This document shows positions 1 through 64,000 of a stretch of DNA of 64,000 bases, piece after piece; positions within the stretch are counted from its first letter, which is position 1; each line of letters opens with the position of its first letter. The DNA is taken from assembly GCF_012489685.1 (NCBI RefSeq), contig NC_080046.1, positions 28,402,223-28,466,222 of the forward strand. The letters are read 5' to 3'. Origin of the DNA: Lotus japonicus (lineage: Eukaryota > Streptophyta > Magnoliopsida > Fabales > Fabaceae). The translations under genes were made by a program, and so were the position numbers. The notes beneath the pieces were generated by a model. The model had not been told where the DNA came from and did no database searches. It saw only the letters and a list, made by a program, of their open reading frames with translations.

Positions 1-658
1 TCTTTAGGCTTTCATCTTGAGAAAGTTCAATCTCATGAACCTTCAGAGATCCCAGGAGATCTTCAAGTTTTAGTGTGCTAAGATCTCTTGCTTCTTGGAT
101 AGCAGTAACTTTGGGTCTCCATCTTTTAGGAAGGCACCTCAGTATTTTTGTGATTTGATCAATGTGTGCGTATGTGCGATCGAGATTTCGAAGACCATTG
201 ATAATGGTTTGAAATCTTGCGAACATTTCATCAATGGTTTCATTTTCCTTCATTTTGAAGGTTTCATATTCAGCCACTAGTAAACTTACTTTGGCTTGAC
301 GTACATTTGTTGTACCTTCATAGGCAAGCCCTAGAGCTTCCCATACTTCTTTGGCAGTTGCGAGTCCATCAACTTTGTCCAACTGAGCTTTGCTTAAGGC
401 ACATAAGAGAAATAGTTTTGCCTTTGAATTGAGTTGATAGTCTTTGCGTTGAGCTTCTGTCAGCTGATCTTTCTTGATGGGTTCACCAGCGTCATCTTTA
501 TAGACGATGTTGCCATTTTCAATGATATCCCACAATTTGTAGCTTGAGGATTCTATGAAAAGTTGCATGTGCGTCTTCCAGTAGGGATATTCGGTTCCAT
601 CAAAGAAAGGAGGCTTGTTGGTGGATGAGCCCGTAGCGATAGCTTGATCTTCTGCCAT
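1..658 (-). CDS. Co1 copia gag, N-terminal part (runs off window)
   Basis: Reading the minus strand from an ATG at 658 gives about 219 codons without a stop, continuing past the left edge. The protein starts MAEDQAIATG and contains PPFFDGTEYPYWKTHMQLFI, then LWDIIENG and a WEALGLAYEG segment. This is the layout of the copia-type gag (UBN2/Retrotran_gag_2) that forms the capsid of the cytoplasmic particle. It lies just inside the Co1 5' LTR with a primer site between them, so the start is the natural gag start. No frameshift or nonsense codon is seen here, so the element may be fairly young. The zinc knuckle and pol would lie left of the window. The family call is firm; SIRE-like is likely but not proven. 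Confidence 0.9.
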   Translation of the reverse strand, partial: MAEDQAIATGSSTNKPPFFDGTEYPYWKTHMQLFIESSSYKLWDIIENGNIVYKDDAGEPIKKDQLTEAQRKDYQLNSKAKLFLLCALSKAQLDKVDGLATAKEVWEALGLAYEGTTNVRQAKVSLLVAEYETFKMKENETIDEMFARFQTIINGLRNLDRTYAHIDQITKILRCLPKRWRPKVTAIQEARDLSTLKLEDLLGSLKVHEIELSQDESLK

Positions 659-703
659 GGATCTTTACTCTACACCTGTTAAGATGTTAGTTCTAGAGCC
701 TAA

Positions 704-715
704 GCTCTGATGCCA
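704..715 (-). other. Co1 primer binding site
   Basis: On the minus strand the sequence TGGCATCAGAGC follows the LTR end (CA at 719-718) after two bases. It is a one-base variant of the plant initiator-Met tRNA complement TGGTATCAGAGC. It fixes the element's polarity (minus strand) and the inner edge of its 5' LTR. Confidence 0.8.
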
Positions 716-717
716 AT

Positions 718-839
718 TGATATGTAAATAAGTAACACAAGAAAGGGGGGGTTTGAATTGTGTTCTTAAAAATTACTTGTTAAAACTTTAGTTTATGAAA
801 AGAAGATAAGTTCTTAAGAAAATTGTTCTGGTGACTTTT
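718..839 (-). repeat. Co1 5' LTR, inner part (split by Tk1)
   Basis: These 122 bases run from the LTR end beside the primer site to the Tk1 insertion point. The last five bases (CTTTT, 835-839) are the left copy of the Tk1 target duplication. The LTR continues at 12140-13444. Rejoined, with one CTTTT removed, the LTR is about 1.4 kb. Confidence 0.85.
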
Positions 840-1237
840 TGTAACACCCCGATTTCCAGGTGTCACTTTAGTAACCAAAAATAGACTTTACGCTGAAAAC
901 AGGTAATTTTTTTGTTTGATACCTTTTAAATCAAGCAATAGAAAATAAAGACAAAACCCAACCAACACACAAATATATACACATGTACAGCCTCAGCTGC
1001 ACTCCCATGTCACGCGCACTCGCAGTGACTCCAAAGTAGTGTGCCCGTAGGCAAATAGTTACAGATCCAGAAGTGTGAGTGAAAAGGTTATAATTACAAT
1101 CCACTGGGAGAAAGTCGGCCTCAAAATGGCCTAAGCAAAGACTCCTATAGTCCGACTGACTCACTGTGATCCCTCAATAAGAGAACCACACAAAAGCCAT
1201 GCGTCGGGAACCTACCCCGTCCCAAAAACAAAACGAA

Positions 1238-1531
1238 TCAGAGCTCTACACAAATATGACGCCTGCCTAACTCTACCAACCCATAACTGCTCACACATCC
1301 GAGTCCTCGGCGAACTGAAGACGGCAAGTTGAAGCTCAGCTCCATGCGTCGTAGAACTTCTTTCGTCAGATGTTCACACTCGTCAGTCCGGTCCTCCATG
1401 ACCCTTCCCCGGTACGTCGCTCGATGACCCACAACATCGATCACCCAAGCGGTGGGGGCATCCCGATCCACAAGCTCATATCTGATCCCCCCCGAGGGAG
1501 AGACCATCGAACACCAGTCGGCCATCGACAT
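1238..1531 (-). CDS. LTR-internal ORF, Tk1 3' LTR copy (97 codons from MSMADW)
   Basis: The ORF is open from 1564, but I choose the ATG at 1531. It follows a CAG like a splice acceptor, and the related ORF in Tk5 is conserved only from Q-MSMADW onward. Visible blocks are MSMADW, PSGG, W-V-I-D, GHRATYRGR and MEDRTDE, then LTKEVLRR. Over 63 residues it matches the Tk5 ORF at about 40 positions with no indel. A more distant ORF in Tk3 shares W-x2-D-x4-R-x2-Y-x-G. I do not recognise a known family. It contains no obvious signal peptide or membrane segment. It lies about 0.4 kb before the LTR end. Function is unknown; it may be a conserved LTR-encoded protein. Confidence 0.55.
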   Translation of the reverse strand: MSMADWCSMVSPSGGIRYELVDRDAPTAWVIDVVGHRATYRGRVMEDRTDECEHLTKEVLRRMELSFNLPSSVRRGLGCVSSYGLVELGRRHICVEL

Positions 1532-1770
1532 CTGGCAGCAGGCCGACCGCCCAAACACAAACATACAAACAAAGCCAAGGCGCTAGGGTCAACTCACAGC
1601 AATAAGTAGATATACACTCAACATGTGATATGGGGTATAGATATATGTTGATATATATACATATAAACAATCCTAGCATGTTATGGCTCTAACATTGCTT
1701 CAATAAACAAACAACACACAATCTCAGTCAGCATGAATGTATGCGTGAAATGCACAATATGTATCCGGAT

Positions 1771-2007
1771 TTGTGACGCGTTCCCGTTCGCCACAAGTGA
1801 AGCATTTTCACTATGGATGGACCATTCCCGTTATCCATCCTGGATGAAATCCATCCTGGATGAACCATTCCCGTTATTCATCCTTGGTGAACCATTCCCG
1901 TTATTCACCGAATGATGAACCATTCCCGTTATTCATCATTAATGCAAGGTGAACCATTCCCGTTATTCACCATGATATGCACAGGTGAACCATTCCCGTT
2001 ATTCACC
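1771..2007 (-). repeat. Hairpin cluster with AACGGGAAYG loop (Tk1 3' LTR)
   Basis: On the element's sense (minus) strand there are eight stem-loop units. The conserved loop is AACGGGAATG (AACGGGAACG in one). Stems differ between units: GGTGAA/TTCACC, GATGAA/TTCATC, GGATGGA/TCCATCC and TTGTGGCG/CGTCACAA. The unit nearest 1800 has lost its loop but keeps AGTGAA/TTCACT. The identical cluster is in the right LTR at 9500-9736. Confidence 0.85.
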
Positions 2008-2099
2008 CGATTGAATGCAACGTGGTTAGCCAAACAACGAATCGTCCTTACCACGAAAGTGTTTAGCTCACAACCCAATCTCAACAAACCCATGAGTTA

Positions 2100-2240
2100 G
2101 TGTCGGTCAATACAACACAACTCGGAGTAAGTGTCGGTCAATACAACACAACTCCATCCACAGAATACACAAGGGTCTAGTGTCGGTCAATACAACACAG
2201 CCCAAACAACAAGAGCACTAGGTGTCGGTCAATACAACAC
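2100..2240 (-). repeat. Hairpin cluster with 19-bp core, four units (Tk1 3' LTR)
   Basis: The core GTGTTGTATTGACCGACAC (sense, minus strand) is repeated at 2100-2118, 2131-2149, 2180-2198 and 2222-2240. The core folds on itself (GTGT/ACAC). The bases outside each core can pair with each other, and they differ from unit to unit, for example GAGT/ACTC, GGG/CCC and GAGC/GCTC. The solo LTR has five units. Confidence 0.8.
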
Positions 2241-3710
2241 GGCTCCACAACAATCCCCAAGAGTACTAGAGTACTCGGTGACTTTCAATCATCACCATAG
2301 CTCACCTTAGTGGCTTCCCCCAATTCCGATAACTCTCCAAACCCACAACAAAGTCGACTTTTCCCCGTCTTTCGTAAATATTTTCCCCTTCAGTTCTCCT
2401 ATGCTTAAACGTTAATAAAAATTGTTTCAATTCGAATTAGTCAAGTTATGAGTTTATTTCTCAAAGTCTAAGTTTCCCAAGTCTTTAGTTTTTCAAAGCT
2501 CTATCATTCTAAGTTTTCAAAGATCAACCACCCAAAATACATTTCCCGGGGAAAGTCTAAGAATTCCAACATATGGCTAAGTCTCAAACCCCACATTTGG
2601 ACTTGCCTAGGGTTGTTCATCCAACCCGAAATATCAAAGATCACCAGATCAATGAATCTCCACTCCGAAATTGCGTCAAAACGCTCAATCCAACAAAAGC
2701 ACAACATCACAAGTATGGAAAAGCATCATAACATCAACTCATCATCAAAAACAACATCAGATAAACATAAGTCGAATTTATCGACGCCTATCATGCAGTC
2801 ATAGCTAATATATAGTAAGTTGCCCTAACCTCGAGCTGATCCAGCTTCGCAAATCAAATCTCCTTCACAGGAATGCCTTGAAACTTCCAAAGTTCCTTCA
2901 ACTGAACCTCGGAGGAAAAACAAAGCAGAATCCACACAAAATCGATTAGTTCGATCGCAATACAATACATAAACGATAGACAAAGCATCAAAGCTTCAGA
3001 ATACGACAAACAGGTACGAAAGGACAAGTTTTCGAAAACGAAAAACTCCCCTCCCCTTAGGAAAAACCCACGGCCAAAAGGAGAAAAGGGCTTCGGCTCT
3101 TTTTCTTCGATCAAATCAGTTTACAAGGTAGTTTTAGGGTAAAACTAAGGCAAAGAAACTGTCAGAACAATTTTCGGACAATCGGGCCGAAATACGACTA
3201 CGCAGGGGCATTTTGGTCCAAAATAAAGGCTCAAAACTTCAAAGTTATCAGTTCTGAAAACAAATTTGACAGCAACGATCCTCATGATATCCGTGACAAC
3301 AAATCCTAAAGGCACGAAGTCATATTAAGTCTTTTCGACAATAAAGTTTCGAAATGTGAGACAAAAAGAGTTTTGAGTCAATTTTTCAGATCCTGGGCAA
3401 CTGAATCGCAATCAGAGTTTACTGACAGAGGTTTTAGACTCAGGGGAACATAAGGAACATAACCCAAGCGAGAAATCAGAGAAATCGGACAATTTTAGAA
3501 AAAGCTCAAAACTTAGAGCACAGAACGACTTCAGAAACTCAGCAGAAACAGAAATCAGAGGCAGGATTCATGATAGTTACCTCGATACCTAGAAGTAGGG
3601 ACGAACTGCACGAAGATTGGTCAAGTTTTCGCGGAAATCCCCTCCCCCCTTGCTCCCCACGAAATCAGCCACAAATGGAAAGAAAATGAGAGGATTTTGC
3701 TTTTTCGCGC

Positions 3711-3718
3711 TATTTATA
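3711..3718 (-). promoter_or_regulatory. TATA box of Tk1 3' LTR
   Basis: TATAAATA on the minus strand, preceded by CC. The solo LTR has the same box in the same place (60421-60428), so it is probably the LTR core promoter, with U3 upstream and R/U5 downstream. Confidence 0.65.
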
Positions 3719-4410
3719 GGCGGGTGAAATCGCGGGAAAATGAAAATTTCGCGATTCCGATTTTTGCAGCACGATCACCGAGAAATTCTAAGAGAGATTC
3801 TGGCGTCGGAATTCCAGAACTCAAAACAAATATCTAGGATTTGGGAAAAACGATATCGAAAAACTCAAAAGCGGTGTCGGTTAATCTGCCCCGAAAAACT
3901 ACTTTTTGCTGTGATGCTCAAACGACAAAACTTCCAACTGAAGAAAGATTGGAAACGTCGAAACAAGTCTGGCAGCGCGGACGGAATCTTCGTTAGAAGT
4001 CCCGAATAGAAAAAGTATTCATCCATTGCTCGAAAATAGGGTTTCGAAGCAAAGAAATTAGCGTCGGCGGACATCCGAAAAGTGAAACCTATCGTGCGTA
4101 CAGTCCAGAGTTCCGAAATGAAACGCTGGTCGATGGAAAAATAAAAAGAATCTTTAAATTTTCCGAGAGTTCGAAATCTCACTCAAAACGTTGCTTTAAG
4201 AGCGAAATAGCCTATTCTGGACACGCTTGCCATAAGGCAGGTGTGCAGACGACTCGCACTAACTCCGAAAACAGCTACGCAACATTCCTCAAGCAATTCC
4301 TGAACTTTCTTCTTCATTAATCTTTCTCAAATGTCAAACTCCTGTCACGCTTACACTATTTCTACGTGTGAGTCGGAAACTTAACTTGTTCTGAAAATCC
4401 AGGTCTTACA

Positions 4411-4427
4411 ATACTCCCCTCCAAAAA
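4411..4427 (-). other. Tk1 polypurine tract
   Basis: Directly inside the left LTR the minus strand reads TTTTTGGAGGGGAGTAT, a purine-rich tract expected to prime plus-strand DNA synthesis. It confirms that this LTR is the 3' one. Confidence 0.75.
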
Positions 4428-4447
4428 GAAAGTTTCGTCCTCGAAAC

Positions 4448-4660
4448 TCAGAGCTCTGCAAAAAGTTCGGAATACAGTTCCTTGATCTTATCTTCCAATT
4501 CCCATGTAGTAGTGCCTGTGTCATTGTTCCTCAAAATCTTTACTTAAGCAATCTGCCTTCCCCTTAACTGTTTCACTCTTCTATCCCCACTGCTAACTAT
4601 CGGCGTCTCAAAAGACAAAACATCATTCAACCTCATGTCGTCTGACTCGATTACTTGCGT
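4448..4660 (-). pseudogene. Tk1 integrase C-terminus with chromodomain relic
   Basis: The minus-strand frame ending with TGA at 4450-4448 reads RRVKQLRGRQIA, a stop, then VKILRNNDTG and TWELEDKIKELYSELFAEL. This matches the chromodomain tail of chromoviral integrase (compare TWELENKMRESHPDLF in Tk3). It shows Tk1 descends from a chromovirus, although the rest of the integrase is missing. The in-frame stop and lost upstream domains make it a pseudogene. Confidence 0.75.
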
Positions 4661-6778
4661 CGGACCTCTGCTTGAAATGATACCGGTTGGCATTCCGTGC
4701 AGTCGCACAACCTTAGCCACTTACTTCTTTACTTTCGGTCGTCCGGAATTCTTCTTAAACTCAGTGCCTCTCTGTCATCTCAAAGTAGATACTCAACTTG
4801 TCCTCGTGATCTTCATCTACAGTCCATCACTTGTTCGTTCGATAACTCTTAGACGAAACATTGCGTTGGAATCTAATAGTCCATTAACGTCACATCCAAC
4901 TTCGTAACTATCATCACTCGCACAATGAAATCAATCTCCTACTTAGTCACCATTCGAATTAAAAATCGACTTATGTCCTTATTTCTTGTCCTTCACTAAT
5001 CTTATCCCCTTCAACATCAAGTTACCAACAACTTATAAGATAATCCTCTTCTTAATATCTAACAATCCATTATTATCGTCTTCTTCCTTAGAACTTCCCT
5101 CACTCAAACCTATTTACACTTACTGAAATCCCTAACACTTCGCATAAATCGAGACTTATCCTCTAGTAGATTACATCATAACTATACCTCAAGGGACTTA
5201 ACTAGCCATCTTATCATCCGATCCTTCAACATTCTGAGATTTAACTCTATCGTAACCGCTAACACCGCTAAATCTCGTATGTGTACATGAATCTCAGCTC
5301 ACTAGGTCAACCTTAGCCCTAGGATTCTCATTCAACCTTAGTAAAATTCACTTGTTAACCGTAATATGCATCATCAAAATCCATAACAAAGTTTCATCCA
5401 CTCTTAAGCTCTAAGAAACTTGTCCAAACATAACAACTTCAAGTATTCATCTTAACACCAACACCCTCCTTTTGGGACTCAACCACCATCTCGTCAATCA
5501 ACTTCTTAATCTCCCAATCAAATTCTGACAAACTTTGAGTCCTTCACACCTTAGACAGACATTCATAGATTTAAAACCTAAACCTTCTCCAAGTTTGGTC
5601 CTCTAATGTCCTTTAATCCTTCAATACTTCTTAAATGAATATCCGTTTCTTAAAAACTATAACTCCTTCACTTACCCAAACGACCTGACCAGTGTCGTCA
5701 TGCTTTCACATCCACAACTTATTATGCTAACATCATTCAAATCATATCACATGGCTCATTATGTCTGCAACCTCATGATCAACATCAATCGATCACCAAC
5801 TTATAACCAACCTTATGACCCTACACAACCCAAGATTCATTTACTTCAAGATCACTCTTATATTATACCTCAATGGTCTTAACCCGAAACCCATCTCCAG
5901 GTCTTCATTCTTCTAAGATTCAACTCCTATTGTCACAGCTACAACTGTAAGATCTCTTACTCGTATGCGATTCTCGACTCTCAAGATTCAATCTTAACCC
6001 TAAGATTTCAATCCAACTTAGTAAATCTCACTTAGTAATCTCAGCATATTTCCTTGGAATCCATATCACCAACCTCAAGTATTCAACTTATGCTAAAACT
6101 TTCTTTCTCCAACTTAATCATTAATTCAACACTTTTCAAGCGAAAATTCATCTCTTAAGACTATAATGTCTCCACATATTAATCCAACGCTTAGCAAAAC
6201 TTATTCCTCGAACTCGACTATAACAATCTAGTTCAGAGTTAATTCTTCTCAATCTCGCTACCATCAAACAATCATCTATAACCGGATATTAAATCCAACC
6301 TATCTAATCTCTAATAATCCCACGTCAGAAATCACATAACCTATGACTTCATAACTTCCGAGAAAATACTTAAAGATTTTCCAACATCAATTCTATTGGC
6401 TTAGTCTACCTCTACTTGGAGTAATCACACGAACTAACCAATCAATGTCTATACGAAAATCATCAACTTCCAAAGGTTCAAATCTTAATCTTGTACAATC
6501 AAATGCTTAACACGAACTTTCCTCCCAAATCCGACTAATCCTCAATCAATTCAAATTCATCTTACACATCCTTCTATCAAGGTCCATTATCAGCTGTGAT
6601 TCCGAATATCACCCCCTCAATATTAGGTTGATCAGGCCTAATACATCGAAGGTGGAAATTTAGAAAAACCCACTGGAACAGACAATGAGTTCCTGACATC
6701 CAGTAACCACAAATATCCTGATATCAAGTTCCTAACGATTCTGCTACGGAACCACACACCCTCAATCCATGTAAAAGA
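4661..6778. other. Non-coding filler in Tk1 interior with diverged direct repeat
   Basis: About 2.1 kb occupies the place where RNase H and integrase should be. I find no coding match. It is pyrimidine-rich on the plus strand. A diverged direct repeat with a unit near 0.67 kb is visible: the block around 5190-5400 (TATACCTCAAGGGACTTAAC onward) resembles 5860-6070 (TATACCTCAATGGTCTTAAC onward), in the same order. A third, weaker copy may follow. Confidence 0.5.
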
Positions 6779-7500
6779 TTAATCCTTCCTCGTCAATTGA
6801 GTCAAAGGTCCAACAATCTTGGCAAATCCCTCAATGAAGCGTCTATAATATCCAGCTAAATCCACAGAACTTCTGATCTCTGTCACCATCTTCGGTTGCT
6901 CCCAAGCCAAAACAGTCTCCACTTTCGCCGGATCCACAGCTATGCCCTCCTTCGAGATAGCATGGCCTAAGAAATTGACTTCCTCCAACCAGAATTCACA
7001 CTTGGAAGGGTTCTCATACAGCTTTTTCTCTCTCAACAATTGTAAAACTTGGCGCAAATGTCCTTCATGTTTATTCGCGTCCTTCGAATAGATCAATATG
7101 TCCTCAATAAACACCACCACACGCCGATCTAAGAACTCCTGAAAGATGCGGTTCATGTAATCCATGAAAACAGCAGGTACATTCGTCACTCCAAACGGCA
7201 TCACTAGGTACTCGTAGTGTCCTTAACGTGTCCTGAAAGCAGTCTTCGGTATATCCTCAATCTTCACTCTGATCCGACGATAGCCTGACCTCAAATCTAT
7301 CATGGAAAATACGGTAGCCCCTCGTAGTTGGTCCATCAAATCATCTATCCTTGGCAACGGGTATCTGTTCTTGATCGTCGCCTTGTTCAATTGTCGATAA
7401 TCCACCCACGATCTCGACCTTCCGTCCTTCTTCTTGACTAACAACACTGGCGCTCCCCACGGTGAAACACTCGGTCGAATGAATCCCTTTTGCCGAAAGA
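6779..7500 (-). pseudogene. Tk1 reverse transcriptase fragment
   Basis: Two adjacent minus-strand frames (7447-7223 and 7204-6779), separated by a stop, give a Ty3/gypsy RT. The first has [20 protein letters not shown] and [11 protein letters not shown]. The second has MPFGVTN, the catalytic box, KCEFW, FLGH and [13 protein letters not shown], ending at LTQLTRKD. The catalytic motif reads FIEDI where the family has FIDDI, so one aspartate is lost. Bases up to about 7500 also read as RT after a frameshift ([10 protein letters not shown]). The RT end and RNase H are gone. It is not functional. Confidence 0.88.
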
Positions 7501-7776
7501 TCCTCTAACGACTCCGCTTCAAAACTAAACGCCCTAAAATCCTACGATTCGTACCCATAAGGAATTTCCCTGAGATCCTAGCTTCCTTATCAACGCCTCG
7601 GTAAAACAACTCCCTAGCTCCGCGTGCTATTCTAGATCTCGTGTAACCTCTATAGTTAAATCACGAGCAACTTCGAATAAGGTCCTACTAGGGATAATAA
7701 TCATAGGATCATAGTCTAAGTAGTAAATACAAGTTAGGCGCGTCACACTCGCTTGAATATAAAAGAGTAAGTTATT
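7501..7776. other. Unassigned Tk1 interior
   Basis: This stretch between the RT and nucleocapsid fragments should hold the aspartic protease. I see no D-[ST]-G motif or GMDWL box, and no long frame. It is probably decayed sequence. Confidence 0.4.
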
Positions 7777-8100
7777 CTAGAATACGAGAACAGTTAAAAT
7801 ATTACCATCGTTCCCACGTTCTTCCTCGTTCGACTCCTCAACTCTTGCTCCTCCCTTGATATGAATCCTTTCCTCTGTAGCAAGTTGTTTTCCTATCCCA
7901 ACATTCCCTGATGATTCGCCCCTGAGTGCCTTGCAATCTTGGGAGAAATGTCCCGGTTGGTTGCAATTGAAGCATAGACTTTCTTTGGTCTTGCAGCTCA
8001 CAGCTAGATGCCCCTCTCGGTTACACTTGAAGCATCTCCGTCCAATCACTGAGCATTTGTTAGCAAAATGCCCAAACTTTCTGCAACGAGTACATGTCAC
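7777..8100 (-). CDS. Tk1 nucleocapsid fragment with three zinc knuckles
   Basis: The 107-codon frame has three CCHC knuckles of the form C-x2-C-x4-H-x4-C within its first 60 residues: CTRCRKFGHFANKC, CFKCNREGHLAVSC and CFNCNQPGHFSQDC. Such knuckles bind retroelement RNA during packaging. Three is more than the single knuckle usual in plant chromoviruses. The acidic tail runs to a stop near 7777 with no link to protease. A stop separates it from the upstream gag piece at 8108. Whether this fragment is made as a protein is unknown. Confidence 0.8.
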   Translation of the reverse strand: MTCTRCRKFGHFANKCSVIGRRCFKCNREGHLAVSCKTKESLCFNCNQPGHFSQDCKALRGESSGNVGIGKQLATEERIHIKGGARVEESNEEERGNDGNILTVLVF

Positions 8101-8107
8101 TCCTTTG

Positions 8108-8566
8108 TCACCAACTGGCTTCCCCCCCAGTATCAGCAGTCGTCGGTTTGTACTCTCTTGAGATAAGATTTCTTCCCTCGGAACGCTGATATGGTCCCCA
8201 CTTATGGTAACTCTTCCTTCCGTTGTAGCCTTGGGAACCTGACCTCATTGGTCCCCCAGCTCCAATTCGGTTCATTCCTCTTTGTTGATACATTGCTGTC
8301 GCCATCAGTCGTTGATGATGCTCACGTGTAGCCTCCGCCATCCGGTTAAGATCCACCATCCTATATCCCATCGAACGTCCGATTAGTACTAACCATACGG
8401 TAGCACTAGACAAACCACTCAATCCGATTGAGTAGTAACGCAAGCAATTAGAGCGAAAATCGCTCTGCAGACAATCAATTTTCACTCTTTGCAGAGTCAC
8501 ACAACCTAGCACAGAAGACCTATTCCCCAAAGACTCCCAAAAGACTCGACTAAGCTCTGATACCAC
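8108..8566 (-). pseudogene. Tk1 gag remnant
   Basis: The frame starts inside the primer-site region (MVSELS is a translation of it), so the first 80 or so codons are probably leader sequence. The gag-like part is the later MAEATREHHQRLM, followed by a glycine/arginine-rich stretch like the linker before zinc knuckles. The capsid domain that should lie between is absent, so gag is internally deleted. Confidence 0.55.
8554..8565 (-). other. Tk1 primer binding site
   Basis: TGGTATCAGAGC on the minus strand, three bases inside the right LTR, is the exact complement of the 3' end of plant initiator-Met tRNA. It marks the right LTR as the 5' LTR. Confidence 0.92.
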
Positions 8567-8966
8567 AATGTAACACCCCGATTTCCAGGTGTCACTTTAG
8601 TAACCAAAAATAGACTTTACGCTGAAAACAGGTAATTTTTTTGTTTGATACCTTTTAAATCAAGCAATAGAAAATAAAGACAAAACCCAACCAACACACA
8701 AATATATACACATGTACAGCCTCAGCTGCACTCCCATGTCACGCGCACTCGCAGTGACTCCAAAGTAGTGTGCCCGTAGGCAAATAGTTACAGATCCAGA
8801 AGTGTGAGTGAAAAGGTTATAATTACAATCCACTGGGAGAAAGTCGGCCTCAAAATGGCCTAAGCAAAGACTCCTATAGTCCGACTGACTCACTGTGATC
8901 CCTCAATAAGAGAACCACACAAAAGCCATGCGTCGGGAACCTACCCCGTCCCAAAAACAAAACGAA

Positions 8967-9260
8967 TCAGAGCTCTACACAAATATGACGCCTGCCTAAC
9001 TCTACCAACCCATAACTGCTCACACATCCGAGTCCTCGGCGAACTGAAGACGGCAAGTTGAAGCTCAGCTCCATGCGTCGTAGAACTTCTTTCGTCAGAT
9101 GTTCACACTCGTCAGTCCGGTCCTCCATGACCCTTCCCCGGTACGTCGCTCGATGACCCACAACATCGATCACCCAAGCGGTGGGGGCATCCCGATCCAC
9201 AAGCTCATATCTGATCCCCCCCGAGGGAGAGACCATCGAACACCAGTCGGCCATCGACAT
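8967..9260 (-). CDS. LTR-internal ORF, Tk1 5' LTR copy
   Basis: Same 97-codon frame as at 1238-1531, with an identical protein (MSMADW, PSGG, GHRATYRGR, MEDRTDE, LTKEVLRR). In this LTR it lies downstream of the promoter and upstream of the primer site, so it would be the first ORF of the genomic transcript. The upstream CAG|ATG looks like a splice acceptor joined to the start codon. Confidence 0.55.
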   Translation of the reverse strand: MSMADWCSMVSPSGGIRYELVDRDAPTAWVIDVVGHRATYRGRVMEDRTDECEHLTKEVLRRMELSFNLPSSVRRGLGCVSSYGLVELGRRHICVEL

Positions 9261-9499
9261 CTGGCAGCAGGCCGACCGCCCAAACACAAACATACAAACA
9301 AAGCCAAGGCGCTAGGGTCAACTCACAGCAATAAGTAGATATACACTCAACATGTGATATGGGGTATAGATATATGTTGATATATATACATATAAACAAT
9401 CCTAGCATGTTATGGCTCTAACATTGCTTCAATAAACAAACAACACACAATCTCAGTCAGCATGAATGTATGCGTGAAATGCACAATATGTATCCGGAT

Positions 9500-9736
9500 T
9501 TGTGACGCGTTCCCGTTCGCCACAAGTGAAGCATTTTCACTATGGATGGACCATTCCCGTTATCCATCCTGGATGAAATCCATCCTGGATGAACCATTCC
9601 CGTTATTCATCCTTGGTGAACCATTCCCGTTATTCACCGAATGATGAACCATTCCCGTTATTCATCATTAATGCAAGGTGAACCATTCCCGTTATTCACC
9701 ATGATATGCACAGGTGAACCATTCCCGTTATTCACC
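9500..9736 (-). repeat. Hairpin cluster with AACGGGAAYG loop (Tk1 5' LTR)
   Basis: Copy of the eight-unit cluster at 1771-2007, in the leader of the predicted genomic RNA. Confidence 0.85.
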
Positions 9737-9828
9737 CGATTGAATGCAACGTGGTTAGCCAAACAACGAATCGTCCTTACCACGAAAGTGTTTAGCTCAC
9801 AACCCAATCTCAACAAACCCATGAGTTA

Positions 9829-9969
9829 GTGTCGGTCAATACAACACAACTCGGAGTAAGTGTCGGTCAATACAACACAACTCCATCCACAGAATACACA
9901 AGGGTCTAGTGTCGGTCAATACAACACAGCCCAAACAACAAGAGCACTAGGTGTCGGTCAATACAACAC
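9829..9969 (-). repeat. Hairpin cluster with 19-bp core (Tk1 5' LTR)
   Basis: Copy of the four-unit cluster at 2100-2240, lying about 90 bases 5' of the AACGGGAAYG cluster on the sense strand. Confidence 0.8.
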
Positions 9970-11439
9970 GGCTCCACAACAATCCCCAAGAGTACTAGAG
10001 TACTCGGTGACTTTCAATCATCACCATAGCTCACCTTAGTGGCTTCCCCCAATTCCGATAACTCTCCAAACCCACAACAAAGTCGACTTTTCCCCGTCTT
10101 TCGTAAATATTTTCCCCTTCAGTTCTCCTATGCTTAAACGTTAATAAAAATTGTTTCAATTCGAATTAGTCAAGTTATGAGTTTATTTCTCAAAGTCTAA
10201 GTTTCCCAAGTCTTTAGTTTTTCAAAGCTCTATCATTCTAAGTTTTCAAAGATCAACCACCCAAAATACATTTCCCGGGGAAAGTCTAAGAATTCCAACA
10301 TATGGCTAAGTCTCAAACCCCACATTTGGACTTGCCTAGGGTTGTTCATCCAACCCGAAATATCAAAGATCACCAGATCAATGAATCTCCACTCCGAAAT
10401 TGCGTCAAAACGCTCAATCCAACAAAAGCACAACATCACAAGTATGGAAAAGCATCATAACATCAACTCATCATCAAAAACAACATCAGATAAACATAAG
10501 TCGAATTTATCGACGCCTATCATGCAGTCATAGCTAATATATAGTAAGTTGCCCTAACCTCGAGCTGATCCAGCTTCGCAAATCAAATCTCCTTCACAGG
10601 AATGCCTTGAAACTTCCAAAGTTCCTTCAACTGAACCTCGGAGGAAAAACAAAGCAGAATCCACACAAAATCGATTAGTTCGATCGCAATACAATACATA
10701 AACGATAGACAAAGCATCAAAGCTTCAGAATACGACAAACAGGTACGAAAGGACAAGTTTTCGAAAACGAAAAACTCCCCTCCCCTTAGGAAAAACCCAC
10801 GGCCAAAAGGAGAAAAGGGCTTCGGCTCTTTTTCTTCGATCAAATCAGTTTACAAGGTAGTTTTAGGGTAAAACTAAGGCAAAGAAACTGTCAGAACAAT
10901 TTTCGGACAATCGGGCCGAAATACGACTACGCAGGGGCATTTTGGTCCAAAATAAAGGCTCAAAACTTCAAAGTTATCAGTTCTGAAAACAAATTTGACA
11001 GCAACGATCCTCATGATATCCGTGACAACAAATCCTAAAGGCACGAAGTCATATTAAGTCTTTTCGACAATAAAGTTTCGAAATGTGAGACAAAAAGAGT
11101 TTTGAGTCAATTTTTCAGATCCTGGGCAACTGAATCGCAATCAGAGTTTACTGACAGAGGTTTTAGACTCAGGGGAACATAAGGAACATAACCCAAGCGA
11201 GAAATCAGAGAAATCGGACAATTTTAGAAAAAGCTCAAAACTTAGAGCACAGAACGACTTCAGAAACTCAGCAGAAACAGAAATCAGAGGCAGGATTCAT
11301 GATAGTTACCTCGATACCTAGAAGTAGGGACGAACTGCACGAAGATTGGTCAAGTTTTCGCGGAAATCCCCTCCCCCCTTGCTCCCCACGAAATCAGCCA
11401 CAAATGGAAAGAAAATGAGAGGATTTTGCTTTTTCGCGC

Positions 11440-11447
11440 TATTTATA
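11440..11447 (-). promoter_or_regulatory. TATA box of Tk1 5' LTR
   Basis: TATAAATA on the minus strand, the probable core promoter of the Tk1 genomic RNA. Confidence 0.65.
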
Positions 11448-12296
11448 GGCGGGTGAAATCGCGGGAAAATGAAAATTTCGCGATTCCGATTTTTGCAGCA
11501 CGATCACCGAGAAATTCTAAGAGAGATTCTGGCGTCGGAATTCCAGAACTCAAAACAAATATCTAGGATTTGGGAAAAACGATATCGAAAAACTCAAAAG
11601 CGGTGTCGGTTAATCTGCCCCGAAAAACTACTTTTTGCTGTGATGCTCAAACGACAAAACTTCCAACTGAAGAAAGATTGGAAACGTCGAAACAAGTCTG
11701 GCAGCGCGGACGGAATCTTCGTTAGAAGTCCCGAATAGAAAAAGTATTCATCCATTGCTCGAAAATAGGGTTTCGAAGCAAAGAAATTAGCGTCGGCGGA
11801 CATCCGAAAAGTGAAACCTATCGTGCGTACAGTCCAGAGTTCCGAAATGAAACGCTGGTCGATGGAAAAATAAAAAGAATCTTTAAATTTTCCGAGAGTT
11901 CGAAATCTCACTCAAAACGTTGCTTTAAGAGCGAAATAGCCTATTCTGGACACGCTTGCCATAAGGCAGGTGTGCAGACGACTCGCACTAACTCCGAAAA
12001 CAGCTACGCAACATTCCTCAAGCAATTCCTGAACTTTCTTCTTCATTAATCTTTCTCAAATGTCAAACTCCTGTCACGCTTACACTATTTCTACGTGTGA
12101 GTCGGAAACTTAACTTGTTCTGAAAATCCAGGTCTTACACTTTTCAAAAACTGTTTAGTGCAGCGGAAGTAAGTAAATAAAGCAGAACGATCAGCACACA
12201 GGAATTTATACTGGTTCACCCTAAACGATTGGGCTACGTCCAGTACTTGGCCACCACCAAGATTTTCACTAGCAAGTATCAAGGACTTCTCCAATA

Positions 12297-12453
12297 CAAG
12301 TATTAGACAGGACTTCTCCAAGTATTATCACGGACTTCTCCAAGTATTGTACAGGACTCCTCCTAGTATTATCACGGACTTCTCCAAGTATTGTACAGGA
12401 CTCCTCCTAGTATTATCACGGACTTCTCCAAGTATTGTACAGGACTCCTCCTA
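12297..12453 (+). repeat. 44-bp minisatellite in Co1 LTR
   Basis: About three copies of a unit made of two related 22-mers, AGTATTATCACGGACTTCTC.. and AGTATTGTACAGGACTCCTC... It lies in the LTR part transcribed after the TATA box, so it would be in the leader. Confidence 0.85.
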
Positions 12454-12793
12454 CAATCAACAAGATTGTTTGGCTCTACAAGAAATCTCTTCTCAAAAGA
12501 GTTGGTGTAGACAATTTATGGCACTAGAACTCTCAAGTGTTTTGGGTTCTGAAAGGACGTTGGAACACACAAGAGTTCAGAATCTAAGAGAGAAGTAAGA
12601 GAAGAGGTTTGACTCTTTTAAGGTTTGGTATTCTCTCTTGATTTAGCAGAGGTATGAGATCGGATTTGACTCTTAGGAAATCTGCTGTGAGCTTTTAATG
12701 CTTTGAAGAATGTTTGGAGTAACTGCTCTGAGTTCTTTCTTTTCTTGCAATAAATTTTTCTCTTCTTGTCTTCTTTAATCTTCAGATATGTCC

Positions 12794-12801
12794 TTTATAT
12801 A
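12794..12801 (-). promoter_or_regulatory. TATA box of Co1 LTR
   Basis: TATATAAA followed by GGAC on the minus strand, about 650 bases from the LTR 5' end, is a good plant core-promoter match. Confidence 0.5.
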
Positions 12802-13444
12802 TGATCTTGCTAGTTGTGTAGCCGTTGAGACACAAAATCTGGCCGTTGTTTGTAGCCGTTGTGAGTGTCATCTAACCATTGATTCAAATCTCCGGTTGGT
12901 AGCTTCATTAAATGCATGCTGCTGTTCAAAGCTATCCTTTAGCCAAAAAGGTGTACTTTGTCAGCTAGTAGGTGGTGATAGCTTTGGGCTACTTTGCAGA
13001 AGAGAGACATTTTGGAAAAGTGATGTTGACGTGTTGTCCTTTTTCCTCTTCATTGGTCATCGAGACTTCTCTCTTCAAAGGTAAATCAGTTTGCACGTGA
13101 CCAGATTAGTTTCCTTCTGACTAAAGCATGGGGCAAATAGTTGAGATACAATTTTGACTTTCCCGCTCAAAGGCTTCTTCTGAAATTCTGAGGTATGACG
13201 TGGCATGAAACGATACAGAATAAGTGTCTTCCTTGTTTACTGGACGATGCGGTCATATCTTGCGTAAACTTCTTTTTCCTTATAAGGCTTAGACATATTC
13301 GTTGAAGCATGCGACCTTATAATATATATTTCCTGAAAAATGTCATTAACATCTGGAATTAGATTTTAGTAGAGAAAAGTATTTATAAAAATTGTTAGGA
13401 TCAAAATAAGATTGAAACACGTTGTAACACGTTTGAACTTAACA

Positions 13445-14744
13445 CATGGTGGAGAGTTTGAGAATGACAAGTTTGAGAGTCTGTTTGATTCCTATGGAAT
13501 TGCACATGATTTCTCTTGTCCCAGAACTCCTCAACAAAATGGTGTTGTTTAGAGGAAGAACAGAACTCTTCAGGAGATGGCTAGAACCATGCTCCAAGAA
13601 ACTGGCATGGCTAAGCACTTTTGGGCAGAGGCAGTTAATACAGCATGTTACATTCAGAACAGAATCTCTGTGAGACCAATTCTGAATAAGACTCCTTATG
13701 AATTGTGGAAGAACATTAAACCCAACATTTCTTACTTTCATCCTTTTGGTTGTGTTTGTTATGTTCTTAATACTGAGGATAGATTGCATAAATTTGATGC
13801 TAAGTCTTCTAAATGTCTATTACTTGGTTACTCTGAAAGATCTAAAGGTTTTAGATTTTACAATACTGATGCTAAGACTATTGAAGAGTCTATTCATGTT
13901 AGATTTGACGATAAGCTTGACTCTGATCAGTCAAAGCTAGTTGAGAAGTTTGCAGATTTAAGCATTAATGTTTCTGACAAAGGCAAAGCTCCAGAGGAAG
14001 CTGAGCCAGAGGAAGATGATCCAGAAGAAGAAGCTGGTCCCTCTGATTCACAACCTCAGAAGAAAAGCAGAATCATCGCATCACATCCTAAGGAATTGAT
14101 TCTGGGCAACAAAGATGAACCAGTCAGAACCAGATCAGCCTTCAGACCCTCTGAAGAGACTCTGCTCAGTCTGAAAGGATTGGTGTCCTTAATTGAACCC
14201 AAGTTCATAGATGAATCTCTTCAGGACAAGGATTGGATTCTGGCTATGGAAGAAGAATTGAATCAATTTTCCAAGTATGATGTTTGGAGCTTAGTGAAGA
14301 AGCCTGAAAGTGTCCATGTAATTGGAACAAAATGGGTGTTCAGAAACAAGTTGAATGAGAAAGGTGATGTAGTCAGAAACAAGGCAAGGCTAGTTGCTCA
14401 AGGCTACAGCCAGCAAGAAGGAATAGACTACACTGAAACTTTTGCTCCAGTAGCAAGACTAGAAGCAATCAGACTGTTGATCTCTTTCTCAGTGAATCAC
14501 AACATAATTCTACATCAGATGGATGTTAAGAGTGCCTTCCTAAATGGATACATATCAGAGGAAGTCTATGTTCATTAACCCCCAGGTTTTGAAGATGAGA
14601 AGAACCCAGACCATGTGTTCAAACTAAAGAAATCACTCTATGGTCTGAAGCAAGCTCCCAGAGCATGGTATGAGAGACTCAGCTCATTCCTTCTGGAGAA
14701 TGAGTTTGTAAGGGGTAAAGTAGATACAACTCTCTTTTGCAAAA
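13445..14744 (+). pseudogene. Si1 copia integrase and first half of RT
   Basis: The plus frame begins inside the integrase core ([23 protein letters not shown]) where Co1 cut it. It continues through [14 protein letters not shown] and an acidic linker into [22 protein letters not shown], then [19 protein letters not shown] and [18 protein letters not shown]. It parallels 25950-27250 of Si2 almost residue for residue. Two nonsense codons are visible: TAG at 13550-13552, where Si2 has GAG (the catalytic glutamate region), and TAA at 14576-14578, where Si2 has CAA. It is broken again at 14744 by a solo LTR. It lies upstream of the 16049 continuation. Confidence 0.93.
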
Positions 14745-16043
14745 TGTTGGTAAATCCGCAAGTGTACGGAATTCACCCGGTTTTAAATATCGAACCACAG
14801 GGATTGTGAGTGAATAGATTCGGTTTAAGCTTTGAGTTTGAAGGTTGGTTTTATTGAATAAGAGATATGTTGAAGTAGTAATAAGGAAAAAGGAAAATAA
14901 AAAGACAATTCAGAAAATAACATGCTTTGGGTTCTTGTTCAACTAGTCAATTTAAGCACATCATTCTATGCACATGTTCTCATGGATCTCTCCTTGATGA
15001 TATAGCCTAGTTACTCACTTATTGATTCCTCACATAAGCAATTCTCTCATACTAAAAGCTAAGCCCAATTCCTTGTGTACTTAGTCATTTATATGAGGTT
15101 TTAGATCATGCAATTTCAGGCCATCAAACCCCAACCCTTCCTCTATACCTAGTAGCAAGTATAGAAGGGGTAATCCCAAATCGGTTCCCTAATCTATAAC
15201 AAACTTCCGTTCTGATTATAGAATAGTATAAAGCAAGCATGCATACAAGCTTAGATTGAAATTCAGATAATGGGATTCAAGGGAAGAAGAAGAACATGTG
15301 GGAAAGAACTTAAGATTATAACTCAAATATAAAAAGTCTTACAAAGAAATCCAAAGCAAAAGAAGAGAGATTAGCCAAGCATGGCAGGGCTAAGAACCTG
15401 AATTACAAGCTTAGAAGCCTTCTCTCACTCTCCTAGATGCTCCTCTACCTCTGAGTTTATGTAAAAATGAAAGTAGTATCCCAAATTTTAAAAGAAAATG
15501 ACTAAAATCCTATTTATATGCAAAATTCCCGAGTCTGGGCTGTTCTGGGCGCTCAGGCGCCAATTCAGAGCGCCTGAGCGCCAATTCCATCCTGAAAACA
15601 TGCTCTCTGGAGCTAATTGGCGCCTACCCAGCGCCTGCCAACGCCTAGGCGCTCCAGCTCGCTTAGAAAAGACTCTTTGGCTTCTGTAACTCCTCTTTCA
15701 ATCCTCTTTAAGTCCTCCTTCAATTCCATGCTTCTTGGCCTTCTATTACCTTCAGTTTCTGCTCTCCAAACCTAACCAACAAGTCAAGGAAGAATCTAGA
15801 AGCTCAAAGAGCTCATTAGCACAAGAGGTCCTTCATAAAACAAAAGAAAATCATGCAAGTCCTAAACTTAACTTAAAATGCAAGAAAACTCCCTATAAAA
15901 CTACAAAATTACCAAAACAAAACAAAGACTCAAGAAAAGATAAAAATGTATGAGAATGCATGAAACACTACATGAGACACAAGAAAAAGACTCAAAACCT
16001 ACAAGGAAAAACCCTAAAAACATCATATAAACCCGGGTCATCA
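14745..16043. mobile_element. Solo LTR G1 (1,299 bp) inside Si1 RT
   Basis: The sequence begins TGTTGGTAAATCC and ends GGGTCATCA. It is flanked by CAAAA at 14740-14744 and 16044-16048. Removing it with one CAAAA rejoins the RT reading frame. A TG...CA unit with a five-base duplication and no coding interior is a solo LTR left by LTR-LTR recombination. Part of the family recurs at 21980-22880. It contains GGCGCC/CCTAGG-rich palindromic motifs around 15547-15655. The parent lineage is unknown. Confidence 0.9.
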
Positions 16044-17043
16044 CAAAACTTACAAAGATGATATCTTAATTGTGCAAATCTATGTTGATGATATAATATT
16101 TGGCTCTGCTAATCAATCTCTATGCAAAGAATTTCCTAAGATGATGCAGGCTGAATTTGAGATGAGTATGATGGGAGAACTCAAGTACTTTCTGGGAATA
16201 CAAGTTGATAAAACACCAGAAGGAACATATATCCATCAGAGCAAGTACACTAAAGAACTTCTGAAGAAGTTCAACATGCTGGAATCTACAGTGGCCAAGA
16301 CTCCAATGCATCCTACATGCATTCTGGAGAAAGAAGATGCAAGGGGTAAAGTTTGTCAGAAGCTCTATCGTGGTATGATAGGATCTCTTCTATACTTAAC
16401 TGCATCTAGGCCAGATATATTGTTTAGTGTCCATTTATGTGCTCGTTTCCAATCAGATCCAAGGGAAACCCACTTAACTGCTGTTAAGAGGATCCTAAGG
16501 TATCTGAAAGGTACCACTAACCTTGGCTTGATGTATAAGAAAACATCAGAGTATAAGCTTTCAGGTTATTGTGATGCTGATTATGCTGGAGATAGAACAG
16601 AGAGAAAAAGCACTTCTGGAAATTGTCAATTTCTGGGAAGCAACTTAGTCTCATGGGCAAGCAAGAGGCAATCAACTATTGCTCTATCCACTGCAGAGGC
16701 AGAATATATTTCAACAGCAATATGCAGCACTCAGATGCTCTGGATGAAACATCAGCTGGAGGATTATCAGATCCTTGAGAGCAATATCCCAATCTATTGT
16801 GATAACACTGCTGCAATATCTTTGAGTAAGAATCCTATCTTACATTCAAGGGCAAAGCACATTGAGGTAAAGTATCACTTTATTAGAGATTATGTACAGA
16901 AGGGCGTACTTCTTCTGAAGTTTGTTGATACTGACCATCAATGGGCAGATATCTTTACAAAGCCCTTAGAAGAGTGTATGTCTAGTCCAGAAGGTAACTC
17001 TATCAGAGTGTATGTACCCATTGGTGCTGAGACTGAAGGGTAG
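16044..17043 (+). pseudogene. Si1 second half of RT plus RNase H
   Basis: The frame continues from [10 protein letters not shown] to the catalytic YVDD in [10 protein letters not shown]. RNase H follows with [28 protein letters not shown] and [10 protein letters not shown], and ends near DIFTKPL. After that the frame departs from Si2: the last residues are replaced because sequence has been deleted, and the frame stops at 17043 after reading non-coding spacer. The catalytic residues look intact, but the gene as a whole is split and carries upstream stops. Confidence 0.92.
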
Positions 17044-17138
17044 CTCTCCTGATTACATCCTAAGCTCAGAATCTGGCACAAGATTCTGCTTAACTGCATT
17101 AATCAGAGACTGAAGGGTAGCTCTCCTGATTACATCAA
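17031..17138 (+). repeat. Direct repeat at the Si1 deletion junction
   Basis: A block of about 30 bases (AGACTGAAGGGTAGCTCTCC onward) occurs at about 17031 and again at about 17107. Si2 has it once, inside its env-like ORF near 29281. The repeat marks where Si1 lost the pol-env spacer and the start of the env-like ORF, probably by template switching. Confidence 0.75.
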
Positions 17139-17154
17139 CTTTTGCCAGAAGGCA

Positions 17155-19410
17155 ATGCTATTCTTCATTCAGGATAAGAAGAAGATCTGTCTTCCTTTCT
17201 TCTTGTTTTCTTACCTGAAAGAATGCATCAGGAAGTCCAGAACCACTGCATCCATCAAGTCTGCCATCAAGTACATTCCCTTTGGAAGACTGCTCTCAGA
17301 TCTTTTCATTGAGAGTAAACTTGTGGAAGATCTGACCAAGGCTGGCTGCACAGAGGATCTGACCATGATTGTGAGTGATGTCTTCACATCCACATCTTTG
17401 AAGAAGATGGGATTGGTCAAGAAGAGGATATACCCTGCTCATGAAGATACTTCAGATGAAGTCAGAAGAAGAAGAATCCCTCTGAATGACTATCCTTTAT
17501 GGACTCAGGCAGACAACCCAGAAGCTATCACGTGCTACGTTGAAGATCTAAGAGCACAAGGCTTTGAAATTGATGTAGATGAGTTCTTCAGGCGATTGCC
17601 ACCAGCAATAGAATTTGACTCTCCTCCCAAGAGGAAAGTTCAGAGGAAAATGGTATTGGAGGAATCTTTTGAGGAGTCTGATGTCCCTCTGAAGAAGAAG
17701 AAAAAGGCTGATAAGAGGAAGCATGCTGAAACCACTTTGCCTGATGATGCTGATGATGTTGATGATGGTCATAATGAAGATGGTCATTCTCCTCCAAAGA
17801 AGAAGAAGAAACAAGTCAGAATTGTGGTGATGCCTACCAAGGTGGAACCTGCTGCTGCAGTTATCAGAAGGGAGTCTTCTGCCAGAGTGACTCGGTCTGC
17901 TGTGCGTTCATCAAGTAAGTCAGTTGTCATTGAATCTGATGATGATTTAAATTCCATTGATGCACTCCCCATATCTACACTTCTTAACCGCACCGCCACC
18001 CAACTCACTCCTATCCCGGAGTCCCAACCAGCCACTCAAACCACATCTCCACCAAATTCACCAAGGTCTTCATTCTTCCAACCTTCCCCACATGAAGCAC
18101 CTCTCTGGAATATGCTTCAGAACCAACCTACCGGACCCTCTGATCCAACCTCACCCATTACCATTCAATACAATCCATTAACCTCTGAACCCATTATTCT
18201 TGAACCCTCTGAACCTGAACCCACAATTCTTGTCCAACCAGAACCTGAACTCAGAACGTCTGATCACTCTGTCCCCAGAGCATCAGAACGTCTGGCTGCC
18301 AGAACCACTGATACAGATTCTTCCTCTGCCTATACTCCTGTATCATTCCCAATCAACGTTGCTGACTCCTCCCCTTCCAATAACTCTGAATCACATCGTA
18401 AATTCATGGAGGTCAGAAAAGAAAAAGTGTCTGCCATCCCAGAATATTACCTCACGGTCCCAAGCCCTAGGAGATACCCTGGACCTAGACCTGAACGTCT
18501 AGTTGACCCAGATGAACCTATCCTGGCTGACCCTTTACATGAGGCAGACCCTTTGGCTCAACAAGCTCAACCCGACCCTGTCCATCAAGAGCCAATTCAA
18601 CCAGAACCAGAACACTCTGTGTCTAACCACTCTTCGGTTAGATCACCACATCCTCTGGTTGAAACCTCTGAACCTCACCTTGGAACCTCTGAACCAAATG
18701 CTCAAATTTTTAACATTGGTTCTCCTCAAGGTGCCTCTGAGGCAAATAGCAGCAACCACCCAACCTCTCCTGAAACCAACCTATCCATTGTTCCCTACAC
18801 TTACCTAAGACCAACCTCTCTCTCTGAGTGCATCAGTGTTTTTAATCATGAAGCTTCACTGATGATTTGTAACGTCAAAGGTCATACTGATCTGAGTGAG
18901 GATCCTGACTCTGTTGCTGAAAAATGGAATAGTCTGAGTACTTGGTTAGTTGCTCAGGTTCCTGCTATGATGAGTCATCTCATTGCAGAAAGGGATAAGA
19001 GGATAGAGGCTGCTAGGCAGCGGTTTACAAGAAGGGTGGCTCTGCATGAACAACAACAAAGAACTAAGTTACTTGAAGCTGTTGAAGAGGCCAGAAGAAA
19101 GAAAGAGCAAGCAGAAGAAGCTGGACGTCAAGCAGCTATACAAGCTGAAAATGCAAGATTAGAAGCTGAGAGACTTGAAGCTGAAGCTGAAGCTCTTAGA
19201 TGTCAGGCTCTGGCACCAGTGGTTTTCACTCCTGCTGCTTCTGATTCCACTCCAGATCATCAATCTGCTCAGAATGTTCCTTCAAGCTCTACACAGCCAA
19301 GTTCTTCCAGACTTGACATCTTGGAACAACGTCTCAACACTCATGAGACTCTACTGACAAACATGAAGCAAATTCTTCAGGAACTCCTGCGTCGCTCTGA
19401 CAATCCTTAG
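17155..19410 (+). CDS. Si1 env-like ORF, N-terminally truncated (751 codons)
   Basis: It corresponds to residues about 223 to 953 of the Si2 env-like protein. It begins in MLFFIQDKKKICLPFFLF, so most of the N-terminal domain is gone and the start at 17155 is only the first ATG. It continues through LNDYPLWTQADNP and a lysine-rich segment resembling a nuclear localisation signal (PPKKKKKQVRIVV). A long Pro/Ser/Glu-rich linker follows, then a C-terminal coiled coil (about residues 630-690, rich in RLEAERLEAEAEAL). The coding frame stays open over 2.2 kb despite the lost start. I see no signal peptide or clear membrane helix, so an envelope role is doubtful. Confidence 0.75.
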   Translation: MLFFIQDKKKICLPFFLFSYLKECIRKSRTTASIKSAIKYIPFGRLLSDLFIESKLVEDLTKAGCTEDLTMIVSDVFTSTSLKKMGLVKKRIYPAHEDTSDEVRRRRIPLNDYPLWTQADNPEAITCYVEDLRAQGFEIDVDEFFRRLPPAIEFDSPPKRKVQRKMVLEESFEESDVPLKKKKKADKRKHAETTLPDDADDVDDGHNEDGHSPPKKKKKQVRIVVMPTKVEPAAAVIRRESSARVTRSAVRSSSKSVVIESDDDLNSIDALPISTLLNRTATQLTPIPESQPATQTTSPPNSPRSSFFQPSPHEAPLWNMLQNQPTGPSDPTSPITIQYNPLTSEPIILEPSEPEPTILVQPEPELRTSDHSVPRASERLAARTTDTDSSSAYTPVSFPINVADSSPSNNSESHRKFMEVRKEKVSAIPEYYLTVPSPRRYPGPRPERLVDPDEPILADPLHEADPLAQQAQPDPVHQEPIQPEPEHSVSNHSSVRSPHPLVETSEPHLGTSEPNAQIFNIGSPQGASEANSSNHPTSPETNLSIVPYTYLRPTSLSECISVFNHEASLMICNVKGHTDLSEDPDSVAEKWNSLSTWLVAQVPAMMSHLIAERDKRIEAARQRFTRRVALHEQQQRTKLLEAVEEARRKKEQAEEAGRQAAIQAENARLEAERLEAEAEALRCQALAPVVFTPAASDSTPDHQSAQNVPSSSTQPSSSRLDILEQRLNTHETLLTNMKQILQELLRRSDNP

Positions 19411-19576
19411 TTTTAGGATTTCTTTCGTTTTTCTTAACTTTATCTTTTTTTTATTTCATTTACATTACTTACTCTGGTTTATCATTGCATATATATATAT
19501 AAATGACATTGTGCTTGCAAATGTTTTTCTTTATTCATATAATTTATGTTATTACATCATACATTTGTCCCTAACT

Positions 19577-19969
19577 CTAGAATGGAGGATAATTCCTCAT
19601 TCTTCTGCACTCTTGGCGCTGCTCTACCCTCTCCTTCTCCAGACGATCCAATGAATACTGGATGTTGTTGAGTCTGATGTTAAGCTCCTCCATCTCCAGA
19701 CTATCTTCTGTCGTCTTGAGCATCTTTTCCATAGCTTCCTTGACTTCCAGCAAATTCAGCTCAAGATGGCTGAGCTCCTGGATTTCCTCCACGAAGGAAA
19801 GGAATTCTTTCAGTTCCTTTTCCAGCTCTGGACAAAGGTCCTCTTCAAGCAGTGTCGTTGTTAGCTCGTGTATTGTTCGTGTACCATCCGGGTGCCGGAT
19901 GTTCAGGATCATGTCTTCCTCGAAGGCCTTCCTTCTGAGCTCTTCTAGTGCAACCATGTATGAAGCCAT
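19577..19969 (-). CDS. Si1 antisense coiled-coil ORF (130 codons)
   Basis: The ORF lies between the env-like ORF and the 3' LTR, on the strand opposite to the element. The protein starts MASYMVALEELRRKAFEED, has NIRHPDGT near residue 24 and LLEEDLCPELEKELKEFL near 40. A long heptad-rich helix (about residues 60-115) and QRQECRRMR at the end complete it. Si2 carries the same protein at 31764-32156: equal length, no indel, about 64% identical, with mostly I/V, K/R and D/E exchanges. A TATA box lies 52 bases upstream of the ATG. I do not recognise the family. It may be an accessory protein of this copia lineage, or an antisense regulator of it. Confidence 0.72.
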   Translation of the reverse strand: MASYMVALEELRRKAFEEDMILNIRHPDGTRTIHELTTTLLEEDLCPELEKELKEFLSFVEEIQELSHLELNLLEVKEAMEKMLKTTEDSLEMEELNIRLNNIQYSLDRLEKERVEQRQECRRMRNYPPF

Positions 19970-20764
19970 TTCTGATTATGGTATTGATCGAGTTGTGAAG
20001 CTTACCCTTTTCTTCATCGCTTTATATAGGCTTCACTTTCTCTCTGACAGTTAATGCTGCTACAGTTTCTCGAGGTTAAGTCCTTGGTAACTGAAGCTTC
20101 TCTTTACTCCCTTGGCCGATGGTAAACGTTCTTCTTTTGCATTAACTCTTCTCTTTAATTCGCCTAACTCTGTTTCATGCATCGTTTTAATTTTAAACTT
20201 AGACCTTCTCTAAGGGGGAGTACCTTGTACTTCAAACTAAGTTTTTCACACCCCAGGCTTTTTGCTTATGACAAAAAGGGGGAGTACAACCAGTTTTTGA
20301 TGTGTAAGCTGTGTTAGTGTGATTTATTTTTATTTTGGAGAATTTAAGAGTTCCACCTTTATGACCATAGATGTGTCACTGGGAAAATACAAGGAATACA
20401 TTTCACTTCTTCTGAAGTGATTTTAGTTTGACTCTGATACCCAAGACTCTGATACCTGTCCGTTGACTCTGAATACTTATGCGCTCTGATTATTCCAATT
20501 CATCTATGTCATAAGTTTTTCACTCTGAACTCTTATATTTTTTAGCTCAGAATCTAGACTTTTCTAACGTTTTCATCAAGTATTAGATTCAGGGGGAGCT
20601 AAGCTCAGAATCAAGCAGTGACTTGAATTCAGAATGAGCAAGATAAACTATTCACATCAGGATAAGTCTTATTCTATATCCCTAAACTCTGAGTGAATTC
20701 AGTTTATTGTTTAAGAATTGTTCATCAAAAATCTTAGTTTTGTCATCATCAAAAAGGGGGAGAT
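19970..20764. other. Si1 3' non-coding region with four purine tracts
   Basis: No sense ORF. It holds the promoter of the antisense ORF, then four GGGGGAG tracts near 20213, 20276, 20591 and 20756. The last one (AAAAAGGGGGAGAT) abuts the LTR and is the expected polypurine tract. The arrangement is the same in Si2. The stretch is also full of CTCTGA repeats. Confidence 0.75.
20021..20030 (-). promoter_or_regulatory. TATA box for Si1 antisense ORF
   Basis: CCTATATAAA on the minus strand, 52 bases before the ATG at 19969. The same ten bases are at 32211-32220 before the Si2 copy, at a similar distance (55 bases). Confidence 0.65.
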
Positions 20765-21979
20765 TGTAAGATCAAGTTTTGATCTAGTAGTACAACTCTA
20801 TGTTTTGATGATTACAAGTTAACCTTTTGATATGAACAATTGTGATACTCTAACGTGTTCTTCTGAGTGTGTTATTTACAGGCTCTGACCTCTATTTCAT
20901 CTCACACAAATCAGAAGCACTGTGCTTAAAGAGTGACCCAAGCATCGCTTTCGCATTGTCCATGTTCAGTCTGAACAGTGGAAAAGCTTCAGAAGATCTG
21001 AAGTAAATCAAGCTCTGATAATGACTCAGCTCACTTGAAGCTCTGATGATCCAGAAGATCTGACAACCAAGAGACTCTGAAGGCTCAGAAGCTCTGATGG
21101 TGAAGAAGACTCTGACGATCCAGACTCTGAAGAGTAAAGACTCTGAAGTCCAGAAGCAACTGGCTCTGAAGACCATGTACTGATCCTCTGAAGTGAAGAT
21201 CAGAAGGTACAACGGTCAGAGGATCCAAGCTTCCCTCTGACTCTGATCAATCAGCTTCACAAGTTCCAACACGAAGCGCTCCTCTGATCAGAAGTCTACG
21301 AGGTTAAGGTCAAGTCACTATCCAAAGTACAAAAGCAAAGTGTACTATCCTGACGACCTACCTAACATCCTCAGCCACAGCAGAAGCTGGAATTTCCAGA
21401 ACTGCCCTCTAACGGTAGCATTTCCATGCAACGTTCAACCCTAATCCTTGGAGTATAAATAGAGGATGAAGATTCAAAGAAGCGGCTAGAAGCATTTTAC
21501 ACACGCGCAAGAAATATTCAAATCCTTCTAAGCTTTCTTTCATCTTGAATTTCATTGTGTTTACTATAAGCTTTTTAGAAGCACTTTCTTTGTAAACAAG
21601 AACTTCATATACAGTTGTATAGTTTGCCTTTAGGAGATCAAGGTTGATCGGATCCTAGAGAAGACTAAGAGAGTGAATCTTAGTGTGAGCTAAGTCAGTG
21701 TATTGTTAGTCACTTGTAGGTTTCAAGTGCAGTTGTAACACATACCTGATTAGTGGATTGCCTTCATTCTAAGAAGGAAGAAATCACCTTAACGGGTGGA
21801 CTGGATTAGCTTGAGGGATTTATCAAGTGAACCAGGATAAAAGTCCTTGTGTGCTTTTCTATCTCTTATCTTTAGCACTTAGTTCTCGAAAATATTTGTT
21901 AAAATCTTTAAGGTGGAAGTTTTATCTTGAAAACGTTATTCAAACCCCCCCCCCCTTTTTACCGTTTTTCATACCTTCA
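20765..21979 (+). repeat. LTR between Si1 and Si2 (1,215 bp)
   Basis: It begins TGTAAGATCAAG right after the polypurine tract and ends CCGTTTTTCATACCTTCA. It serves as Si1's 3' LTR and, in a tandem array, would also be Si2's 5' LTR. The primer site expected to follow it is missing, because a foreign fragment (21980-22880) is joined there. A TATA box is at 21454-21461. U3 contains more than ten CTCTGA motifs. Confidence 0.88.
21454..21461 (+). promoter_or_regulatory. TATA box in Si1 LTR
   Basis: TATAAATA after CTTGGAG; the equivalent in the Si2 LTR is TATATAAA at 33649-33656. Confidence 0.6.
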
Positions 21980-22880
21980 CCCCAACCCTTCCTCTATTCC
22001 TAGTAGCAAGCATAGAAGGGGTAATCCCAAAACGGTTCACTAATCTATAACAAACCACCGTTCTGATTATAGAAAAGCATAAAGCAAGCATGCATACAAG
22101 CTTAGATTGATATTCAGAAAATGGGATTCAAGGAAAGAAGAAGACATGTGGGAAAGAACTTAAGATTATAACTCAAATATGAAATGTCTTACAAGGAAAA
22201 CCAAAGCAAAAGAAGATAGATTAGCCAAGAGCCATGCTTGGCTAAGAACCTGAATTACAAGCTTGGAAACCTTCTCTCACTCTCCTAGATGAACCTCAAC
22301 CTCTGAGTTTTACAAAGTATGAAAAGATACAAGAGAAAATGACTAAAATCCTATTTATGGGCAAAAATCACGAGTCTGGGCTATTCCGGGCACTTAGGCG
22401 CCAATTTTGCACGCCTGAGCCCCAATTCAAGCTGAAAATGTGCCTCTGGCAGGCAATTGGCGCCTAGGCACCAATTAAGCACGCCTAGGCGCCAATTCCA
22501 AAATCCTGGAAATAGCAATTGGCGCCTAGGCGCCAATGGAGCACGCCTAGGCGCTCTAAACACTCTGGAAAACCCCTTAATCTTCATTTTAACTCCTTTT
22601 TACTCCTCTTTAAGCCTCTTTAAGCATCCGTTCAATTCACCAAGCTTCTTGACATTTCTTCTTCTTCAGTTTCACCTGATTATTCTCATCAAAGCTCAAG
22701 GAAAAAATATCAAGAATACCAACCATTTAATTGCACAAGGGACTCAAAACTAATGACAATTAACAAAAGACTCAAAACTTGCTAAAATGTAATTAAAGTC
22801 CCTATAAAATCATAAAACTACTAAACTAATCCAAATGCACAAATAAAAGTACAAATGCATGGGAATGCATGAAACACTAA
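21980..22880. mobile_element. Truncated fragment of the G1 LTR family
   Basis: It corresponds to roughly 15130-15960 of the solo LTR G1. It lacks about 385 bases at one end and 80 at the other, and is clearly diverged. It starts immediately after the Si1 LTR (CCCCAACCCTTCC) and ends at GCATGAAACACTA, directly against an inverted gag fragment. No duplication flanks it, so it arrived by rearrangement or template switching, not by ordinary insertion. Confidence 0.85.
22448..22556. repeat. GGCGCC/CCTAGG palindrome array
   Basis: Repeated AATTGGCGCCTAGGCGCC-type units. The unit at 22518-22537 is a perfect 20-bp palindrome (ATTGGCGCCTAGGCGCCAAT). A sparser version is in G1 at 15547-15655. Confidence 0.75.
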
Positions 22881-23102
22881 CATCTTCAAGGAATCGAAGA
22901 TCGCCTTGGCAGAATCACGGTCTGTGATCTTCTCATATTCTTCATATGGGATAGCACTCAGCAAGATAGTTCTTTCTCTGTGATGATCTTTGTACATTTT
23001 CTTTTGAGCTTCAGTCATCTTGTCTTTTGGAATCTTCTCTCCATCTTCATCAACAGGGCGAGTGTAGCCATCGACAATGTGATCCCAGAGATCAGCATCA
23101 AA
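22881..23102 (-). pseudogene. Inverted copia gag fragment
   Basis: On the minus strand this reads ADLWDHIVDGYTRPVDEDG, KMTEAQKKMYKDHHRERTIL and SAKAIFDSLKM, a piece of SIRE-type gag of about 73 residues. It points the opposite way from the Si2 gag that starts at 23103, to which it is joined. The gag N-terminus expected in Si2 is not present in the sense orientation, so part of gag was either flipped or supplied by another copy. Confidence 0.85.
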
Positions 23103-23917
23103 TCCAAGAACTGAAAAAGAACTTATCTGCTGTATTCGCTTCTTTCTCTACCTCTGACGATGAAAACGAGGTATTCGCTTCTTTCTCTACCTCTGAACTG
23201 AAACATGCATTGTCTGATATTATGGATAAGTATAACTCCTTATTGTCTAAGCATAAGAAGCTGAAAAAGAACTTATCTGCTGTTTCCAAGACTCCTTCTG
23301 AACATGAGAAAATTATTTCTGATTTGAAAAATGATAATCATGCCTTGATCAATTCTAACTCTGTGCATAAGAACCAAATTGCTAAGTTAGAAGAAATTGT
23401 TGCATGTGATGCCTCTGATTGTAGAAATGAATCTAAGTATGAAAAGTCTTTTCAAAGATTCCTAGCTAAAAGCGTGGATAGAAGCTTAATGGCTTCAATG
23501 ATCTATGGCGTTAGCAGAAATGGAATGCATGGCATTGGCTATTCTAAACCAATTAGAAATGAGCCCTCTGTGTCTAAAGCTAAATCCTTATATGAATGCT
23601 TTGTTCCCTCTGGTACCATCTTGCCTGATCCTGTACCTGCTAAAGTTGCTAAAAACCCTCTTAAAAAGGGATCTTTCTCTATGACTAAATATCATGCAAA
23701 TATTCCTTTAAAATATCATGTTGAGACACCCAAGGTGATCAGAACCTCTGGGGTAACTAACAAGAGAGGACCCAGAAAGTGGGTACCTAAGGACAAGATT
23801 ATCTATGTTGCAGATATCCTTAATAGCTCCACTGAAACACCAATCATGGTATCTGGACAGTGGATGCTCGCGTCACATGACGGGAGAAAGGCGTATGTTC
23901 CGAGAGCTGAAACTTAA
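23103..23917 (+). pseudogene. Si2 gag C-terminal part
   Basis: The frame reads ELKKNLSAV, heptad-like LLSKHKKLKKNLSAV, and HEKIISDLKNDNHALIN, then basic NKRGPRKWVPKDKIIYVADI, the end of SIRE-like gag. Small direct repeats (for example TATTCGCTTCTTTCTCTACC at about 23129 and 23172) show local duplication near the broken start. No zinc knuckle is visible in this piece. The frame overlaps the protease frame by about 110 bases and stops at 23917. Confidence 0.8.
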
Positions 23918-24399
23918 GCCTAGAGGCGAAGTTGGCTTTGGAGGAAATGAAAAGGGTAAAATTGTTGGTACTGGTACTATTTGTGTAGATAGTAGTCCAT
24001 GCATTGATAATGTGTTATTGGTAGATGGCTTAACACATAACTTATTGTCTATAAGTCAATTAGCTGACAAGGGTTATGATGTTATATTCAATCAAAAGTC
24101 CTGCCGGGCTGTAAGTCAGATCGATGGCTCTGTTCTGTTTAACAGCAAGAGGAAGAACAACATTTATAAGATCAGATTATCTGAGTTGGAGGCTCAGAAT
24201 GTGAAGTGCCTTCTGTCTGTTAATGAAGAGCAGTGGGTATGGCATAGACGGTTAGGGCATGCCAGTATGAGAAAGATTTCTCAGCTGAGCAAGCTAAACC
24301 TTGTCAGGGGCTTACCCAATCTGAAGTTCGCTTCAGACGCTCTTTGTGAAGCATGTCAGAAAGGCAAATTCACAAAAGTCCCTTTCAAGGCAAAGAATG
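23805..24399 (+). CDS. Si2 protease and integrase zinc region
   Basis: This frame, different from gag, has the copia protease box WYLDSGCSRHMTG near residue 15, then LLSISQLADKGYDV. The gag-pre-integrase/zinc-binding region follows: WHRRLGHASMRKI (HH) and CEACQKGKF (CxxC). The aspartate of DSG is intact. The protein continues across the solo LTR to 25721, where [16 protein letters not shown] resumes the integrase. The gag-to-pol frame change could be programmed or a lesion; I cannot tell. Confidence 0.88.
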
Positions 24400-24990
24400 T
24401 GAAGGTGTGAAAAACGACTAGAAGGGGGGGTTGAATAGCGTTTTCAATATAAAAACTTTCCCCTTAAGATTTAAAGTAAATCTTTTCGGTTTCTCTAAGA
24501 TAGATGGTGCAGCGGATAAAGATAGAGAGAAGACAAAAGCACACAAGTATTTTATCCTGGTTCACTTGATAAATCCCTCAAGCTAATCCAGTCCACCCGT
24601 TAAGGTGATTTCTTCCTTCTTAGAATGAAGGCAATCCACTAATCAGATAATTGTTACAACTGCACTTGAAACCTACAAGTGACTAACAATACACTGACTT
24701 AGCTATCACTAAGATTCACTCTCTTAGTCTTCTCTAGGATCCGATCAACCTTGATCTCCTAAAGGAATCACCACTAAGATTCACTCTCTTAGTCTTCTTA
24801 AGGATACTGACCTACCCGGTCCCTTAAGGAAAATCAAACAACTGTTTGAGGTTGGTGTTTACAAAGGTTTGCTTCTAAATAAGCTGAGTGTAAACCAAAT
24901 AAGAATAGACGAAGAAAGTAGAGGCTTGAATCTTTTCTTGTATTGCAGCTCTTTGTTTTCTCTCACTCTTGCTTTCTTCTTTTCTTCAGC

Positions 24991-24999
24991 CTTTTATAG
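24991..24999 (-). promoter_or_regulatory. TATA box in inverted Si solo LTR
   Basis: ACTATAAAAGG on the minus strand, at the position matching the TATA boxes of the other Si LTRs. Confidence 0.55.
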
Positions 25000-25315
25000 T
25001 CCAAGGTGCAAAGGATATTTCTGTTGAGAGAATATGACCGTTGGAGGGCATTTCTGGAACTTCCAGAATCTGCTGTGGCTGAGAACGTTAGGTAGGTCGT
25101 CAGGAAGGTACACTTGCTTTTGTACTTGGATAGCGACTTGACCTTTTAACCTAGGAGACTTCTGATCAGAGTTATGCTTCGTGTTGAAACTTGTGAAGCT
25201 TGGTGATCAGAGTCAGAGGGATGCTTGGATCCTCTGACCTTCGTAACTTCTGCTTCTGGACCTTCAGAGCTTCTGAACCTTCAGAGCCTCTGGTCCCTCA
25301 GAGCTTCTGGTCTTC

Positions 25316-25560
25316 AGATCTTCTGATCCTCTGATCTTCTGATCCTCTGATCCTCTGATCCTCAGATCCTCTGATCTTCAGATCCTCTGATCTTCAGATC
25401 CTCTGATCTTCAGATCTTCTGATCCTCTGATCCTCTGATCCTCAGATCCTCTGATCTTCAGATCCTCTGATCTTCAGATCCTCTGATCTTCAGATCCTCT
25501 GATCCTCAGATCCTCTGATCTTCAGATCCTCTGATCCTCAGATCTTCTGATCTTCAGAAC
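25316..25560 (-). repeat. CTCTGATC/CAGATC minisatellite in solo LTR U3
   Basis: About 245 bases of short units such as CTTCAGATCCTCTGAT, head to tail with small variations. The same CTCTGA motif is scattered through U3 of the other Si LTRs, so this is a local expansion of a motif already present. Confidence 0.9.
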
Positions 25561-25715
25561 TTCTGACGAATATATCTTCTGGTGTCAGAATCAGAACCTG
25601 TTTGTCAAAAACACCCAAGACAAACATTAGAGTATCATAGTTGTTCATCCACAAATAAATACTTGTTATCATCAAAACATAGAGTTGTACCACATGACCA
25701 AAACTTGATCTTACA

Positions 25716-28230
25716 GAATGTTGTCTCAACCTCAAGGCCGTTGGAACTTCTGCATATCGACCTTTTTGGACTAGTGAAAACTGAGTCTATAGGTGGCAAG
25801 AGATATGGGATGGTTATCGTTGATGACTATAGCCGCTGGACATGGGTAAAGTTTCTAACCCGCAAGGATGAGTCTCATGCTGTGTTCTCTACCTTTATTG
25901 CTCAAGTGCAAAACGAGAAGGCTTGTAGGATTGTGCGTGTCAGAAGTGACCATGGTGGAGAGTTTGAGAATGATAAGTTTGAGAGTCTGTTTGATTCCTA
26001 TGGAATTGCACATGATTTCTCTTGTCCCAGAACTCCTCAACAAAATGGTGTTGTTGAGAGGAAGAACAGAACTCTTCAGGAGATGGCTAGAACCATGCTC
26101 CAAGAAACTGGCATGGCTAAGCCCTTTTGGGCAGAGGCAGTAAATACAGCATGTTACATTCAGAACAGAATCTCTGTAAGACCAATTCTGAATAAGACTC
26201 CTTATGAATTGTGGAAGAACATAAAACCCAACATTTCTTATTTTCATCCTTTTGGATGTGTTTGTTATGTTCTCAATACTAAGGATAGATTGCATAAATT
26301 TGATGCTAAGTCTTCTAAGTGTCTATTACTCGGTTACTCTGAGAGATCTAAAGGTTTTCGATTTTATAATACTGATGCTAAGACTATTGAAGAATCTATT
26401 CATGTTAGATTTGATGATAAGCTTGACTCTGACCAGTCAAAGCTAGTTGAAAAGTTTGCAGATTTAAGCATTAATGTTTCTGACAAAGGCAAAGCTCCAG
26501 AGAAAGATGAGCCAGAGGAAGATGAACCAGAGGAAGAAGCTGGTCCCTCTAACTCACAAACTCTGAAGAAGAGCAGAATCACTGCAGCTCACCCTAAGGA
26601 ATTGATTCTGGGCAACAAAGACGAACCAGTCAGAACCAGATCTGCCTTCAGACCCTCTGAAGAGACCTTGCTGAGTCTGAAAGGATTGGTGTCCTTAGTT
26701 GAACCCAAGTCCATAGATGAAGCTCTTCAGGACAAGGATTGGATTCTGGCCATGGAAGAAGAATTGAATCAATTCTCCAAGAATGATGTTTGGAGCTTAG
26801 TGAAGAAACCTGAGAGTGTCCATGTCATTGGAACGAAGTGGGTATTCAGAAACAAGCTGAATGAGAAAGGAGATGTAGTCAGAAACAAGGCAAGGCTAGT
26901 TGCTCAAGGCTATAGCCAGCAGGAAGGAATAGACTACACTGAAACATTTGCTCCAGTAGCAAGACTGGAGGCAATCAGACTGTTGATCTCTTTCTCAGTA
27001 AATCACAACATAGTTCTACATCAGATGGACGTAAAGAGTGCCTTCCTAAATGGTTATATCTCAGAGGAAGTCTATGTTCATCAACCCCCTGGTTTTGAAG
27101 ATGAGAAGAAACCAGACCATGTGTTCAAATTGAAGAAATCACTCTACGGTCTGAAGCAAGCTCCCAGAGCATGGTATGAGAGACTTAGCTCATTCCTTCT
27201 GGAGAATGAGTTTGTAAGGGGTAAAGTAGATACAACTTTTTTTTGCAAGACTTATAAAGATGATATCTTAATTGTTCAAATTTATGTTGATGATATTATA
27301 TTTGGTTCTGCTAATCAATCTCTATGCAAAGAATTTTCTGAGATGATGCAGGCTGAATTTGAGATGAGTATGATGGGAGAATTAAAGTACTTTCTGGGAA
27401 TACAAGTTGATCAAACACCAGAAGGAACATATATCCATCAGAGCAAGTACACTAAAGAACTTCTGAAGAAGTTCAATATGCTGGAATCTACAGTGGCCAA
27501 AACTCCAATGCATCCTACATGCATTCTGGAAAAAGAAGATAAAAGTGGTAAAGTATGTCATAAGCTCTATCGTGGCATGATAGGTTCTCTTCTATACTTA
27601 ACTGCATCTAGGCCAGATATATTATTTAGTGTTCACTTATGTGCTCGTTTCCAATCAGATCCAAGGGAAACCCACTTAACTGCTGTTAAGAGGATCCTAA
27701 GGTATCTGAAAGGCACCACTAACCTTGGCTTGATGTATAAGAAAACATCAGAGTATAAGCTTTCAGGTTACTGTGATGCTGATTATGCTGGAGATAGAAC
27801 AGAGAGAAAAAGTACTTCTGGAAATTGTCAATTTCTGGGAAGCAATCTAGTCTCATGGGCAAGCAAGAGGCAATCAACCATTGCACTATCAACTGCAGAG
27901 GCAGAATACATCTCAGCAGCAATATGCAGCACTCAGATGCTCTGGATGAAACATCAGCTGGAGGATTATCAGATCCTTGAGAGCAATATCCCAATCTATT
28001 GTGATAACACTGCTGCAATCTCATTGAGTAAGAATCCTATCTTGCATTCAAGGGCAAAGCACATCGAGGTAAAGTATCACTTTATTAGAGATTATGTACA
28101 GAAGGGCGTACTTCTTCTGAAGTTTGTTGATACTGACCATCAATGGGCAGATATCTTTACAAAGCCCTTAGCAGAGGATAGATTTAATTTTATTCTGAAA
28201 AATCTAAACATGGACTTTTGTCCAGAGTGA
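25716..28230 (+). CDS. Si2 integrase, RT and RNase H
   Basis: About 838 codons run without a stop. The integrase core has LLHIDLFG and VIVDDYSRW (first Asp), SDHGGEFEN (second Asp) and [15 protein letters not shown] (Glu). An acidic linker follows, then RT with [34 protein letters not shown] and the catalytic [10 protein letters not shown]. RNase H has [18 protein letters not shown] and YCDNTAAIS, and the protein ends LNMDFCPE. The upstream ATG at 25582 lies in the inserted LTR and is not the real start. All catalytic residues I can check are present. The polyprotein is split only by the solo LTR and the gag-pol frame change. Confidence 0.95.
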
Positions 28231-28673
28231 AGATGGATCAGAACCTCTGACTATGATACTTCTTGATCAGAAGATGTCTAGTCCAGAAGGTAACTCAATC
28301 AGAGTGTGTGTACCCACTGGTACTGACTCTGAAGCTGAGACAACAACGTGTGTGTCAGTTTTTCTGATGCATAGTTCCTTGTGCCCGTGTGACAGTCTGT
28401 TATGATTGTGTGTAGATATGCTTCTCTCCTGTGTGTGATTGTGTATTTTACTGTTACTACTATCTTTAATTTTCAACCGTTGATCTTAAAGTGCTTTTTG
28501 AATCAACAACGGTTATTTGATAAAACCCACTATACACACACGTTCTCTTTCACTTCCGGTTTTTACTCTCGCTCTCTCTGCTTTTTCAAAACCGCCTTTT
28601 CTCGATTTCTCTCTCGATCTCTCTTCATCTTTCAACCTTCATCTTCTACCTCAAACCTTCAACCGCTTCAAAG
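28231..28673 (+). other. Si2 pol-env spacer with CT-rich leader
   Basis: 443 bases without an ORF. The last 130 (28540-28670) are strongly CT-rich (CTCGCTCTCTCTGC, CTCGATTTCTCTCTCGATC), like a plant 5' untranslated region. TATA-like GATAAAACC at about 28518 precedes it. This suggests that the env-like ORF may have its own promoter, not only readthrough or splicing. Confidence 0.45.
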
Positions 28674-31535
28674 ATGGTGAGACAAACCAGAAGATCTACT
28701 GCAGATGCACCTCAGTTCCCTCACATGGTAGTTGGTCTGGCAACGGGTCAAAGGGGCCCTGAGAATCCGACACCAGATCCAGTTCAAGCTCAAGAGCAGA
28801 TTCTTCCAATTGCAGAACGGGGCTGTGCCGTTCACTGTGTATATCCTCTTGAGGAACTCAAAGTCCTGGCAGAATGGAGATTCAACCTCGACAACCTGGC
28901 TACAAATGGGTATGATCTTCGTCCCGAAGTCCAAGCTCAAGGTTGGGGAAATTACTTCAACAGACTTCGAGGACCGGTGTATGATAGATTGGTCAAGGAA
29001 TTCTGGAAGCACGCCGACTGCGATGATACTCAGGTGGTATCTTACATTCTCGGAAGAAAGATCATCATCACCGAGAAGTCGTTCGTGAATCTGCTGGGTG
29101 CAGACACTGCTTATGGGTATCGTTTCCAACTCACGGAATCGAAGCTGAAACCCAGCACCAAGGATACAATCAACCAGGCCCTGTACACCACCTTCAAACC
29201 AGGCAAGACGAGTTACAAGGTGATGGACCTTCATCCCAAGCTCAGGATCTGGCACAAGATCCTGCTTCACTGCATAAACCAGAGACCGAAGGGCAGTTCT
29301 CCAGACTACATCAACTTCAACCAGAAGGTGATGTTGTTCTTCATCCAAGATCAGAAGAAGATCTGCCTTCCCTACTTCCTGTTCTCCTACTTGAAGGAAT
29401 GCATCCGGAAGTCTCGCACCACTGCCTCCATCAAGTCTGCAATCAAATATATCCCTTTTGGGAGGCTGCTCTCAGACTTTCTCATTGAAAGCAACCTGGT
29501 GCAAGATCTGGTTAATGCTGGATGTGTAGAAGATCTTAGCACAATTGTCAGTGATGTCTTCACTGCAAATTCTCTGAAGAAGATGGGTTTGGTCCAGAAG
29601 AAGATTGCTCCTGCTCATGAAGACACATCTTCTGAGATCAGAGGTAGAAGGATGCCTCTGAATGACTACCCTCTGTGGACTCAGGCAGACAATCCTGACG
29701 CCATCAGGTGCTATGTTGAAGACCTCAGGGCTCAAGGATTCGAAATTGACCTTGATGATTTCGTCAGCAGACTACCGCCAGCTCCAGAGTTTCCTTCTCC
29801 TCCCAAGAAGAAAGCTCAGAGGAAGATGCTACTGGACGAATCTTCTGAGGAATCCGATGTTCCTCTGGTCACAAAGAAGACGAAGAGAAAGCCTGATGAT
29901 GGTGATGATAGTGACAATGAGGATGGTCCTCCCAAAAAGAAGAAGAAGACGGTCAGAATCGTGGTGAAGCCTACTCGGGTGGAACCAGCTGCTGAAGTGG
30001 TCAGAAGGACTGAACCTCCTGCCAGAGTGACTAGATCATCAGCACATCCAAGTAAGCCTGCACTTGCCTCTGATGATGATTTGAATTTATTTGATGCACT
30101 CCCTATTTCTGCCTTGCTCCAACACTCCTCAAATCCCTTCACTCCTATTCCTGAATCCCAACCAGCCGCACAAACCACCACTCCACCACATTCCCCAAGA
30201 TCTTCCTTCTTTCAACCTTCCCCTACTGAAGCACCTCTCTGGAATTTGCTTCAGAACCAACCCTCTAGGTCAGAAGAACCAACCTCTCTCCTTACCATTC
30301 CATACGACCCATTATCTTCTGAACCCATCATCCATGAACAACCAGAGCCCAACCAACCAGAACCACAACCCAGAACGTCTGATCACTCTGTTCCCAGAGC
30401 ATCAGCACGTCCTGCTGCCAGAGCCACGGATACAGACTCTTCCACAGCCTATACACCTGTATCCTTCCCGACCAATGTTGCTGATTCTTCTCCCTCCAAT
30501 AACTCTGAATCTATTAGAAAATTCATGGAGGTTAGAAAAGAAAAGGTGTCTACCTTAGAGGAGTATTACCTCACCTGTCCAAGCCCTAGGAGATATCCTG
30601 GCCCTCGACCTGAATGTCTAGTTGACCCAGATGAACCTATCTTGGCCAATCCTTTACAAGAGGCAGACCCTTTGGCTCAACAAGCTCACCCTGCCCCTGA
30701 CCAACAAGAGCCTATTCAACCAGAACCTGAACCCGAACATTCAGTGTCTAACCAATCCTCGGTTAGATCACCCCATCCTCTGGTTGAAACTTCAGACCCT
30801 CACCTTGGAACCTCTGAACCCAATACTCGAATGTTTAACATTGGTTCTCCACAAGGTGCCTCTGAAGCTCATAGCAGCAACCACCCAGCCTCACCTGAAC
30901 CCAACCTCTCCATAATTCCCTATACTCACCTCCAACCCACATCTCTCTCTGAGTGCATCAATATTTTCTATCATGAAGCCTCTTTGAGGCTCCGCAATGT
31001 GCACGGTCAGACTGACCTCAGTGAGAATGCTGAATGTGTGGCTGATGAGTGGAACAATCTGGGCACTTGGCTAGTGGCTCAAGTTCCAATTATGATGCAG
31101 CTCCTGCATGCAGAGGGAAGTCAGAGCATTGAGGCTGCAAAGCAAAGGTTTGCTCGAAGGGTGGCTCTTCATGAACAAGAACAGAGAAATAAGCTTCTTG
31201 AAGCTATTGAAGAAGCCAAGAGAAAGAAGGCTCAAGCAGAAGAAGCTGCACGTCTTGCAGCAGCTCAAGCTGAACAAGCCAGACTTGAGGCAGAGCGACT
31301 TGAAGCTGAGGCTGAAGCTCTTCGATGCCAAGCACTTGCACCAGTTGTGTTTACTCCTGCTGCTTCTGCTTCCATTCCAGATCCTCAAGCTGCTCAGAAT
31401 GTTCCTTCCAGTTCTACTCAGCCAAGCTCATCCCGACTCAACATCATGGAACAGCGTCTTGACATTCATGAATCCATGCTGATTGAGATGAAGCACATGA
31501 TGATGGAACTTCTGAGACGAACTGACAAACCTTAG
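28674..31535 (+). CDS. Si2 env-like / accessory ORF (953 codons)
   Basis: A complete ORF in the position called env in SIRE-type elements. Residues about 50-240 (WRFNLDNLATNGYDLRPEVQ, YDRLVKEFWKHADCDDTQVV, SYILGRKIIITEKSF) resemble the domain annotated as putative plant transposon protein (PF20167, from memory). Then come FGRLLSDFLIES, LNDYPLWTQADNP, a basic KKTKRKP/PPKKKKKTVRIVV block like a nuclear localisation signal, and a 450-residue Pro/Ser/Glu-rich linker. The C-terminus is a coiled coil near 830-890 (QARLEAERLEAEAEALRC). No signal peptide or membrane helix is evident, so a nuclear or capsid-associated role is as likely as an envelope. The start follows a CT-rich leader. Confidence 0.85.
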   Translation: MVRQTRRSTADAPQFPHMVVGLATGQRGPENPTPDPVQAQEQILPIAERGCAVHCVYPLEELKVLAEWRFNLDNLATNGYDLRPEVQAQGWGNYFNRLRGPVYDRLVKEFWKHADCDDTQVVSYILGRKIIITEKSFVNLLGADTAYGYRFQLTESKLKPSTKDTINQALYTTFKPGKTSYKVMDLHPKLRIWHKILLHCINQRPKGSSPDYINFNQKVMLFFIQDQKKICLPYFLFSYLKECIRKSRTTASIKSAIKYIPFGRLLSDFLIESNLVQDLVNAGCVEDLSTIVSDVFTANSLKKMGLVQKKIAPAHEDTSSEIRGRRMPLNDYPLWTQADNPDAIRCYVEDLRAQGFEIDLDDFVSRLPPAPEFPSPPKKKAQRKMLLDESSEESDVPLVTKKTKRKPDDGDDSDNEDGPPKKKKKTVRIVVKPTRVEPAAEVVRRTEPPARVTRSSAHPSKPALASDDDLNLFDALPISALLQHSSNPFTPIPESQPAAQTTTPPHSPRSSFFQPSPTEAPLWNLLQNQPSRSEEPTSLLTIPYDPLSSEPIIHEQPEPNQPEPQPRTSDHSVPRASARPAARATDTDSSTAYTPVSFPTNVADSSPSNNSESIRKFMEVRKEKVSTLEEYYLTCPSPRRYPGPRPECLVDPDEPILANPLQEADPLAQQAHPAPDQQEPIQPEPEPEHSVSNQSSVRSPHPLVETSDPHLGTSEPNTRMFNIGSPQGASEAHSSNHPASPEPNLSIIPYTHLQPTSLSECINIFYHEASLRLRNVHGQTDLSENAECVADEWNNLGTWLVAQVPIMMQLLHAEGSQSIEAAKQRFARRVALHEQEQRNKLLEAIEEAKRKKAQAEEAARLAAAQAEQARLEAERLEAEAEALRCQALAPVVFTPAASASIPDPQAAQNVPSSSTQPSSSRLNIMEQRLDIHESMLIEMKHMMMELLRRTDKP

Positions 31536-31763
31536 TTTTTAGGATCTCTTCGTTTTTTTTCTTTCTTTTTCTTTAACTTTGTTTTATTTTTGTTAAACTC
31601 TGTTTCTTTTTCCTTATTTATTCTCTTGTTCATTTGTGATTATATATGCATCTATATATATATTTGTGTCTCAAATGGTTGCAAAAATCCTTTTATACAT
31701 GATATGTTACCGTTTACATCATACATTCTTTGTGTTTACATCATCGAATTATTTCCCTAAATT

Positions 31764-32156
31764 CTAGAATGGAGGATTCCTCCTCATTCTTCTGCACTCC
31801 TGGCGCTGCTCTGACCTATCCTTCTCCAGACGCTCCAGTACATGCTGGATGTTGCTGAGTCTGACCTTTAGCTCATCCCTCTCCAGAATCTCTTCTGAAG
31901 TCCTGAGCTTCTCTTCCAAACTTTTTTTTTCTTCCAGCAGCTTGAGTTCAAGCCGGCTGAGTTCTTGCACCTCCTCAACGAACGCAAGAAATTCCTTCAG
32001 GTCTCTCTCCAACTCTGGACGCAGGTCCTCTTCCAGCAGTGTCCGTGTTAGCTCCGCGATGGTCGTTGTACCCTCTGGATGCCTGATGTTCAGGAACAAG
32101 TCCTCCTCAAAGGCCTTCTTCCTCAGCTCTTCTAGTGCTATGTTGTATGATGCCAT
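31764..32156 (-). CDS. Si2 antisense coiled-coil ORF (130 codons)
   Basis: Counterpart of 19577-19969. An upstream in-frame ATG at 32207 would add 17 codons, but it lies only four bases from the TATA box, so the ATG at 32156 (MASYNIALEELRKKAFEED) is the likely start and matches Si1. The protein has NIRHPEGT, LLEEDLRPELERDLKEFL, a long charged helix (about residues 55-115) and QRQECRRMR near the end. It is convergent with the env-like ORF, with a T-rich 228-base gap between the two stops. No known family recognised. Confidence 0.75.
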   Translation of the reverse strand: MASYNIALEELRKKAFEEDLFLNIRHPEGTTTIAELTRTLLEEDLRPELERDLKEFLAFVEEVQELSRLELKLLEEKKSLEEKLRTSEEILERDELKVRLSNIQHVLERLEKDRSEQRQECRRMRRNPPF

Positions 32157-32210
32157 TTTTTTCTTACTGAAAATTATTAGAGGTGTGAAGCTTACCTTTC
32201 TCTCCAACGC

Positions 32211-32220
32211 TTTATATAGG
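32211..32220 (-). promoter_or_regulatory. TATA box for Si2 antisense ORF
   Basis: CCTATATAAA on the minus strand, 55 bases before the ATG at 32156. The sequence around it (GAAAGTGAAG upstream, AAGCTTCAC downstream) is also shared with Si1. Confidence 0.65.
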
Positions 32221-32959
32221 CTTCACTTTCTCTCTGAAAGTTAATGCTCCTACGGTTTCTCGAGGATAAGTTCTTGGTAACTGACCCTTCTCTTTACTCA
32301 CTTGACCGGTGGTAAATGTTCTTCTCTTGCATTAACTCTTCTATTTATTTCGCCTAACTCTGATTCTTGCATCGATTTCATTTCCTTTAAACTTAGACCT
32401 TCTCTAAGGGGGAGTACCTTGTACTTCAAGCTAAGTTTTTCACACCCCAAGCTTTTTGCTTATGACAAAAAGGGGGAGTAAACCCAGTTTTTGATGTGTA
32501 AGATGTGTTAGTGTGATTTATTTTTCTTTTGGAGATTTTAAGAGTTCCACCTTCATGACCATAGATGTGTCACTGGGCAAATACAAGGAATACATTTCAC
32601 TTCTTCTGAAGTGATTATAAGTTGACTCTGATACCCAAGACTCTGATACCTTGTTCATGACTCTGATTACTTATGCGCTCTGATTACTCGGTTTTCATCT
32701 ATGTCATAAGTTTTTCACTCTGAACTCTTATATTATTTAGCTCAGAATCTAGACTTTACTAACGTTTTCATCAAGTATTAGATTCAGGGGGAGCTAAGCT
32801 CAGAATCAAGCAGTGACTTGAATTCAGAATGAGCAAGATAAACTATTCACATCAGGATGAGTCTTATTCTATATCTCTAAACTCTGAGTGAATTCAGTTT
32901 AATGTTTAAGAATTGTTCATCAAAAATTTTAGTTTTGTCATCATCAAAAAGGGGGAGAT
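32221..32959. other. Si2 3' non-coding region with four purine tracts
   Basis: No sense ORF. GGGGGAG tracts lie near 32409, 32471, 32788 and 32951; the last (AAAAAGGGGGAGAT) abuts the LTR. The spacing is close to that in Si1. Confidence 0.75.
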
Positions 32960-34166
32960 TGTAAGATCAAGTTTTGATCTAGTAGTACAACTCTATGTTT
33001 TGATGATTACAAGTTAACCTTTTGATATGAACAATTGTGGTACTCTAACGTGTTTTTCTGAGTGTGCTATTTGCAGGTTCTGACCTCAACTCAATCTCAC
33101 ACGAATCAGAAGCACTGTGTATAAAGAGTGACCGAAGCAACGCTTTCGCATTCACCATGTTCAGTATGAACAGTGGAAAAGCTTCAGAAGTTCTGAAGTT
33201 ATACAAACTCTGATGTGGACTCAGTCGCTAGAAGCTCTGAAGATCCAGAAGTTCTGATAACCAAGAAACACTGAAGGTTCAGATGTTCTGATGGTGTAGA
33301 AGACTCTGAAGATCCAGAAGCTAAATAGTGGAAACTCTGAAGTCCAGAAGCAAGAAACTCTGAAGGCCATGTTCTTCCGTCTGCGTTCAGAATCAGAAGA
33401 TACAATGGTCAGAGGATCTGTGCTTTCCCTCTGACTCTGATCAACCGGCTTCACAAGTTCCAATATGAAGCATTCCCCTGATCAGAAGTCTCCTAGGTTT
33501 AAAGGTCGCGTCGCTATCCAAGTACAAAAGCTACTGTACCTTCCTGACGACCTACCTAACGTTCTCAGCCACAGCAGAAGCTGGATTTTCCAGAACTGCC
33601 CTCCAACGGTAGCATTTCCCATGCATTGCTCAACCCTAATCCTTGGAGTATATAAAGAGGCTGAAGACTGAAAGAAACGGCTAGAAGCATTCACATACAC
33701 AAGACAATCTTAAAATCTTCTAAGTTTTTCTTTCATCTGAAATTCATTGAGTTTACTATTAGCTTTTTAGAAGCAAATCTCTTGTAAACAATTCTTTGAT
33801 AAACAGTTTGTTTAGTTCCTTTAGGAGATCAAGGTTGATCGGATCCTAGAGAAGACTAAGAGAGTGAATCTTAGTGTGAGCTAAGTCAGTGTAATTGTTA
33901 GTCACTTGTAGGTTTCAAGTGCAGTTGTAACTCTTACCTGATTAGTGGATTGCCTTCATTCTAAGAAGGAAGAAATCACCTTAACGGGTGGACTGGAGTA
34001 GCTTGAGTGATTTATCAAGTGAACCAGGATAAAATCCTTGTGTGCTTTTCTATCTCTTATCTTTAGCACTTAAGTTCTCGAAAGATTTGTCAAAATCTTT
34101 AAGGTGGAAGTTTTATACTGAAAACGTTATTCAAACCCCCCCTTTCTACCGTTTTTCATACCTTCA
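32960..34166 (+). repeat. Si2 3' LTR (1,207 bp)
   Basis: Begins TGTAAGATCAAG, ends CATACCTTCA, and has a TATA box at 33649-33656. It joins Tk2 LTR sequence at 34167 (CTACGGACCAAC). The uninterrupted Tk2 LTR reads CTGCGGACCAAC near 54049, so the insertion broke Tk2 there, and CTACG is probably the target duplication. The partner copy is left of the window. Confidence 0.9.
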
Positions 34167-35712
34167 CTACGGACCAACATGTTGAGCGTGGGTCGGCAGG
34201 AAGAATGAGAACACCATAGGGAGCGTCACGGGAAAACCGATATACCCTGCTCCTGGATCCATGCACCACAAAATCGTGAGTCCCTGATAAAAGCAGTATC
34301 ATGTTACTGGGCCAACATGCCAGCCAGGACGGGACGGGAAATCAGCGTGGATCGCGAGGACTGGAGGGATGCTCATTGTCACACCTGTTATCTGCTTTTA
34401 TAAAATAAGTGCAAGGGTGAGTCATACGCAACTTTGCACAATAATACACATCAGATAAGATAAACGCCAAAATTCAAGTTAACATATCATTAATTACACA
34501 CATGTTAGCAAACACAAGTAATAATGCAGTATGATTAAATCCACCTTATGTCTCCGTCCTTCGAATTGACTTCTCTCACTACTTCGTAGGATATGGTGAG
34601 TTCATCGCCAACCTTTTTATTATTTTCTTTATCATGTGATGAGAATGATTTATGGGCCCGAAGCTATTGCTTCGTTATCTTCAGAAAGTCGTCTCAGGAA
34701 CATGGACACTCCTTACAGTCCACTCTTTACCGGACAATGATCGCTCAGTAGCTCACAGACAAAAGTACACGACTATGAGGTCCCTGTTACATCACATCAG
34801 GCCGGCCTTTCCGGGACCCTGCCGGTAGCTGATGGAGAGGTGGGGCCATCGCGTAAATCCCGGGTCAATTCATCTCTGAACATGACCACCTTTGGCGTCT
34901 CTGTATTCCCACTCTCTTAGTGGTAATGACAATACTTTCCTACTCCTTATTGCTCCTTAAGTGTATCTTCAAGTATCAATCGTCTCCCCCTTATACTTCC
35001 ATTAAGTTTCTAATAAATTAGAAACAAGCATCTGCAGCCTTACTTTGAGTCAGTACACCATAATTGTTATAGAGGTGAGATCTTTAATAAGATCAGGTAG
35101 TTTTAGGAATACAAGCGGGATTTCTAATCCGCCATTAAATGGTTATGTACTTTTTAATTACTTAGAGAAAAGGGCTCACTTATTCCATTATCATTATTTA
35201 TTTATTTACTCTATCTATCCTACGGGTGATTCTAAAGTGTTATAGGTAGGTCAATTTCCAAAAGCAAGTATCGGTAACTCATTAAATCGAGGATTATCCA
35301 TTCCATCTTCCCACTACCTCAGCTGCTTCAACGTATCAGAGACAATCCTGATACCATGCCATTTAGGCTCAGAATCCTAAGTATCACTATATTCCATAGT
35401 GTACTGTCATCCCTTACTAATGTGCAACACTTCAAGCATGAGTCACAACCATAGCAATTCAGCATAACATTTCATCCGACATTCACTCTTCAAGCACAAC
35501 ATCCAATCATACATCCAATAACACATAAGCAAATAATAATATGCTTTCTATCGTAATAACAATTTACTTATGAGTTGTGTACCAAGACAAGGTCTTGTAT
35601 AACCCCCCTTACCTCTATCCTTTACCAATTGAGGATCTTGTAAGTCTGAGATAGCTCCCTCTGCATCATTGATTATGCTTGCGTTACGATAGGCTAATCA
35701 AGGCATTAAATG

Positions 35713-35715
<3 letters not shown>

Positions 35716-35747
<32 letters not shown>

Positions 35748-35752
35748 GATTA
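35716..35752 (+). repeat. (TTA)n microsatellite in Tk2 LTR
   Basis: About ten TTA/ATT units in an AT-rich part of the LTR. Confidence 0.9.
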
Positions 35753-37007
35753 TTATCTAGCTTAATTATTAATCCAAAATACCACAACTTAATTATCTAA
35801 TCATATTATGCAAACTAATTTCATTTTTATCTAAATACCACTCATTATCATCTCTGACCTCATTATTCCTATTCTGACATAAATCTCCTGCCCTTATTGT
35901 TCCTAAGTCATTAGTCTTCTAATCTAACTTAAGCTAAAATATTACTATTTAATTATTTTAATTTCCTAAGCCATATTATGCAAATTAAATTAGTAACTAG
36001 GTTATGACTTCTAAGTCTTCATCTGCTCATTGTTCTAATGATTTTAGGTTCTGTTAAGTCCAATTTACTGTTCTCAGCTTATGCTCAGGTTCAGAATCAC
36101 TTATTTTAAGCACATAATTCAAAGTCTACTTGCAAACTAAGTAATCTATAAACTGAGCCTAAAACTAATATCTAAGAGTCCATTCCTATAGTTTTCTACC
36201 TCCTGAGTTCAATGGAATCATCAATTTTAGTTTCTGGGCACTCTAACAGTGCCAATTAGCGATTTCAGAGGCTGCCCGCGAGGTGAAATTGGGGCTTTCC
36301 TCTTCAGGGTTCAATTGCTACAATTAGCTATCCTAAAAGCTCCTACGACCTTCCAGTAGTGCAGGAGGATCAATTTAGCGCACCAATTCGTGGCTAAATG
36401 TCCAACCCGATAGCTCAGTTTGAGGTTCGAAGTTCATGAATTGGTTCCATCAATTCACAACGATTCAGGTCCTAAAACTAGTCTAAATCTTCCTAATTAT
36501 GTCCTAGCATGCTTAAGGGATCAATTTGGATCAAAATCGAGCTAAAACGAGCAAGTTGCAGAAGCTTACTCACCGGAGACGATGATGCTCGCTCGAGAAG
36601 ATGATCGGAGGGTCGTGAAACGTCACCGCCGTGCTATTCTGGGTACTAGAACTTGGTCTACAGGTTGTGGGGAGTTGAATGGTGATCGTGGGTGTGGCTG
36701 AAGTGCTCGGAGATGGGAGAAAGGGTGAGTTACAGGTCGGGGACTCACTGGAGCTTCGCCGGAAATGGTGAATCCTTCGTTCCTCGACCAAAAATTGACC
36801 AAGACTAGTCGATTCTCTTCCTCTCCTCTCCAAGAACTCAATGGAACAAGAATGGGGACCTAACTCGCTGTGGTTTGAGAGATTCGAAGAGGAGAAGTTC
36901 CAGAACTTCGTCTCGGTTTCACTCTCTTTTAGGGCTCTCTCTTCGCTCTCTCTGGGTTCTAGGGCACTCTGTGGGTAGCTGGGGTCGCGTGGAGTCGTGT
37001 GGTAAGC

Positions 37008-37015
37008 TTTAAATA
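37008..37015 (-). promoter_or_regulatory. TATA-like box in Tk2 LTR
   Basis: TATTTAAA followed by GCTTACC on the minus strand, about 745 bases into the LTR. It is weaker than the boxes in the other families. Confidence 0.4.
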
Positions 37016-37599
37016 GGTTGTAGGATGGTTAACTTGCTAAATCAAGCTTAACCCTAATCGAAGTTGCACCACCAATGGCTTTTCATGCATGAGGATTATT
37101 CTAGGGCTTGAGGTTGTGTAGCTGCAGCTTGGGAAGGGTCAAAAGCAATCAGAGGTGAGGTTTGCATGGTGTAATGGCTGATTGCATGCCTAGGTCATTT
37201 TCACACAAATCCTAGGGCACAGATTGGTGGATTTCTTTATCATTTTCCATGTCGGGACAAAAGTGATGCAATATTATACTGGTTTAGGTCTTTTAGTGCT
37301 AAATTAGAGTGTATTACACTTCTCAAGGTTCAATATCATCTCTTTAGAGTGATTAAGGTATCACTCTTCTACCTTGATTCGGATTTCGATCACTCTGAGA
37401 CAATGTATCTATCATTGCCAAGAGATGTGACCAGATCATCTATTTAGCCTATCCTACCTCTATCTCGAGTTCATCCTCTTTTGGAGTTATTATGACCATG
37501 TCTTTGGTACTTCTATTGCCGGGTCGATTTAAAGTCGATTGACCGACGTCTCGATTTACGTGCAAACAAGTACTAAAATAAAATATTCACACATACACG

Positions 37600-37602
<3 letters not shown>

Positions 37603-37648
<46 letters not shown>
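37603..37648 (+). repeat. (CA)n(TA)n microsatellite in Tk2 LTR
   Basis: About 15 CA units followed by eight TA units. Tk2b has the same compound repeat, shorter, near 63688-63712. Confidence 0.93.
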
Positions 37649-37707
37649 TATACGTATATTATATAGTATAATTATACTATTAGCGAATATTCACCTATTC
37701 CGACTCT

Positions 37708-38537
37708 TTAGGGTTTCGCGTCGCCTATGAGGTCTTTACCTGGTTGGTGGGATGTTACACTTTCCCCTCCTTTTTGAGAATTTCGTCCCCAAAATTCACA
37801 TCCTAAAATACTAAACAGTTGAGGGTATGTCCTTCTCATATCCTCTTCTAATTCCCAAGTAGCTTCTTCATCCTCCCCCTCACTCCAAGCTACTTTCACT
37901 AACGGGATTTCCGTTTTCCTAAGTTGTTTCATCCTTCTATCCAATATCTTTTTAGGTTCGACCGTGTATGTTAAGTTCTCCTTGAGTTTTATATGTTCAG
38001 GTTTTATCACATGAGAAGGGTCGGGGATGTATTTCTTCATTTGGGAAACATGAAACACATCGTGCAAGTTTGACAAAGATGGCGGTAGTGTGTAAGCTTT
38101 TTCGACTCAATTGACCTTCCTATCCCTGTAATTGGATTAACTCTGAGGAAAACATGGTCTCCCTCTTCAAATTCTAAGGGTTTTCTCCTACGATCATAGT
38201 AAGCTTTCTGCCTATCCTGTGCTATCCTAAGCTTTTCTCTGATTCTTTTCACCTTTTCCGACATATCTTGCACTATGTCGGGTCCTAGTACTAACTTGTC
38301 TCCTTCATCCAACCAACTCAACGGGGTCCTACACTTCCTCCCGTACAATGCTTCAAATGGTGCCATTCCTATGCTTGAGTGGAAACTATTGTTATACAAA
38401 AACTCCACTAATGGCAAACAATCCTCCCAACTGCCTTGCTCCCCTAAAGCGCATGCTCGCAACATGTCTTCCAGCGTTTGAATGGTTCTTTCTGTCCGTC
38501 CGTCCGTCTGGGGGTGATATGCTGAGCTAAACTTCAA
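37708..38537 (-). pseudogene. Tk2 integrase C-terminal half with chromodomain
   Basis: From 38537 the frame reads [40 protein letters not shown] and EEGDHVFLRVNP. It then jumps at ESKKLT because about 75 bases present in Tk2b (the GPYQI region) are deleted, shifting the frame. The second frame (38076-37708) has NLHDVFHVSQMKKYIPDPSH and the chromodomain DRRMKQLRKTEIPLVKVAW...TWELEEDMRR. It reads on through the purine tract and 52 bases into the LTR. Chromodomains direct integration to particular chromatin. Confidence 0.9.
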
Positions 38538-38543
38538 ATTTGT

Positions 38544-39310
38544 TCATAAGACCTTGTGCAGGTTCTTCCATAATTGTGATGTAAACCACGGATCTCTGTC
38601 CGAAACTATGCTTGCCGGTATTCCATGATGTCTCACTACTTCCTTCACATATATCCTTGCTAATTTCTCTAGTGAGTATGTCATGTTTACCGCTACGAAA
38701 TGCGCGCACTTGGTAAGTCGGTCTACAATTACCCAAATAGCATCGTTCTTGCTGTGAGTTCTTGGTAATCCGGTAACAAAGTCCATGGAAATGCTCTCCC
38801 ATTTCCATTCTGGTATCTCTAGAGGTCTCAATTCTCCAGAGGGTTTCTGATGCTCTACTTTCGCCTTTTGACATGTCAGACAAGTCCTTCTTCATGATGT
38901 CTTTCTTCATTCCGGGCCACCAAAATCTTTCCTTCATGTCTCGATACATTTTGGTGAATCCTGGATGTATGCTCAAAGCGCTTCTGTGTGCTTTTTCCAA
39001 GATTCTTTCTCTCAACTCCTTATCTTCCGGGATGTATAGCCGCTCGTGAAATCTCCACAATCCATCCCTTCCTTTGGTTAGCTTTTCGCCTTCATTCTTC
39101 CTCATCTGCTCTTGGAAATCCTGGTCTTCCTCTTGACTTCGCTTAATTTCCCCTAGAAATTCACTTGTCACGACAACCATGCCAAACTTCATCTGTCTTG
39201 GCCTCAATTCTACTGCTAGGTTCAGATCTCTGAACGCTTCCAATAGCTTTAGTTTCTCTATCATCATTGCTGAGACGTGCAAGCTCTTTCGACTCAGCGC
39301 ATCTGCCACC
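38544..39310 (-). pseudogene. Tk2 RNase H end, zinc region and integrase core
   Basis: It begins with [10 protein letters not shown] (end of RNase H, at the Tk3 insertion) and continues through [21 protein letters not shown] frameshift at the CLTCQKAK zinc motif moves the reading to a frame with [17 protein letters not shown] (Asp), [13 protein letters not shown], and [15 protein letters not shown] (Asp). A TGA after WKNLHKVL ends it, and the Tk2b copy has the same TGA. The frameshift and stop make it non-functional. Confidence 0.9.
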
Positions 39311-39315
39311 ACATT

Positions 39316-41661
39316 TGTAAGACTCGACTTTGATGAATAAAATTGTTTATTTTAGAATAAATGATAAAATGTGTCTTGCTTGTGAATTGTGAATTTTCCT
39401 TGATGCATTGGAGTGTATAGTATTATTAATATTGAAGTGATAATACTCGGGGGTTAGGAAATAATTATGTGTGAGGTCAAGGACTCCAAGATAAGTGATT
39501 TTGGGTTGCTTGAGGGCCAAGAATGAGGGCCATACTCGAGTATGTGAAGAGGAGGGGAAAGAAGATTTGTTTTTTACTAGGATTGAATGAATCAAGGGGA
39601 AATTTGGGAGTTATGTCTCTTAGTTAAGTGCTGATCAGTTTTGGTCAAGAGAATAATGGAGAATGATGAGCCATTAATGCCTTGTCTCTTTTCAAATTGG
39701 TGAAAAGTTTTGAAGGCCCTTGCTTGGAATAGTGTGGCCGTGGGTATAGGGGGAAAAGGGGGAGAGTTTTCAACTTTTTGAGAGACAAAAGGAGCTGAGT
39801 GAGAAACCCAAACACATACCCTCATTTTCCACACACATTCAGAAAAAGAAAAAAAAAAGAAAGAAAGGGCAAGAGAGTGAGAGAGGGCGGCGGCTAGAGG
39901 AGAGAAAGAAGAAGAAGAAGGAGTGAAAGCAAGAGAGGTCAAGAGAGCAAGGAGAAGATAAAGTCAAGGCTGAAGGTGCAGCAAGGAGAGGGCTTCTCCA
40001 TTCATCTATTCCATCACCATTCTTTCACCTTTTCAAACCCAACAACTAAGGTGAGGGGTGGATCTAGTGGGTAGAGTCTAGGATTCTTTATGTTGGAGGT
40101 TTTCTTGACTAGCATGTCCTTGATCTGAATCTGTTTAGTTTGATGATGTATGAGGGTTGAGGGTAGAGAACATGCTTAGGGTGTGTTATATGTGCAGCCA
40201 CAAATATGATCAAAGCTTGATGCCATGCTTACATGCCATAGATGCCAAAACTTTACTATGTTGCCATGTTTTTGCCTAGAACGAATTCTGTGTTGTTTTG
40301 TATGTTTAGGGCTGATTATGATGATGAATAGCATGATCTCTTGCTTCTGTACAATGTCCTAGATGATGGCCAAAATGTTTTTCAAAAAAAAAGAGAGCAA
40401 CCTAAGGCAATGGTGCTTTCGGCTATGCCAAAACCTTGGGTTTTGCTGAAATGTTCTTGAGCTTTTTGATATAATGATTGTTGCTGATTGCTACTGGAAT
40501 TTTTACCATATTAGTGATGCTTGTATGATGACAAGATCAGTATGTTGATGCTTGGTAAATGACCCTCTATCTTATGCATGAAAGCCATGAATTTATGCTA
40601 AATTTGACTAGGATTTCATATGATTGTAACATGAAAATTGTGACATGATCAATTCTGGATTTTTGGAGAGTATATGCTTATTTTTGTTGGCTTGACATTG
40701 ACTTGTGATGTTGAGATGGAAGGAAGGAATAGTTTTGAAAACCCTTGAGCCCTTTAGGGTTCAGCCGAGCCATTTTTGTGGTTGTTGGCAAGTTTTCTTT
40801 CTTTCGTTCCATGCACAAGTTTATGTGTTGGCTTGGTTTATGAAGTTGACACAACTGAAGTATTGCTATACATGAGAACATGACTAAGTGCTTAGTATAG
40901 CTTATATATGTTTAACTTGGTTATTGCCAAAAGGTCGCTCATCTAGCTGTAATTCCTTTTGGTGCTGTGGTTATTATTGAGATTAAGTTGTATAAGTCTT
41001 GTGAAGATGTTAAGACTCTAGGTTGACTATTAGAGCCCTAACAAAGAGAATTGAGACTTAATCGAACTCTCCATAGTGGGTTGCAGGAGGGGAGGTTTCT
41101 TCACGGGCGTTCGGGGCACCAGATTGGTGGGCACGCATTGGCGACTTTCCAGCTCCGCCTCTAGAGTCCCTTCCAGTTCCTACTGAGCCTATGGAGGACT
41201 TTGCTCCACGGTACGTTGCAGTAGCTGATGCACCTGGGGATGTCGAGACGGAGGGACATGGAGATGCACCAGAGGTCAGGGCTCCTGTGAAGAAGTGCCA
41301 GAGACAGTGCGGTTGGCTCGACGAGTGACTGATGTTGCCATGCTGGGGGATGAGTGTTTCGTGGTGCTGAACTATCTTTTATCAGTTTTGTTTTCCGGTT
41401 TTTGATGTAGTGTTGACGTAGGGCTTTAGCCCAAGGGTTCATTTATGTACTTGAATTATGGTTTCTTTTATTTACGAGTTATTTTATTCAGGAATGCATT
41501 CCTTATTTATTTCGCAAAATTTATTTCTTAAAGTTTCAAGAGTTTCGCAATAAATGAACTTTTGTCATTAATCCAAGATTAATAATTGAACGACGAAAAT
41601 TCTTTACGAAAATGGTGATGTTTGGTTTACTATGTGACACTCGAAAAATCGGGGCGTTACA
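39316..41661 (+). repeat. Tk3 5' LTR (2,346 bp, internally deleted)
   Basis: Starts TGTAAGACTCG, ends GGGGCGTTACA. Compared with the 3' LTR it lacks bases equivalent to 49064-49762. Both deletion edges carry TCG, and the junction here is at about 41062-41064. The deletion removes the hairpin cluster and the first half of the LTR-internal ORF. Donor-like AAG|GTGAGGGG is at 40050. Confidence 0.92.
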
Positions 41662-41664
41662 TTG

Positions 41665-41676
41665 TGGTATCAGAGC
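41665..41676 (+). other. Tk3 primer binding site
   Basis: TGGTATCAGAGC, three bases after the 5' LTR end, matches the initiator-Met tRNA complement. Confidence 0.92.
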
Positions 41677-41873
41677 TCCGGTTGAGAAACCAGAGCACTA
41701 AGGGTTTTGGGCTTACGAGTTTCCGAACTCGTTGTGTTTTTGTTTTTGATAAAGATGTTTTCAAAGCTTCGCGGTGAGATTGGGTAGACTTGTGTGCTAA
41801 GATGTTTGCTTGGTTTGGGATTGTTTGAGATTAGTATCATTGCCGTGATACTTGAGATTTCTGATGAGTGTAC

Positions 41874-43337
41874 GAAGATATTAGGATTGCTAACTGCTGA
41901 TTTACCGTTCGATTTGGTGGTGACAACCCCTGCCGCCGATCGATTAGTTACGCGCACGACATGCTTGTAGTGTCCGTTGATTTACGAGGATCGAACATTC
42001 CTTGCGAACCTCGTTTGCCTTGGGCTCAAGGAGCTCGATGTGATTCTAGGGATGGACTGGCTGGCACAGTATCACGTTCTGTTGGATTGTGCTAATAAGG
42101 CCGTAGTCTTTCCGGATTCTGGCGTTACGGATTACTTGAATTCGTACAATTTGGGAAGGGGTTCTCCAGCATTCGTGAACTCTATCGTAGCTGAGGCGAA
42201 GAACGACGGCGACGTACGCAACATTTTGGTGGTGCAAGATTTTGTGGATGTGTTTCCAGAGGATGTGCCTGGATTACCGCCAGTAAGAGAAACAGAGTTC
42301 TCTATTGATATTATGCCCGGTACAGGACCAATATCAAAGACGCCTTATCGGATGGCACCAGCAGAGTTGGCGAAGTTAGCAAAACAGTTGGAGGATCTCT
42401 CTTCCAAAGGATTTATCCGACCAAGTGTGTCGCCATGGGGAGCACCGATGTTGTTGGTGAAGAAGAAGGACGGAAGGTCCAGATTGTGTGTGGATTACCG
42501 ACAACTCAACAAGGTGACAGTGAAAAATCGTTACCCGATGCCTCGGATAGATGATTTGATGGATCAACTTCGGGGAGCTGTTGTTTTCTCGAAGATAGAT
42601 CCGAAGTCAGGATATCACCAGATCCGTGTCAAGGAGGCTGACATACAGAAGACCGCATTCAGAACTCGATACGGGCATTATGAGTATCTCGTGATGCCGT
42701 TTGGAGTTACAAATGCACCCGCAGTGTTTATGGACTACATGAACAGAGTGTTCAGGCCGTTCCTGGACAAGTTCGTGGTGGTGTTCATTGACGATATTTT
42801 GATTTACTCGAAGAGTAAGGAAGAACACGAAGAGCATTTGCGTCAAGTGCTAGGAGTATTGCGGGGGAAGGAGCTATATGCTAATGGCTCGAAGTGTGAA
42901 TTCTGGATGGAAGAGGTGAAGTTCCTAGGTCATGTCATATCAAGTCAGGGTGTGGCTGTTGACCCCAGCAAAATTGAATCGATAATGTCATGGGAACAAC
43001 CTAAGACAGCAACCGACATCAGGAGTTTTGTTGGACTTGCTGGCTACTACAGACGCTTCGTGAAGGATTATGCAAAGTTGACTTCACCGTTGACTCAGTT
43101 GACAAAGAAGAATCAACCTTTTGCATGGACGAAGAAATGTGAAGAGATTTTTCAGGAAATGAAGAAGAGACTGACTACTGCACCGATACTAGCCTTACCC
43201 AAGGAAGGAGAACCATACGACGTTTATTGTGACGCTTCACATAATGGGTTGGGTTGTGTAATGATGCAAGAGAAGAAAGTGATTGCTTATGCTTCGCGAC
43301 AGCTGAAGATTCATGAGAAGAATTACCCTACGCATGA
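41874..43337 (+). pseudogene. Tk3 protease end and reverse transcriptase
   Basis: The frame enters at KILGLLTADLPFDLVV, has one TAG near 41967, then ECD-like [20 protein letters not shown] (protease C-terminus). The complete RT follows: [74 protein letters not shown] and catalytic FIDDILIYS. The start of RNase H ([16 protein letters not shown]) leads to NYPTHD, where Tk4 interrupts. RT catalytic residues are intact. The catalytic DSG of protease is upstream of the recognisable part and missing. Confidence 0.9.
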
Positions 43338-43534
43338 TGTAACGCCCCGATTTCTTGAGGGTCACTTTAGTAACCTTTTTCCTAAAACGTGTGTAAATTT
43401 TCGTTGAAATAAAACTTTTCAATAACATTGCTTATAAATAAAAAGTAGTAACTTGAGAAATAGACTGAATAATTCATTTTATTAATAAAAGCTTTGGAAG
43501 CGTACAATGATTCTTTCAAATTAAAACATAATGA

Positions 43535-43813
43535 TTAAATTAGTGTTCGACCGCTCCCGAGCCAACACAACAAGAAGGTCTCTAGGTTAGGTTCGAACCC
43601 TATAAACAAACTCAGCTCACCCCCAAGTACAGACTCAATTATCACACTCAATACCCGACTCATAGGCCGCGTGCCCTCCAAGGCCTCCTCCAACGCTCGC
43701 ATCATATCATCTCGCATCCTCTGCTCTCGCCAATCCCATAGCTGAACCATCAATTGCGCGGTCGATGTCTCGAGCCTTGCCGCCGTCCACAGCAAGCAGA
43801 TATAGGGTCGCAT
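43535..43813 (-). CDS. Small ORF in Tk4 LTR (92 codons)
   Basis: The frame reads LMVQLWDWREQRMRDDMMRA, then LEEALEGTRPM and a hydrophobic end. It occupies the place where other chromoviral LTRs here carry the W-x2-D...Y-x-G ORF, but I cannot align it to them. It may be chance or a very diverged homologue. Low confidence. Confidence 0.25.
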   Translation of the reverse strand: MRPYICLLWTAARLETSTAQLMVQLWDWREQRMRDDMMRALEEALEGTRPMSRVLSVIIESVLGGELSLFIGFEPNLETFLLCWLGSGRTLI

Positions 43814-44161
43814 CAGGACTGATCACACGCATGCTTGTTGTCTAGGCGTTAAGCGCCCCAAACAACAAACAGCAAACAAGCAAACAAGCAAGGGTCAACT
43901 TCTAACACACACATACCACAAGTAGGGTATACTACCCTATCAATCACAAGTCCTTCACTAAGCTAACATTCACAAATATGGGAACTATATTAAGTTCTAA
44001 GGTTCACAAGTATAGGGAACTATCTCATAATTCTAAGTTTAACAAGTATAGGGTACTATCTCATAGTTTATTGTTATTCAATGCTTGTGCACATGCAGGT
44101 AGACGCTTTGGATATCCATAAGCCAATCCCTCATGGAAAGGTTGGACAAACACGACTCCAC

Positions 44162-44343
44162 GATCGGGGTTGGACCTCTCCAACGCACCGCTGCCCAACA
44201 GCTTGATGATCGGGGTTGGACCCCTCCAACGCACTGTCGTTTCACGTTCGTCCTTATTCAGGGCCTCCCCTGAATGTCACCATCGACTAGCCCAGTCCAG
44301 GTCACTAGTCGTGGCCAACCAAGCCCAGTCCAGGTCACTTGGT
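44162..44343 (-). repeat. Tk4 hairpin cluster
   Basis: Two hairpins share the loop CCCAGTCCAGGTCA (plus strand) with different stems: GACTAG/CTAGTC at 44285-44310 and ACCAAG/CTTGGT at 44318-44343. Two more units (44162-44187, 44209-44235) carry GTTGGA/TCCAAC within a nearly identical 26-base block. Confidence 0.8.
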
Positions 44344-45116
44344 CCACAATGCATGCCATGCAAGTCAGTCATCATCACTAGGCCCTAAGCCTGTCACGTT
44401 CATCTCATATGAACAAAATATCATAACATAGTAGCTTGCACATATATAAATCATCGATAGTCCTAGTATCATGCTTTCTAACAATCACAATCAATCATAG
44501 CCGAAGTGCCCTTACCTCAAAGGTACGCTTTCCTAGAAGTCTCGGGTTGCTCCTTGAAGCTAGATCTACACTTGGAAATTTCCTACCAACGAATGGACAG
44601 AGTAACATTACTAATTGGACAATCGAATCGATCATAAGCCTATCCCCTTGTTGATCACGAAATTCCCCCCAAAAACCTTGAAAATCCAAAATCATTTCTT
44701 TCATAAGATCAAACATTCTTTTCTAAAACATTTTTCTTGAAGATCATAAGAACACTTGAAGAACTTTCGAAGAAAAAACATAAGTTTCGCATAGATTCAA
44801 TCCTCCCAAAATCAAAACCTCCTTTATAAAATCCTTTGTTTGAAGGTCATAAGAACATCAAGAACTTCTTTAAGAAAACCCTCAAATTGATAAACATTTC
44901 TAAGCAACTTGATTAAAATCATTCTCTTCTGGATTTGGCAGATCAGCTTAAGCTGCAACCACAGAGTATATTGAGAACGACCTTGCTCAAGGCTTAGAAA
45001 CTAAACTAACCCAAGAAAAGAAAAATAAAATAAAGATAAGAGAGGGAGAGAGAGCTCACACAAATGCAGAGGAGAGGAGAGCTCTTGGTGTGAAGAAATG
45101 AGAGGGGGAAAGGCTC

Positions 45117-45124
45117 TATTTATA
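45117..45124 (-). promoter_or_regulatory. TATA box in Tk4 LTR
   Basis: CTATAAATAGAGC on the minus strand, 1,040 bases from the LTR 5' end. Confidence 0.6.
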
Positions 45125-46159
45125 GTGAGGAGTGAGAGGCAAGCATTAAATGCTTTTCTTTCTCCCCAAGAAGAAGCCCAAACCCACGAAATTTCCAGCC
45201 CATTTTAGTGTTTCTAGACTCTTCCAACCTTCCTTGATTCAGTCCTCAAAATTTGGCTTATTTCCTAATTAAATCCCTTTTAAAACTATCAGTTAAATCC
45301 CTAATCTTTTAGAATATATAAATCTGAATCCAAAGGGTTTTAAATCAGATATGAAAAGATCCTTGGAGGTTTTAAAAGTTCAGAAATCAATCCCCCATTA
45401 ATTGAAAGTCAAAGAATCAAAATACCTAATATCTCTCCTTTATAAAACCTAGCTAGAAAAGGAAATTACTTGCAAAAGTCTCATTTTCCTTCCTCCACAA
45501 GCCTTGGCCGCCCAACACACTCTCCATGCTCAGATTTTCTCCAAACAAAATATTTAAAATAATAATTTAAATAAAAACCCCAAAATAATTAATGCATTAA
45601 ATGCACCATTTCCCTCCTAAATGCATCAAAACTTCAAATTTAAAATCAAAAATCTTTATCAATAATTTTGGCTCCAAATAATCGTACATCAGCTCCATAA
45701 TACCTCAAAAATATTTTCAGAATTAATTTTGATATTAAACCATAGGTTAAAATTATTTAAATGCATTTTATTTAAATAAAAACTCATTTTATTTAGATAA
45801 AGCCTTCAAAAACCAAAGTAAGGAATATTCCATCATAGAATATTCTTAAAATCATGCCCAACACCTCCCCATAAGGTGTGGCCCACGAAATCATCCTCGT
45901 CGACTCGATTCACCAACTCATCGCTCCTGTCGGGCCGATTTTGACCTAAAAGTCGTCGTCGCATAACCCTAGCAATATTACAGTAAAAATGCTCGTATCA
46001 TCGCGCACATCAACGTCTAGAGGTTTCTAAGACTTAATATTGCTTCTAAAAATTAATTACCCTTTTTAAAAGGCATAATATCACATATAGCACAAGTAAT
46101 TCACAAAATATTATTTAATATTATTATTAAAATAATATGCCCTAAAACGGGGTCTTACA

Positions 46160-46675
46160 CATGATTTTGAGTTGGCTGCTATAGTATATGCTCTCAAGAT
46201 TTGGAGGCATTACCTGTATGGCAGTGCGTTCACGATCTACAGTGATCACAAGAGTCTGAAGTACCTGTTCGACCAGAAAGATTTGAACATGAGACAGCGA
46301 AGGTGGATGGAATTTCTTCAGGACTACGAGTTTGACCTACAGTATCATCTGGGGAAAACCAATGTTGTAGCTGACGCTCTTAGTCGAAAGGCTATGCATG
46401 TATCCTCGTTGATGGTCAAGGAGTTAGAACTGCTGGAGGCGTTCCGAGATCTGTGTTTGGATGTGAAGATCGCTCCAGGGAAGCTTAGTTTCGGGATGGT
46501 GATGGTGTCGAGTGGGCTCTTGGATGAGATCAAATCGAAGCAAGAGACCGAGGATTTGCTAAGAGCTTGTGTGCTAGATCATAAAGGAAGCTGGGATGAG
46601 TTGTTGCCGCTGATTGAGTTCACCTACAACAACAGCTTTCATGCGAGCATCGAGATGGCACCATATGAAGCTTAG
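46160..46675 (+). pseudogene. Tk3 RNase H and deleted integrase
   Basis: RNase H resumes at [20 protein letters not shown] and includes [20 protein letters not shown] and [15 protein letters not shown]. Then [11 protein letters not shown] jumps straight to [20 protein letters not shown]. The zinc-binding region and the first two catalytic aspartates of integrase are gone. A TAG follows MAPYEA at 46673. Integrase cannot work. Confidence 0.9.
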
Positions 46676-47278
46676 TACGGTCGGAGGTGTCAGACGCCTT
46701 TCTGCTGGCATCAAGATGGGGAGAACTTAGTGATTGGACCCGAGCTGGTTCAGCAAACCACCAAAGAAGTAAAGTGAATTCAAGAGAAGATGAGGATCTC
46801 ACAGAGTCGTCAGAAGAGTTACGCTGACAATCGAAGGAAAGAGCTGGAATTCCAAGCTGGAGATCATGTCTTCTTACGGGTTACCCCGATGACAGGTGTC
46901 GGAAGAGCGATCAAGTCTAAAAAGCTTACTCCAAAGTTTATTGGACCGTACCAGATAACGGAACGAGTTGGGCCAGTGACATATAGGATTGCGTTGCCGC
47001 ATTTCCTATCCAATATCCATGATGTACTTCATGTGTCACAGTTGCGGAAGTACATGGCTGATGATTCTCATGTTCTTGAACCTGACGACAATCAGCTAAA
47101 GGATGATCTGACGATGGTGATGCCACCCATCAAGATCGTCGACAGGAGCACGAACCGTTTAAGGAACAAGGAGGTGTCCTTGGTGAAGGTCGTTTGGAAT
47201 CAAGCGACAGGCGATGCTACATGGGAACTAGAGAATAAGATGCGGGAGTCACATCCCGATTTGTTTGTAAACCCTTAA
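46676..47278 (+). pseudogene. Tk3 integrase C-terminus and chromodomain
   Basis: After a TGA near 46775 the frame from 46790 is open to TAA at 47278. It has LEFQAGDHVFLRVTPMTGVG, KFIGPYQITERVGPVTYRIA, NIHDVLHVSQLRKY and the chromodomain DRSTNRLRNKEVSLVKVVW ... TWELENKMRESHPDLF. This tail tethers the integration complex to chromatin. Confidence 0.9.
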
Positions 47279-47296
47279 GTTTCGAGGGCGAAACTA

Positions 47297-47315
47297 TTTT
47301 TAAGGGGGGTGGTAT
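47297..47315 (+). other. Tk3 polypurine tract
   Basis: TTTTAAGGGGGGTGGTAT, directly before the 3' LTR. Confidence 0.8.
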
Positions 47316-49173
47316 TGTAAGACCCTACTTTGATGAATAAAATTGTTTATTTTAGAATAAATGATAAAATGTGTCTTGCTTGTGAATTGTGAATTTTCCT
47401 TGATGCATTGGAGTGTATAGTATTATTAATATTGAAGTGATAATACTTGGGGGTTAGGAAATAATTATGTGTGAGGTCAAGGACTCCAAGATAAGTGATT
47501 TTGGGTGGCTTGAGGGCCAAGAATGAGGGCCATACTCGAGTATGTGAAGAGGAGGGGAAAGAAGATTTGTTTTTGACTAGGATTGCATGAATGAAGGGGA
47601 AATTTGGGAGTTATGTCTCTTAGTTAAGTGCTGATCAGTTTTGTTCAAGAGAATAATGGAGAATGATGAGCCATTAATGCCTTGTCTCTTTTCAAATTGG
47701 TGAAAAGTTTTGAAGGCCCTTGCTTGGCATAGTGTGGCTGCGGGTATAGGGGTAAAAGGGGGAGAGTTTTTAACTTTTTGAAAGACAAAAGGAGCTGAGT
47801 GAGAAACCCAAACACATACCCTCATTTTCCACACACATTAAAAAAAAAATAAAAAAAAAAAGAAAGAGCAAGAGAGTGAGAGAGGGCGGCGGCTAGAGGA
47901 GAGAAAGAAGAAGAAGAAGGAGTGAAAGCAAGAGAGGTCAAGAGAGAAAGGAGAAGATCAAGTCAAGGCTGAAGGTGCATCAAGGAGAGGGCTTCTCCAT
48001 TCATCTATTCCATCACCATTCTTTCACCTTTTCAAACCCAACAACTAAGGTGAGGGGTGGATCTAGTGGGTAGAGTCTAGGATTCTTTATGTTGGAGGTT
48101 TTCTTGACTAGCATGTCCTTGATCTGAATCTGTTTAGTTTGATGATGTATGAGGGTTGAGGGTAGAGAACATGCTTAGGGTGTGTTATATGTGCAGCCAC
48201 AAATATGATCAAAGCTTGATGCCATGCTTACATGCCATAGATGCCAAAACTTGACTATGTTGCCATGTTTTTGCCTAGAACGAATTCTGTGTTGTTTTGT
48301 ATGTTTAGGGCTGATTATGATGATGAATAGCATGATCTCTTGCTTCTGTACAATGGCCTAGATGATGGCCAAAATGTTTTTCAAAAAAAAAGAGAGCAAC
48401 CTAGGGCAATGGTGCTCTCGGCTATGCTAAAACCTTGGGTTTTGGTGAAATGTTCTTGAGCTTTTTGATATAATGATTGTTGCTGATTTCTACTGGAATA
48501 TTTACCATATTAGTGATGCTTGTATGATGACAAGATCAGTATGTTGATGCTTGGTAAATGACCCTCTATCTTATGCATGAAAACCATGAATTTATGCTAA
48601 ATTTGACTAGGATTTCATATGATGGTAACATGAAAATTGTGACATGATCAATTCTGGATTTTTGGAGAGTATACGCTTATTTTTGTTGGCTTGACATTGA
48701 CTTGTGAAGTTGAGATGGAAGGAAGGAATAGTTTTGAAAACCCTTGAGCCCTTTAGGGTTCAGCCGAGCCATTTTTGTGGTTGTTGGCAAGTTTTCTTTC
48801 TTCCGTTCCATGCACAAGTTTATGTGTTGGCTTGGTTTATGAAGTTGCCACAACTGAAGTATTGCTATACATGAGAACATGACTAAGTGCTTAGTATAGC
48901 TTATATATGTTTAACTTGGTTATTGCCAAAAGGACGCTCATCTACCTGTAATTCCTTTTGGTGTTGTGGTTATTATTGTGATTAAGTTGTATAAGTCTTG
49001 TGAAGATGTTAAGACTCTAGGTTGACTATTAGAGCCCTAACAAAGAGAATTGAGACTTAATCGCTTGCAAGTAAAATGTGATGTAATTGGAACATAGGTC
49101 TAGTGAGGACTATGGACCATGAGAACAATGGTACCGTTAGAGACAAACAGTTACTTGCACGCGAGGGTGTTTT

Positions 49174-49330
49174 GTGGGTTGTACGGTGTGTCCCCACGTG
49201 ATTTGGTTGACTGCGGTCACCTTGTGATCTTGTGGGCGTACGGTGTGTTCCCCACATGATCGAGGGTTGTACGGTGTGTCCCCTCCGAGAATTGTTCATC
49301 TGCGGATGATCGTGATATTGGTCATTGGTG
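49174..49330 (+). repeat. Tk3 hairpin cluster
   Basis: Three hairpins around a GTACGGTGTGT loop: GTGGG/CCCAC (49174-49197), GTGGG/CCCAC (49232-49255) and GAGGG/CCCTC (49262-49285). The T-A to A-T change in the third stem is compensated. Two further hairpins share a TGCG loop with different stems: TGAC/GTCA near 49209 and CATC/GATG near 49298. Confidence 0.78.
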
Positions 49331-49522
49331 TTGAGGTGGTTGTGTGAATGGTGAGGTCGTTAGCCTAACTGAAACTTAGGTGACTGACCGTGACTTAACT
49401 TAAGAAATTTTCCTTATTGAATCTTGTTCTTTATGAGAATTACATGGATATGTGAATGTTTATATGAGAACATGAGATCTGACCCTGTTATTTGTTTATG
49501 TGTTATTCTGGGGGGGGGCCAG

Positions 49523-50005
49523 ATGGTGAAGGTCAAGAGCGCAGTGACCTCGTGGACGATAGATTTACATGATCAGCACAAGGACAACGCCTGGCAGGCC
49601 GACTCTGCCAAGGTACGTCGCCTCTATGTCGGCAGCGCTACGATCACGGGACGTGACCGGCACGGGAACGTCGTCGAGACACAGATCATGGAGTGGGGCA
49701 AGGTCAAGATGCCCTTCACACCATGTCGCTTCTTGCATCCAGGAGTTGAGGGTTCTTACTCGAACTCTCCACAGTGGGTTGTAGGAGGGGAGGTTTCTTC
49801 ACGGGCGTTCGGGGCACCAGATTGGTGGGCACGCATTGGCGACTTTCCAGCTCCGCCTCTAGAGTCCCTTCCATTTCCTAATGAGCCTATGGAGGACTTT
49901 GCTCCACGGTACGTTGCAGTAGCTGATGCACCTGGGGATGTCGAGACGGAGGGACATGGAGATGCACCAGAGGTCAGGGCTCCTGTGAAGAAGCGTCAGA
50001 GATAG
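49523..50005 (+). CDS. LTR-internal ORF, intact in Tk3 3' LTR (160 codons)
   Basis: The start at 49523 follows CAG (acceptor-like); an upstream in-frame ATG at 49424 is possible but not conserved. The protein reads MVKVKSAVTSWTIDLHD, then NAWQADSAKVRRLYVGSATI, GRDRHGNVVETQIMEWGKV, MPFTPCRFLHPG and an acidic/proline-rich tail ending VKKRQR. The core W-x2-D-x4-R-x2-Y-x-G aligns without gaps to the Tk5 and Tk1 LTR ORFs, with L-x-D upstream at the same distance. The Tk2 LTR ORF (154 codons) has W-x2-D, Y-x-G and a [ML]P...FLxP block too. Function unknown; cytosolic or nuclear, as no signal peptide is seen. Confidence 0.6.
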   Translation: MVKVKSAVTSWTIDLHDQHKDNAWQADSAKVRRLYVGSATITGRDRHGNVVETQIMEWGKVKMPFTPCRFLHPGVEGSYSNSPQWVVGGEVSSRAFGAPDWWARIGDFPAPPLESLPFPNEPMEDFAPRYVAVADAPGDVETEGHGDAPEVRAPVKKRQR

Positions 50006-50363
50006 TGCGGTTGGCTCGACGAGTGACTGATGTTGCCATGCTGGGGTTTGAGTGTTTCGTGGTGCTGATCGAACTATCTTTTATCAGTTTTGTTTTCCGG
50101 TTTTTGATGTAGTGTTGACGTAGGGCTTTAGCCTAAGGGTTCATTTATGTACTTGAATTATGGTTTCTTTTATTTACGAGTTATTTTATTCAGGAATGCA
50201 TTCCTTATTTATTCCACAAAATTTATTTTGTAAAGTTTCAAGAGTTTCGCTATAAATGAACTTTTGTCATTAATTCAATATTAATAATTGAACGACGAAA
50301 ATTCTTTACGAAAATGGTGATGTTTGGTTTACTGTGTGACACTCGATAAATCGGGGTGTTACA

Positions 50364-51637
50364 ACATTCGCCTCTCTTGGGTGGTACTGTAACTTGAAAT
50401 TGTAATCCTTCAAGAACTCCACCCATCTCCTTTGCCTCATATTCAACTCCTTCTGATCGAATAGCTACTTGAGACTCTTATGGTCGCTGAACACAGTGAA
50501 GTTTGCACCATACAAGTGGTGTCTCCAGATCTTGAGTGCAAATACTACGGGTGCTAGCTCCAGGTCATGAGTGGGGTAATTCACTTCATGAGGTCTAAGT
50601 TGTCTTGACGCGTACGCTACTACTTTTCGTTCTTGCATCAACACGCATCCTAGTCCCATCTTTGACGCGTCACAATACACTTCAAATTCCTTTGCGGGAT
50701 CGGGCAATACCAAAATCGGTGACGTAGTCATCCTTTTCTTGATTTCCTTAAAACTCTCTTCGCACTCCGGTGTCCATTTATAAGGCTGATCCTTCTTCGT
50801 CAACTTGGTTAATGGCATCGCGATCTTGGAGAATCCTTCAATGAATCTCCGGTAATACCCTGCTAATCCGAGGAAACTTTGTACTTCCGTGACCGTCTTG
50901 GGCGCTTCCCATGAGTTAACTGCCTCTACCTTCGCCGGGTCGACCGCTATTCCTGCCTTACTCACCACGTGTCCTAAAAATTGCACAGATTCTAACCAAA
51001 ACTCGCTCTTGGATAGCTTGGCGTACAACTGTCGTTCTCTTAGTATTCCCAATACTAATCAAAGGTGTTCTTCATGTTCTCGCTTGCTCCTCGAGTAGAT
51101 CAGAATATCATCCATGAAGACCACAACAAACTTGTCGAGATACGGGATAAAGGTACGGTTCATGTAGTCCATGAATATCGCAGGTGCGTTAGTCACTCCG
51201 AACGACATGACTAAATACTCGTAGTGCCCATATCTTGTCTGAAACGCTGTCTTCGGTACGTCTTCCTTCTTCACTCGAATTTCATGGTATCTGGATCGCA
51301 GATATATCTTGGAGAAGACTTCGGCTCCCCTTAATAGATCCATTAAATCGTCAATCCTAGGCAACGGGTACTTGTTCTTGAACGTCACCTTATTCAGTTG
51401 CCGGTAGTCTACGCATAATCTCATGCCACCGTCTTTCTTCTTCACCAAAAGGACTGGTGCTCCCCAAGGGGATACACTTGGCCGCACGAACTTCTTGTCC
51501 ATAAGCTCCTCCACTTGCTTCTTCAGTTCCGCCAGTTCCACCGGTGACATCCTATACGGGGCTATAGCGATAGGTCCCGTTCCAGGAACTAAGTCTATAG
51601 AAAACTCAACTTCTCTCTCCGGTGGTAACTCAGACAC
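50364..51637 (-). pseudogene. Tk2 reverse transcriptase and RNase H
   Basis: From 51637 the frame reads [57 protein letters not shown] and catalytic [10 protein letters not shown] stop after REHEEHL is followed by [52 protein letters not shown] and [24 protein letters not shown] replaces the Tyr codon in SLKYLF (50465). The RT aspartates are intact, but at least two nonsense codons break the gene. It joins 39310 across Tk3. Confidence 0.92.
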
Positions 51638-51797
51638 TTCCTCATGGAAAACGTCGGGAAACTCCCTTGCTACGGGTATACCTTCTATACCTATGTCGTC
51701 CTTACCCGCATCTAGCGCTCCTAAAAGTACGTTTGATTCGCTCTCGGGCGCTTTTCCTACCTCATTGGTTCGCTTAATCCGCTTAGCGTCTCCTTCG

Positions 51798-52025
51798 CTA
51801 GTTCCAAAAGTAAACCGTCTTTCTCCTACAGTTTAGGGTGGCATCGTTGGCCGCTAGCCAATCCATCCCTAATATCACTTCTAGTCCTTCTAAGGGTAAG
51901 CATACTAAGTCTTGCCTAAAGGTTCTCCCTAAGGTTTCTAACCTACAGTCTCTACAAACCTTCGAGGTTCTACTGGTGTTTTTAGTCGGGGTACTTACTT
52001 CTAAGTCCCATGCCAAACTTGTCAC
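51798..52025 (-). pseudogene. Tk2 protease remnant
   Basis: The frame has [20 protein letters not shown], the C-terminal signature of chromoviral aspartic protease. The catalytic DSG should lie to the right, where the plus strand ATGAATCATG... region (about 52060-52090, reading DSGA on the minus strand) is in another frame. So protease is frameshifted. Confidence 0.75.
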
Positions 52026-52309
52026 TGGTATACCTAATTGTTTGACCCTCTCTTGTTATATAAACGAATGTGTTGCACCCGAATCATGTAAAACACTTAA
52101 AGGAAAACTATTAACATAACACGTACCTTGGATAAGTTCTGGCGCTTCAAATGCTTCCTCCAGCGTCATCGCAAACACTTTCCCCTTATTCGTGGGTCGT
52201 CCAAACTTTCAGTTATCCTTTGGCGCCGGTGCACCTCTGCTACTTCCCTCGCCTGTTGTAGCGGTAGGGTTTCGATTCCCATTTCCGCTAGCATGTGTAC
52301 TAGCCTGTT

Positions 52310-52372
52310 CCCCTAACACGGCTCTACACTCCTGAGCGCGGTGTCCATTCCTTCGGCACCTCACGCAGAATG
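52310..52372 (-). pseudogene. Tk2 gag zinc knuckle
   Basis: The minus strand reads CVRCRRNGHRAQEC, a CCHC knuckle (C-x2-C-x4-H-x4-C), in a frame different from the upstream gag ORF, which ends at 52425. A frameshift therefore separates capsid from nucleocapsid. Confidence 0.8.
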
Positions 52373-52424
52373 GATTGTTAGGATTGAATCTGCTTGTCCT
52401 GTTATGGAATCCAAATCCCCCTGT

Positions 52425-53174
52425 TCAATTTCTGAACTGATTTCTCCCTTGCTCTGGTGGTCTAAAGTATCTCTTCCTTCTTTCCTCCTTCTTCTTTGGT
52501 ACCTTATTAACACCCTGTCCCTTCAAGTACTCCTTCCTGGACCTCTCATTTTCCTCAAAAATCCTACACTTCTCTACCAGAGTAGCAAAGTTTCGAATCT
52601 GGTCATGTCCCACAGCAGTCCTGATGTCTGGCCTCAGTCCATACTCAAACTTGACACACTTTGAGGTCTCATCAGCCACCGCACTATAATGTGGGTGGAA
52701 CCGACACAGTTCTTCAAACTTAGCTGCATACTCTCCTACTGACATCATACCTTGCTTTAACTCCAAGAATTCCATCTCTTTCCTTCCCTTCGCATCCGCT
52801 GGGAAGTACTTTTCCAGAAATGCATTCTTAAGGATCTCCCAGGTTATGGCTCCGTCCATTGGAGTAATCCTCCCTCTTACTCCAGTCCACCATGTCCTAG
52901 CTTCTCCTGAAAGTAATTAACTAGCAAAAGCAACCTTACGTGGGTCAGCACATACCAATGTCTCATAAATCCTTTCTAATTCCCGGATCCACTCATATGC
53001 TCCGTCGGGGTTATAACCCCCCTCAAACTTTGGTGGATCTCGTTTCAGAAACTTTTCCAATCCGTGGTAGATATCCTCTTCTGCTGGTTGGTGTCCACCT
53101 CCATTCCCAGCTCTTTCCGCTTGCTCGGTCAAGAAAGCGGTCAGTTGTTCAATAGCTTTCGCCATTCCTGCCAT
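52425..53174 (-). pseudogene. Tk2 gag capsid region
   Basis: From the ATG at 53174: MAGMAKAIEQLTAFLTEQAE, then RDPPKFEGGYNPDGAYEWI (gypsy-type gag domain), a TAA at about 52917, then in frame GEARTWWTGVRG, WEILKNAFLEKYFPADAKG, KEMEFLELKQGMMSVGEYAA and RCRIFEEN-type end with KKKEERRKR. Apart from that nonsense codon the 250-codon frame is continuous. It would form the capsid. Confidence 0.9.
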
Positions 53175-53270
53175 CTCTTCCTGAAATGCACAAGGTGATT
53201 AGTTTCCTATGACCTTAACTACCTATTCTAGACTCCCTAGTACGCTCTAACTCTAGGCCGACGAATCACT

Positions 53271-53282
53271 GCTCTGATACCA
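53271..53282 (-). other. Tk2 primer binding site
   Basis: TGGTATCAGAGC on the minus strand, five bases inside the 5' LTR. Confidence 0.9.
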
Positions 53283-53287
53283 CGCTC

Positions 53288-55334
53288 TGTCACGCCCCCT
53301 TCCATAAGTAATGAGTTCGCCCTAACTCCATCACTAAGGAGTGAGTACGCGACGTGAAATAGTGAATTTTTTTTTTCTACTGAGGGTTTTCTCGTTGGAT
53401 CGGGATCGCAAGAGTAAAGTGTACTCAAGCATTCCCTTTTCATCCCCAGGTAATTGACCTCCTAACCTAAGACTGCGGAGAATAACGATATAAATCACAC
53501 AGAACATACATAACATGCATAATCGGTGGGCGGATCCACCACATAAGTCTACAAGCAAACAGACAACACATAAAGAGGACATAGAGCCCTCAAGCACAAA
53601 GCCTGGTACAGATAATCAAAGTACGGAAATGGAAACATAAATCATCATCATCAGAAACTCGGACCATACGGCTGCATCCCCTCGGATCTTCCTCCTCCGG
53701 ATCCTCCTCACTGACTCCCTCACCGGCTGCTAGCACTGACATTGGCTCTGATATAGGACCCTGCTCTAACTCTCTGTCTCCGGACGCCTCGCCTCATTGG
53801 AATCTGCGACGGTAAACTCTGGCATCACGGGAGAATCTAGGGTATCTCACTCGCTTGCGGGCCGTGACCCGAAAGCAAGACAAGTTCCTCCGGGGTGGGA
53901 GAGATCCCATAGACTCCTGGGTCTGCGGAACCCTCTGATCAGGAGATCCATGTGGACTCACCACGGTGGCTCGTCTGGCTGGGACAGGCTCTCCGGTCTC
54001 CATAGGCTCGCCTACCTGTGGGTATGGCACCTGTGGACTGCCTGGACTCTGCGGACCAACGTGCTGAGCATGGGTCGGCAGGAGGAATGAGAACACCATA
54101 GGGAGCATCACTGGAAAACCGATATGCCCTGCTCCTGGATCCCTGCACCACAAAATCGTGAGTCCCTGATAAAAGCATTATCTTGTAACTGGGTCAACAT
54201 GCCAGCTAGCCCGGGACGGGAAATCAGTGTGGATCGCGAGGACTGGAGGGATGCTCATTGTCACACCTGTTATCTGCTTTTATAAAATAATTGCAAGGGT
54301 AAGTCATATGCAACTTTGCACAATAATACACATCAGATAAGATAAACGCTAAAACTCAAGTTAACATATCATTAATTACACACATGTTAGCAAACACAAG
54401 TAAAAATGCAGTATGATTAAATCCACCTTATGTCTCCGTCCTTCGAATTGACTTCTCTCACTACTTCGTAGGAAATGGTGAGTTTATCGCCAACCTTTTT
54501 ATTATTTTCTTTATCATGTGATGAGTATGATTTATGGGCCCGAAGCTATTGCTTCGTTATCTTCGGAAAGTCGCCTCGGGAACATGGACATTCCTTACAG
54601 TCCACTCTTTACCGGAAAATGTTCGCTCAGTAGCTCACAGACAGAAGTACACGACTATGCGGTCCCTGTAACATCACATCAGGCCGGCCTTTCCGGGACC
54701 CTGCCGGTAGCTGATGGAGAGGTGGGGCCATCGCGTAAATCTCGGGTCAATTAATCTCTGAACATGACCACCTTTGGTGTCTCTGTATTCCCACTCTCTT
54801 AGTGGTAATGAAAGTACTTTCCTACTCCTTATTGCTCCTTAAGTGTATCTTTAAGTATCAATCGTCTCCCCTTATACTTCTTTTAAGTTTCTAATAAATT
54901 AGAAACAAGCATCTGCTGCCTTACTTTGAGTAAGTACACCATAATTGTTATAGAGGTGAGATCTTTAATAAGATCATGTAGTTTTAGGAATACAAGCGGG
55001 AGTTCTAATCCGCCATTTAATGGTTATGTACTTTTTAATTACTTAGAAAAAAGGGCTCACTTGCCTATTCCATTATCATTATTTATTTATTTACTCCATC
55101 TATCCTACGAGTGATCCTAAAGTGTTATAGGTAGGTCAATTTCCAAAAGCAAGTATCAATAACTCATTAAATCGAGGATTATCCTTTCCCTCTTCCCACT
55201 ACCTCAGATGCTTCAACGTATCAGAGACAATCCTGATACCATGCCACTTAGGCTCATAATCCTAAGTACCACTATATCCCATAGTGTACTGTCATCCCTT
55301 ACTAATGTGCATCACTTCAAGCATGAGTCACAAC
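53288..55334 (-). repeat. Tk2 5' LTR, incomplete
   Basis: Plus-strand end TGTCACGCCCCC at the primer site; the far end is lost where Tk5 begins (TGTGAGACCC at 55335). From 54049 to 55334 it matches 34167-35450. It contains the LTR-internal ORF at 54258-53794. Confidence 0.9.
53794..54258 (-). pseudogene. LTR-internal ORF, Tk2 5' LTR (154 codons, one stop)
   Basis: From the ATG at 54258, shortly after a CAG/AACAG acceptor-like site: MSIPPVLAIHTDFPSRASWH, VDPVTR, then TAA at 54180-54178, then CFYQGLTIL and an open frame to 53794. W-x2-D, Y-x-G and their spacing match Tk5 and Tk1; a LPMVFSFLLP block resembles MPFTPCRFLHP of Tk3. The length is near that of Tk3 (160). The stop falls at a core position, so this copy is dead. 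Confidence 0.5.
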
Positions 55335-57581
55335 TGTGAGACCCAAGTTTTTAAGTTTGGAATAAACCGAATAAAATTCCTTTTCACGATTAATTCGATG
55401 TAACGTGGAGGAAAACCTGAACAAGTGTTTACTGAATGGAATAAATTTGTGAAGGAGAAAGTTCAGGAAAAAGCTAAGGATTGTATCAAAGTCGATAAAA
55501 GTTATAGCACGATTAGTATTCGCTTAAACCTAGGTCAAGAACGCTAGTAAATAGCTAATTTATATTTTAAGACACGATGGAAACTAATTCCAAAAATCTT
55601 CAGAGAAATGTTAGAACTTCTCTTCTTCGTCTATAAACAAGCGTTTCGATACGAAACCCTGAAATGTACGAACGTCAAATTCCAATACTCGGAAGTTTGC
55701 CGAAACCGAATCACTGATAGTTCAAGAAACCTAAAATCTACGGACGATGAAGACTTTTTCTATTCGGAGCTTCAAACAAAGATTCCACCCGCGTACGCCT
55801 ATTTCTCTTGATGTTTCCAATCTTTCTTCAGAAGGAAGTTTTCTCATCCAACATCAACTGCAAAAAGTAGTTTTTCGGGTAAAATCGATTTACATCGACT
55901 TTGGATCGTTTGATTAAATTCCAAGAAACCTGCTTTGAGTTCTGGAATTCTGTCGCCAAAACCTATCTTAGAATTCTTCGAGGAATACGCAGGAAAAATC
56001 GGAATCGTGAAATTTTCATTTTTCCAAATTTTCCAAAACCAATAAATAGCGAGAAAATGAAAAAATTTTCAAAAACTTCACCATTTTCTCTCTTGAACCC
56101 GCGAGCTTGGAGGAAGGAGGAGGAAGAAAATATTTTTGCCGTTTCTTGCCCGATTGCTGCACCGTTCGTTGCTAATCGAAGACTTCGAGGTATAGATACT
56201 ATATCTCACTTCTGATCGTCAATTCTGTCGTCTTTCTCTATGTCTTTCTGTGCTCAAAGTTTTGAGCTTTTTGTAAAACTGTCCAAATAACTCGATTTCT
56301 CTGTCTAAACTTATTCCCCGCATGCTCCTGAGCGTGTTTAGCGGATTACATTTTGCCGAATGTCGCCGAAATGCCGCCGGAATTCATTTCTGTTGGAAAA
56401 ACCCATTTCTGGACAAAGTTTCGTTCTTTAAGCTAAAAATTCACGACTTAGCTTAGCACTAGTAGGATTAGTCGTCATAAACGTCGTTGGTGACGTCCGC
56501 ATCCAATTTGTTTTTCGAAAATCCAGTTTTGAATTTCTGAGCTGAAAATAATGACCAAAATACCCCTGCGACAGTTTTTGATCCGAAAATTTTTCTGAGC
56601 TTAGATTCGTCTTAGTTACGGCTAATGATAACCTAGGAACCAAGTTTGATCGAAGAAAAATCGGCCCACCCAATTGTGAAAAGTGGCCGAGTGCTCCTCA
56701 TTAAGGGGGGGGGGGGAATTTCGTTTTTCGAAAACTTGTCTTAACGCGTTAGATTGTCGTACTTCGAAGTTTATAATGTTTCGTGTAACCCTAGTACGTA
56801 TTGTTTGCTGAGTTTCTGACTCATTGTGATTGATTTCGGTGAATTTGTTCTAAGGTTCGTTTGAGGAACTTTGTGTATTCGAAGAGTAAGTTTGTGAAGG
56901 AAAACTTGGAGAGCAAGCTGGAAAACCTACAGGTGAGGGCTACTCACTGAATACTAGATAATGAATTAGGTGTCCATGAATTTGACTTGATTTACTGTTT
57001 ATGCACTTGATTGTGTTTGACTGGGAAAAACGTTTTCTGAGGCTACGGCTGACAATTGATAATCATTTATTGCTTGATTGTTGTTGAGGTTGATTCACAT
57101 GCTAAGTGCTACCTGGTTAATCTAGGATGTGTGATATTTGCCCTATATGCTAAGTGCTACATGGTTATTCTTCAATGTGTTGATATATGTGCCATGACTG
57201 TTGGATTGTATTGCTTTGATTATGCAAATACACATATATCTGTTGTACGTCAGAGAGGATAAACGAGCAGTTATGCCAAAATTTATCGTGAGATTTTGAA
57301 AAAGTATGACGGGACGAACAAAGATTCGGGCCTTGTTATTGTTTTAATGGATCGAGACCTTCTCTGGGAATTACTTGGGATTATAGGATCTTTTAAACTC
57401 ATAAGATTAGAGACAAAACTAAATGGAAACTATTTTACAAGGAAAATTCATAAGACATTAAACAACCTCTGAATCTTTAAATAATGATCACAATCGCAAA
57501 TAAGAGCTTAGGACTTGAATGTTAGTTTTGGAAATGAGAAGTGTCGCCGAGTCCAAGTTTTGAGGAAACTAATGAGTTTCC

Positions 57582-57804
57582 GAGTATGTTGATACTCTTT
57601 GCTCGATGAGCAGTTTGTAGTTGGACTATCTCAAAGATAAGTCGGGAAAATTAATAAGTTTCCGAGTATGTTGATACTCTTTCGCTCGATGAGCTGATTT
57701 GTTGTTGGGCTATCTGAAAGATAAGCCGGGAAACAGGTAGTTTCCAAGTACATTGGTACTTTTTGCTCGCTGAGCAGTTTTTGACCATCGGATGGAGATG
57801 AGTC
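57582..57804 (+). repeat. Tk5 three-hairpin unit repeated three times
   Basis: Each unit of about 80 bases has hairpins a, b and c. Hairpin a: GAGTAT/ATACTC twice, then AAGTAC/GTACTT, all with a four-base [GA]TTG loop. Hairpin b: GCTC/GAGC. Hairpin c: GACTATC/GATA-A-GTC, GGCTATC/GATA-A-GCC, GACCATC/GATG-A-GTC, with the same bulged A. Stem changes are compensated. Confidence 0.85.
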
Positions 57805-58491
57805 AGATGATTCGAGAAATCATCATGAGTTTCTTTTTATAATTAATTGTCTTTTGTCGCAGAATCGACATTTACCTTAGGGTATTCTTTTTAGAGACAA
57901 TAAGATAGCTAGAACACGTGACGAGTGAGGTCGGCGACGTTGTTTGGCTAATCACGTTGCATTCATGCACTCATTTTGAGGTTAATACACGGTGGGATGC
58001 CGGACCTCGGTGGATTCTAAAATGGTCATAAGACCCGGATTTCCACATAAGAACACTGCGGTGATTCTTGGTAGCAGACGAAAATGGCAGGCCTGCGGGT
58101 TTACTGTTGATCTGACTACACTTTGTTTGGTATAAGAGACGCCCGAGCAGAAATTGTCCCACCGTGGCTGGTGTTAGGGCTGACTCGTTGGTGCCCATCC
58201 CTCCAGAATGCATCTTGTTCCTTTGCATTTGCATTTCATGCACCATCCATGCTGATTTAGTTGCTGAATGTATTTGTTACCTGTTAACATTGTTTGAGAT
58301 ATGTTAATTGCCAGTAAATGTTACTTATTTTCGTTGACAGGATATGCAATTTATAATGTTGTCGTTCATAACTAAGACTAGGTGGCTACTATTTAAACTT
58401 TGCCTATTGGATGTACTATTATGTAATTCTTTGAGTTGACCCTTGCGCTTGCTACATGTGTATGGGGGGCTATGTATGCCCTTTTTGTCAG

Positions 58492-58690
58492 ATGTCGATG
58501 GCCGATTGGTTCGAGATGGTCGTCCCTTCAGGGGGGACCAGGTTTGAGTTGCTGGACACGGACACCCCGGGCTCTTGGGTGGTCGACCCCGCCGGTCACC
58601 GAGCAATTTACACGGGGCGAATAATGGAGGACCATGTCGACCGAATGGGAAACCTGACGCATGAAGTCTTGAGACGCCACACCGTTAGCA
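58492..58690 (+). pseudogene. LTR-internal ORF, Tk5 (3' truncated)
   Basis: From ATG 58492, preceded by TTTTTGTCAG (good acceptor): MSMADWFEMVVPSGGTRFEL, then W-V-V-D, GHRAIYTGR, MEDHVDR and LTHEVLRRH. About 63% identical to the Tk1 ORF over 63 residues without gaps. The frame is open but runs into Tk2b integrase DNA, so the natural C-terminus is lost. Confidence 0.55.
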
Positions 58691-59728
58691 TTAAGGAAAG
58701 AATTTGGTGGCCCGGAATGAAGAAAGACATCATGAAGAAGGTAAATGACCTGTCTGACATGTCAAAAGGCGAAAGTAGAGCATCAAAAACCCTCTAGAGA
58801 ATTGAGACTTCTAGAGATACCAGAATGGAAATGGGAGAGCATTTCCATGGACTTTGTTACCGGATTACCAAGAACTCACAGCAAGAACGATGCTATTTGG
58901 GTAATTGTAGACCAACTTACCAAGTGCGCGCATTTCGTAGTGGTAAACATGACATACTCACTAGAGAAATTAGCAAGGATATATGTGAAGGAAGTAGTGA
59001 GACATCATGGAATACCGGCAAGCATAGTTTCGGACAGAGATCCGCGGTTTACATCACTATTATGGAAGAACCTGCACAAGGCCTTATGAACAAATTTGAA
59101 GTTTAGCTCAGCATATCACCCCCAGACGGACGGACAGACAGAAAGAACCATTCAAACGCTGGAAGATATGTTGCGAACATGCGCTTTAGAGGAGCAAGGC
59201 AGTTGGGGGATTGTTTGCCATTAGTGGAGTTTTCGTATAACAATAGTTTCCACTCAAGCATAGGAATGGCAACATTTGAAGCATTGTACGGGAGGAAATG
59301 TAGGACCCCGTTGAGTTGAGTTGGTTGGATGAAGGAGATAAGTTAGTACTAGGACCCGACGTAGTGCAAGATATGTCGGAAAAGGTGAAAAGAATCAGAG
59401 AAAAGCTTAGGATAGCACAGGATAGGCAGAAAGCTTACTATGATCGTAGGAGAAAACCCTTAGAGTTTGAAGAGGGAGACCATGTTTTCCTCAGAGTTAA
59501 TCCAATTACAGGGATAAGAAGGTCAATTGAGTCGAAAAAGCTTACACCAAAATATTTAGGACCTTACCAGATCCTTAGGAAGGTAGGAACATCAACCTAC
59601 CAAATGGCACTACCGCCATCTTTGTCAAACTTGCACGATGTGTTTCATGTTTCCCAAATGAAGAAATACATCCCCGACCCTTCTCATGTGATAAAACCTG
59701 AACATATAAAACTCAAGTAGAACTTAAC
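58691..59728 (+). pseudogene. Tk2b integrase fragment
   Basis: A plus-strand copy of the Tk2 family, starting at [16 protein letters not shown]. It has the [14 protein letters not shown] zinc motif (frameshifted relative to what precedes it), [32 protein letters not shown], then the same TGA as Tk2. Next come [18 protein letters not shown] with a one-base frameshift, WLDEGDKLVLGPDVVQDMSE, KYLGPYQILRKVGTSTYQMA and NLHDVFHVSQMKKYIPDPSH. A TAG sits in KLK*NLTYTV. The 5' half of the element is absent. It is split at 59728 by the Tk1-type solo LTR. Confidence 0.9.
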
Positions 59729-60420
59729 TGTAAGACCTGGATTTTCAGAACAAGTTAAGTTTCCGACTCACACGTAGAATCAGTGTAAGCGTGACAGGAG
59801 TTTGACATTTGAGAAAGATTAATGAAGAAGAAAGTTCAGGAATTGCTTGAGGAATGTTGCGTAGTTGTTTTCGGAGTTAGTGCGAGTCGTCTGCACACCT
59901 GCCTTATGGCGAGCGTGTCCAGAATAGGCTATTTCGCTCTTAAAGCAACGTTTTGAGTGAGCTTTCGAACTCTCGGAAAATTTAAAGATTCTCTTTATTT
60001 TTCCATCGACCAGCGTTTCATTTCGGAACTCTGGACTGTACGCACGATAGGTTTCACTTTCCGGAAGCTCGACGACTCTAATTTCTTTGCTTCGAAACCC
60101 TAGTTTTGAGCGAAGGATGAAGACTTTTTCTATTCGGGACTTCTAACAAAGATTCCATCCGCGCTGCCAGACTTGTTTCGACATTTCCAATCTTTCTTCT
60201 GTTGGAAGTTTTATCGTCTGAGCATCACAGCAAAAAGTAGTTTTTCAGGACAGACTAACTTACACCGCTTTTGGCGTTTTGGATATCGTTTTTCCCAAAT
60301 CTTAGATAATTGTTTTGAGTTCTGGAATTTCGATGCCAGAATCTCTCTTAGAATTCCTTGGTGAACGTGCTGCAAAAATCGGAATCGCGAAATTTTCATT
60401 TTCTCGGGATTTCGCCTGCC

Positions 60421-60428
60421 TATAAATA
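60421..60428 (+). promoter_or_regulatory. TATA box in Tk1-family solo LTR
   Basis: TATAAATA after GCCTGCC, 692 bases into the LTR, in the same place as in Tk1. Confidence 0.65.
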
Positions 60429-61861
60429 GCTCGAAAAGCGAAAATTCCTTCATTTTCTTCCTATTGTGGCCGAATTTCGTGGAGAGCAAGGGGGGAGGAG
60501 ATTTTCGCGAAAACTTGACTGATCTTCGTGCAGTTCGTCCCTACTTCTAGGTATCGAGGTAACTAACACGATTCCTACCTCTGATTGTTGTTTCTGTTGC
60601 GTTTTTGAAGTCGTTTCTGTGCTCACAGTTTTGAGCTTTTTCTAAAATTGTCCGTTTTCTTCGATTTCTTTCTTGGGTTATGTTCTCTAGGTTCCCATGA
60701 GCCTAAAACCTCTGTCAGTAATCGCCGATTGTGATCCAGTTGTCCAGGATCTGAAAAACTGTTTCAAAACCCTTTTTGCTCACATTTCGAAACTTTATTG
60801 TCGAAAAGACTTAATCTGACTTCGTGCCTTTAGGATTTGTTGTCACGGATGTCACGAGGATCGTTGCTGTCAAATTTTTTTTCAGAACTGATAACTTTGA
60901 AGTTTTGAGCCTTTATTTTGGACCAAAATGCCCCTGGATAGTCATATTTCGACCCGATTGTCCGAAAATTGTTCCGACAGTTTCTTTGCCTTAGTTTTAT
61001 CCTAAAACTACCTTGTGAATTGATTTGATCAAAGAAAAAGAGCCGAAGCCCTTTTTCCTTTGAGGTCGTGGACTATTTCCTTTAGGGGGGAGTTTTTCGG
61101 TTTCGAAAACTTGTCTTTTCGTACCTGATTGTCCTATTCTGAAGCTTTAATGCTTTGTCTATCGTTTATGTATTGTTTTTCGATCGAACTAATCGATTTT
61201 GTTTGGTTACTGCTTTGTTTTTCTCCGAGGTTCAGTTGAGGGAACTTTGGAAGACTCAGAGCAATTGTTTGAGGAGAACTTTGTTTGCGAAGCTGGAACA
61301 GCTCGAGGTTAGGGCAACTTACTATATCAGCTATGATTGCATGATAGGCGTCGATAAATTCGACTTATGCTTTATCTGATGTTGTTTATGATGTTGAGTT
61401 GATGTTGTGATACTTTTCCATAACTTGTGATGTTGTGCTTTTGTTGGATTGTGCGTTTTGACGCGACTTCGGAGTGGAGATTCATTGATCTGGTGATCTT
61501 TGATATTTTGGGTTGGATGAGCAACCCTAGGCAAGTCCAAATGAGGGGTTTGAGACCTAGCCTGGTTGGTATTTGTTGGTTTACTTAGACTTTCCCCGGG
61601 AAACTTCTTTTGGGTGGTTGGTTTTCGGAAAACGTGGAAGGATTAGAATTTCGAAAACTAAAGACTTGGGAAACCTAGATTTTGAGAAATAAACTCATAA
61701 CCTGACTAATCTGAATTGAAATCATTTTTATTAATGTTTAAGTATAGGAAAACTGAAGGGGAAAATATTTACGAAAGACGGGGAAAAGTCGACCTTTGTT
61801 GTGAGTTATTGGAATTGGGGAAAGCCACTAAGGTGAGCTATGGTGATGATTGAAAGTCACC

Positions 61862-62084
61862 GAGTACTTTACGTACTCTTGTTGATGGGGTTGTGTTGTA
61901 TTGACCGACACTAACCCCTTGGGTTCTCTTGTTGTTGGAGCGGTGTTGTATTGACCGACACTTAGCGCTCTTGTTGTTTGGGCTGTGTTGTATTGACCGA
62001 CACTAGACCCTTGTGTATTCTTGTTGGTGGAGCTGTGTTGTATTGACCGACACTTACTCCGAGTTGTGTTGTATTGACCGACAC
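61862..62084 (+). repeat. Hairpin cluster with 19-bp core, five units (solo LTR)
   Basis: A GAGTAC/GTACTC hairpin (61862-61878) precedes cores at 61893, 61943, 61985, 62035 and 62066. Outer stems: GGGGTT/AACCCC, GAGCG/CGCTC, GGGCT/AG-CCC, GGAG/CTCC, GAGTT/AACTC. In units 1 and 5 a single unpaired T sits 3' of the core. Confidence 0.85.
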
Positions 62085-62176
62085 TAACTCATGGGTTTGT
62101 TGAGATTGGGTTGTGAGCTAAACACTTTCGTGGTAAGGGCGATTCGTTGTTTGGCTAACCACGTTGCATTCAATCG

Positions 62177-62420
62177 GGTGAATAACGGGAATGGTTCACC
62201 TGTGCATATCATGGTGAATAACGGGAATGGTTCACCTTGCATAAATGATGAATAACGGGAATGGTTCATCATATGGTGAATAACGGGAATGGTTCACCAA
62301 GGATGAATAACGGGAATGGTTCATCCAGGATGGATTTCATCCAGGATGGATAACGGGAATGGTCCATCCATAGTGAAGAACGGGAATGCTTCACTTGTGG
62401 CGAACGGGAACGCGTCACAA
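62177..62420 (+). repeat. Hairpin cluster with AACGGGAAYG loop, eight units (solo LTR)
   Basis: Units at 62177-62200, 62213-62236, 62245-62272, 62274-62299, 62301-62326, 62344-62369, 62372-62395 and 62395-62420. Stems: GGTGAA/TTCACC (three), ATGATGAA/TTCATCAT, GGATGAA/TTCATCC, GGATGGA/TCCATCC, AGTGAAG/CTTCACT, TTGTGGCG/CGTCACAA (with G-T wobble). Loop AACGGGAATG in seven, AACGGGAACG in the last. In unit 7 the closing T-G wobble becomes G-C. Confidence 0.9.
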
Positions 62421-62658
62421 ATCCGGATTCATATTGTGCATTTCACGCATACATTCATGCTGACTGAGACTGTGTGCTGTTTGTTTATTGAAGCAATGTT
62501 AGAGCCATAACATGCTAGGATTACTTATATGCTTATATAACAACTTATATATATACCCTGTCACATGTTGAGTGTATATGTACTTATTGCTGTGAGTTGA
62601 CCCTAGCGCCTTGGCTTTGTTTGTATGTTTGTGTTTGGGCGGTCGGCCTGCTGCCAGA

Positions 62659-62970
62659 TGTCGATGGCCGACTGGTTCTCGGTGGTCTCTCCCTCGGGGG
62701 GGGGGGGATCAGATATGAGCTGCAGGATCGGGATGCCCCACCGCTTGGGTGATCGATGTTGCTGGTCACCGGGCGACGTATCGGGGAAGGGTCATGGAGG
62801 ACCGGACTGACGAGCGTGGACGTCTGACGAAAGGAGTTCTATGGCGCATGGAGTTGAGCTTCAACTTGCCGACTTCAGATCGTTGTGGGTTTGGCACTGG
62901 GAGGTTAGGTTTGGGCAGGCGTCATGTTTTGTGTAGAGCTCTGATTCGTTTTGCTTTTGGGATCGGGTAG
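62659..62970 (+). pseudogene. LTR-internal ORF, Tk1-family solo LTR (frameshifted)
   Basis: MSMADWFSVVSPSGG is followed by a run of about 13 G (about 62696-62708) that is longer than in Tk1, so the frame is lost. The rest continues in another frame as MIDVAGHRATYRGR and MEDRTDERGRLTK, with a stop at 62970. Slippage in the G run is the evident lesion. Confidence 0.6.
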
Positions 62971-63357
62971 GTTTCCGACGCATGACTTTTCGTGTGGTTC
63001 TCTTACTGAGGGATCACAGTGAGTCAGTTGGACCATAGGGGTCTTTGCTTAGGCCATATTGAGGCCGACTTTCTCCTAGTGGTTTGTAATTATAATTTTC
63101 TCACTTACACTTCTGGGTCTGTATATATTTGCCTACGGGCACACTGCTTTGGAGTCACTGCGAGTGCGCGTGACATGGAGTGCAGCTGAGGCTGTACATG
63201 TATATATGTTGTATATCGGTTAGTTTAGTAGTTGGGTTTTGTCTTTACTTCCTTATCGTTTTGATTTAAAGGAAAGAAAACGAAAAAAAATTACCTGTTT
63301 TCCGCGTAAAGATTATTTTTGGTTACTAAAGTGACACCTGGAAATCGGGGTGTTACA

Positions 63358-63624
63358 TTAACATACACGGTCGAACCTAAAAAGATATTGGATAGAAGGA
63401 TGAAACAACTTAGGAAAAAGGAAATCTCGTTAGTGAAAGTAGCTTGGAGTGAAGGGGAGGATGAAGAAGCTATTTGGGAATTAGAAGAGGATATGAGAAG
63501 GACATACCCTCAACTGTTTAGTATTTTAGGATGTGAATTTTGGGGACGAAATTCTCAAAAAGGAGGGGAGAGTGTAACATCCCACCAACCAGGTAAAGAC
63601 CTCATAGGCAACGCGAAACCCTAG
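63358..63624 (+). pseudogene. Tk2b chromodomain tail
   Basis: Continuation of 59728: TYTVEPKKILDRRMKQLRKK, EISLVKVAWSEGEDEEAIWE, LEEDMRRTYPQLFSILGCEF, then through the purine tract into the LTR to the stop at 63624 (52 bases in), as in Tk2. Confidence 0.9.
63557..63572 (+). other. Tk2b polypurine tract
   Basis: AAAAAGGAGGGGAGAG just before the LTR start TGTAACATCCCACC; it lies inside the open chromodomain frame. Confidence 0.75.
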
Positions 63625-64000
63625 AGAGTCGGAATAGGTGAATATTAGCTAATAGTATAACTATACTATATAATATACGTATAATATATATATATATATA
63701 TGTGTGTGTGTGTATGCGTGTATGTGTGAATATTTTATTTTAGTACTTGTTTGAACGTAAATCGAGACGTCGGTCAATCGACTTTAAATCGACTCGGCAA
63801 TAGAAGTACCAAAGACATGGTCATAATAACCCCAAAAGAGGATGAACTCGACATAAAGGTAGGATAGGCTAAATAGATGATCTGGTCACATCTCTTGGCA
63901 ATGATAGATACATTGTCTCAGAGTGATCGAAACCCGAATCAAGCTAGAAGAGTGATACCTTAATCACTCTAAAGAGATGATATTGAACCTTGAGAAGGGA
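63573..64000 (+). repeat. Tk2b 3' LTR, first 428 bases
   Basis: TGTAACATCCCACCAACC onward, matching the start of the Tk2 3' LTR (37759 leftward), including the compound TA/TG(CA) repeat at 63688-63712. It runs off the right edge. Confidence 0.9.

Follow-up and report, generated by a model that had tools for sequence, protein, structure and literature searches.

Two arrays of loop-conserved, stem-covarying hairpins in the LTRs of a Del/Tekay-like retrotransposon of Lotus japonicus

Introduction

Retroviral packaging hairpins offer an unpaired G to the zinc knuckles of nucleocapsid, and RNA hairpins that bind proteins are marked by a single-stranded loop that stays constant while the sequence of the stem is free. 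Little is known of how LTR retrotransposons of plants select their own RNA, or of how their defective copies are mobilised. The barley element BARE has, in the part of the account drawn on here, two promoters and distinct RNA pools for packaging and for translation, and BARE2, which is defective, is packaged in trans (PMC3735527). Palindrome clusters with predicted RNA structure are known in the LTRs of maize Sirevirus (Ty1/copia) elements; maize Ty3 elements are generally without an obvious peak of miRNA-like structure, as far as the excerpted text of that paper goes (PMC10760457). The LORE1 and LORE2 elements of Lotus are treated in another account, also drawn on in part (PMC2832683). In the open-licence literature, no description was found of loop-conserved, stem-covarying arrays in plant LTRs. 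A term search of the main text of PMC4029996, which covers the Del/Tekay lineage, returned no stem-loop, secondary structure, palindrome or tandem repeat.

Two hairpin arrays, A and B, were analysed in three LTRs of one window, the whole 64-kb stretch of L. japonicus DNA examined. As in Sirevirus, short palindromes with predicted RNA structure are clustered in the LTR. Sirevirus is Ty1/copia, however, whereas the domain order of a related copy (L042) is here that of Ty3/gypsy, and Sirevirus conserves a palindrome motif, CACCGGACNNNGTCCGGTG (PMC10760457, in the portion available), while here the loop is constant and the arms vary. That motif is not the unit of these arrays, whose units read AACGGGAAYG and GTGTTGTATTGACCGACAC. 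A possible likeness to BARE lies in two TATA-like sites in the LTR (here TATAAATA and a candidate second TATA-rich stretch) and a spreading defective subfamily; BARE is a copia element for which the same partial account (PMC3735527) describes no hairpin array, whereas the arrays here are in a gypsy element and the promoters are putative. Several hairpins in the probable leader, an exposed loop G and Gag-derived zinc-knuckle ORFs, all read here from sequence alone, recall retroviral packaging signals. Those signals differ from the present arrangement, in which as many as 13 units of two loop classes lie within the LTR. Whatever their role, the arrays are a candidate conserved structured RNA in a very abundant plant repeat, without a match in Rfam.

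Results

The host element and its LTRs

Coordinates are collected in Table 1. The LTR type of the solo LTR is 89% identical to that of the full-length element, and array B lies on the sense strand in all three LTRs of the window. The sense strand of the full-length element was fixed by its primer binding site, which we take to match initiator Met tRNA. A purine-rich tract lies immediately 5' of the 3' LTR. The interior (4411-8568, minus strand) is broken, and zinc-knuckle and RT pieces remain.

Table 1. Positions of arrays, LTRs and associated features in the window
Feature	Position	Strand	Remarks
Array A, five hairpins, core GTGTTGTATTGACCGACAC	61887..62090	+	Cores at 61893, 61943, 61985, 62035, 62066; outer stems vary and match
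Array B, eight hairpins, loop AACGGGAA[T/C]G	62176..62420	+	Within solo LTR
Array B units 1-4	62176-62201, 62212-62237, 62246-62271, 62274-62299	+	
Array B units 5-8	62301-62326, 62344-62369, 62371-62396, 62395-62420	+	Units 7 and 8 overlap
Extra short hairpin GGATG-GATTT-CATCC	62328..62342	+	Without the common loop; inside 16-nt tandem duplication
Array B in 5' LTR	9500..9737	-	Seven full units and one with shortened loop
Array B in 3' LTR	1771..2008	-	Seven full units and one with shortened loop
Solo LTR	59729..63357	+	Target-site duplication TTAAC (59724-59728, 63358-63362)
5' LTR of full-length element	8569..12139	-	3571 nt
3' LTR of full-length element	840..4410	-	100% identical to 5' LTR
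Primer binding site TGGTATCAGAGC	8554..8565	-	Three bases past 5' LTR
Gag-derived ORF with zinc knuckles (zf-CCHC)	7777..8244	-	Candidate binding-partner type
TATA box TATAAATA	60421..60428	+	Solo LTR nt ~693, upstream of both arrays
Second TATA-like stretch	62545..62556	+	Candidate promoter, ~125 nt past array B

Further LTR copies were sought in 553.7 Mb of genome. Copy L042 carries the arrays in its LTR, followed by a primer binding site and a 1268-aa ORF. When searched in pieces, this ORF matched gag, zinc-knuckle, protease, RT, RNase H and integrase in that order; the rve match was below the curated cut-off and the gag start lay outside the ORF. The sequence of L042 runs only a little way past this ORF. 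In copy L041, an ORF at 4670-5632 holds four zf-CCHC stretches and gave no gag domain match.

By LTR length, att type and the domain order of L042, the host appears to be a Del/Tekay-like Ty3/gypsy LTR element. The lineage order of gag, protease, RT, RNase H and integrase is that of L042. The LTR of 3571 nt is inside the range of 1143-4831 bp given for Del/Tekay, and the LTR end GGGGTGTTACA fits U5 att type A, with GGG at -8 to -10, as set out in the available part of PMC4029996. The LTR type of the broken element in the window was 100% identical over 571 nt in 40 of the 40 matches listed, many of them paired 7-8 kb apart; this type has spread recently. The arrays are common to a long-ORF member (L042) and to broken members, as expected of a cis-acting signal; their presence in broken copies is equally expected without any role, because they sit in the LTR.

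Structure and pairing of array B

The original prediction placed eight stem-loops with a common loop at 62177..62420, and all eight were recovered in the solo LTR with the quoted stems. The change of the closing pair from T-G to G-C that had been assigned to unit 7 was present in both units 7 and 8. The array was also present in both LTRs of the full-length element, where it had been predicted at 1771-2007 and 9500-9736, but as seven full units and not eight, since the loop of unit 7 is shortened by 7 nt.

The stems were better paired than shuffled arrangements of the same arms. With G-U allowed, 62 of 64 stem positions were paired in the solo LTR, a figure equalled by 4 of 40,320 permutations of the 3' arms; in the full-length element the values were 54 of 56 positions and 12 of 5,040 permutations. 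Across the nine distinct units, 95.8% of stem cells were paired and the predicted double-sided changes occurred in six of the eight stem pairs. The covariation score was 0.528 against a shuffled mean of 0.187, was reached in 0 of 500 shuffles, and fell to 0.115 or less in slid versions. This covariation is between units within one array. The outermost of the eight pairs is broken in some units.

A generic detector of clustered hairpins with a common loop, which reports one cluster per loop and strand, returned only these arrays and their reverse complements in the 64 kb, and zero clusters in three first-order Markov sequences. Covariance model R1 gave 22 matches in the window, comprising 21 strong matches (seven in each of the three arrays) and one weak match at 24344-24375 (E 1.9). 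Unit 8 of the solo LTR has no separate entry because it overlaps unit 7. Rfam covariance models run over 59700-63400 gave no match up to E = 1. The viral contigs searched contained no match to a 20-mer of array B or to the 19-nt core of array A; three viral-contig matches to a 17-nt part of that core were set aside, as they lay in one shared, GC-rich, unrelated context. Nine exact matches to an array B 18-mer, one per contig, were found in bacterial contigs, which is about the chance expectation in 257 billion bases.

As RNA the loop reads AACGGGAAYG, on a stem of 7-10 pairs. Two roles named in the original prediction were not favoured on these grounds. A role of the hairpins as origin or trigger of small RNAs has a parallel in maize, where LTR palindrome clusters of Sirevirus match many small RNAs (PMC10760457, from the portion available). 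We regard it as very improbable here, as Dicer-like processing needs stems longer than 7-10 pairs and an element would be expected to lose a silencing signal, not to keep it. Dimerisation through kissing loops was rejected because neither loop, AACGGGAATG or TATTGAC, has a self-complementary (palindromic) stretch of at least 4. Neither ATTCCCGTT nor GGTCAAT, the candidate pairing partners for the loops, occurs on the sense strand in the element's LTR or in the internal region.

A second array upstream

Array A, which was absent from the original prediction, lies just upstream of array B and also occurs in the LTRs at 840-4410 and 8569-12139. The exact core is found in five hairpins in the solo LTR and four in the LTR of the full-length element, and among loci the number of exact cores ranges from two to five. 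Each unit has six core pairs, including one T-G, and the loop TATTGAC (UAUUGAC as RNA). Outer stems differ among units yet pair, in most cases with unpaired bases on the 3' side. Re-dealing the arms gave an equally good fold in 2 of 120 arrangements for the solo LTR and 1 of 24 for the element's LTR. Eight unit types were collected from the window and the loci. Of 40,320 re-dealings of their arms, 8 folded equally well, and three of the eight types folded better with foreign partners than with their own arm.

Conservation among LTR types and copies

Between the two LTR types of the window, 3 of the 238 positions of array B differ, compared with 287 of 2,966 in sequence beyond the arrays and their close flanks; array A, with 8 of 171, falls between these values. 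The A-B spacer differs at 1 of 72 positions, upstream sequence at 202 of 2,146 and downstream sequence at 85 of 820. Of 334 segments of equal length, 6 were as conserved as array B, all of them within LTR nt 2261-2648. LTR nt 1-300 (59729-60028) are also unusually conserved between the two types, with 6 differences in 300.

Forty distinct copies showed about 1-4% divergence per base near the array and about 4-19% across most of the other stretch examined; they were picked by array identity, so this contrast is biased and serves as background only. L041, L042 and L043 are longer versions of copies L017, L023 and L030, and so the 43 loci used for array A unit types and the divergence survey are 40 distinct copies and the 45 rows of that survey are 42. 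To avoid selection by the array, a sample was taken from a 601-nt region ~470 nt away, as 14 of the 40 listed copies of that region, the lowest-scoring rows among them. In these 14 copies array B had 8 differences in 2,943 aligned bases, against 121 in 8,414 for the 601-nt region as estimated from bit scores at ~4.5 bits per difference (Fisher p ~1e-8, only indicative since the copies are related).

The eight differences fall at six places: two in the loop, two between units and two in outermost formed pairs. The recurrent change 62274 T to C, seen in 3 of the 14 copies and in L100, breaks an outermost pair. Among the copies compared there was no compensatory change between copies in one and the same unit. 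A single copy of a more distant subfamily, 92% identical to the query upstream, keeps all eight array B units.

Length changes were also found. Four small indels, some of them in stems, occur in L084, and a single one, in a loop, occurs in L078; L074 and L075 have a common 7-nt loss in unit 7. L081 lacks 34 nt, equal to one unit, and L082 lacks the 16-nt duplication. Such gain and loss of units, together with the variable number of exact array A cores, is in keeping with a neutral origin, in which tandem duplication and template switching in quasi-palindromes yield matched stems without selection. We judge a neutral origin distinctly unlikely, because palindrome correction would erase T-G pairs and bulges, which persist here, and the low divergence of array B is left unexplained. 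Selection on the hairpin fold, as originally proposed, is instead suggested by the paired double changes between units, the near-invariant loop and the low array B divergence. The lack of between-copy compensation and the pair broken by 62274 T to C count against it. Selection on array B itself is likely.

In L079 (1-281), a foreign LTR end (TGTTACACCCCGAT...) is inserted in unit 1 of array B and interrupts the array. LTR insertions weakly prefer palindromes, according to the part of PMC6911290 used here, and this preference may bear on L079.

TATA-like sites, probable leader and strand

Of the 45 rows that extend to the TATA box TATAAATA, 43 contain it; these rows are distinct copies, and 31 of them belong to one young subfamily. 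The arrays lie ~1.5-2.0 kb downstream of it, at nt 2160-2640 in the LTR of the full-length element, and precede the primer binding site. Genomic RNA is the likely molecule, as the sense-strand arrays are downstream of a conserved TATA box, and if TATAAATA starts this RNA, its 5' leader includes the two arrays. We conclude that the arrays are probably in the leader of the genomic RNA, with both transcription starts predicted from sequence. Removal of the arrays by splicing was considered and dropped because the candidate acceptor CTGTTTTCAG near the LTR end is not conserved, being found in 30 of the 75 rows (72 distinct copies) of the TATA and splice-acceptor alignment, whereas 34 of the 75 rows read CTGTTTTCCG.

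The second TATA-like stretch was present, with small variation, in the copies examined. Its position is compatible with the arrays being DNA elements, that is, palindromic factor-binding sites forming an enhancer for a promoter there, and palindromic cis-regulatory arrays are reported in other plant elements (PMC10760457, in the portion available). The antisense strand also pairs equally well: the folding energy z of array B was -3.50 for the sense and -3.82 for the antisense strand, so that energy does not tell the strand, since both fold alike. In a 601-nt context, six of the eight antisense array B units formed their hairpin at 0.84-0.98, compared with 0.17-0.23 for sense array B units 4-6 and 0.03 for sense array A unit 4, which prefer other partners. 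Nevertheless we consider a DNA enhancer unlikely. Factor sites conserve sequence, whereas here the arms vary among units in matched pairs, DNA palindromes would not have the T-G pairs and one-sided bulges that persist here, and the canonical TATAAATA sits upstream of the arrays. An RNA fold is favoured by the sense-strand cells of array B (n = 72), which comprise 60 Watson-Crick, 9 G-U, 1 A-C and 2 other, giving G-U against A-C as 9 to 1; seven of the nine G-U cells are one and the same closing pair.

Proposed role of the arrays

A protein-bound RNA fold is probable. We propose that arrays A and B would act in cis, as RNA elements within the long 5' leader of genomic RNA, with each hairpin presenting one constant single-stranded loop (AACGGGAAYG in B, UAUUGAC in A) and stem sequence being free provided that pairing persists. 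Repetition of the hairpin implies many binding sites, and the arrays could thus be a many-site docking platform for an RNA-binding protein. Transcription through the arrays and protein binding are what we infer; for the partner, the zinc-knuckle region of Gag from the element itself is our best guess, and for the role, packaging. Gag docking would lead to packaging of full-length RNA, including the RNA of defective relatives. GGG is exposed in every array B loop, which fits zinc-knuckle binding as in retroviral nucleocapsid. Taken as a whole, from leader RNA through Gag zinc knuckles to packaging, the proposal is tentative, and we lean slightly against every part of it being right. Several observations speak against the packaging model. 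The antisense strand folds no worse than the sense strand, and in the 601-nt context most antisense array B units form more reliably than sense units 4-6. The conservation of array A is only moderate, whereas LTR nt 1-300 are also well conserved. Between-copy compensation is absent, 62274 T to C breaks an outermost pair, and arrays located in the LTR would occur in broken copies even without a role.

The strongest rival is a host factor for export or translation. The arrays would then be RNA elements bound by a host protein that serves the nuclear export, stability or translation of a genomic RNA whose leader exceeds 2 kb, and a leader this long needs help with export or translation. The structural evidence of pairing, covariation and low array B divergence is the same for this reading as for packaging, but no known host motif was identified and Rfam gave no match. 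It is a serious possibility, though one that we would sooner expect to be wrong.

A further extension of the packaging proposal is that the two arrays sort RNA. Because they lie between the upstream TATA box and the second TATA-like site, only RNA from the upstream promoter would carry them. This RNA, with 12-13 loops bound by zinc knuckles, would be packaged, RNA from the downstream site would be translated, and the defective subfamily that keeps the arrays would ride the signal. We give such sorting a small chance; if true, a plant Ty3/gypsy element would have a packaging code that is modular and countable. Should the packaging role hold, the arrays would mark, in genome sequence, the copies that can be mobilised. 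The repeated loop, on stems that vary freely, is an easily tested target.

Elsewhere in the window, a tandem array of ~19 copies of a 16-bp unit occupies 25233-25567, directly 5' of an open frame at 25567-28230.
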